A stretch of DNA of 64,000 bases from Symmetrospora coprosmae (Eukaryota; Basidiomycota; Cystobasidiomycetes; Symmetrosporaceae). Position numbers and translations under genes: made by a program. Shown here one piece after another: positions 1 through 64,000 of this stretch. Every line of letters starts with the position of its first letter. Position 1 is the first letter of the stretch. The notes under the pieces are model-generated. The model was not told where the DNA came from, did not search any database, and worked only from the letters and a program-made list of their open reading frames with translations. The DNA lies in contig VUYT01000023.1 of the NCBI GenBank assembly GCA_008802785.1, positions 245,150 through 309,149 on the forward strand, written 5' to 3'.

Positions 1-225
1 GTTGCGTGGAATGCAAATGCCTTCACAATGTCGAGCATTGCGACCTGTTGCGACCTGTGCGGGGTCAGAAAGTGTCAGTATCGGAAAGTGCCACGAGTAG
101 CAGGCAGCGGACCGGACATGGAAAGAGCCGGAAAGAGGGGATTCCATCATAGCTGCGTATTGTAGCACACAACAAGCGCCCCGTTCTGCAGTGCTTCTGA
201 TTGTTCAAGCTGCTTCTGCAGCCTC

Positions 226-874
226 TTAGTTCTTCTTCTTCTTCTCCTTGCTGGGACCAGCTTTCGCTGCTCCATCTCCCTTCCCGCCCTTCGAGCCGCC
301 GCCCGTGACCTTCTGCAAGCCGGACTTCAGACCGGACTTGAGAAGCTCGCCGATATCCTTGGTGCCGGCGGTCGTCTTGGGGGCCGCCGCCTTGGTGCTG
401 GCGGTCTTCTTGACCTTTGCCGGGCTGGGGTCGAGGAGAGTGAGGTCGCCGTCGTCTGAATCGTCTTCCACATCGCTGTGGGTGCGCTTATTGGCTGAAC
501 CTTTGTCCTTTTTGGTACCGGCAGCGGCAGGAGCGCTAGCCGCGACAAGCTTGAGAAGCTCCTCGTTTTCCTGCGCGGCCGGGTAAATAGCGAGGCAGCA
601 ATCAGAGCCGCGGGGAAACAATGAGATCAGCGGGGCACGCGAACGGCGAACAGGCGCGCAAACAAGGAAACAGCACACGCGTCGTACTTACCTCTGTCAC
701 GCTGATGCTGAAGTCCAGCAGGAGCAGCAGGATCTTGGCGAGCTCAAGCTGCTCCTCCTCGTCGAGCTCCCCCTTCTCGGCCGCGGGATGCAGCACAGTC
801 GCAGTCTCCAGGAAGGCGGCGAGAGCAGCCTTGCGCTCCTGAGGCAGGGCGATGGACGTCAGCAACGCACGCAT
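226..874 (-). CDS. Small basic/acidic protein of unknown function, 175 aa
   Basis: Two exons, 874-692 and 570-226, give 175 aa. The donor is GTAAGT and the acceptor GCGCAG, and the 121-nt intron is in phase 0. I chose the ATG at 874 because the better-placed upstream ATG (about 920) soon meets a stop in its own frame. The N-terminal 60 residues look helical and Leu/Glu-rich (DEEEQLELAKILLLLLDF). The rest is low-complexity: an acidic patch (DVEDDSDDGDL) followed by Lys/Ala/Gly-rich sequence ending in KEKKKKN, as in nuclear or nucleolar proteins. I do not recognise a family. The next gene downstream on the same strand order is the dipeptidyl aminopeptidase, whose end lies 236 bp away. The function is unknown, and the nuclear location is only an inference from charge. 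Confidence 0.65.
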
Positions 875-1110
875 GCTGCTTCAAGGTGCTGCCTCAAGGT
901 CACGGTGGTCTTGGGCGCCATTGTGTGCGTGGTGATGCAGTTGGGTGGGAGCTGGAAGACAGGCGGTGGCAAAAGCGGCCAGCCAATCGGCTAGCGTCGG
1001 CTAGACAGCACCACCCAGCGGGACCTGCGAGACATGAGGACACGAGAGTAACAATATAGCAACAACAGTACACTCGCACACACTGCTTCGCACTGCTCGT
1101 CTATGTCAGG

Positions 1111-4100
1111 TCATACTTCTTGTACGCCTTGTATACGCTGAGCCTTGCCCAAGTTCTCAACTAAGAAATCGGTCATTGTTCGATAGACGGCCATGTAGGC
1201 ATTTCGAACGCCCATGTTATGCGCTGAATCTGTGAACATCCTGAAGCGAAACCGATTGATGCCGGCATATGTGAGGCGGTCAAGAAGATCAGCGGTATTG
1301 GAGAAATGGACTGCGAGGGCGGGGGACGAAGAACCGATATCAGCGTGCTGCAGCAGGCGGACTTGCATTGGCGCGATTGCACTACTAGGCGTGGTGCTGT
1401 AACTCACCATTGTCGTCGCCTGATCCGTGCATAAGTAGGAAAGCCGCGTGCCTGAATCCTTCCATCCTCGTCACTGCAGAAGCCGCGTAGCCAGCCTGAT
1501 TCGTGGCCAGCGTTCCCATGTATCTTTCTGTGAACACCGAATCGTAAAAGGTCCACGAAGTGACTGGAGCCACCGCGACCGCCGCGGCAATGATGCTCGA
1601 GTTGGTCTCGATGATCTTGCTCGCCAGAAAGCCGCCGTACGACCACCCCTGGAACCCGATACGCTTCTCGTCGACGTACGGCAGCTCTCCCCACAGCTTT
1701 GCAACAGCCAGCTGGTCTTCCACTTCGGCTTTGCCCAGCTGCCCGCGGATGACCGTCTTGAACGCCCGTCCCCGGAACCCGGTCCCGCGCCCGTCGATCT
1801 CGAGCACAATGTACCCGTACTCGGAGGCGAGGTAGTGCGAGTAGTCGAGCTTGAACCGCTCTTGCACCGTCTGCGAGTTGGGCCCGCCGTACGGCCGGAG
1901 CATGAGCGGGTACTGCGTCTGGCCGGAGGTGTCGAGGTGGGGCGGCGAGATGACGGCGACATTGACGGCTGCAAGAGGGCATCAGCCAAGTCGACATATA
2001 CGATGGATCCACACTCACAGACGTTGTTGACTTGCACCTCGTGGTACGTCGTCTTTGGGACGCGATACGTGGCCAGCGTCTCGTTGAGCATCCGGTTGTC
2101 TGTAATAGGGAACTCGAAAGTCCCCTCTTTGTCGTCTACCTTCTCGAGTCTCTGCCAGGGTAGGCCAGCGCGCTGGTTGAGCAGGTAGAAGCCGGCTTGC
2201 GGTGAGAACGACGTGCTGTAGAAGCCAGTCTCGGAGGTGTTGGTCAAAGGCGTCGGCGCAGGGGGCTGCTTCCTGTCCTTGAGGGCGACAACGTCTGCTG
2301 GAGAAGGGAGAGGGATGCTGTACAGGTGCCTCTGAATAGACGGATTGCTCGCGATAAAGTATCTGGAGGCGCAACGTCAGCGCTGCTCAGGCTCCATGTG
2401 AACAGAACCCCTCACATAAGCTTCCGCTCGATATCGACCGCCTGGACACCCCCGTCAATCTCCCACTCGCCACTCGTGAGGAAGAGCGGCTCCTTCTCGT
2501 TGGCAGGCGAGAAGAGCGCGATGTGCGAGTATCCGCTGCTGTCGGGCACTATGTCGAGGTACCCTTCGGGAAGAGTGCCGGCCGCGCTCGACGACGCAGA
2601 GAATGCATCAATGCCGTGGACGTACTGCCCCGTCTCTGCCCATCCACCGTCCAGCTTGACCCAGTCCGTGTCGCGCGTGACGACCCCTCCCCTTATTCCA
2701 GATGACGCCGCCTCGGCAAAATCAAAGTGTGCCGCGCGCTCGCGTGACGCTGCTCGGTCCGTCTCCTTCACGATTAGATCGTTGGTGCCTACCCACGCCA
2801 CCTCTGTCACAACGCGGTCTGCGATATCCATGGGGTCTGCGAAGAGGAGCTCCTGCGTCGCCTGTACGGTGTCGTTGGTGGCATGATAGACATCGAGATC
2901 GAACGAGTGCATCCTGACACGAGGGTTTGGCGCTGCGGGCGAGTCGTCAGCTTGGCGAGCACCTGGTTGACAGAAAGGGGCAACCTACTGCCCGGCTTGG
3001 GATACCGCATCTCGTAGTTCTCCGGATACTGTGCAGCACCGGGTGCGAATCTGTTCTTGTTGTAGATGGGAAAGCTGTATACCCGGACGTCCGACTCGTC
3101 GAACGAGAGGAAGACGAGCTTGCGTCCGTCTGGAGCCCACCACGTTGCGCTGTCGGCGGCAAAGACCTCCTCCTCGTACACCCAGTCCGGGATGCCGTTG
3201 AAGACCGTCTCATTGCCGGTGCTCGTAACGCGGATGGCTTCTCCGCGCGCGCCGTCTCCGCTGCCGGGCACGGAGATGTAGAGATCGTTCTGGTGCACGT
3301 AGGCGATGCTGTGTCCCTGCGGCGCCCACGTCGCGAACGCCGTGCGCGCCGGGAAGGTCGGCTCTATCAAGGGCGCAGTGGTGTGCGCGTGCAGGTCGTG
3401 GATCCAGAAGTTGGAGCGCGAGCTGTGCCGCCACACCTGCTCGCGGGCGGCGCCAAAGAGGATGTACCGCATGTCGTGCGAGACGGAAAAGGTCTGGTAG
3501 TCGAGCTGGATTCCCTCGCTGTTGAGCACGGCGGATCCGCGCACGAGCTCGCGCGAGCTGTTGGTCGTCAGGTCGTGCAGCATGATGCTGTTGTCGTGCA
3601 GGCGGTAAGAGTAGACGCCGTCGCCCGCTGCAGACAGACGTTTGCGGCGCGTCAGTTGGCGCAAGGAGCATTGTTCGAAGGAACGAGCGGACCACACCTT
3701 CTGCGAGCCAATCAATGTCGCGATGCTCCACTCGGAACGTCCCGTCAAACACGCTGTCGAACGTGAGCTTGTTCTTTGCGCCGAGGTAGACGTTGGCCTT
3801 GGTCGACAGCTTCTGACTGCCGGTGAAGAAGGCCGCTAGGACGACCACGACCAGGAGGAAGATGGTCGGAAGGACCAGGGTGCGCTGCGAGCAATGAGGA
3901 GCGGGTCAGCGTCAGCTTGGGTACTCGGGAAGCGGACGACGTGCCGGCTGCGTAGGTCCGCGCCGCGCATCTGCCCGGACGCGGTCCAGACGAGCACATC
4001 AGCGCACCTTCAAGACATTGTTCTCTGTCGACTGACTCGCGGCCTCGCCGCTGCCCCTCCTGGCCCATGCTGGCTGCTGGATGCCTGCTGCCTCCTTGTC

Positions 4101-4427
4101 CGCATGACGCCGGCTGTCCCTCGATGACCTCCCTTCCCTGCTCTTCCTCTTGAGCAGTGCCTCAACATCGGCGTCGGGATCAGCAGGAGCACCACTATTG
4201 CCATCGAAGGACGCCTTCTCATCGTCGCCGTCGCTGCTGTCGCTGTCCGAGCTCTCTGACTGGCGCCTGTCCCTCCTCAGAGCCCGGTGGAGTTCGGCCG
4301 GCATGAAGAGGCGCGGGCGGTGTTGCCCCCGCTGAGCGATGACATCCGACAGCTCGTACTGGCTTTCGTCGTCGACATGCAGAGTGGTGTCGCCGTCCTG
4401 CAGGGCTGCATATGCAGGAGGAGCCAT
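1111..4427 (-). CDS. dapB: Dipeptidyl aminopeptidase (DPP IV family S9B, type II membrane, vacuolar/Golgi type)
   Basis: Seven exons (4427-4008, 3884-3698, 3627-2989, 2932-2416, 2362-2019, 1968-1408, 1310-1111) give 955 aa. The family removes X-Pro/X-Ala dipeptides from protein N-termini. Order of parts: an acidic cytosolic tail; one membrane anchor at about 141-162 (LVLPTIFLLVVVVLAAFF), starting exactly at exon 2; a beta-propeller; and a C-terminal alpha/beta-hydrolase domain. The double-Glu substrate-gating motif DWVYEEEVFA sits at about 351-360. The triad is visible: Ser812 in GWSYGG, Asp888 in GSGDDNVH and His920 in FTDSAHNM. The splice at 2989/2932 restores the family motif YPKPGTPNPRV. 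The protein is somewhat longer than usual (about 800-920 aa) because of the Ser/Asp-rich tail. Whether it is the vacuolar (Dap2) or Golgi (Ste13) form cannot be told from the sequence. Confidence 0.93.
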
Positions 4428-4908
4428 CGCGATGGGCGCAACGAGAGGGACTCAGTTGAGAGCCTGGACGGAACTCTCGAAGCAGCAGCGACCGACGAGA
4501 TGCAGTTTGAAGATGATATTACTCCACTCCTCCGATAAGTCGAGCGCCTCGCCAAAGCTGCATATGCATGCAGAAAGCTCCTGCGCGCGCGCTTGACTGG
4601 CTGAGGTGTGCAGCAGTCAAGAAGCCTGGACCCACCGGGGATGCCCCCTTTGTCTCGGATCGCAAGCAGGACCCACCGACGGAAGATGATGCATTCTCGC
4701 GACTGGACTGTGCCACGCGAGCAATGCGAATGCGATGCGGACGCGGATGACGGATGCTCTGGACCCCCTTGTCCCCTGTCGCCTCCGTGGGGCCTGTCTC
4801 GTCTGCAGCCTGGCCTGACACTTGAAGCGGCTGCCCTCCCTCTCTCTCTCTCTCTCTTCTCTCGTCGACAGTCCTCGCATACGCGCAGTTCGAAATCACG
4901 CTTTCACC
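4428..4908. promoter_or_regulatory. Divergent promoter region, dipeptidyl aminopeptidase / type II membrane protein
   Basis: This is a 481-bp gap between two divergent start codons. A pyrimidine run of (TC) repeats at about 4838-4860 lies 50-70 bp upstream of the ATG at 4909, the usual place for a CT-rich block near fungal transcription starts. I saw no other element I could name. Confidence 0.5.
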
Positions 4909-5936
4909 ATGTCCGCACCTCTGGCCCGCTTCGACAGCGTCGCCAGCGACAAGCTCGTCGCGCCCGCTGCTCCTTCCAGCCAAGCATCGTCCACACACCC
5001 TGACAGCACCGCCATTGCAGCTGTGCCGACCATGTCGCACTCTGCTTATCCTGCTGTCCCACCTACCAGTCTCACCGCAGAGGGGCGAGAGCAGCAGGAG
5101 CATGATGATAAGCTCCGCCTCGAGCGGACCCAGACCCAGACGCATACCCAGCCGTACGACAGTCTCGAGGCCGCAGGCGGGACTGAGACCTGCACGTACA
5201 CCCTCTGCGGCAAGGAGAGGGTCTGGCGTGGCAAGGGAGGTGGAAAAGCCTGCTGCTTGCTTTTCAGCGTCCTCATCGGGCTCGCGATTGTCATCCTCGT
5301 CGGAATCTCTTTTGGCATCTCTGTCGGCGTCGAGAAGGGTCTGACTGGGTGAGGACATCCTATCCAATCTACTGCAGTATACCATGCCGCTGGAGCTGAC
5401 TGTCCGCTCGCCTGACACACAGAGACTTCTTCTGGACTCCCGGACACTCGCGCCTCTTCCGCATCTGCGAGTCCCCCTCGACCTCGTCCAAGCCATTCCA
5501 GGTGCACACTTGCAACGTCTTCCGCCCTGGTCAGTCTCTCGACGCTGCGCCCGTGCACGCATTCGTCGAGGGCGTGCGCACCTGGGACAGCTACGGCGCC
5601 GCGACGCCCGGGCGCGCAATCCGGACCGAGGCCTTCCGCCTCGACGCTCTGCTCCTCAACGAAGGGCTGCGCTGCTCGCCTCGTCCCGGGTCGGCCGACA
5701 ACGGCGTAGGCGCACTGCAGCCCGCTGCGCAGCTCGTCATCGGCGATGTCGGACAGACGTTCTTTGCCGGAAAGACCGCCGTTGCGTGCAATTACGACAG
5801 GATGGGCAGGAACACGCAGCAGTATTGTGCGAGGTATGGGGATGGAGGACAGCTCAGCCCCGGGAAGGCGCACCCGCTGAGCATCAATCAGATCTTCGGG
5901 AGGCACTTCAACTGGACGTGCTCGTGGGTGGTCTGA
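4909..5936 (+). CDS. Putative type II membrane protein with Cys-containing lumenal domain, 317 aa
   Basis: Two exons, 4909-5348 and 5423-5936, give 317 aa. The ATG at 4909 follows ttcacc, a good context; an earlier in-frame ATG at 4822 lies before the CT tract and is less likely. The N-terminal 115 residues are Ser/Thr/Pro/Ala-rich and polar. One strong membrane segment follows at about 118-142 (LLFSVLIGLAIVILVGISFG), then a folded-looking C-terminal part of about 175 residues. That part has six Cys residues (RICES, HTCNV, LRCSP, VACNY, QYCAR, WTCSW) and an NWT glycosylation site. The topology suggests a signal-anchored protein with an extracytoplasmic Cys-bonded domain. I do not recognise the family and assign no function. 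Confidence 0.75.
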
Positions 5937-6366
5937 GGAGGGGCTAGCTGTGATCAGGCGAGGGGTCGTCGGACGGAATAAGGGTACAGGGCTTTGTCGG
6001 AGTAGTCTGTGGCGCTGCAAATGACGATCAGGTAGACCTCTCCCCACCGTTCTGACACGTCCCCGAACATCCAGGAGCCGTGTTCGACGCCTCTGCAGCT
6101 CGATTCTCGCTGTACTCGCAGGATCACATAGCCCTTTAGAGGGTCACCATGCTCTCAATGTAAACACAACCCTCTAGGCTGTTTGTCCCGACGCACGGCT
6201 TGGTGGCGAATTCTCCAGGGGTGTTTTGGCGCATCCAGTCGCGTTTGCGGTACCAGAACGGGAATGTGGCAGTGTTTGGATATGTGCCTTGTCTCTGTTC
6301 TGCTTCTGTACTGTGTACACGCTCTGTTGACCATTCTCTGCGTGTGCATTCGCGACTCGGCTCGCA
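5937..6366. other. Intergenic, 430 bp
   Basis: This is the 3' flank of the 317-aa gene and the 5' flank of the next gene on the same strand. I see no open frame worth calling and no repeat. Confidence 0.5.
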
Positions 6367-8811
6367 ATGATGGCGCCGTCCTCCAGCAGCAGCAGCAGCC
6401 AGATCAAGTCGCAGACGACGAAGCTGCCTTCGTTCAAGAGGAACAGCGGCGGCAGCGCATCCACGCAGAGCAGCAGTTCGCCGAAGAAGCTGGATCCTTT
6501 GGCCGGCCAGCTCGCCTACTCCGGCAAAGGCGAGAAGATCGCCTTCGTCTTGCTCGCCACGACCCTGTCGCGTCTCCGAGCGGGATCAGCACCTAAAGAC
6601 GCCCTTGCACCGCCCATTACGCTTCGCTCGCGCTATACGCGCAGCTACTTTGTGCAGCACGGTGGGAGGGGAGCGTCTTCGCACACGATCATCGAGCGTC
6701 TTTGAGTGCGCCGTGCGACTACGCTCGCGACTCTCCTGCACATCCTGACGCGTGCTTTCCCGCCCACCCGCAGCTCCGTCCGCCTCAATGATGATGTCCA
6801 CCAGCACGGCTTCTACTGCCGCTTCTGCGAGGACAGGATTCCAGGCGTGCCCTCGCACTTCTGCATCACCTCCCTCTTTCCGCACTTTTCCGACGGGGGT
6901 TGCCCTGTTCTATCTGCCCTCCCGCCTTCCGATCTCGACACCTTCTTAAACGCGCTCAGAGCCGTAGATCCCTCTACCGGACAAGAGCTCGAGGATGAGA
7001 GAGTGGCCAGAGAGCTGAAGAGGTGCGTGCTCTTTTCGCGCGGAGGTTGAGTGCGGTTAGCGAAAGGCTGCGAGACTGATTGATGCTGCCCCACTCTTGC
7101 AGGCAGGAGACCGCCATCAAGCGGACACGCGACCACTGCTCCGATGAGGAAGATGCAGACCACGACAAGCACCAAGACAATTCGGACTCGGGCGACTCGG
7201 AATACTTCGACGGTGACTACGAGAAGCAAGCCGGAGCCGGTTTTCACGAGGCTAGCGCGTCCGGCCTGCCCTGCTTCAAGGCGTCTTACTCCGGCCCAGC
7301 ATCGACATCCGGTGCTGGCCATCAAGCCGAGCAGCACTCAGCGGACACACTCGCAGGCCAACTCGCCCGCGTTGCCAGAAATTACAGCTCTACCGACAAA
7401 TACGAGTACCAGCCCGTCAAGTTGCTGTCGGATACACTCAATGAGCTCAGACGCGGCGTGCAGCCAAAGGACGCTCTCACCGCTCGCATTGCGCCCGCTG
7501 CGTCCAAGCTTAGGGGCTATGTGATCGATCTCGATGCTATGACCGAGGCGGACAAGCACGCTACTTGCCTGTGAGGGAGGGGCGCTTATCGGACGCGCGG
7601 ATTGCTCGCATGCTGACCTCGTACGCTCGTCGTCTCCTACAGTAACTCTTGCAACCGTCGGGCACACGTCTACGGCCATTACTGCCGGCTCTGCTTCAAG
7701 ATCTTGACACCTTCAAAGGTATTTGCCTTCGGAATGATGTGGCAGCACCTGAAGAGCGGTAGCTGCTCGGGCCTGCAGGGAGCCGACCTCGAGCTGTTCC
7801 TGAAGGCAGTAAAGGACGTGGACAAGCGCTTCTACGACCGGATCAACGTGGCTCATACGAGCGACGCGTCGAAGATGTCAAAGAAGAGCGGCAAAGCGAG
7901 AAAGAAGGCGCGCACTTCGCCCGCCATTTCAGCTCGGCCGGACGACGAGCGCGCTGGAGAAGAGCAAGCGAGGCAACCGGTCGCGTCTACCTCGACCTTG
8001 CTGCCAGCCGACGCCCCGCCTCAGCAATCTGGCCCAGTGCCCAACTGGCGGCAGATCGAGATGGACCTTACTTACGGCGACGGCGACGACGACGAGGACG
8101 ACGACGACGACAGCGGCATCGACTACAGCGCCAGCTTTTCTGCCTCTTTCGGCTTGGATGCGCTCTTCGGCGGGACGAAGGTCGAGAACACGAGCATGGG
8201 TGCTAAGCCGCCCCTTGTCGCGCCGCACCCGAACCCAGGCCCGCCACATCTGCACGTCAAAGAGCAGTCACCGGACTTTGACACGCTGCTGAAAGAGTCG
8301 GTCGAGATGCTCGAGCGGCAGACAAAGGCGAGCGGGAGTGCGGCTTCTTCGGCCTCACCACGGCCACTCCCACCGCAGGCCGTCCAGGTCGAAGCAGTCA
8401 AGAAAAGCGTGTCGCCTACACCGCTTGACGTCGACCACATCAAAGAGGAGGAGTCAATGCTCCCGCACGACCGCTACCTGCCCACGCCTCGCATGTCAAC
8501 GCCTCCTGCTGCTCGACCATCCGACCACGCATCGCTACCGCCTTCTCTTGAGCCATACTCCGACCTCCTCGGCGCCGCTGGCGTCACCTGCGCGGGCGAT
8601 CTGCTCGATCTGCGAAGCCTGCTCGCAAGCCGGGCTGAGCTCGATGACCTGCTCGAGCAGGTTCACAAGGTGAGCTTTGGTGAACAGGAGCAGAGTCCTG
8701 GCTGGCGCTGACGATCGTATGCATGCGTAGAACCACGGCCACCTCGATCCTTTGTCCACCTTGCAGAAGTTCAGGCTCAAGTCGGTACTCGCGGCTTTCC
8801 TGAGCCTTTGA
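6367..8811 (+). CDS. Protein with a tandemly duplicated Cys/His module, about 710 aa
   Basis: The proposed exons are 6367-6674 (end uncertain), 6774-7022, 7103-7570, 7643-8669 and 8731-8811. The last three junctions are clean GT-AG introns with CTGAY branch sites. The first junction is weak: keeping frame requires the poor donor GC|GTCTTC at 6675. The protein holds two copies of one unit. Copy 1 has LDPLAGQL, then PKDAL, then HGFYCRFC, then LFPHFSDGGC and DLDTFLNALRAVD. Copy 2 has ADTLAGQL, then PKDAL, then YGHYCRLC, then MWQHLKSGSC and DLELFLKAVKDVD. Each unit therefore ends in a CxxC...H...C pattern that could bind zinc. The C-terminal half is disordered and acidic (GDDDEDDDDDSG), with a predicted helix at the very end. 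I do not know this family; a chromatin or transcription role is only a guess. Confidence 0.6.
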
Positions 8812-8904
8812 CGGCCATGTCAGTTTCGTCAGACTGGGGTGTTGGTATGATCGTTACTATCACCAATACTGCTGTTGCCATCGCCCGTGTACACGACTTC
8901 CGCG

Positions 8905-11056
8905 CTATGCTCGCACATCTCCGCCAGCTGCAGAGGCAGCGCGGTTCCGTAAGAAGTCCTCGGTCGCATCGGTCTGCTCCTTCGCTTGTACAGCTTGGCT
9001 GTTCCAATCAATACTGTGTGAGCGTGAATGACTATCAGCGCGAGAGCCGTGCGCGAAGTTTGTGCAACAGGCCAGAGCCGCTCACCGAGCAGCAAAGAAA
9101 GTAGTGAGCGAGGCCAGACCGACCAAGCCAGTGACATGACCCGTCCAGAGACCCGTCAAACCCCACCCGTGGCGGAAAGCAAGGAAGAATCCCGCGGGCA
9201 TACCTGTCGGCACGCAGAGGTCAGCTTCCGGTTCCGCCAATACAGCACATACCAAGGGCGCTCACCAAGTAGCCAGTACGAAAACAGGTTGCTGCGTGCC
9301 GCCAGACCCTGCGAGATGCGTGAGGTATGGTCAGCTGCGAGCGACAGTGATGCGCTGCACCGGGCAGCTCTGCTCACTGCCAGTCCAGCTCCTCGCAGAA
9401 TGCCATATGAGGAGGCTGTGATGTCGTCGAAAAGCTGCAGCGAAGCGATCAGGGCCGCCTGGCGTGGTGCCAGTCTGTCAGCACAGGCTCCGCCCATGGT
9501 TCTGTCGATTCGGATGCTCTCACCACATTCGCGTACGCCGAGATGACTTCTGGGTCTTTGCTGAAGATGCTTCCGAGCTGGTGCCTGTAGAAGAAGATGA
9601 TGGAGGCGTTCGCAATGCCAATGGAGATGGAAAAGACCCAGGCGACCTTTGCGGCGAAGCGCGCCTCTCCCGGCCGCTGAGAACCTAAGCAATTGCCGCT
9701 GTGAAAAGTAGCGTGGTGAGCGAGGATAGTTATAGACCGCCCGAATCAGGTGACGACGACGTACACGCGGATGGAACTTGCCATCATCACGCCGAACGGT
9801 AATTGGTACGCAATGGCAGTTGTGAAGACTGTCGATCCCGTGTCAGCGTCTCGTGGAAGCAACACCTCAGCATCGCACTCACTGGCAATGCTGTTCGCAG
9901 CAAAGGCCACAGAGCCCAAGTAGCTGGAAGCGATCGATACGACATCCCAGGACCACCACTCCGAGCAGATGGTCGCACTGCCAGCGAGTGAAAGTCTTAT
10001 GACAGGGCCGAGGTCGTAGAAGATGGCCGTACTCCATCCACCCCATGCTGTTCGCGGCGCGAAGAAATAGCAGTACGAGACGATGATAGCACACTGTCGC
10101 GTGACTCTCGTCAGCTCGGGTATGTGCGAATACTTCGAGATAGCCGATCACCCACGGCGCAGACCTGGCATATGACGACAGCCACGGAAGGGCCAAGGAA
10201 TCCAATTCGCACAGAGTCGCTGCGGAATGCAGCATTTAGCTGCATGCTTGGGATGGAAAAGTTGTACGGTCACTGAAGTGGGACCAAGCTCACGGCCCGA
10301 TGGTGAGGAGGAACATCAGTCCCACACCGAGTGGACCGGTGATTAACGCGCACAGAGTCGTTACCTTCACCAAGCCTTGCGCAAAGAGCCATTTCTTGCA
10401 AAGCTCAAAGATGGCGACGAAAGGGAATTGAATGGAGATAACTGTACGTGAGGCATTGTGGTCAGTCTACATGTTACCGAGTGCCTGGCGCAGGCGTATC
10501 AAGCTCACCACGCAAAGCCTTCCCGGCCAATGCAGCAACGTATGGGTCCTGCCCAAGACTCAGCAAGATCCGCTCGCCGAACGACAGGATGATAGTAGCG
10601 GGGATGAGGAGGATGAAGATGAGCAAGCCGACTCGCTGGCAGTAGAGGGAAGTGAGCTTTGGATTGGACGAGCCGAACGACTGATTAGCGAGCGTGTCGA
10701 GGCTCGATGCCGGCCCGAAGATGATACCAGAGAAGACCAGCGTGGTCGCAGTAAGGTTTGCGATGCTCATCGCGTTCAGCTCCTTGGTGCCGAGATGGCC
10801 TACGAGCGCAACGGCCACCCCGTTCCCGCCGAACCTGGGAGCAGGCGATGTCAGCCTCGGTACATACGCATTGTCGCACGGAAACCTACTCCAGGACGTT
10901 GGTCACCCAGAGAGGGATCACGAGCTTCCACAGAGCGACAAGCTCGCCCAGCCAGGAATTCCGCTCCGTCGACTCGGGAGCGGAGGCCGCCGACTGGACC
11001 TCCTCGTCCCCGACGCGCGATGTCAAGAGCGGCCTACGCTCATCGTGCCCAGCCAT
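8905..11056 (-). CDS. MATE-family multidrug/toxin extrusion transporter, 498 aa
   Basis: Eleven exons (11056-10890, 10834-10509, 10441-10294, 10219-10165, 10093-9883, 9828-9765, 9698-9524, 9458-9378, 9308-9266, 9203-9086, 9013-8905) join in frame to 498 aa, a normal size. MATE proteins export cationic compounds in exchange for H+ or Na+ through 12 membrane helices. Family marks in order: FGGNGVAVALVGHLGTKEL, LDTLANQSFGS, SEWWSWDVVSIASSYLGS, AANSI, VGNCLGSQRPGEAR and LQLFDDITASSYGILRGAG. The C-terminal end FFAARIDWNSQAVQAKEQ matches the usual DWE..V.KA tail. Exons are as short as 43 nt. The gene is convergent with the duplicated-module gene (93 bp apart). Substrate unknown. Confidence 0.92.
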
Positions 11057-11335
11057 CGCGTCTGTGACAGCAAGATTCGGTGATAGACAAGACATGATTA
11101 GCAGAAGGAGCAAAGGAGACCGGCATCCTGCGAGATGCTCGCGGACTTTGTCGTGCGCCGTTTGCGCGGAGGTGGGCCGCGACAAAGCGCACACGGAGCT
11201 TTGCGGCTGGATTAGGGCCTCGCGGGAGGGGGTTTGTTTCACGATGGCTGCTCTGGTTACATGTATTATGCGGGACAGAGCGGATGTGCTTTTGATCTGT
11301 ATGCGGCGTACGCTTGTGTCCTTGACCTCTGGCTC

Positions 11336-11924
11336 TTACGCGTTGGTCTTCTGCTCTCCGGGAACGTTGGCGGTCTGCGGGGGACACATGTAGGGGCGCT
11401 TTAGCGAGCATCGCAAAAGGCCAGACCATACCGAGACGTACGGGTGCTCCGACGCCGACGTTTTGCTCGCCCTCCTTCGAGGGGAATGCACCTGCGTTCA
11501 TACGAACACCCGGGAGGCATTAGCGGGCAAGGCAAGCCCAGCACCAACGAGACGAGACGAAGCACGCACCAGATTTGTTTGCCGAGTTGTTGGTGATCTC
11601 GGTGATGCCGACGTTCGAGTCGCCAGAGTCAGACGCGACGGGGACGTTGAGCGGGTGCTGGGGTGCGCTGTCCTCGGAGTGCGAGCCCTTGCCCTGGGCT
11701 GGAACGGAGAGTGGGAGCGTCAGCCGAGCGACCACAGAGCGACACGCCGCACATATTGGGTCATCCTCACTGGATGCCTGCTCCTTGAGGAAGGCCTCGC
11801 TCGGCTGCAGCACGGCACAAGAATGCGATGGTTGTAGATCAGCAGCGATCCTCAATGGAGAGAGCCTTGACGAAGCACGAGAGGAGCGCACCTGCTGTCC
11901 TCCGGGTGTCTTGCTGTGGACCAT
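11336..11924 (-). CDS. Small disordered protein, 94 aa, five exons
   Basis: Exons 11924-11892, 11804-11771, 11698-11570, 11491-11442 and 11374-11336 total 285 nt. Every junction is GT-AG and the phases close (0,1,1,0). The donors include GTACGT and GTGAGG, and two introns have GCTGAY branch sites. The product is polar, rich in Ser, Asn, Gly and Glu, with no predicted folded domain (PGGQQPSEAFLKEQAS at the start, GVGAPTANVPGEQKTNA at the end). The repeated need for splicing to avoid stops, together with the consistent composition across exons, argues that it is real. I do not recognise it. It lies 279 bp upstream of the MATE start on the same strand. Confidence 0.55.
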
Positions 11925-12224
11925 TGTGTGCTTCTTTGTTAGTTTGTGTGTATATGTGCAGGGAGGTGCGTGTGCGAACTGTCAAGAAGCCAGGACGAGA
12001 AGCTCCGCTCTGAATTTGAAGCGCAATCAGGGAGACTGACGTCATCGGCGGGAAAAGACCGAACTCTTCAAAGGGCGAAACTTTGGCAAGCACAGGCGAC
12101 AGACAGTCGTGCAACTGCTAAATAGCGTGGTGTACATTCCAACCTCGCGCCAGGCGGCTCATGGCTGCGCTGCCAATACGGCAATCTTCCAGCCATCCGA
12201 CCAACCCCTGATGCACATCGCGCA
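11925..12224. other. Intergenic, 300 bp
   Basis: This stretch lies between the 3' end of capping protein alpha and the start of the 94-aa gene, so it should contain that gene's promoter. No recognisable element seen. Confidence 0.4.
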
Positions 12225-13913
12225 TCACCGCTGCGCTCCCGAGAGGTCTCTGCCTAGCTTGTAGTTTGCTACCTTACCCCAGTCCATCTTCTGTTTGGTG
12301 ATTGGAAGGGCGCGCCGCAGGCTCCTGAATGTCTTTTCCGCCATCTCGCGGTACGCCTCGTTGAGCTCGAGCTGGTACTCCTCCTCGACCTTGCTGATGG
12401 CCTTGAGCGCGCTGCGGGCGATCTCGGCCGGGGATGCGTTCCCTGACGCGGCGCTGCCGAGGGAGATGCTGGGCGTGTGGGTCGTCGCGAGCTGGACGTT
12501 GCCCTGCTCGAAAAAGTGCACATTCAGCTGCACCTGGCCAGTCAAGCTCGGCGTGGGCGATGTAAGATCGAGCGTGTACGACGAGCGCCAGCGACCCGTC
12601 CTGCGATGTGGCGAGATCAAATCAGCTGTGGGCACCCGCTCTCATCGAGGTTCGCGCACGCACCAGTAGTTTGCCGGGTTGTACTTGTTTCCGACAAAGT
12701 ACAGCGAGAAACGCTTCTCGACGGGCTCGACTGTCTCCTCCTGCTGCTGCTCCTGTGGCCCCGGTTGGGCTGGCTCGTCTGCTGCAGATGCAGTCACGTC
12801 CATCGCTGTGTCACCGGCAGGAGCGTCTTCCGCGCCGTCTGCTGGCGCAGGCGTAGCAGCCGCGCTCTGCATCTTGGTGTCGCCTGCTTCTCCAGCCGAA
12901 TGCTCCCTCTGCTCTTCCCCGCTCTCGGTCTGGATGGCCACAGCTGACTCCCCCGCAGCAGGCTCGACATTCTCGGCGGCCGCGTTGTCGACATCAACCT
13001 TTGCAGGCGTCTCTTCGAGCGTTGGGTCCTCCGCATCCAGCCTCGCCTTCTCCTGGACGAGGGCCTCCGTGTCGGTGCTCTGCGGCGGCGCGCCTACAGG
13101 CTCGGCAGGCGCTTCCGTCGTCTCCTGCTGCGCCCCTGCTGCTGCTGCTGCTGCTGGAGGTGAAGACAGGGGCGGAGAGGGCCGCTTGAGCTGCCTCTGC
13201 GCCGTCGTAAAGACCTTGCCGACGCCTTCGTTGCCAAAGTGCTCCTTTGCGTACTCGCGCGCGTGCTTCTCGAGCTCGACCCGGAACGCCTCGCACTCTG
13301 CGTCGACGTGTGTGTCGAGCGGGTCCGAGGCCGAGAGGCGGAGATGGTCAAAGATCCAGGCTTTCCCGGTGCTCGGGTCGATGAAGCGTTGTGGCTCGGA
13401 CGAGGAGGGGGAAGAGACGGCGCCCGCTTGGCAGATGAGGAGCTGCACCCGGGTGCAGACGCCACGCGCAAGGGGTGGGATCCGGCATGAGCGCCGTCAG
13501 CCCGGTAGCATTGCAGCCTTCGCAACCCAAGTGAGACGAGGACGCACCTGCTGCTTGTCTGGGAGGGCGGCTACGATGAGCTGCTCGATGTTGTACTTTT
13601 CCAGCGCGGGGAGGATGCCCGACTCGAGCGCGTCGTCGTCCCCGACAATGGCCCGCACGTCGTTGCTGGGCCGGGGCGAAGTGCGGCCGCACGATGACCG
13701 GGTGCCAATCCAACACGGTAGAGATGCGCAGGCAGTGGATGCAATGCAGGACGGGGGAGCCATCTCGCCGTCAGCCATGCGCACGCACGTTGAAGAGGTA
13801 GGCCCCGGTATGCGCGGCGAGACCACTCACAACACGTCGTTCACCTCCCCCGGCGGCGATTGCAGGATGAAGGACGCAGCAGTGGCCAGGCGAGCTTGCA
13901 GGTCAGCGGCCAT
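12225..13913 (-). CDS. cap1: F-actin capping protein alpha subunit with a long internal insertion, 451 aa
   Basis: Four exons (13913-13831, 13665-13548, 13442-12664, 12600-12225) give 451 aa. The alpha subunit pairs with beta to cap actin barbed ends at cortical patches. N-terminal family sequence: LQSPPGEVNDVFNDVRAIVG, restored by the first splice. Middle: PQRFIDPSTGKAWIFDHLRL. C-terminal half: KYNPANYWTGRWRSSYTLDL, VHFFEQGNVQLAT, and finally ALPITKQKMDWGKVANYKLG, which is the actin-binding tail. The family is usually about 260-290 aa. Here about 155 residues (roughly 155-308), rich in Ala, Glu, Pro and Gln, are inserted in exon 3 just before FSLYFVGNKYNP. The insert is open in frame and has no splice signals removing it, so I read it as coding. 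Confidence 0.92.
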
Positions 13914-14687
13914 CCTGTCTAGAATATCGCAATGGTGGATGCAGTTGGTCGGGAGGCGACCACCGTAGAGGCGGAGACGGCCAAGGGCGATCCTCCTCTC
14001 TGTTTCGCTCGCACACGTCAATTCCACTGATATGCACAAGGACAGACAGCAATGCAGAGATGGTCGTGCACATTCGCGACACTGACGCGCTGGTCCAATT
14101 GGTTGCGGTGCTGCCCTCTCTAAGGGGCAAGCAAGCTCAAGCCATGACCGCATCGACAGCTCGACAGGACGACAACGCCGGCGCCAGGAGCTGCCAGCCT
14201 ATGAGCCACATCGCAATCTTCGCAGCTGTGAGCTGCCGCAGTATCGCGCAGTCTCCAAACGACATGGAGCCAGGACTGGCGAGGAGCGTGCCCAGCCCGA
14301 CCTGCCAGTGACCCTCGACAGCAGCCCCGACCCAGCTGCCTCTCCCTCTCACTGACTGCTTGGCTGACTGCCTGCCTCGCACATGACGTGCGCTCGGAGA
14401 GTGGATAAGCATAGAGCGGTCGAGTGCCAGCTCTGGTCCCTTCAAAGGAACAGGTCGGCGAGGTGCCGCCCCCGCCACTGCCTCGACAAGGGGTGTGCAG
14501 GCAGACTGCCTTGCTTGCTGAGGAGCTGGCATCTGGCGTCTGCTCCCTCCCTGCTCCCTGCTCTCTGCTCTCTACTCCCTATGCTCTGTTCTCAGACTCC
14601 CTCTCCAGCTTGCTCCACTCCTCCTGACGACAATCTCGCCTACCCAACAACCCTCGCCCATCAGTACATCTCCAATCCAATCCAGCC
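13914..14687. promoter_or_regulatory. Divergent promoter region, 774 bp, with a pyrimidine tract
   Basis: This lies between divergent start codons. A CT-rich run at about 14540-14600 (repeats of ctccctgctctctg type) sits 90-150 bp before the ATG at 14688, as expected of a fungal core promoter. The rest shows no gene or element I can support. Confidence 0.45.
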
Positions 14688-15582
14688 ATGAGCATGTCCG
14701 CTCACTCCTCTGCAGTGAGCAGCCCGTCCGGAGGCTACGGTAGCGGTCCCGGAGGAGCACACGTTCCCAGAGCTGTCGTCGTGCCAGGTGAGTTCTTCGC
14801 CATCCCGTCTCCGCTACGGCGACCTTGCCGCTCTTTCGGTTTCGTCAAAGCCCCTCGCTGATCCGTCTCGACCTGAACTGTCCCCCATCTCCCCTTCATC
14901 GCATCGCACAGCCTACAACAAGATGGTCCGCCGCCAAGCAGGCGTCGAAGCCAACACGCTGCCCATCATCCCCGGCGCCGAAACGTCCACCCTTGCCGCC
15001 GACGGCGCAGCCGCGACCGACTCGATCCTCGCCGACCCAGCAGCAGCAGCCGCGACCACTGTCCCTGGTGCAGCAGGTGCGAGCGACTGGGCTGCCAGTG
15101 CGGGCGACCCGGCCGCCATCTCGTCAGCCGCCCTCGCAGGCCTCATCCCGCCCGAGATCCTCTCGGCCCCAGCGGTGCAAAAGGCCATCTCCAAGGTCGC
15201 AGTGCAGCAGGGCTACGACCCGGACGTGCTCATGAACTCTGCGTCGTCCATCCTCAGCTCCGCGTCCGACAGCGCGTCCGGCGCATCGCTCGCGGGGACC
15301 GAGACTGATGCCGGCAGCGCCACAGAGACCGAGACCGAGTCAGTCACGCGCACAACTTCTCCGTCAGATGACGAGGCTGCTTCCACCCCGCTGTCTGGCT
15401 CATCCTCCTCGTCGTCCCGCATCGGCGCCTCCCCTTCGAGCACCGCCAACTCATCCTCGTTCAACAGCACCGAGACGAGCACGGAGTCGAGCTTTGGCAT
15501 GCGCGGCATCAACGCCAAGTACGGCTGGGTCGCCGCTTTCGCCATGGCCGCGGGCTGGGTCGCCATTGAGGGCGGCATGTGA
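14688..15582 (+). CDS. Ser/Thr/Ala-rich protein with a C-terminal hydrophobic segment, 256 aa
   Basis: Exons 14688-14787 and 14912-15582 give 256 aa. The intron has a GTGAGT donor and ACAG acceptor, in phase 1. The body is Ala-rich, then strongly Ser/Thr-rich (about 170-230). It ends in YGWVAAFAMAAGWVAIEGGM, a hydrophobic tail that could be a tail anchor or the remnant of a GPI-type signal. No N-terminal signal peptide is visible, which argues against a secreted GPI protein unless the first exon is wrong. A start inside the intron (14788) would keep the same frame and is the alternative model. No family recognised. Confidence 0.6.
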
Positions 15583-15957
15583 GCTGGAGTCCGAGTGCCT
15601 GTCCGACCTGATTTAGACGCCTGGATCCTTCCCCCGTCGTGTATCGACCTGCATTCCTCCACCATGTATCCCACAGTAGGCTGCTCCTCTCTGTATCGTC
15701 TGCAATACTGTCCTCGTCAGATTGGGTTTGGCTTCTTGCCGTGCGTTATCTCCGCCGGTCAGCCCTATCTATCTTTATGGAGCCTCTCCCGCTCTTGCCG
15801 CTCGCTCCTTTGATCCAACCAGTTCGCCCATACAGCATGCGCGCGATATCAGCATCACATCGACTGCACGCCCACGCGTCGCCTCGCTTCTGAATCGGGC
15901 ATTGCTGCGCCCGTTCAGTTCAGCTCTCCAGCGTCCCTTCATCCAGGCACAGAGACA
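15583..15957. other. Intergenic, 375 bp
   Basis: This is the 3' flank of the Ser-rich gene and the promoter side of the CASTOR-like gene. No repeat or gene recognised. Confidence 0.4.
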
Positions 15958-18582
15958 ATGGCAGCGAGCATGGCATCGCCGCGGACGTCCATCAGCATCC
16001 TCGATGCGCGCCTCAAGCTGCTCAGCATACCCAGGGCGGACCTGCGCGCGCAGAGCTATGCCATCACGCGCTGCTTGGCCTTCAGGAGGGAGCTATCGGC
16101 CCGAGGGTCAGTCAGTCCTGACGGGAGTGCTGAGTGCGATGGCGCGCGACGCCCGACGCTGATCCATCCATCTACACGCATACTCACCCAGCTCTGACAC
16201 ATTCTTCAACGTCACTCTCAACGAGGTCGAGCTCTCCATCTTTGCGGACTGCGAGCTCGTCAGCGCCGTCTTCGGGGATTGCCACACGCTCCCAGGAAGT
16301 GGAGACCTCTGCAACGCGGATGCCGGAATAGAGATCTCGGAGGATACGTGGGTCGCTCTCGAGGTCGAGCAGCACGACAGCATGATGGGCAGCGGGATCC
16401 GCCTGCGCGACATCTCGGCGCCCTTGGCTGCAGAGGGGATCTCTATCTTGTTCCTGAGCACCTACATCTCGGACGTGGGTCAAGCAGGGCAGACTGCAGC
16501 TATCGGCCAGTTCTCTCAGCTGACGCCTTCATATGCTGTCTCATCGCTTGCACACAGTTCCTGCTGGTAAGGCCGTGTTCCTAGACACGATGAGAGGCGA
16601 GTTGTGCGACATCCGCTCATCCGTGCATGAATGTACCCGCAGATCAAGGAGCACCGCCTAGAGCTCGTCATCAGCATCCTCGAGCGCGAGAGCCTGTACT
16701 CTCACGAAGGCGAAGCGCTCGCCTCGCCCTCTGCGAGCATCCACAACAACCTCAGCCCGCCTTTCGAGCTGCCTACTTCAAGCCGCTCTCACCCTTTCTC
16801 GACGCATATGTCGGGCGCGCACAGCCTGCCAGCGACTCTGCCGCGGTCACTCTCCACCGGCTCGGGTAGCGCCATACCCACCGAACCAACCGGTGACGCT
16901 TCTACAGACCGCGGCAGGCGGGAGCTTCAGGCAGCTAGTCCGTCGACGTCGCCTGCGAGGCGCCTTCAGCAACAGCAGCAACGGGATCGGAGCGCGTCTC
17001 TCATGGGCGTACTCCACGATGCACACTTCCAGCATCACGCCCTCCTGCCTGGCGCTCCGTCGCGCGCGTCAGCGCCGCCGCCCGCGTCCTCCACCACGTC
17101 GGCGAGTCAGCACTTTCTCTCCGGCTCACAGCGCCACACTTCAGGTTCGACGGCTACATACTTGAGAAATGCACTAGGCTCCGACGTCTCCGATGCGGCA
17201 CGAGAGTCCAGCACGCCCGCAACCCCGCGCTCGCCGGCGATGGCGCCGGTTGGCGCTGGGGCAGGCCACAACATCGAGAGCAGCATCTCAAGCCTGGACC
17301 TGGAAGACAGCAAACGTCCTCACACGTCCTCCTCTGGCGCTTCTTCAGGGCACAGCCAGAGTCGCCCGCGCTCGTACGAGAAGATGCAGGACTCGCTCCT
17401 GTCCGAGAGCAGCGCCGCGTCGGGTGTCATCGACAAGATTGTCCTCCTCCCCGACGAGCTCGTCTGCGTCGGCTTGAATACGCGCGCCGAGAAGGCATGG
17501 AAAGAGCAGGTGCTCCATGCCCTCTTCTACCCGGAGGACATCTTGCCCAGATCCAGTGCACAGCAGCAGCAGTCGGGAAAGCCGGCAGATAACCGACGCG
17601 GGCAGAGAGACGATGGTCGAAACTTCGACGACGAGAGCGCCAGTGACGGTGAGGCAGATGAGGAAGGTGAAGAGGCGGAGGAAGAGGGCGACGCCGTACC
17701 CATGACGGGATCGCCTCAGCGTGGCCTCTACTCGATCACCCCGACGCCGAGCCGGCCTATCCACTCTTTACAGCAGAGCATGCAGCGTACGTTCTCCGGG
17801 GCATCGCATGCGTCGGATGCAGCGCCCATTCTCCTGACTTCGACGGCGGAGTCCGAGTACCCTGTGAGCCGCTCGTCAATCCTGCCAGCTGCATCTCCAG
17901 CTCGTGCTGAATCAACCGCACCTCGCAGACTCCGTTCCTCTCCTTGACTCTGACATCGGAAGGAGCCTCCCTCATCGCCGACGTCCGCCTACTGCGCGCA
18001 CTGTTCGAAGGTGAAGACGAGTCCATCGTCTATGCGACCGGCCAGGGCGGTCTCGCCGGTGTGTGGGGCGGGGAAGAAGAGGACTTCCTCGGGCCTTGTC
18101 ACGATGACGACGCCAATCTCTCAGAAGATGCTCGGTTGGCGCCTCCGGCACTAAGCAACGACGAGGTGGGCCAGCTGGCATTTGACCACTCGGAGGAGTG
18201 GGAGGCTGTTGCATCCCATCCGGCAACACGAGCAGCTCGCGCGCAACTTCACGACAGCCAGCGCGTAACGGAAGAAGAAGAAGACCAAGACGAAGGTCGA
18301 CAGCTTTTCAAGTGCCTGCAGCTCGACCTGTCCAGCTTTGGCCTCGAAAAAGCTGGACTGGCCCACCAATTCTCGGGCCTGCTCACCAGCGAACGCATCA
18401 ACCTCATGTACTCTTCCACGTTTAGGTGAGGGCACTATTTGTGCACCTTTGCGGTGTATGGAACCGTCGGCTGACGTTTTATTCGGTATTCGGTACAACC
18501 CGTGCGCAGAACGGCCAACATCCTCGTTGCCAAGCGGCATATCCGCAAGGCGCGCAGAGCCCTCGAAACGGCGTCTCGCTGA
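15958..18582 (+). CDS. CASTOR/GATS-like ACT-domain protein, 743 aa
   Basis: Six exons (15958-16106, 16192-16474, 16558-16566, 16643-17863, 17929-18425, 18510-18582). Animal CASTOR proteins bind arginine through paired ACT domains and signal to TORC1 via GATOR2. Matching features: ISILDARLKLLSIPRADL at the N-terminus; FFNVTLNEVELSIFADCELV; then ISILFLSTYISDFLLIKEHR, where CASTOR has LSTYxxDFILV; and near the C-terminus LDLSSFGLEKAGLAHQFSGL followed by INLMYSSTFRTANILV. FLL is encoded by a 9-nt exon. Human CASTOR1 is about 330 aa. The extra length here is mostly a Ser/Pro-rich, disordered stretch at about 165-390 and an acidic stretch at about 440-500. Ligand and partner in fungi are not known to me, so arginine sensing is an inference. 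Confidence 0.78.
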
Positions 18583-19004
18583 AAGCCGACTTCCCTCAAG
18601 CAACACGCATGCAGTATACAGATCCCTCTTGTTCATAACGCTTGCATGATATCGCCGTGCACCCTCCGCTGTTTGTATGTATAGAACCCTACGAGTTCCC
18701 CAGTGTATACGCAGTGTCGTGTAGCTACTGCCCCAGTTCGTACCCGTACAGCTACGTCGATATGTATCCCAGCAGAACCAAGGAGGTTGACATTCTTTGT
18801 ATCCGTCAACAACGTCGGTCCGGGATTGCTTGCAGTTGCGATGTGCGCCACCGGACCAGGCATGGGAATGCCAAACGCAAGCACAACACAACAGCAAAGC
18901 TGGACGAGCCTTGGTCACATGGAGAAAAGCCAGCTTGCGTTCGCTTTCCTTGAGTGGGCGCCCCTGTCTATTTCTGCCCATCCGCCGACCCTTACATTCA
19001 CTCG
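18583..19004. other. Intergenic, 422 bp
   Basis: This lies between two genes on the same strand. No element recognised. Open frames here on the minus strand are continuations of antisense frames of the CASTOR-like gene. Confidence 0.4.
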
Positions 19005-20249
19005 ATGCCGCTGCCGCGCTCGTCGTCCCTGACAAACCCTATAGCCATAGCCCCTCCTCTATGCTTCTGCGGCCGCGCCATCACGGACTACGATGATGGT
19101 TCAATCTACTGCAGCACGTCCTGCGCCCGCCTGGATTCCATGTAAGTCGCCTTGCTCGCACACCAATTGCGTATGTACGAGCTGACGCGCGGCTTGTGAT
19201 CATGATGGGACAGGTCCGCACTATGCGCCCAAGAAGCACTCGAAGCCTCCCCGCACAACCGCATCGTCAAGCAGGTCTTCCGCATCGGGCGCAAGGAGGC
19301 CATTGCCAAATCGTCGCATTATCGCAGAGTTGAGCGCGAAGGGAAGAAGCTGGCTGGAAGGGGAATTGAGCATGTCCGGCAGCGGAAGAGGGATGAGCAT
19401 GCGCAGGAGTCAAAGGTGATTACAGGGCCTTCGTCCGCCGAGGTGCACCATATCGTCGCGAAGGGCACGGCACAGGCTTGCCCACTGGTAGCCACGGTCA
19501 AGCAGCAGCAGTTCCGACGAGTCCCGCCTCGAGAGGACCTGAGAGGTCAGGTATCCGTCGAGGAGGATGGAGACGAAGACGACGACGATCGGTACGGCCA
19601 GGACGATTCGGAGCTATACGCCGACTGGTACTCTGGCGGCGCGGCAAAGTCAGATCAACTTAGCGATGTCAAAGATGGCGGCAAACCTGGAAGTGGGAGT
19701 GGGGTGCTACTGCACTCGTACTTCTCTTCTTCGACGCTGGCCTCGCAGCTGTCTTCCAGCTCCTTCTCGCCGGGCCCGTCCCTCTCGCTTTCCTCGTCGT
19801 TCTCGTCTGGACTATCCTTTGCAGACTTCAGCGACAGCGACACCTCATCTCTGACCCCTTCAACATCGGCCACTTCGCTTGCATCCTCCGCCTCCGGTAG
19901 CTCTGTATCTCCGTCGGCTTCGTTGGCACCAGCTCTTGCACTCGATGACATGGCAGTCAGAGCCGCTCCCGCGAGCGCAACGGCTGTCGCGCTGCGCAAG
20001 GAGCTGCCATCCAGCCCTTTCCTCGACTCGATCTTTACGCCAATCATGATCCAGCAGGAGGCATTGTGAGTTACCAGCAAGGGGCCGCATTCCCTGAGAC
20101 TGCCCCGACCAGACAGCTGATAGTCTCTATGCCGCAGCCACTCGGACCTCTTCTCGTCATCCTTCTTCCGAATGGATGAATTGACGAGCCGGGCGGAAGA
20201 GACGCCTCGCCTAGGCGAGCTCGGTTTCGGGAGGTCGTTCGGGCGGTAG
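19005..20249 (+). CDS. Protein with N-terminal Cys motif and Ser-rich C-terminus, 366 aa
   Basis: Exons 19005-19141, 19214-20065 and 20138-20249 (GTAAGT and GTGAGT donors, GCTGATA branch before the last exon) give 366 aa. Near the N-terminus is PLCFCGRAI followed by IYCSTSCARLDSM, a C-x-C...C-x3-C arrangement that could bind one zinc ion. A basic helical stretch (KQVFRIGRKEAIAKS) and a long Ser-rich, acidic region follow. The C-terminal exon carries a short mixed segment (HSDLFSSSFFRMDELTSRAE). No family recognised. The Cys pattern resembles short zinc-binding turns in fungal regulatory proteins, but I cannot go further. Confidence 0.6.
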
Positions 20250-20435
20250 CCGGAATGCGCTGGTGTGCAGGATAGAGCCGAAAACAGATACCCGACTGTC
20301 GCTGTGCTTCATTTGCACCATCGTAATATCTTCACGTTCTTCCTGTTGCCTTCGCTCAGTCTACTGCATTGATGAGCGTGCGGGGCCACTGCGAGCTGTA
20401 CTTGTTGCCTCCGCGTCACCGAACTTGTAACAACG

Positions 20436-23093
20436 ATGCACGACGACTTCCGCATTTTGGTTATCGGAGATGCGCGGTCTGGGAAGACGAGTTTGATCAA
20501 TGCGTTCCTGAAAGAGGCGCCGTTATCGAATGCGTCAGAGGCGTCCACATCGGAGGAGAGCTCGAACACAACGCTCCTGCCCGTCGTGAGCGTCCCGAGC
20601 CTGTACGGGGGCACGCTGTACATTGTCGACACGCCGTGTGCGTGTGCGCGCCGCGCCAGACTGCGCATATATCGTCGACAAGCGTGCTGCTGATATCGCT
20701 CTTTCGCGCTTCAGCTTCGTCGGAAGAAGAGCCGAGCAGGCTCAGCTTAAAGAGGAGCCGAGCCGACGCCATCATCCTCGTGTGCTCGCTCGAAGACGAA
20801 CAGGGAGACGGCATTGAACGCATCAAGACATACTGGGAGCCGGCACTCACGCGGCTCCGGACGCTGCATAGCCCTTCGCCTGAAAGGCGGCACATCCCCC
20901 TCATCCTCGCCGGGAGCAAGCTTGACCTCTGTCTCGATGCAGAGCCGAAGGGCCGTCAGCGCGCAGTGAGAGCAGCAAATCAACTCGTAGCGGACGGTGA
21001 GTTGGTCCCCGTCCGGTCCTCGAGGGCGCCGCGCCTCGCCATCTCCGCCCGCCCGTGCTGAGCTTCAGCCGACTGCAGGGTTCGCAGAGACGTACATCGA
21101 ATGCTCCGCAAAAGCCTATAGGAACATTTCTGAAGGTGCGCCTCCTTTTCTCTCTACCCTCGCCTGTCTGTCGGGGACTGATCCGGCTTACGCAACGCTT
21201 GACAATAACAGTGTGAGCCCCCGCTGCTAGCTTTGACGCTCGCCCCACTAGCACGGCCTGATGGAGTAATGCCTATTGGCCAGATTCTGGTACGTTCAAA
21301 AGGCGATCCGGTATCCCCATACTGCCCTCTACGACGCTTCGACCTCGGTAGGCGACCGGCACATGCTGTGCGTTCATTCACGCCAGCTCATGGCCCGCCT
21401 TACCTTCACCTGCCCGCAGAACCTCCGAACAGGTGCAGCGCGCGCATTTGATCGGATATTCCACATCCTCGCCCGCTTCTCAAATGTCCTCCATCCTGCT
21501 CACATCCAGAAACTGCAGCGTGACGTCTTTCAGAGCGACATGAGCCGCTCCGATACACTGCGCCTCTTCTCTCTGCCTGCGTCTCCTGCTCCCAACAGCG
21601 GCGATACGGAAAGAGGGGCGGGGACAATCTCGCTGGCGCAGTTCCACGGAATGATGCTGCGTCTGCTCCAACAGGGCAGCACGGAAAGCGTGTGGCGGAT
21701 ACTGCGCCGGTATGGATACGATACGCGCCTCGAGCTCGCGGAGGGATACGCAGCGCCCAAGCTGGACGTCGCAGCGAGCGACGCGTTGGATTTCAGCGAG
21801 GAGGGATGGCAGTTCCTGGGAGCGCTTTGGACGGATTTTGCGGATGTGAGTCGGCGCCCGCTTGCGCTTCGAGAGACGGGGTTGGGCTTATCTGGCGCAC
21901 ATGCGGCTCATCGGATGTCGCAGGACTCGGATGTGATCTCGCCGGAACAGTTAGGGAAGCTTTTTTCCATCACTCCGGGCTTGCTATTCTCGCCACACCA
22001 AGGGGGAGTGACGCAGCAAGCCTGGCTCGGGCGGTGGGCGTGAGTTGCGCGATCTCTAGAAGCAAGCTGAATTCCTTGTAGCGAGACTCGCCGCTCACAC
22101 ATTGGGAGTCCGTCAGCCACCTGCTCACGACGGATTACAAAAGGGCACTGCTGCAGATGGCGTATCTCGGCTTCGAGCCCGACGACACCAATGCCCGGCC
22201 TCGTAGCGAGAGATCCGATGCCCGAGCTCTGCCCTTCCCGAACGTGAAGCGTGCCGTGCGCGTTTTGAAGCGTAGCGGGTTGCACGCGACCGGCAAGCCT
22301 CCGTCCGCCTCGCGGAGTATTTACACCTGCCTGGTCGTGGGCGACGCGACGGCGCAAGGTCGCCTCGCTGATGCGCTGGCAAACGCAAAAGGGGGGCCTG
22401 TCTTGCCTCTTGAGGACGGGAGATTCGCGATGGTGGGTCCGCACAGCTGCGCGCAGGTGCCAAGGGCTGCGCAGATCGGTTACCCGGGTCGACTGACGCG
22501 ATGGCGCTGCATATAGCTCCAGGTAATAGACGACACTGAGCAGCTCTCGCCGAAGAAGCTCGCCGCTGCCGATCTCGTTATCTACCTCTTCCAGCGATTA
22601 CACGGCGCAATGGGACTTCAGTACCTAGAAGACCTGGGCAAAACAGCCACGGAGGACTTGCGCCAGCATCCCAGCATCGCCTTGGCCATCCTGCCATCTA
22701 GCGGGTCGGCTGCAAACACCGCCGGTGGTGACGCCGCTGATGCAGAGGAAACAGTCGCGGAGCGTGCAATGCTGGACAGGCTCGGAGTCGCGCCTGCCAG
22801 CGCAGCTGCAGTCGACCTCACAGAGCTGGCCGCAATCTCGGAGCGGGTCGAGGCGGCGCTGGCCACATCGTGAGTTGAAACATTGACCAGACCAAGTCCA
22901 GCTCGAGCGGGACGATGGAAACTGAGATTGCATCTCGCGGGCCTGCAGACGCAGCCGGTCCGCTCTCCTCGGCATTGACTCTGCAGGATCCGGGCTGTCA
23001 AAGATGGTCTTTCTTGCTGCAGCCCTGGCTGGCGTCTTTGTTTTCGTGGAGCGCGGCGGATGGTTGCAGCAGTATCTGGCACGATACCACTGA
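20436..23093 (+). CDS. gem1: Mitochondrial Rho GTPase Miro/Gem1, 651 aa, ten exons including a 1-nt exon
   Basis: Exons 20436-20637, 20715-20996, 21079-21135, 21212-21212, 21284-21347, 21420-21845, 21924-22039, 22117-22432, 22517-22869 and 22955-23093 sum to 1956 nt, exactly in frame. Miro is a tail-anchored outer-membrane GTPase controlling mitochondrial shape, inheritance and ER contacts. Order: GTPase 1 with P-loop GDARSGKTS, DTP, and GSKLDL in place of NKxD; the NISEVFWYVQKAI junction; EF-hand-linked helices (ESVWRILRRYGYDT; ISPEQLGKLFSITPG; WAHLLTTDYKRALLQMAYLG); a second GTPase-like domain (YTCLVVGDATAQGR) without a P-loop lysine; and a tail anchor KMVFLAAALAGVFVFVERGG. The 78-nt intron 21846-21923 has no stop and could be retained. 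Confidence 0.9.
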
Positions 23094-23256
23094 GACGCGA
23101 CGTACTGTACAGGCAGGGCGGTGCGGGATGGGGTGGGGTGGTACAACGACAGAGGAACGTGCGAGGATGTACTGCCTGCGAAGGGGGAGAAGGCGGTCCG
23201 GTGCGGTACGGTCCAGGAGATCCGACCAGTGCTGCGCGCAGAGGTCCATTCCATCC

Positions 23257-23753
23257 TCACTTTGAACTCATCTTGTACTGGGTTGTGTCGAGTATCTTTG
23301 TCTCGCACATGACGCACTTTCCTTCCTTGAATGCGCAGCCTGTTTGCCACCGAGTTCGCAAGGATGGGGATTAGCACCGCACACTTTCCTGGCGACGAGA
23401 GAGAGAGAGAGAGAGAGAGACGCACGCTGACACAGGATGGCACCCGTCTTTGCGACGGTGACCTTGCACACCTTGCACTTTCCAAACTGGTCCGTCTGGG
23501 AAGCTCCTCGTTTCGAGGATCCTACACCCGTCCCGGCTCCTCCTCCAGCTCCCGGCTTGACGGTGCTGCGCGCCCCACTGCTGCTGGGTACGCTCCCACC
23601 GTACTTCTTCTTTGCCTCGAGCAGCTTGTTCCCTCCCACTTTGCGTTCATTGCGCTGGTCCGAGCCTGAGCCGCTCGCCTTCCACACGTCCGTCACGGCC
23701 AGGGAGGTCGTCTTGGTGGCGCGCTCCTTTGCCTCGCACTTTGCGCAGACCAT
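23257..23753 (-). CDS. CRIPT: CRIPT-like cysteine-rich protein, 136 aa
   Basis: Exons 23753-23426 and 23339-23257 give 136 aa. It starts MVCAKCEAKERAT and carries the pairs KCKVC, ILCQRCAF and KCVMCETKIL, the four CxxC knuckles of CRIPT (human about 101 aa). CRIPT was first described as a PDZ-binding protein and is also found in the activated minor spliceosome. The central region is longer than in animals (Ser/Gly/Ala-rich, about 45-85). The C-terminal residues are TQYKMSSK, not the animal PDZ ligand. The 86-nt intron (23340-23425) contains a (CT)12 run right after the donor. The gene is convergent with Miro (163 bp) and divergent from ARP2. Confidence 0.88.
23397..23420. repeat. (GA)12 microsatellite inside the CRIPT intron
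   Basis: Twelve perfect GA units on the + strand, read as CT on the transcribed strand. They begin about 5 nt after the GTGCGT donor of the CRIPT intron. Copy number is likely to vary between strains. Confidence 0.95.
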
Positions 23754-24087
23754 GGGTTGGACTGTGTGATGCTGCGTGTGCTGTGTGCTGTGTGCTGTTT
23801 GTGAGTTGTGAGTGAGTGAGTGAGAGTGAGAGAGAGTGACACCCCTCGACCCGGGCAGGAGGATAGTCCCTCCTCTCCCTCCCGCCAACAACGTCAACCC
23901 ACAGCATAGCAGACAGGCGGGGAGCAGAGCACAGGATACGGTATAGGACAGTGCCCTGGCCAGTCCGCATTCACCCTACGCAGGCTCCACCTCCAACGAC
24001 GAGCCAGGCCAGGCCAAGCGGGGAAGGGGAACGACCGGGCCACTGGCATAGATAGACAGACACACAGACACAGACACACAGCAAGCC
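23754..24087. promoter_or_regulatory. Divergent promoter region CRIPT / ARP2, 334 bp
   Basis: This region holds GTGAG/GAGA-type short repeats at about 23806-23838, just upstream of CRIPT, and a cacagaca-type run at about 24058-24082, just before the ARP2 ATG. No named site recognised. Confidence 0.45.
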
Positions 24088-25793
24088 ATGGCGGACGACA
24101 GACCAATCGTCCTCGACCAGGGGACAGGGTTCACCAAATGCGGGTTCGCCGGGCAGAGTGCGTGCGGCGTGGTCAACCGCCTCGGATCAATGAACCGGGG
24201 GTGGGGTGAGGCGCCTCTTGACTGACACTGACATGGCTACCACGCAACAGACTTCCCCGAACACACGTTCCAGTCCATCGTCGGGCGGCCCATCCTGCGC
24301 ACAGAGGAGCGCGGGGGCGCCGCAGGAGCGACGGGCCTGCCCACCGACCTGGGCGACATTGTCGTCGGCGACCTCGCCTCGCAGTACCGCACCCTCCTCC
24401 AGATAAGCCAGCCCGTCGAGCACGGCATCATCAAGAACTGGGAAGACATGATGGAGCTCTGGAACTACACCTTCTTCGACAAGCTGAAAACCGACACACG
24501 AGGCAAGAAGATCCTCCTCACAGAGCCGCCCATGAACCCGCTCAAGAACAGGGAACGCATGTGCCAGATCATGTTTGAGAGCTACGGCTTTCAGGGCGTC
24601 TATGTCGCCATTCAGGCCGTTCTCACGCTGTACGCCCAAGGTGGGTCCCCGTCTCGTCTCGTCTCGCACTGGCCCCCGCCGCTCCCTCACGCGGCAGCAG
24701 CACTGACGGGTGGCTGCCCTACGGCTTGACCTTGATGCTCGACTGGGTGCAGGTCTGCAGACGGGGGTCGTCGTCGACTCGGGCGACGGGGTAACGCACA
24801 TTGTCCCCGTGTACGACGGCTTCTCGCTGCCGCACCTCACAAAGCGGCTCGACGTGGCGGGGCGCGACGTGACGCGGTACCTCATCAAGCTCCTCCTCCT
24901 GCGCGGGTACGCCTTCAACCGGACCGCCGACTTTGAGACGGTGCGCCAGATCAAGGAGAAGCTGTGCTACGTCTCGTACGATCTCGAGCTCGACAAGAAG
25001 CTCGCCGAGGAGACGACAGTCCTCGTCGAGAGCTACACTGTGGGTCGCGGCTTTCTCCCTTTCACCCGTCCGCAACCATAGTCTCTTTGCTTCCCGGAAT
25101 CTTTGGCTGACTGCATCGACGAACGGATCGCCATGATGCGACGGATCGGATTTTTGCATCCCGCCCGCAGCTTCCCGACGGGCGCGTCATCAAGGTCGGG
25201 CCGGAGCGGTACGAGGCGTCCGAGTGCCTGTTCCAGCCGCACCTCGTCGACGTCGAGCAGCCGGGGATGGCCGAGATGCTCTTCAACACGGTGCAGGCCG
25301 CGCCCGTGGACGTGCGCTCGGACCTGTACAAGCACGTCGTCCTCTCCGGAGGGTCGAGCATGTACCCGGGCCTCCCGAGCCGCCTCGAGAAGGAGATGAA
25401 GCAGCTCTACCTCACGCGCGTGCTCGGGGGCGACCCTTCTCGTCTGTCGGTGGGTCTGCTCTCTCCCTTATGTGATTGCTGTTTCGCAGACACGGATCGC
25501 CAAACTGACGGTGCTTCTATCTGCATGCGCGACTCCAGAAATTCAAGGTAGGCATTGACGCCCACCCGACGAGGCGGAACATGGTCTTCAACGGCGGTGC
25601 AGTCCTCGCGGAGGTCATGGCGTCCAATGACGCGTACTGGGTCACAAAGGCCGAGTGGTGGGTCCTGGCTTCTTGCGGGCTCCATTCTTGTGTTTTGATG
25701 TCGCTGACTTACCTGTCTGTCCTTGTTTTCGCTGCCTGTAGGGACGAGCAGGGCGTGCGCGCCCTTGACAAGCTCGCACCGAGGACCGCCTAG
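24088..25793 (+). CDS. arp2: Actin-related protein 2 (Arp2/3 complex), 398 aa
   Basis: Six exons (24088-24157, 24251-24640, 24753-25039, 25171-25449, 25539-25657, 25742-25793) give 398 aa, the usual length. Arp2 pairs with Arp3 to seed branched actin filaments at endocytic patches. Family marks: [20 protein letters not shown] at the N-terminus, [46 protein letters not shown] (phosphate-2/nucleotide loop), [20 protein letters not shown], and the C-terminal [16 protein letters not shown] then [14 protein letters not shown]. The last splice joins TG|G as Trp in the conserved E-x-W/Y-E-E-QG context. This gene and the capping protein alpha in the same window act on the same actin patches, but they are 10 kb apart and not obviously linked. 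Confidence 0.97.
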
Positions 25794-26007
25794 GCTGCAG
25801 TGTGACCGAGAGTGTAGCGTAGCCAGAGATGCTGTCCGAGATGAATCCAATGTGCTCTCCTCTGTTCTGTTCTGTTCTGTCCTGTTCTGTGCTTGTGGGC
25901 CTGCCATGACGTCACCGAGGGGTCGCGTCTGGCACCTCTTACTCGCGCACTCCCTCTATACAAGGCAAGGGTCTGCTCCCCACCAACTCCCACAACGCAA
26001 TACCAGC

Positions 26008-27133
26008 ATGTCATCTGGTGCTCCCACCATCAACAACACCGCACTGGGGCCCACACCCCTTGTATCCATACCCAACTGCAGCGCGCATCACCTCCTCGGG
26101 ACCGAGCAGCTTCCGCTCGTCTCGAATGCTCTCCTGTCTCTCCTCCCCGTGAGGAGCAGCGGATCTACTCAGACGCTCGTTCTCGAGCTGGGCGAGTCAC
26201 TAGCCTTCCCGCTCGACGCACAGACGCTGTTCGGTACGCAAAGTGGCAATGGGAGTGTGTATCTATTGCGGCCGCATCTCCACGACGTCGTGGGCGCGCA
26301 GGGCTGGATCCGAATCGAGCTGCCCTCGGCGGTCGAGGACGCCGATTCAGCACTGGGGCAGCTGCGCGACAGGTTCGAGGACGTCCTCGTAGAGCATGGC
26401 TTCCTCATCGCCACGGGCGCGAGGGCGGCAGGAGACGAGATCACAAGTTCCATGCAAGAAGGCGCTGCAGACGTCAAAGCGGCCCTCGAGGAGCGCGCCG
26501 AGAGGTGTGTCTTTACTGCCTTGTTATCACCGAAGCCGGACCTCTAGGACTAGGGTGAAGCTGATCTACCAAGCTCGGCTTATCCACAGCTACAAGTCGA
26601 GCCACGCACCCACAGACACCCCTGCCTCATTCTCGCGCAACACGCACGCGCGCCTCGAAAAGACCAGCAGCGTCGCGGGGACGGCCGCGTCGTACGCGAC
26701 GTCCGCGGCGAATGCGATTGGCGGGCTATCGCACGGCGTGGGCGCGTCGCTCGCGAGCGCGTTGGGCGTCGGTCAGGTGGCGGAAGCGGACAAGGGGGCC
26801 GCTCGGAAAGGGCTGGAGGACGCCGGGTACGCGGTGCAGGACGCGAGCACGGCTGTCGGGGACACGCTCGCGAGCGTGAGCAGCGCAGCGGGTCATGCGG
26901 TGCGCGGGGTGCTCGAGCACGACAAGGGCAAAGAGACGGCGGACCTTGCGGGGCATGCGGGAAGCGCGGCGGGCAGCGTCGCGTCCGTCGCTGGGAGCGG
27001 ACTCATGGCTACCAGCGCGGCGTTTCATGGGACGGAGGCTGCGAGAGGCGTGGCGGAGGTTGACCTCGCGGCAGGCGAGGTACCCCATCCTGAGACAGTC
27101 AGAACGGAGGAGGTGATTGACCTGCAGAAGTAA
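26008..27133 (+). CDS. Senescence/spartin-type domain protein, 346 aa
   Basis: Exons 26008-26504 and 26590-27133 give 346 aa. The N-terminal part (about 20-140) is a compact domain with HLLGTEQLPLVSNALL and VYLLRPHLHDVVGAQGWIRI. The C-terminal part is the senescence-type domain: FSRNTHARLEKTSSVAGTAA, then Ala/Gly-rich amphipathic helices (ATSAANAIGGLSHGVGASLA). Spartin and plant senescence proteins of this family bind lipid droplets, and members are common in basidiomycetes. The lipid-droplet link here is by family only. The ATG at 26008 follows taccagc. The gene is convergent with TBCB (97 bp). Confidence 0.8.
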
Positions 27134-27230
27134 GCCAGCTCATGTTAGTCGTTCGGGATTCAAGCATAACTAGATGCGGCCGCATAGAGCCAGCCTGCGG
27201 CCTGTAGCATTGTAAACAGGCGATATGGCA

Positions 27231-28380
27231 CTACAAACCGAGTTCGTCGTCCGTGTCCAAGCCGTCGTCCTCGTCTTCCGGCACCCATTCCCCAACCTCG
27301 CACCGCTCCGCTTTGACAAAACCGCCATAATTCATCCTGCACGAAAAGTACCTCTCACCGTTGACCGATCCGTCGTTTTTACCCACAGGCTCGTCGTACT
27401 CGACACCCACCCAATTTTCCGAGCTGTTGCCGAACTTTGTCGGGCCGAGGTAGCGGATCGTGCCGCGTCGCACGTACGCCTCCTCCGGATCTGGTGGTGG
27501 TGCTTGGGCAGCGGACGGAGGCTGGCGTTGAGGCAGGGTCATGGCGGCGAAGGTGCCTGGGAAGGGCGAGGAGGACGAGGCTGACTGAGGCGGCAGGGAG
27601 ACCTTTACGCGTGCGCCAAGGACGAACTCTGGTGGAAAGGAAGGGGCAGTAGTTGTGCTGTCAGAAGGAGGGGCGGCGGCGAACCGTCCGATCTTGTTGC
27701 GCTCCTTGTACGCCTTGACTGTGTCGGCGCGCTGCTCGTACTCCTCCCGGGTGAGCTCGAATTTCTGCACATGAGGGTTCTCGACGAACGTCTCTAGGTT
27801 GGACGATGTGGTCGCGTCGCTTGACGAGACCTGGGAGTCGCGGGCGAGATTGCAAGGCGCATCAATTGATTGTGGCGAGGGTGATGCGACTGCTCGTTGG
27901 ATCCGAGGTGCGGCGCTCGCCTCACCTTGATGACGTAGCCGTCCTCCGTGACGCCGTAGTCGAGAAGCGTGCGAGCATCGTCGTCTAGAGCTGCAATTGT
28001 CTTGCCCGTGTCGTGCTGGGCGTACGACGAGACTGTCCCTGACCCGTCATGCAGGGTCAGGAGTTGCGACTGCGCTGGGATCCCGGTGATGCTAGCGAGG
28101 CGGGCCTGAGTGGTGAGTGAGACAGGATGCGAAGGGAAGGAGGGAAGGAGAGGGACTGGAAGAAGCGTAAGCTGCGAGTATCTCTTGCTCAGTATATTCG
28201 GGGAGACGCGCCTCGAGCTCGCCTGACTTTCAACTGGCCCAAGGGCTGTCCCACGTCGAACTGGCTTTCACTGTGCGTCGAGGGCGATACGACGAATACG
28301 CTGACTGTTGACAGTGCAGGCCGAGAATGGTTGCTGCTGCTGCTGCCGCTGAACTGAGCCTGCTGCACGATATTGTCCAT
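27231..28380 (-). CDS. TBCB: Tubulin-folding cofactor B (Ubl plus CAP-Gly), 310 aa
   Basis: Exons 28380-28228, 28105-27926 and 27830-27231 give 310 aa. Cofactor B binds alpha-tubulin after the chaperonin and hands it on with cofactor E. The N-terminal ubiquitin-like domain is split by introns 1 and 2: VSVFVVSPSTHSESQFDVG, QLKARLASITGIPAQSQ and LLDYGVTEDGYVIKV. A linker follows (QKFELTREEYEQRADTVKAY), then the C-terminal CAP-Gly domain: RGTIRYLGPTKFGNSSENWV, GVEYDEPVGKNDGSVNGERY and FSCRMNYGGFVK. The end is acidic (DTDDELGL). About 60 residues of Ser/Pro/Ala-rich sequence separate the linker from the CAP-Gly domain, making it longer than human TBCB (244 aa). The first donor is GTCAGG, weaker than the others. 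Confidence 0.92.
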
Positions 28381-28677
28381 ATCCTGTATGTATGTAGTGG
28401 GTGGAACGGAGGAGAGCGAGGTTGGCTCTTGACGAACCGACACAGCCTAGGGCAATGAGGAGGAGGAGGAGGAGCAGGCCATGAAGGATATCGACACACC
28501 AGGCTGTGGATACGAGTACAACACCACCAGCGTCCTCGTCTGATTGAGCCAGTCGCGGTCGTGGTCGCGGTCGCGGTCGCGTTACCCCGTGACCTGGGCT
28601 GCGAGCTGGACAATCGCGCAAAGCAGCAACGGCCACGACATTAGAGACGCCAGAGGATATCCGACACTGTCGCAGAT
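28381..28677. promoter_or_regulatory. Divergent promoter region TBCB / Clr2-GATA gene, 297 bp, with GGTCGC repeat
   Basis: Start codons diverge here. A run of near-perfect GGTCGC hexamers lies at about 28552-28581. I cannot assign it to a factor. Confidence 0.45.
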
Positions 28678-31600
28678 ATGGCAGGACCCTCACTCAACAG
28701 CCCGCATCCCACCCCGCCGACAGCAGCCCAGATCGCAGCAGCCGTCTCGGCGCGGAAGGAGAGCCGGAACGCACACGCGCACGCACAACCGCAAGCACAG
28801 CCGCCCATCTCCATCGCTTCGAGAGCCTCGTCGTCCAAGGCATCCACATCATCGGCGTCATCCTCGCTCGCATCGCGCGCGCTCATCCGGCCTGGAGTGA
28901 CCTCGCAGCCGGGATCCTCGAGCTCTCGAAAGTCACACCTGGCTTCCCCAGCGCCCGCCTCGCAGCCTGCACAAGCACAAGCGCAAGCACAGCCATCCCA
29001 CGGCATCTTTTCGCGCCTGTTCAGCAAGCCGCCCGCGTCGTCTGCTCCTGCACTACCCTCCACCAGCGCCACGGGCAGACCGACAGAACCGGTGGCCGAC
29101 CCCCGCCAGAGCAGCAGTATAGCCAGTACCAGCTATGCGCCCGCCTCTCTGCCAAACGCATCCCGCACAGCAAAGCTCGGGCATCCCTTCCAGATCAATG
29201 CCCTCGAGCTTGCCGTCGCCCCGACCGAACCCCGTCCAAACCGCCCGACACCCGCACTGCAGTGCGAGCTTCAGCAGGTATACCGCTGCCCTCCGCCCGC
29301 CTTTCCCCTGTTCAGCGTATCGGGCCTGTGCATCACCTTCCACGCCACGGACGCCGAGCGCTCCTTCTGGCCCGCGGCCACGCAGAGCACGACGTACGGG
29401 CCGGTAGACGACGAGACGAGCCGCATCTGGAGGAGGAAGTGCGGGCAGGCCGTCGCGGAGGCCTTCAATCTGGGGGACGTCGAGCAGGAGTGGTACATTG
29501 CGGACTGGCCGGCCAACTACCAGTTTACGAAGCGGTACGAGACGCGCGCAGCGGACGCGCCGCCAGCGGTCGAGCTATGCAGTGAGTGGGGCGACTCGTG
29601 CGGCCCCTACTCCAAGCGTGATGGAATCGATCTGATCTAGCGCACTCATTGCTCGGACACCTCGCAGTGAGCGGGTCGAGCTTCATCGGGCGACGCCGGC
29701 ATTGGAAGACCATCAAGGAATTTGCCAAGCACGTCATCTGGCTGTGCAGGTACGGCGACGACTACAGCGCACGCTGCGAGTGCAAGCACTGCCGCAAGAT
29801 CTACGGATCCCTGCCTGTAGCGGCTGGCGCAAGGGGCCGGCTCGCAGACCTGGGCGGCACGGAGTCCCAGACGCAGACTCCGCTCGGCAGCGACGCCCCA
29901 ATAGGTACCGACACGGGCAACGGCAACAGCACTGGCACTGGAGCAGGCAAGCCGGAAAAGCGCGAGTTTTGCTCGCTTATTTTGCGCAGCTCGAACAATC
30001 CCGCAGTCCCTGCACCTTCAAAGCGGGATCTAGCGAGCGGGAGAGCAGAAGCAGGACGCGATGTCCAAAGTCTAGCAAAGCTCGGCAGCAGGGCTCTAGC
30101 TGGGCAAGCGGGCGCGTCGACGAAGCAGTGCGCATCGTGCGGCACGACGCAGTCGCCAGAGTGGAGACGGGGCGCTGCGGGACCGAAGTCGCTCTGCAAC
30201 GCCTGCGGGATCCGTTACAAGCGGGAGCAAGAGCAGGAACAGCTCAGGGCTGTTCGCACCGAGGCTAGCAAGCCAGCCGCCGGGCAATCGGCCGACCCAT
30301 CTCAGCCGGCTCGCAAAGACGCCCACGCGGCGGAAGGACGTGCCGGACTTCAGAACCCTCTGACATCGGAAGGCCACACCGGGGAGGCGGTCTCAGCAGC
30401 CCGATCCAGCCAGCCGCTTACGAAGGCTCCTAGCGAACAGCCTCCGCCGGCGCCAGTCGGTGGCCCGTTGCAGTCACCGCCTTTCGCGCTCATGGCGCAC
30501 CTGGTCGCACAGGGCGAAGAGGACTTGCCAGATCCGGAGCGCTTTACGCACACCAGCGCAAGCGCGTTCATCCCTTCCGTACCAGCGCCAGCTGACACAC
30601 CTGACGGCTCAGCCTCAGCCGATGCAACGACCCCCGCATCCGCCTTTCGCCCTGCTTTCCCATCCTCTTCCGCCAAAGTCCCGACTGCTCAGAATCTATC
30701 GCCCAAGAAGCCAGGCAGGCCCTTCGGCTCGACTAACGCGGCCATTGCAGCGAGGAAGCTCAAAGAGGCAGCCGAGGCGGATCCGGCCGTTCTGCAGCCC
30801 GCCAGTCCTGGAATTGCGAGGAAACCGAGCAAGAAGAAGGCTGTTCCTACGACTGTGCATGGCGACACGGACGATGATTACGCAGTGGGCTCCCCTGCCA
30901 AGCCAGTCCTGGGCAAGCGCAAGAGGCGGGCTGGTGGGGACAGGGCAGATGGAGATGATGGAGACGGAGACGACGAGGGTGTGTGCGGCGAGGACGGCGA
31001 TCAGGAGCCAGGGGAAGGTGGCCAGCCGCGCCGGTCGACTCGGCCAAAGAAGCAGGTCGACTACGCTAGTCACTACACGGCGAGTGGCATCCCTCTCCCT
31101 GAGTACGACGGCCCGTACGTGCACAAGGAGCGGGCTGAGGATCTCGCTCTGGCTTACACGGCCCCGTTCCGCGTGGGCGAGGTCGTGTGGGTGATTCTGG
31201 AGGAGCCGATCCGGGACACTAAACCCGGCAGCTCGTCTACCATTACGCACTGGCCGGCCACCGTCAAGGAGAGGAACCTGCACGTTGATGGCACGGAAAA
31301 CCGCGGAGGTGCCGTGTTCCGGCTCAAGGTCCAGCACGGCTACGATCACGCCGTCAAGTTCCGCTACGAGCAGACGTACACGTACCAGGTCCTCCTGCTG
31401 GGTACCAACCAGGCCTCGACCGAGTACCGACGCTACCGCCAGGAGAGCCTTCTCCCCTACTCTGCATACATCGCCCCTACCAAAACGCTCGTCACGGAAG
31501 GCCTGCGCGCTCGCCTCGTCAACTTTGACGTCGACCCATACTTTGACACCTTGACAGGCTCGCTTGACAACGCCATTACCGTGTATGCGTTTGCGCTGCA

Positions 31601-32665
31601 GATCGCAAAGCACATGGCCAAATGCTGGTCCGTGTTTGGGCAGTTCCACGACTTGACCAAGCCGCGCCTGCGCCCGCAGCAGAAGCGGCGCCACAAGCCA
31701 GAGGTGTGCAAGCGGCCGCGCAAGAAGGATGTCGCGACGCTGGCTGGGAGGCAGCGCCGACAGAAGAAAATTGACGCGGAGCGCGAAGCAGCGGACAAGA
31801 AGGTGCAGTTCTACCAGGGCCTCTGGCTGGGCGCAGAGAGGATCTGGGCGGGAGAGCTGGTCCGCTTGAGCGCGACTTGGACGAGTGTCATGCTGGACCC
31901 GGTCGACACGAAGGAGGGCGTCAAGGAGGGTGATGCAAAGGCGGTCGAGACGGTGGCGATCAAGCTGCGTGACGGGCTCAAGGGAACGGTTCTGCCTGTG
32001 CCTGGCGGACAGCTGCACCCCGACACTGTTGACAAGCCCGTCATGTTCAGGCTCGCCCACCTCTACCGAAACCCACAGACTCAAACGCTCATGGTGAAAG
32101 GCACCTTTGTCGAGCTTGTCGAAAGGGACGAGAAGGACGTGGAGATGGAGGCAAACAAGGAGCAGCTTGATGCGGACGTCATCGGTGCGATGCCAAAGCA
32201 GGAAGTAAGCAAGCTGCTGCATTGGAGGTATCTGCCGGACGAGGGCAACAAGCGTTATTGGAGGACTTTGCCGGGCTTGCCAGCTAACGAGGACTTTGAG
32301 CTGCCGATGCAAGTGCTTGCAGGGTGGGTGTCTGTGCTGCAGGAGAGCGTTAGGCATGCTAGCTGATCTTTTCCGGGCGTGCAGCCGCTTCTATCGCTTC
32401 CGGTCTGACGAGTATGACGAGCAAGGGTCCATCGTCAAGCGCAACCTAAAGAACTTGCGAGGCAAGGCGACCAGGAAGGTGTCGTGAGTGATTCCTTCCG
32501 CCCGCTAGCTGTCTGCGGCCAACTGAAAAGGCGGCAACTATCTCGGACAGGAGCTATGTCTTTGCCAGTCCCGAAGTGTGGTCCGTCAGCCGTGACATTA
32601 CCGTGAACGACGCGAATACGCAGGCAAACGACGACATGGCGGCCTTCTTCGGTGTGCGTCAGTAG
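28678..32665 (+). CDS. Clr2-type silencing protein with an internal GATA zinc finger, about 1257 aa
   Basis: Exons 28678-29581, 29668-32323, 32385-32483 and 32551-32665 give about 1257 aa. The final exon end is uncertain, since an intron could start at 32651. In fission yeast Clr2 is part of the SHREC silencing complex. Order: a disordered Ser/Ala/Gln-rich N-terminus; a Clr2 N-terminal-like region at about 215-345, ending SGSSFIGRRRHWKTIKEFAK and CECKHC; a GATA finger at about 453-480 (CASCGTTQSPEWRRG, then SLCNACGIRYK, C-x2-C-x18-C-x2-C); an AT-hook-like KPGRPFGS; and the Clr2 core from about 764 (ASHYTASGIPLPEYDGPYVH, FRVGEVVWVILEEP, HWPATVKERN). The C-terminal region runs through RFYRFRSDEYDEQG. 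The GATA finger would supply DNA binding, which fission-yeast Clr2 lacks in this form. Confidence 0.78.
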
Positions 32666-33282
32666 TGGACACAATCGGAGTCTGTGATATCTACGATACT
32701 GCTGTATCACTGCTGTGCCCGCATGTCCACAGAGACCGTGCAGAGGAGCGTTGAGCCTTTCACCGTGCAATCTGCCCGCTATCTCGTCCGCTTCTCGGCC
32801 TGCGTCTCCGCGGGTATTGTTCTTCCTCATTCTCGCTGTCTCTGTCCAGAGAGCCGCATTGCATCGACTGCAGATGAGTACCGTACAGCAGGCATGCCTC
32901 GGCGATATGCAGCGGCGATAAGCTCTGACCGCTCTGCTTACATCAGCTCGTCGCCCAAATTAGCGGCATTCTCGGTCATCAGATCCGGTACGTGAGAAAT
33001 GCCGCGCTCACAGTAGTGCGTCATTGCCCATTCCGCTGGATCTGATGGCGATCGCCTGAGTACGCGGAGAGCAACCTTTTGACAGCGTCGATGGTCAGAG
33101 AGTGACAAAGTCACTCACATAGGTGGAGGCAGCCTCATCGACTTGTTGCAATTGCAGACCCACCTTCCTCCTCGTCCTGCTCCTTCGCTCCTTTCCTCTT
33201 GATTCGACCATCCACATCGAAGCTCCTCCTTTGCGACACACGTCGATCGAGGCACCGACATCCACGGCGCCCGCCAGTCAAG
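32666..33282. other. Intergenic, 617 bp
   Basis: This stretch contains the 3' flank of the Clr2-GATA gene and the promoter of the transporter gene. A 103-codon frame at 32684-32995 has no recognisable features and I do not call it. Further 3' exons of the Clr2-GATA gene cannot be excluded. Confidence 0.35.
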
Positions 33283-35811
33283 ATGCACGAGCACAATGCG
33301 AGGGACTACAAGCACGCTACGGCGGCCGATTGGTTTGTAGAGAGCTTCAGTACGTGGCCGCTCCCTCGCCCTGCAGCCGACGGGCCATTCGTAGCTGACG
33401 CTTCCTCCTGGCGCCCCGAAAAGTCGGGACGATCGCCTCCCGTCTTCACCCAAAGGTGCACTACCCCGAGGAGGATCCCAACTGGGAGGTCCCTGAGAAG
33501 TACCTCAGGACCAAGGGCAAGCCCGCCGACTCGTGGAAGAGCGAGAAGCCGAACAGGCAGAACAGCCGCAACTCGACTGCCAGCTCTGACACGGTTGTCG
33601 GTGGCGACCAGCCCGCTGAAGGTGCTGCAAAGAACGAGAAGAAGGGAAAGCAGCAGTCCGGCGAGGAGGCTCAGGCTCAAGACCAAGACCAGGATCAGGA
33701 CCAGGAGGCAGGCTCTGGCAATGACCAGTCCGAGGAGGAGGAGGACCCCAATCTCGTCACCTGGTACGGACCCAACGACCCAGCCAACCCGCAAGACTGG
33801 TCCGTCTTCAAGAAGTGCGCAGTCACGGCACAGCTCTGCCTCCTTACCTTCTCCATCTACATTGGATCCGCCATCTACTCGCCTGGATATGAATCGCTAA
33901 ACGAATCTTTCGGCGTTTCCTCCGTCGTCGCCACTCTCGGTCTTACGCTTTTCGTGTTCGGCTGTGAGTAACGGCGTTCTCACCCAAGCAAGTCTTTCAG
34001 ACACCAAGGATCCTCATTCTAATCCACTTGCGTCCTGCGCTCAGACGGCATTGGGCCTCTCTTCCTCTCGCCTCTCTCCGAGATTCCGGCTATTGGACGC
34101 AACCCTCCCTACGTCATCACTCTCCTCATCTTCGTCGTGCTGCAGGCTATTTCCGCCAACGTTACCAACTTTGCCGGCCTCATGGTCTTGCGATTCCTCG
34201 CTGGTTTCATCGGCTCGCCCGTTCTCGCTACCGGTGGAGCCTCCCTCGGAGATCTGTTCTCCCCTAAGACCCGACCTTACGCTATTGGTATCTGGGGTCT
34301 CGCGGCTATCCAAGGACCGGTTCTCGGACCCCTGCTCGGTGGTTTGTGAGTTGTGCATCGCCGAGTCTGTCGAATCGCTGGCCCAGACTGACTTGAGTGC
34401 ACGCCGCCGCACACAGCGCCATCCAGTCCCAGAACACCATGATCAATGAGTCGTGGCGGTGGGCTTTCTATATCCTTCTAGTAAGCAGTTTCGTAGTATC
34501 TGGCAGCTCTATGCAAGCGTCTGATCAAGCCTCCACTCTCCAGTGGCTCGACGGTTTCTGCCTGCTTGTCCTGGCATTCTGCTTCCCGGAGACTTCCTCC
34601 GAGAACATTCTTCTCCGACGGGCCAAGCGACTCCGAAAGCGCACGGGTAACGAGAACCTTCGAAGCCAGGGCGAAATCGACAGCAGCAAGATGACCGCCA
34701 AGGACATTGTCAAGCAGACAATGTGGATGCCACTCTACCTGTCCATCTCGGAGCCCATCTGCTTCAGTCTCAACCTCTACATCGGTCTCGTCTACTCGAT
34801 TCTGTGAGCACCACTCTGCTTGATGCGCGAGTGAGCGTAGCTGACGTGACGCGGGATCAACAGATACGTGTGGATCGAGTCTTTCCAGCTGGTGTTCGTT
34901 CAGATTTATGGCTTCAACCTCGGTCTTAATGGCTGTGCTTACCTGGGTCTGGTAGGTCCTTCTGACCCGAGCCTCGGGCGGGCGCAGAAGATTAATCTCT
35001 GCTTCAATAGGTCGTCGGAGGTGTCCTTGCCTATATCGGCTTTGCTTACTATAACCACCGCGTCACTATCCCGGAGCTGCGCAAGAACAAGGGACAGATT
35101 CAGCCGGAAAGGCGTCTCGTCGTGGCAATGATCGGAGGTATCCTCCTGCCCCTCTGCATCTTCCCCTTCGGCGCGTCCTCTTCGCCTCGCACACACTGGT
35201 CGGCTCCAATCATCTTCAGCTCCTTGTTCGGCGCAGGCGCATTCCTCATCTTCCAGTACGTTGGTCGTCTTGTCCGCTCGCAAAGTCGACATGTCTGACC
35301 CGTCACTGCCTTCTTCACCTTCAGGGGTGTCTGTGAGTATGGATCATGCGGCATCTCGATAGTCGATAGAGGCTGATGACGCATCTCTCGCTAGTGAACT
35401 ACCTCGGAGACGCGTACGCAAGCAAGCAGGCGTCTGTCCTCGCCGGCAACGACTTCTTCAGGTGCGTGTCGTCACCAGGTCGCAAAGGAGCTTGATCACT
35501 GACATGCACAACCACCCTCTCTACACCCGCTGTAGGAGCATGATGGGCGGAGCCTTCCCTCGCAAGTCTCTTCTTGCTCGACATTCACGATTTCTTGCCG
35601 GACTCAGCTGACGAGTCGGCCCTTCTCTTGCTGTCCCACAGTGTTTGCCCCGGCTCTCTTTAACAATCTCGGCGGACCACCCGATTTCCCCGTCCTGTAC
35701 GGGTGTATCTTGCTCGGTGGCCTTACATTAGTCTTCGTGCCGCTGCCTTTCCTTCTGCACCGGTACGGCAAGAAGCTGCGTCAATCGAGCAAGAACGCCA
35801 GCCACATCTGA
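33283..35811 (+). CDS. DHA1-family major facilitator transporter, 608 aa, eleven exons
   Basis: Exons 33283-33349, 33433-33963, 34045-34345, 34417-34480, 34544-34803, 34864-34951, 35011-35255, 35325-35332 (8 nt), 35395-35461, 35536-35561 (26 nt) and 35642-35811 sum in frame to 608 aa. An acidic cytosolic tail of about 150 residues (with QDQDQDQDQE) precedes 12 expected membrane helices. Family marks of fungal drug:H+/polyamine antiporters: VTWYGPNDPANPQDWSVFKK, SPLSEIPAIGRNPPYVITLL, RFLAGFIGSPVLATGGASLG, GPVLGPLLGGF, LNYLGDAYASKQASVLAGND and AFPLFAPALFNNLGGP. The 8-nt exon and a GC-AG intron (C|GCAAGT at 35562) are both needed to recover the last two motifs. The gene is convergent with the Zn2Cys6 gene. 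Substrate unknown. Confidence 0.93.
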
Positions 35812-36105
35812 AGAGGCCAGGCATGTGCGCTTCTCAATCCTATACCCGCCTTGCGCCCGTACTCTCGCACTTAGAATCGCATGCAGAGACCAACTGCCTA
35901 ATTTGAAACAGAATCTACCATGTAGCAAGTATGTTCAGCTCTCTACGCAGAGATTCGAAATCATCTATGTTGCTGTTGCTACGCCTCTCCACCAGGGTTG
36001 TGCCGTTTGCTCTGCAGCGGCGGATCGCGTGAGGGGGATGTCTAGTTGTTGAACCAGCCCGAAGCGCTTGACGGAAAAACGCGCGTGTAGCTTCACACAT
36101 CATCA

Positions 36106-39100
36106 TCATCCAGTCCAAGCGCCAAACACATCCCAGAGCTGTGGAACAACTGACGGCGTAACTGGCTGTGCCTGGGCCCGTGTGTGTTGTAGGCTCGAGC
36201 CAGGCTGCAGGCCACTCAAGCCAGCGAAAAAGTGCCAATCCAGGGCGGCCGCAGGCTCCGAAGCTGTGTCGTTTTGTGTCTGCCCATCAGCATCCAGTCC
36301 TCCCGAGACCAGAGCGTCGCCGACCAGCTGCTGGTTGCCATGTGGTCCTCCTCTTCGCGCTTGCTCCGGGTCCCCGTTGTGGTCATCGCCGCCGGGCAGC
36401 CCTGCCATACCGGTACCAGCATGACGCACCAACGAGACTGATGCGACAGCCTTGCTCAAGATTGACACGTACTCGAGGAGGGGAGTGTCATCTGGGCTGT
36501 GCTGCCGTCGGCGCACCACTGCACGACAGTCCGCAATGGTCTGCGTCAAGACCTCGGTGCTGAGGGTGTGTATGTGTTGGCTCAACTGCGAGAGAGAAGG
36601 TCAATACAAGTGTCGGCAGATTGCTTCACACAGCGCTAGCACCGCTGTGACATCCACCGAGAGACGCACCATGGCTACCCCAGGCAGAGCAGATGCCGAC
36701 ATGCTCGCAAACATGCTGCCAACTTCAGTGATGGTGTCGACATCGGCCTGCCAGTCGACGGCGGCGCCATCTAGGTCGATCTTGTGCAGCACAGCCAGGA
36801 GGACGGCTGTGATGGCACTCCAGGCATAGCGGCAGATGACGACTGCACGCTCGGGCTCAGATCAATATCCATGCGCAGGCAAGGCGATCTTGGCGTCGAA
36901 GAACACTCACTGGTCGCAGGTCGGACATCAACGAGCCCGCCATCTGCAATGTGATCTTGAAGCTCTGGCCTGCAAAGCCAGCGTAGCGTTGCCTGCCCGC
37001 TTTCCACCACGATGTCAAAGTGCTTTGCGAATGAAGGGTCGGTAATGCCCTTGACTGCGAGGCAGCGGTGTAGGCGAATTTGCACGTTGAAGATGCCTAG
37101 CTTGCCGAGACAAGCTGGAAGTTCACAGGAGACGTCAGTGCGACGCCGCTTGACTTGCTGACCTCAACGTCGAAGACGCCGCGCTCACCTAGCCATATCT
37201 CTTGCTCGAAGGAAGGTTGTGTGCACGGCTGTCGATTGCCCAACCAGCGGGCGTATTCTTCGCACGCTTCCTGCACTTGCCGGACCCGCGAGGAATAGAC
37301 AGCAACGGAGATCTGGAACTCTGGCTCGTCTAGGCTGACTTGGTACCGGCGCAGACGACCGATCTTGCTCCGCAGCAGAATGGCGCTCCCAGGTGTTCTG
37401 CAAGGTATCTCAGTGAGCGCACCGGTCTCCGCCATCAGAAAGACGATCGTGTCGCACCCACATGATGAGCGCGCTGGGTGGCTGGAGTGAAGTGCCCTGG
37501 AACGCGACATCTTCGACGTCCAGCTCGGTCTCACTCAGGCTACGCGGCTCTTGCACTGGCATCTCGTAAGCGAGAATGTGCCTGACGTGGCCTGAATGAT
37601 AGGAAGCAACCGTTTCGTCGAAAGAGACAAGCTCACACCTGTACAAGCGGAGTGATAGGGTCACTTAGTAGCGATCGAAGCACGCCTGGTCACCACAGCG
37701 AGCCTGGGCTCACCACAGGCGGATTGGCAGCTCGCTTGCAAGGAGCGAACCGTACGGTAACGACTTATCGCGAAAGTTTCTCCGTAAGAGCGGAGATCGC
37801 AGCTCGTGGAGTCTGAGAGTCTGTGACAGCGGGAGCTCGTTTCAGCCGCGTCTGCTTGCCTACTTGATCGGGTATAGTATGAAATCGACGCGCTCACAAT
37901 TGCTGCTCTGAACGCTTGCGATAGGTGCGCGTTGTGCGGATCGCTCCGATTACGAAGACACATGAATGTCTGAACGGTCCGGATCTGCGGTGTTGAGTGC
38001 CAACCTGACATCTACGAAGGAGCAAAGTCGAGGTTGCGGTGAGATCAGGTTCAGGCGTTCGTGAACGGCACGGTATATGGAACTCACGTCCAGACAAGCC
38101 AGTGCTATCTCCGCCAAAGCTTGGCTGACCCCAGCATAGCCGGGGCGATGGGCTGCTGGGACAGCCAGCAGGCTGGCATAGAGAGCGAGCCAGGCCGGAT
38201 CCACAAGGTGGAGCTGATCGTCGAGCAGGGCCCAGAAGGCAGCAGACTCGCGGAGCAGTGCAGGCTGGTGCACGATGTACATGGTCAAGCGAAGGGTGCT
38301 GAAGTGGCCACGAAGCAGGTTCTCGGCATGGTACTGTGAGGCGAGGAGGCTCCTGAGCCCGGTCGCTGCGTGCCATGGCGTCTTGCTCCGCAGCCAGGGC
38401 AGAGGGCTTGTCAGATATGCAGGCGAGACAGTATCGTGCTCATTCAGTATAGAGCTGAGGGCGAAACCCTCAAGACTTTGGGTGAGATCCCTCTCCAGGC
38501 TCGGCGGGAGACCGGCGTGCAATGGCTTGATATCCTCCAGAACCGCGGCTTGGGTAACCTGATCCAGTGCGGAGCTGGTCTCATGCAGGTAGCTCAACTG
38601 CTCTTCTTTCTTTGAGTGGCTGTACGACAGGACGGTCGACTTGGTCCAGGGTGCGCGCCGGTCCTCCGAAGAAGCGACCTCTGCCCTTTCGGTCCGCAGG
38701 TCGCCCAAGACAATGCCTTGCCGCAGCTCGCGAACGGACTCGGATAGGCGCAGTAGGGCTGTATTGGTCTCGGCGGCGAACTGCTGGAAAGCGGCTTGGG
38801 AAACGGCATGGCCGCTTAGCGTACAAAGCAGGGCGAGGATAGAAGGGAAGCCCGACGGATATCTCGTCAGTAGCGGGGCACGCTCTGTCTGTCGGGGAGA
38901 CAGGCTCACTAGTCGACAGGGCCCGGCGGCTCGTCGTACCAGATGCACGCCTTTGCCGCGGTGGAGACGCCCTCAAGCTCGTCAGACGTACGGAGCCTCT
39001 AGATCTCGCCGCGAATGCCGTGTGTTCTCTCGCTCACCTCGGGCTGGCCGCGAGTTACACACCCCGCGCAAGGCTTGGTGCGAGAGCACTGCCAAGATCC

Positions 39101-39350
39101 CCGTCGCTCAGCGGTCGCCTCGGCCACCGTTATACGCGAGCGATGTCGGGCGGGGCTCACCTTGATCTTCCTTTGCGGAAGGCCCGCTTGGAAGGCATCA
39201 GGCAGATGCAAAGGTGCTACGACGCAGCTACGCTCGAGCGCAGACCTACTTCCTCTGACACGCTATGCACGTCTCCTGCTTCCGGCGCTTGTTTGCCCTC
39301 GAGCTCGCGCTCTCGCCGGCCTCGAGCTCATTCACATCTGACTGCGACAT
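36106..39350 (-). CDS. Zn2Cys6 fungal-specific transcription factor, 797 aa, twelve exons
   Basis: Exons 39350-39250, 39170-39161 (10 nt), 39088-39038, 38950-38910, 38814-38088, 38011-37898, 37820-37714, 37638-37462, 37397-37189, 37114-36911, 36842-36670 and 36585-36106 sum to 2394 nt in frame. The DNA-binding cluster is CIACQRKKIKCSRTKP, then CAGCVTRGQPEAC (C-x2-C-x6-C-x5-C-x2-C-x8-C), built from four exons. A short helical stretch (LLRLSESVRELRQGI) could dimerise. The fungal_trans middle region includes STPQIRTVQTFMCLRNRSDP, FRAAITLRLHELRSP and IRLWCELVSFDETV. The acceptor of exon 5 (GCTAAG) is the weakest splice site. It is divergent from the acyltransferase candidate across 186 bp, with two CGG-N3-CCG sites between them. 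Target genes are unknown. Confidence 0.85.
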
Positions 39351-39469
39351 GTTGGGGTCGTGGAGCAAGCGGCAATTGCAATGAAGCGGTTCTGATGCAT
39401 AGCCGGCTGTCCTCGCGAGTGGTAGTTACCGGGCTCTTAAGCTTTCGAGCTCAACTCATCTCATCTCAT

Positions 39470-39488
39470 CGGAGTCCGTCGGAGTCCG
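39470..39488. promoter_or_regulatory. Two tandem CGG-N3-CCG elements in a divergent promoter
   Basis: CGGAGTCCG occurs at 39470-39478 and again at 39480-39488, a 10-bp period. Inverted CGG triplets with a short spacer are the classic target of dimeric Zn2Cys6 proteins. The site lies 120 bp from the Zn2Cys6 start (39350) and about 50 bp from the acyltransferase start (39537). A CTCAT triplet run (39454-39469) precedes it. The same 9-mer recurs upstream of the GH3 gene. Confidence 0.55.
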
Positions 39489-39536
39489 AGCTTCCGTTGC
39501 GCCTACCCCTGCCTTCGCACAACTTGGGGACGCAAT

Positions 39537-40856
39537 ATGTCGGCCTTCTCGATGAAGTGGAAACCCGACGCCGGCGAGATGGCAAAGGAGCGTGAAGCTG
39601 TTGTTCGTGAAGCAATGAGCGGGCATCCTTCAGGTCCACCGAGAATGGACGGAGCAGCTCCGTCGAGACCCTTATTGGGACCCATCCCTGGCATCCTACC
39701 GCCCAGAAGGGTGGAGGAGGAGACCCAGCGCTCTGAAAGGAACGACGCAGCGCCCTACTCGTTCAACATGAATTGGCGTCCGCCGCCGGTTGACGACAAG
39801 GAGTCGCCAGCTCGGCCCATACCGGCACCGACATCCTCCAACGCGGCTGTTCCCGACAGAGACCCAAGGCAGCGCCGCTTCCGCGCCTCTCTCTGCGCTA
39901 CGTCGCTAGAAGTCGCCTGCCTCGCCGATGGAGGCGCTCTCAGCTGTACGAGCCCTTCAGGCATGGTGTGCTGCCTCGAGCGCATGGCCGACAGCCGCTG
40001 GGGTGTTCAGATCCATCCCAGTCGCGCACGCCTTTCACGCGAGGAGACGCACGACATGGCTCGTGCGTTATATGCCTGTGCATACGCTGTGATGGCTAGC
40101 CCGCACCAACCGGGATACATCCAGCTCGAGCACGCAGACAAGTCCACAAACCTCGAGAACGCCCTGGCAATCTTTGGCCCGCCTGCGGACCTCTCCATGT
40201 CCATCACCTCATCCGTCGTGCTTCAGCTCTTCGCGCTAGCCGATGCTCGCTTCGCCTGCGTTCCTGCACCCTACGTAGCTACGACGTCGTTCCGCAGCGG
40301 TATTCAGCCCACTTCCCATCCGCTGCGAGTGCCCGTGCCGCAGGGCGAGCTGTATAGCCGGTGGGATGCATCCATCAGTGACTACGTCGTTCTCACGGGC
40401 AGCCGGGAGAAGCACCAACTCGAGATCACTGCGGGACCCAGGGGGCAGAGGCCGGATACGGAGAATGTTTTGACAGCAAGAGTCGACTGGCTCCTGGAGG
40501 CGTCTGGAGTGGCAGGTCAGGAGAGCGATGACTATGATAGGGGTGAGCAATGCTGCCGGTATACCGGCGTGTGTTGCCTTGCTGAAGCGCCGTCTCCCCC
40601 AGAACTTGTCGTGGAGGCAATCTCCGAGAAGCATGACGACGAGATCCAACGAGCCTGCTTAAAGTCTCTCGTCCACTACCTCCTCATCGACGAACCGCGC
40701 ACCAGGAGGATCGTCTGCAGCATTCCTGCGAAGGCCAAGTCCGAACCTTCTGTCGAGGCCATACTAGCTGGCCTGGGCTTCCAGCCGGAGTCAGGTGTGG
40801 ACAACAAGTACACTCTACGACGCAATGCCTTCTGGCAGCGCGTCAGTTCGCTTTAG
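39537..40856 (+). CDS. Siderophore-type N-acyltransferase candidate (GNAT/AlcB-like), 419-439 aa
   Basis: The open frame is 439 codons. A 60-nt GTGAGC...CCCCCAG intron (40543-40602, branch GCTGAAG) is probably removed, giving 419 aa and deleting a Cys-rich insert. The C-terminal part is the basis of the call. LKSLVHYLLIDEPRTRRIVC, then EAILAGLGFQPES and YTLRRNAFW, follow the pattern of hydroxamate siderophore acyltransferases of the IucB/AlcB/SidF type (D-P-R-x-R-R-I/V-V, then G-F, then a final F-W/F-F). The middle part (HDMARALYACAYAVM) also fits. The N-terminal 100 residues are polar with two WKPDAGEM / NWRPPPVDD-like repeats (MKWKPD, MNWRPP). No other siderophore gene is visible here. Another GNAT substrate is possible. 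Confidence 0.5.
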   Translation: MSAFSMKWKPDAGEMAKEREAVVREAMSGHPSGPPRMDGAAPSRPLLGPIPGILPPRRVEEETQRSERNDAAPYSFNMNWRPPPVDDKESPARPIPAPTSSNAAVPDRDPRQRRFRASLCATSLEVACLADGGALSCTSPSGMVCCLERMADSRWGVQIHPSRARLSREETHDMARALYACAYAVMASPHQPGYIQLEHADKSTNLENALAIFGPPADLSMSITSSVVLQLFALADARFACVPAPYVATTSFRSGIQPTSHPLRVPVPQGELYSRWDASISDYVVLTGSREKHQLEITAGPRGQRPDTENVLTARVDWLLEASGVAGQESDDYDRGEQCCRYTGVCCLAEAPSPPELVVEAISEKHDDEIQRACLKSLVHYLLIDEPRTRRIVCSIPAKAKSEPSVEAILAGLGFQPESGVDNKYTLRRNAFWQRVSSL

Positions 40857-41154
40857 ATTGTGCTGTGCACTCCGTCAGATGAGACCGCCATTTCAGCCTC
40901 CGCTCAGCCAAACAGCATCGTCGCCTTGCAACGGTCGTTGAGTCGTCAAGATCTGCGGGATTCAGCGGAACTCCACTAGCCGGAAGGCCCCCGGCCGTCT
41001 TCGTGGCGCTTCCTCTCGTTCTTATCGACCGCATGCTGCCCGGCCCGGCTTCGGCACTTCTGGTCGCGCCGCAGCACCCTCGTCAGCTCCCGCTTCCAAG
41101 CTGCGCTTCTGCATCTCACCAACCTCGCTCGTAGACGCAGTCGCAGTCGCATCC
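40857..41154. other. Intergenic, 298 bp
   Basis: This is the 3' flank of the acyltransferase candidate and the promoter of the next gene on the same strand. Nothing recognised. Confidence 0.4.
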
Positions 41155-42929
41155 ATGCATCTGCGCAGCCTCCTGGCTGTTCTCACACTCGTTTATCACC
41201 TTGCTGGCCTTGGGTGAGGGGTCCAGTCACTGATCATTCTGCTGACCAGCCCGGACTCAGTAAGCTGACTACGCGACTCGGCGTGGTCAGAGTACATGCG
41301 CAAACCACGGCCGCGACTTCCGATGCGGCAATATCTTATGGAGGAGCCTGGAGTGAGCGGCAGCTTACATCGAGCTCCTCTGCTCGTGCCTCAGCTAAGC
41401 GCGCCTCCTCATCGCCTCGTATAGCGTTGACAGAAGGCAAGGCCTCGCACATCACTTCCGAAACTGGCTCGACCGCCACCTTCACCTTTACCGTGCGTCT
41501 TATCCTCTCCTCAAGCAGGCTGGATAGCCAATTGAATGCCATGTATGGATCCACAGGGCACATCCGTCCGGTTCCGCTCGACACGAAGCAGCACGCAGGG
41601 TATAGAGCGCATCACTCTCGACGGCTAGAGTTCGCCCGTGGACTGCTCATGGCCGGACGCGAGCGTGTCTTGGGCGACCGTGACGGTCTTCCAACGGGAC
41701 AACCTGCCCAACACGCGGCACACGCTCGTCTTTGAAAAGACATCCGACATCAGCAAGGTTGCCGTCGTCTGGTGAGCATGGCTTCGTCACATTGCGGATT
41801 GTGGCATGGAACTGATGTACATTGCCATTTAGGGATTTCATCTACGACACGCAGGTCGCCGCGGTGGCGCAAAGACCGACTACCAGGGACCTCCCTGCTC
41901 CCGCGACCTCTTCAACAGTGAGACCGTCTGCGGCAGCTACGAGCGAGAGCAGCGCGCTTCTCTTGCAGTCGCCAACCTCCTCTCCTCCCGCTCCGATCCA
42001 GTCTTCGTCGTCAGCATCTGCAAATTCGGCAGCGGTCGCGGTCACCTCAGCGTCTTCGTCATCTGAGAGCAGTTATGGACGAGACACAACGATCATCCCG
42101 CCGACACCAACAGCGTCTTCGATCGTGTCGTCAGCCGCGCTAGACAATACAACGCAAGCCACGGGCCAGGCTCCCATCAGCGCTGAGCCAGTCTCAGCGA
42201 ATGCGACTGCCGCGGGGCAGAATGGAGGGACGGCGGCATCTCCTGTAGCCACAAGTACAGCGAGTGTGGGCGTACAAGCGGAAGTGGAGGACGACAACAA
42301 GAGCAGCAACAGCCTCACGGTCGGCCTGGGCGCAGGCGCAGGAGCCCTGGCCTGCATTCTTGCCGTCCTCCTCGTTCTGCTTTGTCTGCGCAAGCGCAGG
42401 CAACGACCTTGGCACGACGAGCGGGGCGCAGTCATGCTCGATGATGGATCCCCGTCGCTCGCTTCTTTCCGCAGGGCCGCTATGCCGGGTGGGAACGCGA
42501 TGCAGCAGATTAGGGTAGGAGGAGAGGCTGTCTCTATCTTCTCAAATCGGACTCTGGATGCATCGGAGGCGACGCACGCATCTTCGAGTGCCCCCACGCC
42601 GGCGCAGGAGTATGCGAGGATAGCCATGCTGCAGGTCGCGGGGAGTGGGACGCGCACAGAGGATGCAGGTGCGTTCAGGCATTACATCTCGCCAAGATCA
42701 GGCAGGACCTGCCTAATAATGTTCATCCTCTGCCTGCCCAGATGAACCGCCAGTACCTTCGGGCCGCAGCATGCGCCCACCAACGTACATTTCTATTTCT
42801 ACATTGGATGCACGGCAGCAGCGTCATGCAGTACCCTTGCCAGGCCAATTTGGCGTGTACGTGGAGGGCGCATCCCGCTCGATCTTTGAGAAGGGCGGAG
42901 AGAAGGGACGACGGCCGATGTCGACGTAG
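41155..42929 (+). pseudogene. Single-pass membrane protein gene interrupted by one in-frame TAG (472-codon frame)
   Basis: Exons 41155-41213, 41291-41352, 41434-41492, 41557-41771, 41833-42668 and 42742-42929 sum to 473 codons. The first exon is a signal peptide (MHLRSLLAVLTLVYHLAGLG). The lumenal domain is the sugar-binding-like fold common in fungal membrane proteins: ISYGGAWKGKASHITSETGS, TATFTFTGTSVRFRSTRSS, IERITLDG, then WATVTVFQRDNLPNTRHTLV and DFIYDT. A Ser/Thr-rich stalk, one membrane helix (GAGALACILAVLLVLLCLRK) and a cytosolic tail follow. Codon 84, directly after ITLDG, is TAG (41626-41628), while the frame is open and homologous on both sides. No splice site removes it. It may be a fresh pseudogene, a readthrough stop or a base-calling error; all other parts look intact. 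Confidence 0.65.
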
Positions 42930-43201
42930 AGGCTAGGGCAGGGCTTCAAAGGGTTTTCGTATGTTCTGCAGTCTCAGCAATACCCCTCTGTGCAGGCTGC
43001 CGTACGCAACGCGGATCCTGATGGCATCATTTCGCAGCTCATGACTCCATCACGTTTCACGCGTCCAGCTCTTTCGCTCTCGCTCTCGCTCTTGCCATTG
43101 CCCTCAGGACAGCGCACAGAGCAGACCGAGCGCGTCCAGTGTGCGCGCAACCAGAGGCTCCCGCGCCAATTGAAGGATCTCATCTTCTCAGACAGGCTGC
43201 C

Positions 43202-46200
43202 ATGGTCTCCAGTCCTCGTACGGTGGAGTCTGAAGCCGTCACTAGGGGGCAGACGCCCGCGACAGACGACGCAGAGGGAGACGAGGCGCACATTGACGGT
43301 GCAGCAGCAGAGGAGCAGCTCCCGGAGAAGGTGAGCATCAGTATGGGCGTGGCCATGGTGCATGGTGGAACACGATCCAGCTCGATCTCTGCGTGCGCGT
43401 GCACGCCCACGACGCGTCGCGGGAGGGAGCAAGAAAGAGCATCGAAGGAAGGATGCCCATCTACGACAAGGGCGGAAGGCTGACTCTGCTGCTGCTCCCT
43501 GTATGCTATGCTATGCCATACCCTCACTCAGCTCCGCTTCCTCCTGGCGCAGTCGACAATCTACTCGAGCATCATCGCAGACAAGCTGAATCGCGAGACG
43601 GCAGACCGGCGGAAGCGCGATGCAGCAGTGCGCAAGAGAGCCGCAGCAAAGCAGGAGCGCACGGCAACGAGACAGGCCAACGCTGGAAGGACGACGCGCA
43701 GGGGCGATGCCGATGAGAAGGCAGCGCCCGTTAACGGGAATGGTGCAGCGAAACCGAAGACTGCAGCGAGCAGACGGAAGCCAGAGGTGTGCAGCCCGCG
43801 TCTTCCATTTCGAGCCGGACCCGTGGGCTATCAGAATGCAAGCGGACAGCTAACGCCTGCCTACGACTTCGCGAACGCGCGATCTTCTGTCAGCCGGCCA
43901 TGCTCTCTTCTGAGGATGATGACAGCGATGCCGATGCTGCCTCGAAAGTCAAGAGCTACGACTTCGAGGCAACCAGCAAGGTCAACAAGGATAAGACCGC
44001 GGGCACGCCTCGTTCGAAGAGCAAAGCGCCTGAAGTGAACGGGTCCGCTTCGCGGGCCACCCCGAATGGAAGCGCAAAAAGCAGCTCGCGCTTGCTGCAA
44101 GCTGGCAAGCGGAGTGCCGGGCCTACCAAGCCGCGTAGCCGAAGCAACAGTCGCGTCACAAGCAGCAGCGGAAGCGAGAGCGAAGGGCACGAGGTCAGAG
44201 CCGGGTCAGCGAAAAGCGAGACCGAGGCGCAACCCGCGAGCGCGAGAAAGCACGCAAAGCCAGAAGCAGGGGTTAAGGTCGAGCACGCCGATGCTGCCAG
44301 CGACAGCGAACAGGAGCAGGAGCCAGAACAAGGGCAAGCACAAAAGCAAGATGCGAATGCAGATGGTGACGATAAGGGCATGCAGCCCAGCCTCGTCACG
44401 GGCGCAAAGATGAAATCGTACCAGATTGCGGGGATGGAGTGGCTCATCTCGCTGTACGAGAACGGCTTGAACGGCATCTTAGCCGATGAGATGGTAGGCC
44501 GGACTCGCCGCAGTGTGTGCCTCATCTATGCGCTGTAGCTGAGATGCTTTCGATACAGGGACTCGGCAAGACGCTGCAGACCATCTCGCTCTTGGCGTAT
44601 CTCAGGGAACGAGGTGAGCTCCTCCCCTTTGTGTTGCCGATCTCGTGACGTGCTGAGTCCATTTGTGACGCTCGCAGGCGTCTGGGGCCCATTCTTGGTC
44701 TGCTGCCCGCTCTCAACGCTTGCAAATGTGAGCTTGTCCGCCAGCCTGCCACTTCGAGCTTCAGCTGACCGTTCACCGTCACGCGCGTCAGTGGGTGAAC
44801 GAGTTTGAGCGCTTCACCCCGGACATCCCCGTCGTTCTGTATCACGGTACCCCGCAGGAGCGTGCCGAGATCCGGGCAGAGCGGCTCTCTCCACCCACAA
44901 ACGAGAAGGCCAATGTCGTCAAGGGCGGCTCAAAGAGCAAAAGCAAGAAGGCCACCCCGCAACGCTTCCGGAACACGACAGAAACATTCCCCGTTGTCGT
45001 CACGTCCTAGTCAGTGTCGCCCTTTTCCCACTCTTCCCCACTGAAGCTGACGTCCGCGTTCGCTGGAATTAGCGAGCTGGTCATCAACGACCGCAAGTTC
45101 CTGGCTAACTACCAGTGGAAGTACCTCATCATTGACGAGTCGCACCGTATCAAGAACTTGAACTGCAAGCTCATCAAGGAGCTCATGAGCTACAAGTCTG
45201 CAAATCGCCTCTTGCTCACCGGGACGCCGCTGCAGAACAACTTGGAGGAGCTGTGGAGTCTGTTGAATTTTCTAATGCCCGAGGTGAGCAACTGCGCGCC
45301 TCGCACACGGCGATGCGGAGCTGATAAGCCCGCGGCTGTCATGTCTTCTTACAGATCTTCGACGATCGTAAGTACCGACTATCGCCCGACCAGATCCTTC
45401 CGAAAGCAGACTGCCGAGCTGACCGTCCCCGCTTGTCCAGTCGATTCGTTCAAGTCATGGTTCGACATCGATGTCACGTCCGAAAACACAGCATCGCACC
45501 AGATTGTCACCAAACTGCACGCCATCTTGAAGCCATTCCTGCTGCGCCGCGTCAAGCGCGAGGTAGAGAAAGGTCTTCCGCCCAAGAAGGAGTACCTGCT
45601 GTCTGCTCCGCTCACGGTGGAGCAGAAGAGCTTGTACGACGCTGTGCTCAAACGGCAAATTCGCGACTTCCTGCTCGCGAAGAAGGAGATCTTGCCCGAG
45701 AGCGAGACGCCTGCGTTCACCGACGACGAGCCGGAGCAGGACAAGTCGCCTGTAGAGGAATATGGGGAGGCTGCAGCAACTGCGTCATCCGAAGAGGAGG
45801 AAGAGGAGAAGGAGGACAGCCCGGAGCCCGTAACACGGAGTGGGCGAAAGCGTAAAGCCGCCCCATCGCGGGAGGAGCCTGCATCGAAGCGGGCCTCTCG
45901 TGGCTCGGCACGTGGCAAAACGGGACCAGCTGCGCAATCCTCGCCTGCGCCTGCACCCACGCCGACTCGCTCGGCAGCCAAGCGGGCCCGTCCTACCACG
46001 TACAAAGACGAGACGGAGCGCGACTTTATCCGCTCCCTCAATGACGGCTCGGCGCATGACAAGTCGGCTCATTTTGAGAAGAAGCGATTCGGCAATAACA
46101 TCACAATGGAAGGCTTTGGCAAGATCACGGGTGCCGAAAGCAGCGACGAGGACATGACCGAGGAGGAGCGCAGGGCTGGTAAACTGGCCAAGAACCAGAC

Positions 46201-47366
46201 GAAGAAGATTCACCGCCTCAAGCTGTCGAACATGGTCATGCAGCTGCGCAAGGTCGTCAACCATGTGAGCGGCAGTGTGTGCGCCCTATGCGTAGATCCC
46301 CGCTTGCCTGACGCTTGTAATAACGGTCTTCATTAGCCATGGCTTTTCGACTGGCCAGTCGACCCAAAGACTGGCGAGCACATCCTCGATGACCGTATCA
46401 TTGCCTCGTCGGGCAAGATGATGCTCCTGGAGAGATTGCTAGACGAGCTGTTTGCGACTGGGCACAAGGTCCTAGTCTTCTCGCAGTTCACCACGCAACT
46501 CGACATCATCGAGGACTGGGCTGTGGATTGGAAAGGATGGAACATCTGCCGTATCGACGGGCACACGAAACAGGAGGACCGCCGCAGCCAGCTAAAAGAC
46601 TTCAACGAGAACAAGGGCAAGGATGCGCCGAATCTCTTCCTGCTCTCGACGCGATCCGGAGGCGTCGGCATCAACTTGACGGGCTCGGATACGGTCATCC
46701 TGTTTGACAGCGACTGGAATCCTCAGATGGACCTGCAGGCGGTGAGGACACCCCTACTTCAGACAGACTACGGTGACATTTAGGCTGATTTGGGAAGCTG
46801 TTGAACAGATGGACCGCGTCCACCGGCTCGGACAGACAAAGCCCGTTCTGGTCTTCCGCCTGATCGTCGCAAACACGATTGAGGCCAAGATGATTGAGCG
46901 TGCTGGGAATAAGCGCAAGCTCGAGGCGCTAGTCATTGGGCAGGGCAAATACACCACCTCCCTGGACGACCTGCAGGACATCTTTAGCGGCAAGGCGGCG
47001 GCTGGAGACAAGGGCAAGGCCAAGAGCGAGCGCGTGGGCGGGATTGCCGCTTCCATGTTCGCAGACGAGATGCGCGATATGAACGCCCGTGATCAGGATC
47101 AGGGCAGCAAGGAGATCAGGGTCATCCGTAGCGCCGACGAGGTCATCAGCGACGAGCAGCTACGCAAACTTCTCGACCGCTCGGATGATGCCATGCTGCT
47201 CCGAGGGAAGGGTTGGAAGGAGGAGGTGGCAGAAGTAGTAGAGACGGTCGAGGTGGAGGGGGAAGCTGGTGATGGGGAGGAAGGGCCCGATTCAATCGCC
47301 GAGCTATTTAGAAACGAGCAGAGCGCAGCAGGGACGCCAAAGACGGAGAACGGGGACGATGACTAG
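43202..47366 (+). CDS. SNF2-family chromatin remodeller of the Irc5/LSH/DDM1 group, about 1105 aa
   Basis: Exons 43202-43330, 43532-43786, 43894-44493, 44559-44613, 44678-44727, 44792-45009, 45073-45283, 45355-45367 (13 nt), 45441-46264, 46337-46741 and 46809-47366 sum in frame. The start could lie further upstream (43139). This group slides nucleosomes and supports DNA methylation or cohesin loading. Marks: LLAQSTIYSSIIADKLNRE (the N-terminal helix of this group); YQIAGMEWLISLYENGLNGI then LADEMGLGKTLQTISLLAYL (motif I); LIIDESHRIKN (motif II, DESH); LLLTGTPLQNNLEELWSLLN; LMPEIFDDLDSFKSWFD; VLVFSQFTTQLDIIEDW; STRSGGVGINLTGSDTVILF; and QAMDRVHRLGQTKPV. An acidic/basic disordered insertion of about 130 residues lies between the two RecA lobes. 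The N-terminal third is also disordered. Confidence 0.9.
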
Positions 47367-47764
47367 ACGTTCATAGGCCTGCCGGTACTAAGCGCATGTC
47401 AATATCAGCACTAATCTTGCATGGCGAGCATGGTCTTAGCTGCCGTTCATTGCGAGAGCCAGTCACGTCAACCCGAAGGGCGACTCTGCAGAACGCGATG
47501 ACACTGTAACAGATGCCTGGCAGCGGAACTGAGGTCTCTGTAGTCATGCGAGGGAGGCAGCGAATGCAGGACTTCCACATGTTTTACACGCATGCACAGG
47601 AGCAGGGGCTTTAAGCGGGAACTGCACAGCCAAGGAAGAAGAGCGAATCCGCGACGAGAGGATTAACGGGGTGAGGAGGTGCGTGCATTTGTACTTTTAT
47701 CTATGTGCAATCTATACTGGGACGAGAGGCGTGGGCTGATGATCGTTCTGGGAGCGTGGCTGTG
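47367..47764. other. Intergenic between convergent genes, 398 bp
   Basis: These are the shared 3' flanks of the remodeller and the CreA-like gene. No element recognised. Confidence 0.4.
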
Positions 47765-51768
<4,004 letters not shown>

Positions 51769-52517
51769 GGGCGCACACTTTCCTTCCGTATCCGATAGCC
51801 TTTGTGGACGAGCACTCTCTGATGTCCTGCGCGTGCGATGTGTCCCTCCTGCGTCCTTATCTCATCCTATCCTATCCTGCTGCCGCGATGATCCTGCACC
51901 GAGGATGCGATGGCGCGAGACCCGGCGAGGTGAGTGGATCGCTGGCCCGGTATGCTGCGGGCGACGCGGGCGTCTGAGAATGTGCACGATGCGCTATGTG
52001 TCTGCTATGCTCGTCGGTGCGTGGTTCCCTGCTGGCGTTGTCGCAAAGAAGAAGAGCCGCGTGGCGCAAAATCTGGGGGCGGGACTGTAAGCGGGTGGGC
52101 GGGCGGGCTATGGAGCAGGACAATCAACAACGAGCAGCATCGCACAACTGCAGCTTGACAGCACTTGGACACAATCCGGATCACTTCATCGCTGCAGACT
52201 CGCTTGCTCCGGACGTAGCTAACACTCGTATGCCATCCATCGCATCCCATACCGTTCGAACGTGCCATTCCGACATGTATACAACCGGAAGATCCGGGCA
52301 ACACTCCTTCGAAGAAAGGCGGACGGCCTGCCTTACGACTACGCATATGCTCCTATGTACCAAGCGCGCACTGATACGCACTGATACTGTATGCCGCATC
52401 CGTGTCCGTAGGCGAGCGATGGCAGTCCTGCGCGCAAAAAGGCGTCTTGTCGATGTTTCGGGGCGCGGAAGCTGCGTCGGGCCGAAGTCGCCTCCGACAG
52501 AATGACCGAGCGAGGAG
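51769..52517. promoter_or_regulatory. Upstream region of the CreA-like gene, 749 bp
   Basis: This is expected to hold the promoter and leader of the CreA-like gene. It includes short TCCTA repeats at about 51861-51880. No gene or named site recognised. Confidence 0.4.
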
Positions 52518-52870
52518 GAGCACCCAATCCAAGCGTCAAACAAATCTTGGATCAACTGACGGCGTCAATGCCTTCCTGTACATGTTATTGATTCGAGCCG
52601 GGCTGCATGTCGTGCTCCGGAACGAGCGCCGGCGGTGCCGCACGAGCCAACGCAGGAAGAGCCAATCCAGGGCGGTCGCGGGCTCTGCTTCACAGAAGAA
52701 ACAGCCTCTGCTCTTTCGGTCTGCAGGTCGCTCGAAACGATGCTTTGCTGAAGCTCGCGGACGGATTCGGTTAGGCACAGAACGGCCATTTGGTCTCGCT
52801 GGCAGAATGCTGGGAAGCGGCTCGAGTGACGGCTTGGCCGCGTACCGTATAGTGCAGGGCAAGGAGAGAG
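52518..52870 (-). pseudogene. Relic of a Zn2Cys6 transcription factor gene with internal deletion
   Basis: This stretch resembles two separated parts of the Zn2Cys6 gene at 36106-39350, in the same orientation. The left part (52518-52690) matches the 3' end of that gene: EPATALDW versus EPAAALDW, and LTPSVDP versus VTPSVVP before the stop, with strong DNA similarity such as caactgacggcgt and gccaatccagggcgg. The right part (52690-52870) matches the start of its exon 5: LTESVRELQQSIVSSDLQTE versus LSESVRELRQGIVLGDLRTE. The two parts are in different frames, and about 2.4 kb of intervening gene is missing. At the junction the parent segments share short similar sequence (TCCAGGG...), suggesting deletion between small repeats. 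Exons 1-4 are not recognisable. Confidence 0.7.
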
Positions 52871-53478
52871 GGGAGCTACATTAAGAACAAGTTCACTCCA
52901 CTCATGCTGCAGAGCTTTCGCATCCGGTGGCCAGACAGGCTCCTCTTGTGGCTACAGGCCCAAAGTCACTGGACACATGCGGCTGAGTGCAGCTGGCTCA
53001 AGACAGCTCTGGAACATCCTATCAGCGGACACAGTCAGCTCACTCTGTTTCCACCTGTAGCCTCACCAAATCAGTGCCGGAGCTCTGCAAAGGTTCAAGC
53101 TCACCGCAGGATACCGCCGGCAATGGGCGGAGAAATGGCCCGCACCGGCAACAGTCAGCGAAGCCCTCACAGATGGCACATACATGTTCGTTCTTCTCAA
53201 CCATTCACTCTCCTATTCGGACGTCCGTGCTATGTGGGGTTAACGTCTTGGCAGATCCGGAGATTGTCTCGGAGTCCGGCTGGAAGTGGTGGCGCCCCTC
53301 ACGGACTCCGCTAGACGCCTGATGGGCTCCGCACGCGGGTGCGAGGGCAAACAGACCATAAAGAGCCTCAGATTAGTCCAACCTTTCTTGCCTCCTCTTC
53401 CTACACTTCCTTCTCCATCCCTTCCTCCTCAATCTGCCCACTGTTCTTCTCGCCGGAGAAGAATAAACCAAATTAGAG
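52871..53478. promoter_or_regulatory. GH3 beta-glucosidase promoter region, 608 bp, with two CGG-N3-CCG elements
   Basis: CGGAGTCCG lies at 53270-53278, and its reverse complement CGGACTCCG at 53302-53310, about 170-210 bp before the ATG at 53479. These are the same 9-mers found in the Zn2Cys6/acyltransferase promoter. A pyrimidine-rich stretch at about 53385-53445 directly precedes the gene. The left part of this region may contain decayed first exons of the neighbouring relic, but I cannot align them. Confidence 0.5.
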
Positions 53479-56400
53479 ATGAAGGTGGTCCTTCCCATCC
53501 TCGGAGCCGCCTCTCTGGCAAAGGCTCTCAGCCTGCGCTCTCCTCGTCTGTCTACCGAGCGATCAAACACCCTCGACGGCTCCTGGAAGCGACAGCAGTT
53601 CAGTGCTCCCGCCCCGCTTGATCCGAGTCTTCCGCCCGCCGACGGACTCTCGTACATCGTACCGTCCCTGAAGCCCAACGGAGGCTCCAGCTGGGGTGCT
53701 GCATACGAAGATGCCAAGGCCCTGGTGGCTCAGATGAATCTGACCGAGAAGGTCGGACTCGTCGTTGGTCAGGTTCGCTGCTCCATTCTGACATGCCTGA
53801 TGCCTGGGAAGTCCCGATCTGATCCAATGCCTGTACTCGCGTAGAATGGGCCTTGTGTGGGAAATACCGGCGCAGTCGAGCGTCTCGGTCTCCCCTCGCT
53901 CTGCCTCTGGGATGGACCGGGTGGACCCCGCCCTCCCGGCACGTCCCAGTTCCCGGCGGGAGTCAACGCCATGGCTACCTGGGACAGGGATCTCATCTAT
54001 CAGCGCTCATTGGCTATGGGTCAGGAGTTCTTCGATACTGGAATCCAGATCGCCCTCACCCCGGTTACTGGTGGTACTCTCGGGCGCTCCCCTCGAGGCG
54101 GTCGCAACTTTGAAGCCTGTGAGGTTCAAAGTCTTTGCGCAAACATTTACAATGATCTGACCATACATCTTGGTAACAGGGGCTCCGGACCCGTATAGCA
54201 CCGGAGAGGCCTCGTACCTCAGCACCAAGGGCATCAACGATGCAGGCGTCACGTCCACAGCCAAGCATCTCATTGGCTACGAGCAAGGTGCGCAGGCAGT
54301 GCCCTCCATTATTCGAGCGCAGCCAGTGCGCTTCATACCGGCTACTGGCGCTGACTAGGCTCTACCTTCTGCAGAGACGAGTAGGAACACGTACAACAGG
54401 TGAATGACACATCGAGCGCGAGCAAAGAGGATCTACGACTGACAACGAGCTAACACCACATCCCAGGGCTGGCATTGGAAACCGTTTTGGCGTCAACCAG
54501 CAGCTGCCCATTGACGCGATCATCGACTCCAAGACCACTCACGAGCTCTACCTCTGGGGCTTTGCTGAGTCTGTTCGAGCTGGTGTGGGCTACGTCATGA
54601 CGAGCTACAACATGGTCAACGGCACCTGGGGCTCCGCTAACTCCGAGACCATCAATGGCATGCTCAAGGGAGAGCTCAATTTCCAAGGGGCGACTATGAC
54701 GGACTGGGGCGGCCTTTGTGAGCGGTCTGCAGCTGTGTGCGTCGGCTTGTGCAACTGTCTGCTGATTCCTGGGATTTTCAGGGGAATACCTCCGTAAGCG
54801 CTGTGCTGTAAGGCGGCTCCTGCAAGCACCTGCTGATCCACAGTATCTCCAGCTACCTTCCTGGCTGGCAACGAGATGAGCATGCCCGGAGACGCTTTCG
54901 GCGGGCTGTACGGTACCTTTGGACGAGAGCTGCCTGAGCTCGTGCAGAACGGCACCATCAGCCAGGAATTGCTCGACGATTCCGTCATCCGTGAGCTCAC
55001 GTTTCAGTACGATCGGGAACAGGCGGACAGGACTGACCCATCTTACCGCTTCAGGTGTCTTGACTCCCTACTTCGCTGCTGGTCTTGACAAGAACCCTGT
55101 TCCACCTGTCCTGGCCTCCCTCAGGAATCTCGGAGCCAATGATCTGGTCAGCCTGAAGCTCGTCCAGCAGCAGAGCACCGTTGGTCTCATCAAGAAGATC
55201 GGCGAGGACAGCGCTACCCTCCTGAAGAACACCAATGGTGCTCTGCCGTTGACCAAGCCTCGCTCTATTGGCGTCATCGGTGAAGATGCTGGACCCAACC
55301 TTCTCGGATACGCTGCCTGCGGTCAGGTCAGCTACGACTGCCCCATCTGGAACAACAACGGCACGCGTTCCGCCGGTGCGGGCTCCGGCTACTCCGATCC
55401 GCTCAATCTCATCGATCCTCTGGCTGCGATCCGCTTCCGGGCACTCAAGGATCGCATCCGCGTGCAGACCATCCTGAACAACACAGCTATCGAGGACGCT
55501 GTCGGTATTGCTCGCTCGTCAGACGTCGCTCTTGTCTTTGTCGGCAGCCAGGGCTCCGAGTCCACCGACAGGAAGCCTCTGGACGTCTTTGACTCGAATG
55601 GCAAAGAGCTCATTGAGGCTGTCGCTGCGGTCAACAATAATACTATGGTAATCATGCACATCCCTGGCCCGGTCGTGGTGGAGGAGTGGTACGACAACCC
55701 AAATCTCACCGCCATCGTCGCGGCGTACTACCCTGGCGAGCAGTCTGGCCTCAGCCTGACTTCGGTGCTCTGGGGCGATGTCTCGCCGAGCGGGAAGCTT
55801 CCCTTTACTAGTTCGTGATCTACAATCTGATGGCTCTCACATCGATTAAGCTGACGACACACGATCTCTGCAGTCGGCAAAGCCGAGAGCGACTATCCCC
55901 CTAACACGGTAAGCTTCTCAGCAGCCTCACCCTTCATAGCTGCATCAGGCACTGATCTCATTTTGCGGACTTGATCTAGATCTCCGAGGACTTTGACAGC
56001 AGGACTCCCACGGCAGTCTTTTCGGAGGGCCTGGAGATTGATTACCGATGGTTCGACAGCCAGGGCATCGAGCCTCGCTACGGTGAGTACCACTACAGCT
56101 ATCTCGCGAGCTCGTGCTCACTGTGATTATTTCTTCTGCAGAGTTTGGCTACGGCTTGTCCTACTCCTCGTTCGAATACAGCAATATCGCCCTCGAGCCC
56201 GCTTTCAAGGCCGATCACACGTCGATCCAGAAGACTGCCGAGCAGTGGGTCGGTCAGAGCGAGGGAGAGTCCCTCTACGACGAGCTGCTCAAGGTCACTG
56301 TCGATGTGACCAACAAGGGCAAGGTGATGGCATGCGAGGTAGCACAGCTTGTGAGTGTGAGAGCATCGGCGTGAACGCGCGAAACATCGCACTGAGTCTT

Positions 56401-56650
56401 CCATGCAAAACAGTACATTGAGTTCCCGACATCTGAGAACGAGCCGCCTCGCCAGATGCGCGGTTTCGACAAAATCAAGCAGTTGGAGGCTGGTGCTACC
56501 CGCCAGGCGACCTTTCCTCTCCGGCGCAAGGATGTCATGGTTTGGGACACGGTCCTCCAGAAGTGGAGACTCCCTACCGATGGTTTTGTCACCTTCCACG
56601 TCGGCGCCTCCAGCAGGAAGCTCCCGCTCTCTGTCCGACACACTTTCTGA
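53479..56650 (+). CDS. GH3 beta-glucosidase, secreted, 816 aa, twelve exons
   Basis: Exons 53479-53772, 53845-54118, 54180-54287, 54375-54399 (25 nt), 54467-54717, 54782-54793 (12 nt), 54844-54990, 55055-55810, 55874-55908, 55980-56082, 56142-56350 and 56414-56650 sum in frame to 816 aa. It releases glucose from beta-glucosides. It starts with a signal peptide (MKVVLPILGAASLAKALS). GH3 marks: GQNGPCVGNTGAVERLGLPS, LCLWDGPGGPR, TPVTGGTLGRSPRGGRNFEA, TAKHLIGYEQE and TMTDWGGL with nucleophile Asp313. Then come LAGNEMSMPGD, SATLLKNTNGALPL, FVGSQGSEST and YYPGEQSG. The C-terminal fibronectin-type domain includes FGYGLSYSSFEY and PRQMRGFDKI. Several N-x-S/T sites fit secretion. The promoter carries two CGG-N3-CCG sites. 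Confidence 0.95.
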
Positions 56651-57520
56651 GCCAAGCACGCTCAAGTCGCGCTTGCACTAAACCCCACGCTCTCTGGCCC
56701 GCGCACGTCGTCAAGACGCTTGATCTCTTTCTCCCACTCCGCCTCTCTTTGTCTCTCAGAGTAGTCTTGTCCGCTGACTCGTCCCCGCTGCTGGTCGGGC
56801 TCTATCATATGTCGGATAGTTGCGAGAATCCGCTCTCCTGTCTGATGCAATACGGTGCGCACCCTGTCTTGGGTGTATCTCGCATATACGGTAGAGAAAC
56901 AGGGAGGATGTCTCCGGATGCGATTGGGGTTGGGCGCTGCATGGTCCCAAGCTGCGATAGGGACTGACATGTCCGCTATCCGCTATCCGTTATCGCCTCC
57001 GCGTTGGACCGTCCTTCGCGGGCCTTCGCCGGACGAGCAGGCGGAGCGGGAGCCAGCAGAGTCTGCGAACGAATGGCGCGAATGACCGACAGAGTCTAGT
57101 CGTTGAGGTCCTATGGGCTCTCCCTCATGCTGAGAAGCGACGTCGCTTTGCATCTCGAACAGCTGGCAGACGCATTGAGGGGCGTCAGCGGTCGCCGGCT
57201 GTAGGTTGCGAATCCTTGTCCAAAGCACCGGTAACTGCCGTGATACCTGCGAGTTCAGGGCGCAACGAGAAGTCGGACTAGCTGCAGCTGACGTATCACC
57301 GGCCTGCAACGTGCGGTCAGCTTGATATAGGGCGAGGTTTGCGGCAGCATTGTTGGGCTTGGAGACGAGAAGCGGCAAGGGTGAGTCCCGGAGGGCTTCT
57401 GGGTCGGTCTGCTGCGGGCGAGATGGGCTCTTCGTGTGTGCCTGCACAGAGTGGAGCAGCTGACGTCCATCTCCGCATGTATCGACCATCCCGAGTGGGC
57501 AGTCGCGGGTATTGGTACCC
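56651..57520. other. Intergenic between convergent genes, 870 bp
   Basis: I see no supported gene. A minus-strand frame at 56983-57489 is open for about 170 codons. It lines up with the frame the 144-aa gene would have if one unit of the 22-bp duplication were absent. It may be a former C-terminus or chance. Confidence 0.4.
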
Positions 57521-57545
57521 CTAGTCGCGGGTATTGGTACCCCTC
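57502..57545. repeat. 22-bp tandem duplication containing the stop codon of the 144-aa gene
   Basis: The unit gtcgcgggtattggtacccc + t(a/c) occurs twice, at 57502-57523 and 57524-57545, with a single mismatch in the last base. On the minus strand the TAG that ends the 144-aa frame lies at the border of the two units (57521-57523). Confidence 0.85.
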
Positions 57546-58114
57546 CAGTGACCTCTTTGGCTGATCCTGCGCAAATTGCTGCTCATTGCCTCCAACCACA
57601 GCTTGAGGTCCTCCTTCGCCTCTTCTGTTCCTGCAGGCACGTGAGAAGATACCGTCAGATCAGGGACTCGCGCGTCTGTCGGACAGCGGGGACTGGGCAC
57701 GCACGTTCGCCTGAGCCTGCAATGATGGCGTATTCTGCTTTGAGCTGCTCCTCGCGTGCAGCCAGATCCACATCTGCCTCCATGGGCTTCCTCCTCGACA
57801 CGAGCTCACGGAAGTAGTCGGGGTCGTGGATGGCACGCTCAAGGGTAGCCTGTAGCAGACGATATAGTAGACAGGCGCATAGATGGCAGATATAAGCGTG
57901 TTGCAATGTGAGTGTAGCGACCAGGCTGTCTCACCTGCTCGTCAATGGTTGCAGTCGACTGTCGGCTGCCAGATGCAGACGCGCTGCCTGACGGCCTGCC
58001 GCCACCGCCTTTGACCATCTTGTTCGAGCCTTGGCCTGTGCGACCGCCATGGTCTTGGGCGCGCTTCTTGCCGGTCTGTGCCTGCGAGGCTCCTGCTCCT
58101 CCTCTGTCTGCCAT
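57521..58114 (-). CDS. Small helical protein of unknown function, 144 aa
   Basis: Exons 58114-57935, 57849-57705 and 57630-57521 give 144 aa, with GTGAGA and GTGCGT donors and a CTGACG branch before the last exon. The N-terminus is Gly/Ala/Ser/Lys-rich. From exon 2 on it is strongly helical and charged: ATLERAIHDPDYFRELVSRR, LAAREEQLKAEYAIIAGSGE, then EEAKEDLKLWLEAMSSNLRR. This looks like a subunit of a coiled-coil complex, but I cannot name it. The last codons and the stop come from a 22-bp duplication, so the C-terminus may have been shortened recently. It is divergent from the helicase gene. Confidence 0.6.
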
Positions 58115-58540
58115 GTGTGCGTGCGTGCGTGTGTGTGTGTCTGTGAGTGTGCGTGAAAGGACGGGGGCGGGCTCAAGCTGGCTCTGACGCTGGGCGGGCG
58201 GCCCACCTTTCCTCTGCTCAACATCAATCCTCACTCTCCAACAACAACATCCATACACCTCACCATAGACAGCACCACCGACATCCTCCGGAGCCTCGAT
58301 ACCTCTCTCACTATCTGGTATGTCTGCTGCTGTTGCTCTTGCTGTTGCTGCTGCTCCCGCGCGTCCGGGTCTCCCAGGCTGAGGCAGCCCTCGCTGCAGG
58401 ACGCACTCTACCTCTCCTCCGCAGCAACCTCTCCATCCGCGGCCACACCCACAGCCCTTAGGGCAACTCAACAAACGTAGTAATATCACTGGCTTCTTCG
58501 GAAGCTGGTGGTAGAAGCTGCTGTTTATCAGTCCGCCGCC
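58115..58540. promoter_or_regulatory. Divergent promoter region, 144-aa gene / SF1 helicase, 426 bp
   Basis: This contains a GTGT/GTGC run next to the minus-strand start (58118-58150) and CTG/TTG triplet runs at about 58322-58352. No named site recognised. Confidence 0.4.
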
Positions 58541-61500
58541 ATGGTCAACATGCCCGCCGCCTACCAAGATGACGGGAAGCTGCTCGCGGAGGGGAAGCGC
58601 AACGAGGACATGTTCAAGCGAGCAGACGAGCTTCGCAAGCCATGCTTCAACTTGCGCGAGCTCGTCATCGCCACGCCGCTCAACCACCTCGCCCAACCCA
58701 AAAACGCTACCCCGAGGGTGCCGTATCCGCTCGCCGGCGCCGGTCAGCCTGTCGAGTTCACCTTCGACGACGCAAAGCACATGGAGTACCGATACACTGC
58801 CAACCTGCTCAACGAGGCTATCCACCAGCAGGATGAGGCTGTCCACACCGTTCTCCTCTGGTACCGAGACGTCGGCACCAAGAGCATCGCGGCACTCGAC
58901 AAGGAGACTCGGGCTGCCATGGAGTACAATCTGCCCCAAGTCGAGAAGGTGACGACAGAGTACACCTGTTCGCCAGAGGACATGCCAAAGGTGCTGCAGA
59001 GTAGCGAGGAGCAGCCGCCTACAGAGCGATACCTCGTCGACCTTAAGCTGCTGCGCCCCCCAATCCACAACCTCATGGCCACCTCTATGACGCCTCACAC
59101 CACGATGATGCTCTTCATCAAGCGCAAGGGCGAGCACTACGTCTTCATGGGCTACACGGTGCCAAAAACCACGCCCAGCGGCAAGAGAGCTGAGGACAAG
59201 CTGGAGGAGGGACAGACCGAGGAGGCGGAGAAGGCGGAAGACGAGGCGGATGTGACTGCGGAGGCTGCAGCCGATGCCAAGGCTCAGCGAGAGAAGGAAG
59301 TCAAAACGAGTGGTCGAATCGAGCTCAGGCTACGCCTGTCCACCACCGCCTACGTGGCAGACGCAGATTTCACCTCGCTCGCTCCACGCACCCTCACCTA
59401 CGACAACCTCTGCGGCCTGCTCTCGCCCTACGCCCTCCAGGAGAGCCTGATCCGCGTCGCACGGACCGATGGCTTCATCATGACCGAAGATGCCTTCGGC
59501 CTCTTGCAGAACCTGCCGACTCTGCAGCGGAGAGCCCTCGGAAGACCGCGGCTGAGCGTCTTCACGCTCTCAGCCGGGGACCACCTCGACCACGACCACT
59601 TCGAGGCGATTGTCGAGCCCTTCCTTACCGAGCGCCTGGCGCCTCAGCAGCTCCGCTTCTGCCATCATTTCCTCTACATGCTCGTCCTTCGCGTGCTCAC
59701 CAAGCAGGACGACCGTTACAACCTGCTGCCGCTGGGAGGGCCGCCGGGCACCGGCAAAACGGGCACCATCGTGAAGGCGATTCTACTCGCGCGCACGCCG
59801 GATGTCATTCGCCAGGTTGTGCAGGCCATCGGTGCGAAGCGTGGCCACGATTTGGCCAACCTCGACGACATCGTTGAGGAGTGCCTCGCCCATCCCATCG
59901 CCTACGTGGCGCCGACCAACGATGCTTGTGACGAAGCAGTCTCGCAGGCATCGTCCGAAAAGGGGCACATGCTGGTCAAGCAGCCCGACGCCGACATTCG
60001 CTGCGACCCCGTCCGCCTCTGCAGCATCGACATGGCGCAGAAGAAGCCCGAGCAGATCCACCTCCATGTTCTGCACAGCGCTGCTAAAAGGCACAAGGAG
60101 AACAAGCAGGCAGCTTTGGCGAGAGCGGAGCGCGAGTTCGCTCGCCTGCCCCGTCCTAGGAACGGGCAGCTTATCAAGAAAGATCGCAAAAAGAAGCAGG
60201 AGGCGCTCGAACGGCTTGTCAACGACCCCTTGCAGGTAGCTGCTCTGCAGAGGGAGATCGAGAAGCTCGACGAGGAGCTGCGGCAGTCGAAGCTGCTCAT
60301 GCCTGAGTGGGAAAAGGCGAGTAACACCATCTACGACATTAGACAGCGCCACAACAACTCCGTCAAGCAAATCGACGAGTTCATTCAGGCTCCCGAGCAG
60401 TACGGCAAAGCCGTGTTCGGGAAGCGCAAGGAGAGAAACCTCGCCCTTGAGCAGCACTACAAGCGCGTCATCCCGAAGATCGTCGCCGATCGGAGGACGG
60501 TCTGCTTCATGACCGCTGGCTTTGCGAATCCCTATCAGAAGCACGCTCAAGGCGCCCTTGTCGGTGCCCTCGTCGTGGCGGACGAGTACGGACAGCTCGG
60601 TTTCGCAGACGAGCTGCGCGTCATGAGCACCAGCTCTGACCTTGTCGTCTGCGGCGACATGCATCAGCTCGGGGCGACGATCATGGGATACGAGAGCGGG
60701 ACTTGCGACATTCGGCACAGCTTGCTCAAGAAGCTGAAGGCCGAGACGATCTGGTTAACGCTCTGTTTCCGCCTCCACCCTATCTCGACCAGCTTCCACA
60801 ACACCGGAGCATATGCGCAGACCGGCCTCTACTCCCCAACTGGGCAGAACCTCGTCCGCTCGTCTCCACTGCATCGTCGCGCCCTCTTCGGGCCCATGGT
60901 GCTGCTCGATGTGGATGCCGAGAGCGAGAAATCGGAAAGCGGCTCGCGCTTCAACCGGCTCGAGGCTCACGCTGTCTATCAGTTTCTCGCCGAGTTTGTC
61001 CGAGCAGCTGTCGGCAATCCTCCCATCAAGCTTCGAGTGATGTCGCCCTACCGAGCTCAGCGGGACCTCCTGCGCGAGAAGTGCGCCGTATATGCCAGCA
61101 GCCCGTGCTTCTCGGAGATGCACTTCGGGACGGTCGAGACGAGCCAAGGCTCCACCACCGACCTCGCCATCTGCTCGCTCGCCGGCACGACCAGCACCGA
61201 CTTCCTCACCAATGAGCGCCTCACCGTCGCCAGCTCGCGTCATCGCCAGCACCTCGTCCTCGTCGCAAACGTCCCCAAGCTGCTGAAGCTGGACCCGGAT
61301 AGCATGCTCTACCGCCTGATCGCCCCTTCCGACCTCATCCACCGCATCCGCACGGGCAGCGACGAGAAGAGCATCACCGATGTATGCAAGGAGGCAGCAC
61401 GACGCGTCCGGCCGACCGCCCTCCCGGCTCTGACCGCTCTCTCGGTCTGCGAAGCACCGGCGGAGGCGAACCCCTGGCTCAACAAGGGAGAGTCTGCGGC

Positions 61501-61558
61501 GGTCGACATCGACTCAGTGGTGCAGGAGCGTGTGGCATCGTTCACCGCCCTGCCTTGA
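58541..61558 (+). CDS. UPF1-like superfamily 1 helicase, intronless, 1005 aa
   Basis: This is a single open frame. The ATG at 58541 lies in an ideal context (gccgccATGG). SF1B helicase motifs: I, GGPPGTGKTGTI at about 398; II, VVADEYGQLGFADEL at about 680 (UPF1 group has DEAxQ); III, VVCGDMHQLGATIMG; IV, LTLCFRLHPISTSF; then LRVMSPYRAQRDLLREKC; and V/VI, VETSQGSTTDLAICSLAG with LTVASSRHRQHLVLVAN. A basic coiled-coil insertion (about 510-620) sits between motifs I and II, where UPF1-type proteins carry extra subdomains. A Glu/Ala-rich stretch lies at about 215-250. The N-terminal 390 residues are not recognised. No intron interrupts 3 kb, unlike every other large gene here. Nucleic-acid unwinding is expected; RNA or DNA preference is unknown. 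Confidence 0.85.
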   Translation: MVNMPAAYQDDGKLLAEGKRNEDMFKRADELRKPCFNLRELVIATPLNHLAQPKNATPRVPYPLAGAGQPVEFTFDDAKHMEYRYTANLLNEAIHQQDEAVHTVLLWYRDVGTKSIAALDKETRAAMEYNLPQVEKVTTEYTCSPEDMPKVLQSSEEQPPTERYLVDLKLLRPPIHNLMATSMTPHTTMMLFIKRKGEHYVFMGYTVPKTTPSGKRAEDKLEEGQTEEAEKAEDEADVTAEAAADAKAQREKEVKTSGRIELRLRLSTTAYVADADFTSLAPRTLTYDNLCGLLSPYALQESLIRVARTDGFIMTEDAFGLLQNLPTLQRRALGRPRLSVFTLSAGDHLDHDHFEAIVEPFLTERLAPQQLRFCHHFLYMLVLRVLTKQDDRYNLLPLGGPPGTGKTGTIVKAILLARTPDVIRQVVQAIGAKRGHDLANLDDIVEECLAHPIAYVAPTNDACDEAVSQASSEKGHMLVKQPDADIRCDPVRLCSIDMAQKKPEQIHLHVLHSAAKRHKENKQAALARAEREFARLPRPRNGQLIKKDRKKKQEALERLVNDPLQVAALQREIEKLDEELRQSKLLMPEWEKASNTIYDIRQRHNNSVKQIDEFIQAPEQYGKAVFGKRKERNLALEQHYKRVIPKIVADRRTVCFMTAGFANPYQKHAQGALVGALVVADEYGQLGFADELRVMSTSSDLVVCGDMHQLGATIMGYESGTCDIRHSLLKKLKAETIWLTLCFRLHPISTSFHNTGAYAQTGLYSPTGQNLVRSSPLHRRALFGPMVLLDVDAESEKSESGSRFNRLEAHAVYQFLAEFVRAAVGNPPIKLRVMSPYRAQRDLLREKCAVYASSPCFSEMHFGTVETSQGSTTDLAICSLAGTTSTDFLTNERLTVASSRHRQHLVLVANVPKLLKLDPDSMLYRLIAPSDLIHRIRTGSDEKSITDVCKEAARRVRPTALPALTALSVCEAPAEANPWLNKGESAAVDIDSVVQERVASFTALP

Positions 61559-62399
61559 GGTGACGTGCTGCAGAGGAGGGCAGGATGGGTCTCGAGCGCG
61601 CGCGGTGGCAAAAAAAAGGGCAGTGGGAGGTCCATCTCGTCTCGGTTCGCAGAAGCAGTTAAGATTGTCTCGGAAGTCGCAGGATCTGCTCATGTAGCAT
61701 AGAAGCCTTCGGAATCGTCAGTCATCAGTGCACTTGTTGTTGTATGCTGTATGCAATGCGTGACGTCCTCGCCCCTGGGCGCGTGTCCGGGCCCGCACGG
61801 TCCCTCCCTCTCTCACTCTTCCCTCCGCTCCCACCTCCAACCTTGAGCAGCAGCAGCAGCAACAGCCATCATCGAGCTTGCAAGAGCACAGGTGAGCAGC
61901 CTTGACGGCATCGAGCGATGTATCGCTGCCGGGCGACGCGCTCTCGCTGACGGCCCGCACGCGACGCCGCCGCCGCCCCTGCCCACTTTCTGTCCCCGCC
62001 CCACACACAGAGCCGCGCCCCGCCGCCCATCCTTCGCACGACCTTCATCACCTTCCCTCGCACCCACATCTCGGCCACGCCCCTCTGCCCTTCCTCGCCA
62101 ACCTCGCCAATCCACTTCTAGGTCGGCGGGCCGTCCCTCCCAGCGTCCGCACCTCCCGGCGACTCCGCCAATTCCGCCTCGACGGAGATCCTCCCGGATC
62201 TCCAACCAAACATCTCAGGAAGTGTCACTGGCAGGCTCTGCCAGCCGGTGGCACAGACCTGATTGTTCATCGACGCTGGACGTTCGCCTGGACGTAGCCG
62301 GCCTGCGCGCGCAATCCCGTCGTTCATCATCATCCAAAACCGAGACGACCTCATCTCCCTTTACTCGCTGCCACTACCCACCAGCACACTCCACACACA
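61559..62399. other. Intergenic, 841 bp
   Basis: This is the flank between the two intronless genes. CAG/AGC triplets lie at about 61845-61868. The region 61890-62300 is Pro/Arg/Ser-coding by composition in all frames and probably forms promoter and leader of the next gene. An overlapping frame at 61892-62428 is not called. No terminal repeats noticed. Confidence 0.4.
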
Positions 62400-63912
62400 A
62401 TGTCTGCCGAGGCATTCTATCACTCTAAGTGGTGGGCTGTCAGCCTGCAAACCGCAAAGCAGGAGGGCAAATGCAAGCTGTGCCCGGACTTGTACAGCGA
62501 AGGCGATGCTGTCTTCACAGCTGCATCGCAGAAGGACGCGGCGCACGGAGTGTGCTTCCTGCTGCACAACGCGGGGCGCGAGAAGAACTCGACGCTGCTA
62601 CAGAGCTTCAAGAAGCATGGCAGGTGGGATTACGACCACCTTGAGAGCGTCGCGGAGCTCTTCAAGAAGCGATGCCACCAATACGCTGGCATGCCGATTC
62701 GCGATGCCCAGCCGGCGCCGCCCGCTCTGGTCCCCCCGCCAGAGGCACCAGAGATTGAGCTCGTCCCTGGCGACGCGGCGAAGAGCATCTTTGCCAATGT
62801 CGATTTCTTCCAGGCGCTGCTTACCTCCAGCGCCATATGGGACAGCTTCACGGGCGACCTCCAAAACGACAAGCTTCTCCAGCGCAAGCTGGTCCGCTAC
62901 CTGCTATACGAGATCACGCCCGTTTACGCCAAGCTTCCAGTTGAGCACAACCTGCACATCTGGTCACTCGGGAGCGTTGTCGGCCTCGCCATCGTCCAGA
63001 CGGCTATGGCCTGCGTGGAGGCATGTAGAGACTGCCACGGCGACGCGCTACTCGAGCGCATCTATACCTATTGGCACGCCCGCGACTTTACCGACTTTGC
63101 GCGCGGCATGGCTGTCACAGGCCACATGGCCACGGAGCATCACATTGCGTGCCTCCCGACCCTCGTCGTCCCCACGGCCCCACCAGTGCCGACTCTCGAC
63201 AACATCGTCGCAGCTTTCAAGCGTCTGCACGACAGTCTACAGCTGGACAAGTACGATCCGAAGATGTCTCGGCTAGAGACGGCTGGCGTCATCTTCGCGT
63301 GTCTGCACCGGGGCGCTCAGCAGACGCGGATGGTGCCAGTCACGCACACCTTCCAGCCGCCTGCCAAGACCACTCGGTCCAAGGCAAGGAAGGACGACGC
63401 TGAGGCGCAGGAGACAGGGAAGACGCCCGGCCCGGCCCCAGTGCTGCTCAAGGCTGTCGAGACTAGCGAAAAGAATGCCGCCAAAGCTGAGACGGCCGCC
63501 AAGAAGGCGGAGGACGCGGCGGAGAATGTCAGACCTGAGCGCTGCAGCGACGACAGCGGCATGCGGGTCGATGCAGCCAGCGACGGCGAAGAGGCAAGCG
63601 AGGACGAAGAACCCGCAAAGAAAGGCCAGAAGAAAGGCAAGGGCAAAGGCAAGGTGGAGACCCTTGCGGAGAAAGCGCAGAAGGCGCGGACAAAGGCGAC
63701 GAGCGCGCGCGAACGAGCAACGGAGCTACGCCAGTGCTACGAAGAGCAGGAGGCCGCCCGCAAAGCAGCAGAGTCGGCAAATGGACGGGCTGCCGCTGAC
63801 GCAGCATCGGCCGTCCAGCCAGCACCTGCACCGTCTGGTCCTGAGTCAGCGGTAATGTCTGCGTCAGCCGCACCAGCCTCAGCCTCAGCACCAGCACCAG
63901 GATCAAGAGCAA

Positions 63913-64000
<88 letters not shown>
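62400..64000 (+). CDS. Unknown intronless protein, 3'-partial, at least 533 aa, ending in a Gly-Ala repeat
   Basis: The open frame starts at ATG 62400 and continues past the window end. The N-terminal 100 residues have paired Cys and His (GKCKLCPDLYSEGD, HGVCFLLHNAGREK, KKRCHQY), perhaps a small zinc-binding domain. A helical middle follows (SIFANVDFFQALLTSS, LQRKLVRYLLYEITPVYAKL, SLGSVVGLAIVQTAMACVEA). From about 330 it is charged and low complexity: Ala/Lys/Glu coiled coil, KKGQKKGKGKGK, then an Ala/Pro/Ser stretch and a (Gly-Ala)n run. I do not recognise it. It shares with the adjacent helicase the same strand and the lack of introns, so the two may form a functional pair. Confidence 0.65.
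63918..64000 (+). repeat. GGAGCA hexanucleotide repeat, about 14 units, continuing past the window
   Basis: These are perfect GGAGCA units to the window edge, preceded by two imperfect AGAGCA units. In the reading frame of the overlapping gene they encode alternating Gly-Ala. The array may be collapsed or end artificially at an assembly edge. Confidence 0.95.

Follow-up and report, generated by a model that had tools for sequence, protein, structure and literature searches.

A candidate one-nucleotide exon inside a valine codon of the Miro/Gem1 gene of Symmetrospora coprosmae

One-nucleotide exons are known, but they are very rare. The APC11 gene of Arabidopsis and other plants contains one (PMC4674806, PMC8831610), and plant VPS55 contains another (PMC8831610, 2022). 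In CYP621A of Fusarium species, a one-nucleotide exon is accompanied by RNA reads, and its authors count it as the second example known and the first from a fungal gene (PMC12940212, 2026). A first-pass annotation of the DNA studied here had called such exons almost unknown, with one reported, in Arabidopsis APC11; these later papers have made that statement outdated. One-nucleotide exons are also described in placozoan mitochondrial cox1 (PMC5436844) and fungal mitochondrial rnl (PMC12308204), but these cases are mitochondrial, and the introns flanking the rnl exon are group II rather than spliceosomal. Annotated exons of 1 bp that lack experimental support have been noted as well (PMC3064661). 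Among open-access PMC papers, no one-nucleotide exon was found for a basidiomycete or for a Miro gene.

The Miro/Gem1 gene on a 64,000-nucleotide stretch of the Symmetrospora coprosmae genome (the window) offers a strong candidate for another such case. The probability that the T at position 21212 is a one-nucleotide exon is put at about 0.88, a figure that is a weighed judgment and not a computed posterior. This is the reading best supported by junction enumeration, a self-trained splice model, profile scores, and chance controls, and the signals that suggest splicing across 21136-21283 are well beyond chance. The coordinates are collected in Table 1.

Table 1. The Miro/Gem1 gene and the predicted parts of the one-nucleotide exon region, in window positions
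Feature	Position	Strand	Basis and remarks
Miro/Gem1 coding region	20436-23093	+	junction enumeration, Pfam, genome-wide EF_assoc_2 search
Exons, first five	20436-20637, 20715-20996, 21079-21135, 21212, 21284-21347	+	
Exons, last five	21420-21845, 21924-22039, 22117-22432, 22523-22869, 22949 (or 22955)-23093	+	
Exon 3	21079-21135	+	ends ...AKAYRNISE plus one base G, phase 1; aligned to PDB 9e2p
First intron (predicted)	21136-21211	+	76 nt, GTGCGC...TAACAG, branch CTGAT 21178-21182
One-nucleotide exon T (predicted)	21212	+	middle base of Val codon G-T-A; chosen by the self-trained model
Second intron (predicted)	21213-21283	+	71 nt, GTGAGC...GGCCAG, branch CTGAT 21258-21262
Exon 5	21284-21347	+	starts A/TTC TGG TAC, encodes FWYVQKAIRYPHTALYDASTS

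The case begins with a conflict of phase. The third exon ends AAC ATT TCT GAA G at 21135 and the fifth starts A TTC TGG TAC at 21284, and their phases differ by one base. The letters at the junctions are TTTCTGAAG/GTGCGC at 21135/21136, AACAG/T/GTGAGC at 21211/21212/21213, and CCAG/ATTCTGG at 21283/21284. Since both flanks of the gap encode conserved Miro sequence that aligns gap-free to known Miro, the missing base sits between NISE and FWYVQKAI. The only AG-N-GT in the gap that leaves at least 49 nt for both introns is AACAG/T/GTGAGC, and with its T as an exon the protein reads gap-free as NISE-V-FWYVQ. There is a single base with an AG upstream and a GT downstream, it is the base needed to restore the frame of a conserved protein, and both introns have lengths and signals normal for the genome, with one weak acceptor (6.3rd percentile). 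The one-base conflict, the AACAG/T/GTGAGC motif with its introns of 76 and 71 nt, and the valine codon G-T-A had all been proposed in the first-pass annotation, and the letters confirm them. Its further remark that Miro proteins have ISEVF here stands for ISE and for F; animal Miro proteins have ISELF. Fungal Miro may have V at this position.

The ten exons join in frame to a coding sequence of 1956 nt (651 amino acids), and each of the nine introns is GT-AG and 71-90 nt long. A tandem acceptor, CTGCAG/ACGCAG (window 22943-22954, + strand), precedes the last exon. The total of 1956 nt claimed earlier is obtained when this exon starts at 22949; a start at 22955 gives 1950 nt, which is also in frame and differs by two residues. 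In the spliced product, Pfam finds the N-terminal Ras-like GTPase and the EF-hand-associated domains of Miro/Gem1, with Ras (36.8 bits) and EF_assoc_2 (39.6 bits) above their cut-offs and EF_assoc_1 (28.2 bits) just below its cut-off of 29.1. Residues 2-403 match Mitochondrial Rho GTPase 1 (PDB 9e2p, E 1.7e-32), and the one EF_assoc_2 match in the whole genome (20.05 Mb, 77 contigs) is this gene. Beyond residue 407, the Pfam search reported no match, the C-terminal GTPase included. The second GTPase region (window 22117-22869, + strand), which has no Pfam match, carries the loop GDATAQGR where a P-loop is expected, and it may be degenerate. Judged by eye, MVFLAAALAGVFVFVERGGWLQQYLARYH looks like a C-terminal membrane anchor. 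Two protein searches for fungal Miro orthologs returned three animal proteins and none, respectively, and a scan of the exon at 21420-21845 against viral contigs gave no match. Among the best 120 of 8000 listed matches, an exon of RPB2 from this genome shared 92% identity with three metagenome proteins, 84% with Rhodotorula toruloides, 81% with Puccinia triticina, and 80-83% with the remaining Microbotryomycetes that carry names; the named genera at 80-84% include Rhodotorula, Leucosporidium, Phenoliferia, and Sporobolomyces. These identities place the fungus in Pucciniomycotina, close to Microbotryomycetes.

Measured against 383 predicted introns (gem1 excluded), the splice signals of both introns are ordinary for the genome. 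The first donor, GTGCGC, ranks at the 34.5th percentile, the acceptor paired with it at the 42.3rd, and the second donor, GTGAGC, at the 48.8th. The weak acceptor is that of the second intron, GGCCAG, and it is used by every form that keeps FWYVQKAI. The CTGAT branch sites, 30 nt before the end of the first intron and 22 nt before that of the second, are both at the 56.9th percentile. An earlier suggestion that each intron has a branch site holds in that both have CTGAT, but the CTTGACA named for the first intron is only about 9 nt from its end and has been set aside for the CTGAT whose A is at 21181. The median predicted intron is 72 nt, close to the two lengths here; a single intron of 148 nt would fall at the 94.8th percentile. 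A search for U6atac, a mark of minor (U12-type) splicing, gave no match in the genome, and 14 control genomes were equally silent, so the result is uninformative.

A gene model that trains itself, without homology, was also applied. It combines a codon-phase Markov chain, matrices for donors (GT only), acceptors, and branch sites, and intron lengths; it starts from guessed matrices, and its exon-length prior places no penalty on a length of 1. Trained on the window plus 200 kb of another contig, C1 (264 kb together), it predicted 86 genes containing 335 internal exons and 418 introns, with a median intron length of 72 nt, and learned the donor GTG(A/C)GT, the acceptor CAG, and the branch CTGAY. 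The exon at 21212 was placed unprompted and was the sole exon of that size. The first run left the 72-nt intron at 21348-21419, which is in frame and without a stop, as exon. After retraining without Miro/Gem1, all ten exons were recovered, the last from 22955, and the one-nucleotide exon scored 6.0 nats above the best path without it (5.5 nats with its acceptor alone barred). Training on C1 only, whose 249 internal exons are all longer than 6 nt, gave the one-nucleotide exon again, at +4.9 nats, with the end of exon 8 placed at 22255. The exon was still chosen when frameshifts were permitted at 9.2, 11.5, or 13.8 nats. As a model estimate made without homology, the margin of 4.9-6.0 nats can be called modest.

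How often such an arrangement arises by chance was gauged from three sets of 5000 control gaps (dinucleotide shuffles, composites of real intron halves, and random genomic 148-mers) and from 40 predicted introns no shorter than 110 nt. A size-compatible AG-N-GT that leaves each intron 49 nt or more is by itself common: it is present in 290, 498, and 727 of the 5000, respectively, and in 4 of the 40. With T as the base, the counts fall to 61, 79, 139, and 0. Two shuffles, and no other gap, had an acceptor and a donor that each equalled or exceeded the observed one in strength. Three composites, and no other gap, reached the summed acceptor, donor, and branch score (3 of 15,000 control gaps). 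The full set of signals together with T occurred in none of the 15,000 gaps or the 40 predicted introns.

Other ways of splicing the gap were enumerated with GT and GC donors, AG acceptors, and introns of at least 30 nt. Three single introns keep the frame, with donors GC 21140 (144 nt), GT 21170 (GTCGGG, 114 nt), and GC 21197 (87 nt). All three add letters after TCTGAAGGTGC and before ATTCTGG, and the proteins become NISE-GA-F, NISE-GAPPFLSTLACL-F, and a longer form, each with at least one residue added between NISE and F, where known Miro is gap-free. Two internal-exon solutions have introns of at least 40 nt, and both use the T at 21212; the second one has its donor at 21166, a 46-nt intron, and added residues. 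Only introns 21136-21211 and 21213-21283 unite normal lengths with NISE-V-FWYVQ. The earlier assertion that no other donor/acceptor pair could be found therefore holds only for good sites and gap-free proteins, since the enumeration gave four alternatives that insert residues. Scored with a profile built from three animal Miro proteins, the form with the one-nucleotide exon reaches 144.6 bits, compared to 137.7 for GC 21140, 129.1 for GT 21170, and 121.3 for GC 21197; the two fallback forms of the model reach 110.3 and 98.3. The GC 21140 form trails by just 6.9 bits, and GC-AG introns are described beside microexons in the bglA genes of basidiomycete yeasts (PMC9142197). However, ranked among the 383 introns, the donor at GT 21170 (GTCGGG) is at percentile 0.8 and that at GC 21140 (GCCTCC, judged on positions +3 to +6) at 0.0, and a single intron whose donor is weak or GC is very unlikely. 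Retention of the first intron (44.0 bits, stop at residue 238) or the second (43.7 bits, stop at residue 182) and skipping of the T (42.1 bits) are ruled out by frame and profile score. Full-length Miro needs the T because its omission shifts the frame and brings a stop at residue 243. In a [D1,2] stwintron, intron 21136-21211 would interrupt an external intron at its donor, G^TGTGAGC, and the T would be removed as well. The letters permit this, as G 21135 and T 21212 join to GTGTGAGC, but with both introns and the T gone the product is out of frame, stops at residue 212, and scores 47.2 bits against 144.6, which makes the stwintron very improbable.

The phase conflict could also lie in the DNA itself. 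If a base were missing from the assembly or the strain beside 21135 or 21284, that single absence would account for the conflict, and the gap would be one 148-nt intron, a size that does occur (16 of the 383 predicted introns measure 130-170 nt). Against this, one-base errors look rare because the model, when allowed frameshifts, used just three at 9.2 nats or one at 11.5 nats in 145,920 coding nt, none of them at 21135-21284. In other genes, deleting one base next to a composite intron of 148 nt led the model to a false one-nucleotide exon in 4 of 600 trials (and to an exon of 2-6 nt in 29 of 600), compared to 535 of 600 planted one-nucleotide exons that it recovered. The missing base would also need a long intron that happens to contain so good an exon, and its chance is slim, though above that of a single intron with a poor donor. 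It is hardly credible that the gene is decaying and the conflict is a true disabling mutation: the protein is divergent, and its C-terminal GTPase domain has no Pfam match, but this is the sole Miro detected in the genome, and its remaining exons join in frame via GT-AG introns.

With the T as an exon, one valine codon would hold two short introns of ordinary U2 type, at 21136-21211 and 21213-21283, parted by a single base. Short introns are recognized across the intron, and both of these would probably be recognized by intron definition. They would be removed sequentially because factors at AACAG and GTGAGC would collide on a one-nucleotide exon. Either order of removal would leave an ordinary second step, at ...GAAGT/GTGAGC or at AACAG/TATTCTGG. 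Neither intermediate should be odd, since T is common enough as the last exon base (78 of 391 predicted junctions) and as the first (60 of 391). A like argument was made for APC11 by Guo and Liu (PMC4674806). The T exon and the [D1,2] stwintron coincide in sequence. With the first intron removed, GTGTGAGC has two donors 2 bases apart, of which GTGAGC leads to Miro and GTGTGA to the stop at residue 212. There is an outside chance that one-nucleotide exons and stwintrons interconvert through a 2-nt slide of the donor and that the site is a splicing switch for the amount of Miro.

The model predicted six other internal exons of 10 nt or less (4, 8, 9, 9, 10, and 10 nt). An 8-nt exon, GGGTGTCT (window 35325-35332, + strand), belongs to the MFS transporter gene at 33283-35611, in which an MFS_1 match (135 bits, residues 160-554) spans it; its place inside this match suggests that small exons are real in the genome. 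One 9-nt exon (16558-16566, + strand; gene 15958-18582) is inside an ACT domain (ACT_7, residues 99-162), and the other (41557-41565, + strand) is in a lower-scoring gene (40092-42929) and has the weak donor GTCCGG. The 4-nt exon (6774-6777) has a poor donor and lies in the predicted gene 6367-8811 (+ strand), which also holds the sole frameshift used at 11.5 nats; this gene possibly has a missed intron or a frame problem.

If confirmed, the Miro/Gem1 exon would be a further independent example of an exon of minimum size, from a lineage distant from plants and Fusarium and in a gene detected as a single copy. It would also support the idea that, because short introns are recognized as units, the spliceosome can cope with any exon size. 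Such genes can be mis-framed by automatic annotation, and a genome-wide search for more one-nucleotide exons is practical because the model recovers most of the planted ones.

Among the known systems, Fusarium CYP621A shares the phase-1 end, the phase-2 start, and a gap more than twice the median intron (PMC12940212). That exon, however, is a G in an ascomycete P450, conserved across 20-24 genes and seen in RNA reads, whereas here it is a T in a basidiomycete Miro gene, in a single genome and predicted from DNA. Plant APC11 and VPS55 likewise have a single exonic nucleotide flanked by two spliceosomal introns; the frame requires it, and annotation missed it (PMC4674806, PMC8831610). The Arabidopsis APC11 interval is larger, at 422 nt, and the plant exons are conserved across land plants and proven by RNA-seq, RT-PCR, and mutants, while the Miro/Gem1 exon is predicted from sequence. 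In fungal [D1,2] stwintrons, too, two U2 introns are removed successively, and the internal intron ends beside the T of a potential donor, but stwintrons retain no base between the introns, and at Miro/Gem1 that breaks the frame (PMC12403724, PMC9024468). The bglA genes of basidiomycete yeasts resemble this gene in being intron rich, with short introns (50-139 bp in four genes) and very small exons, of which the smallest are 5 and 6 bp (PMC9142197).
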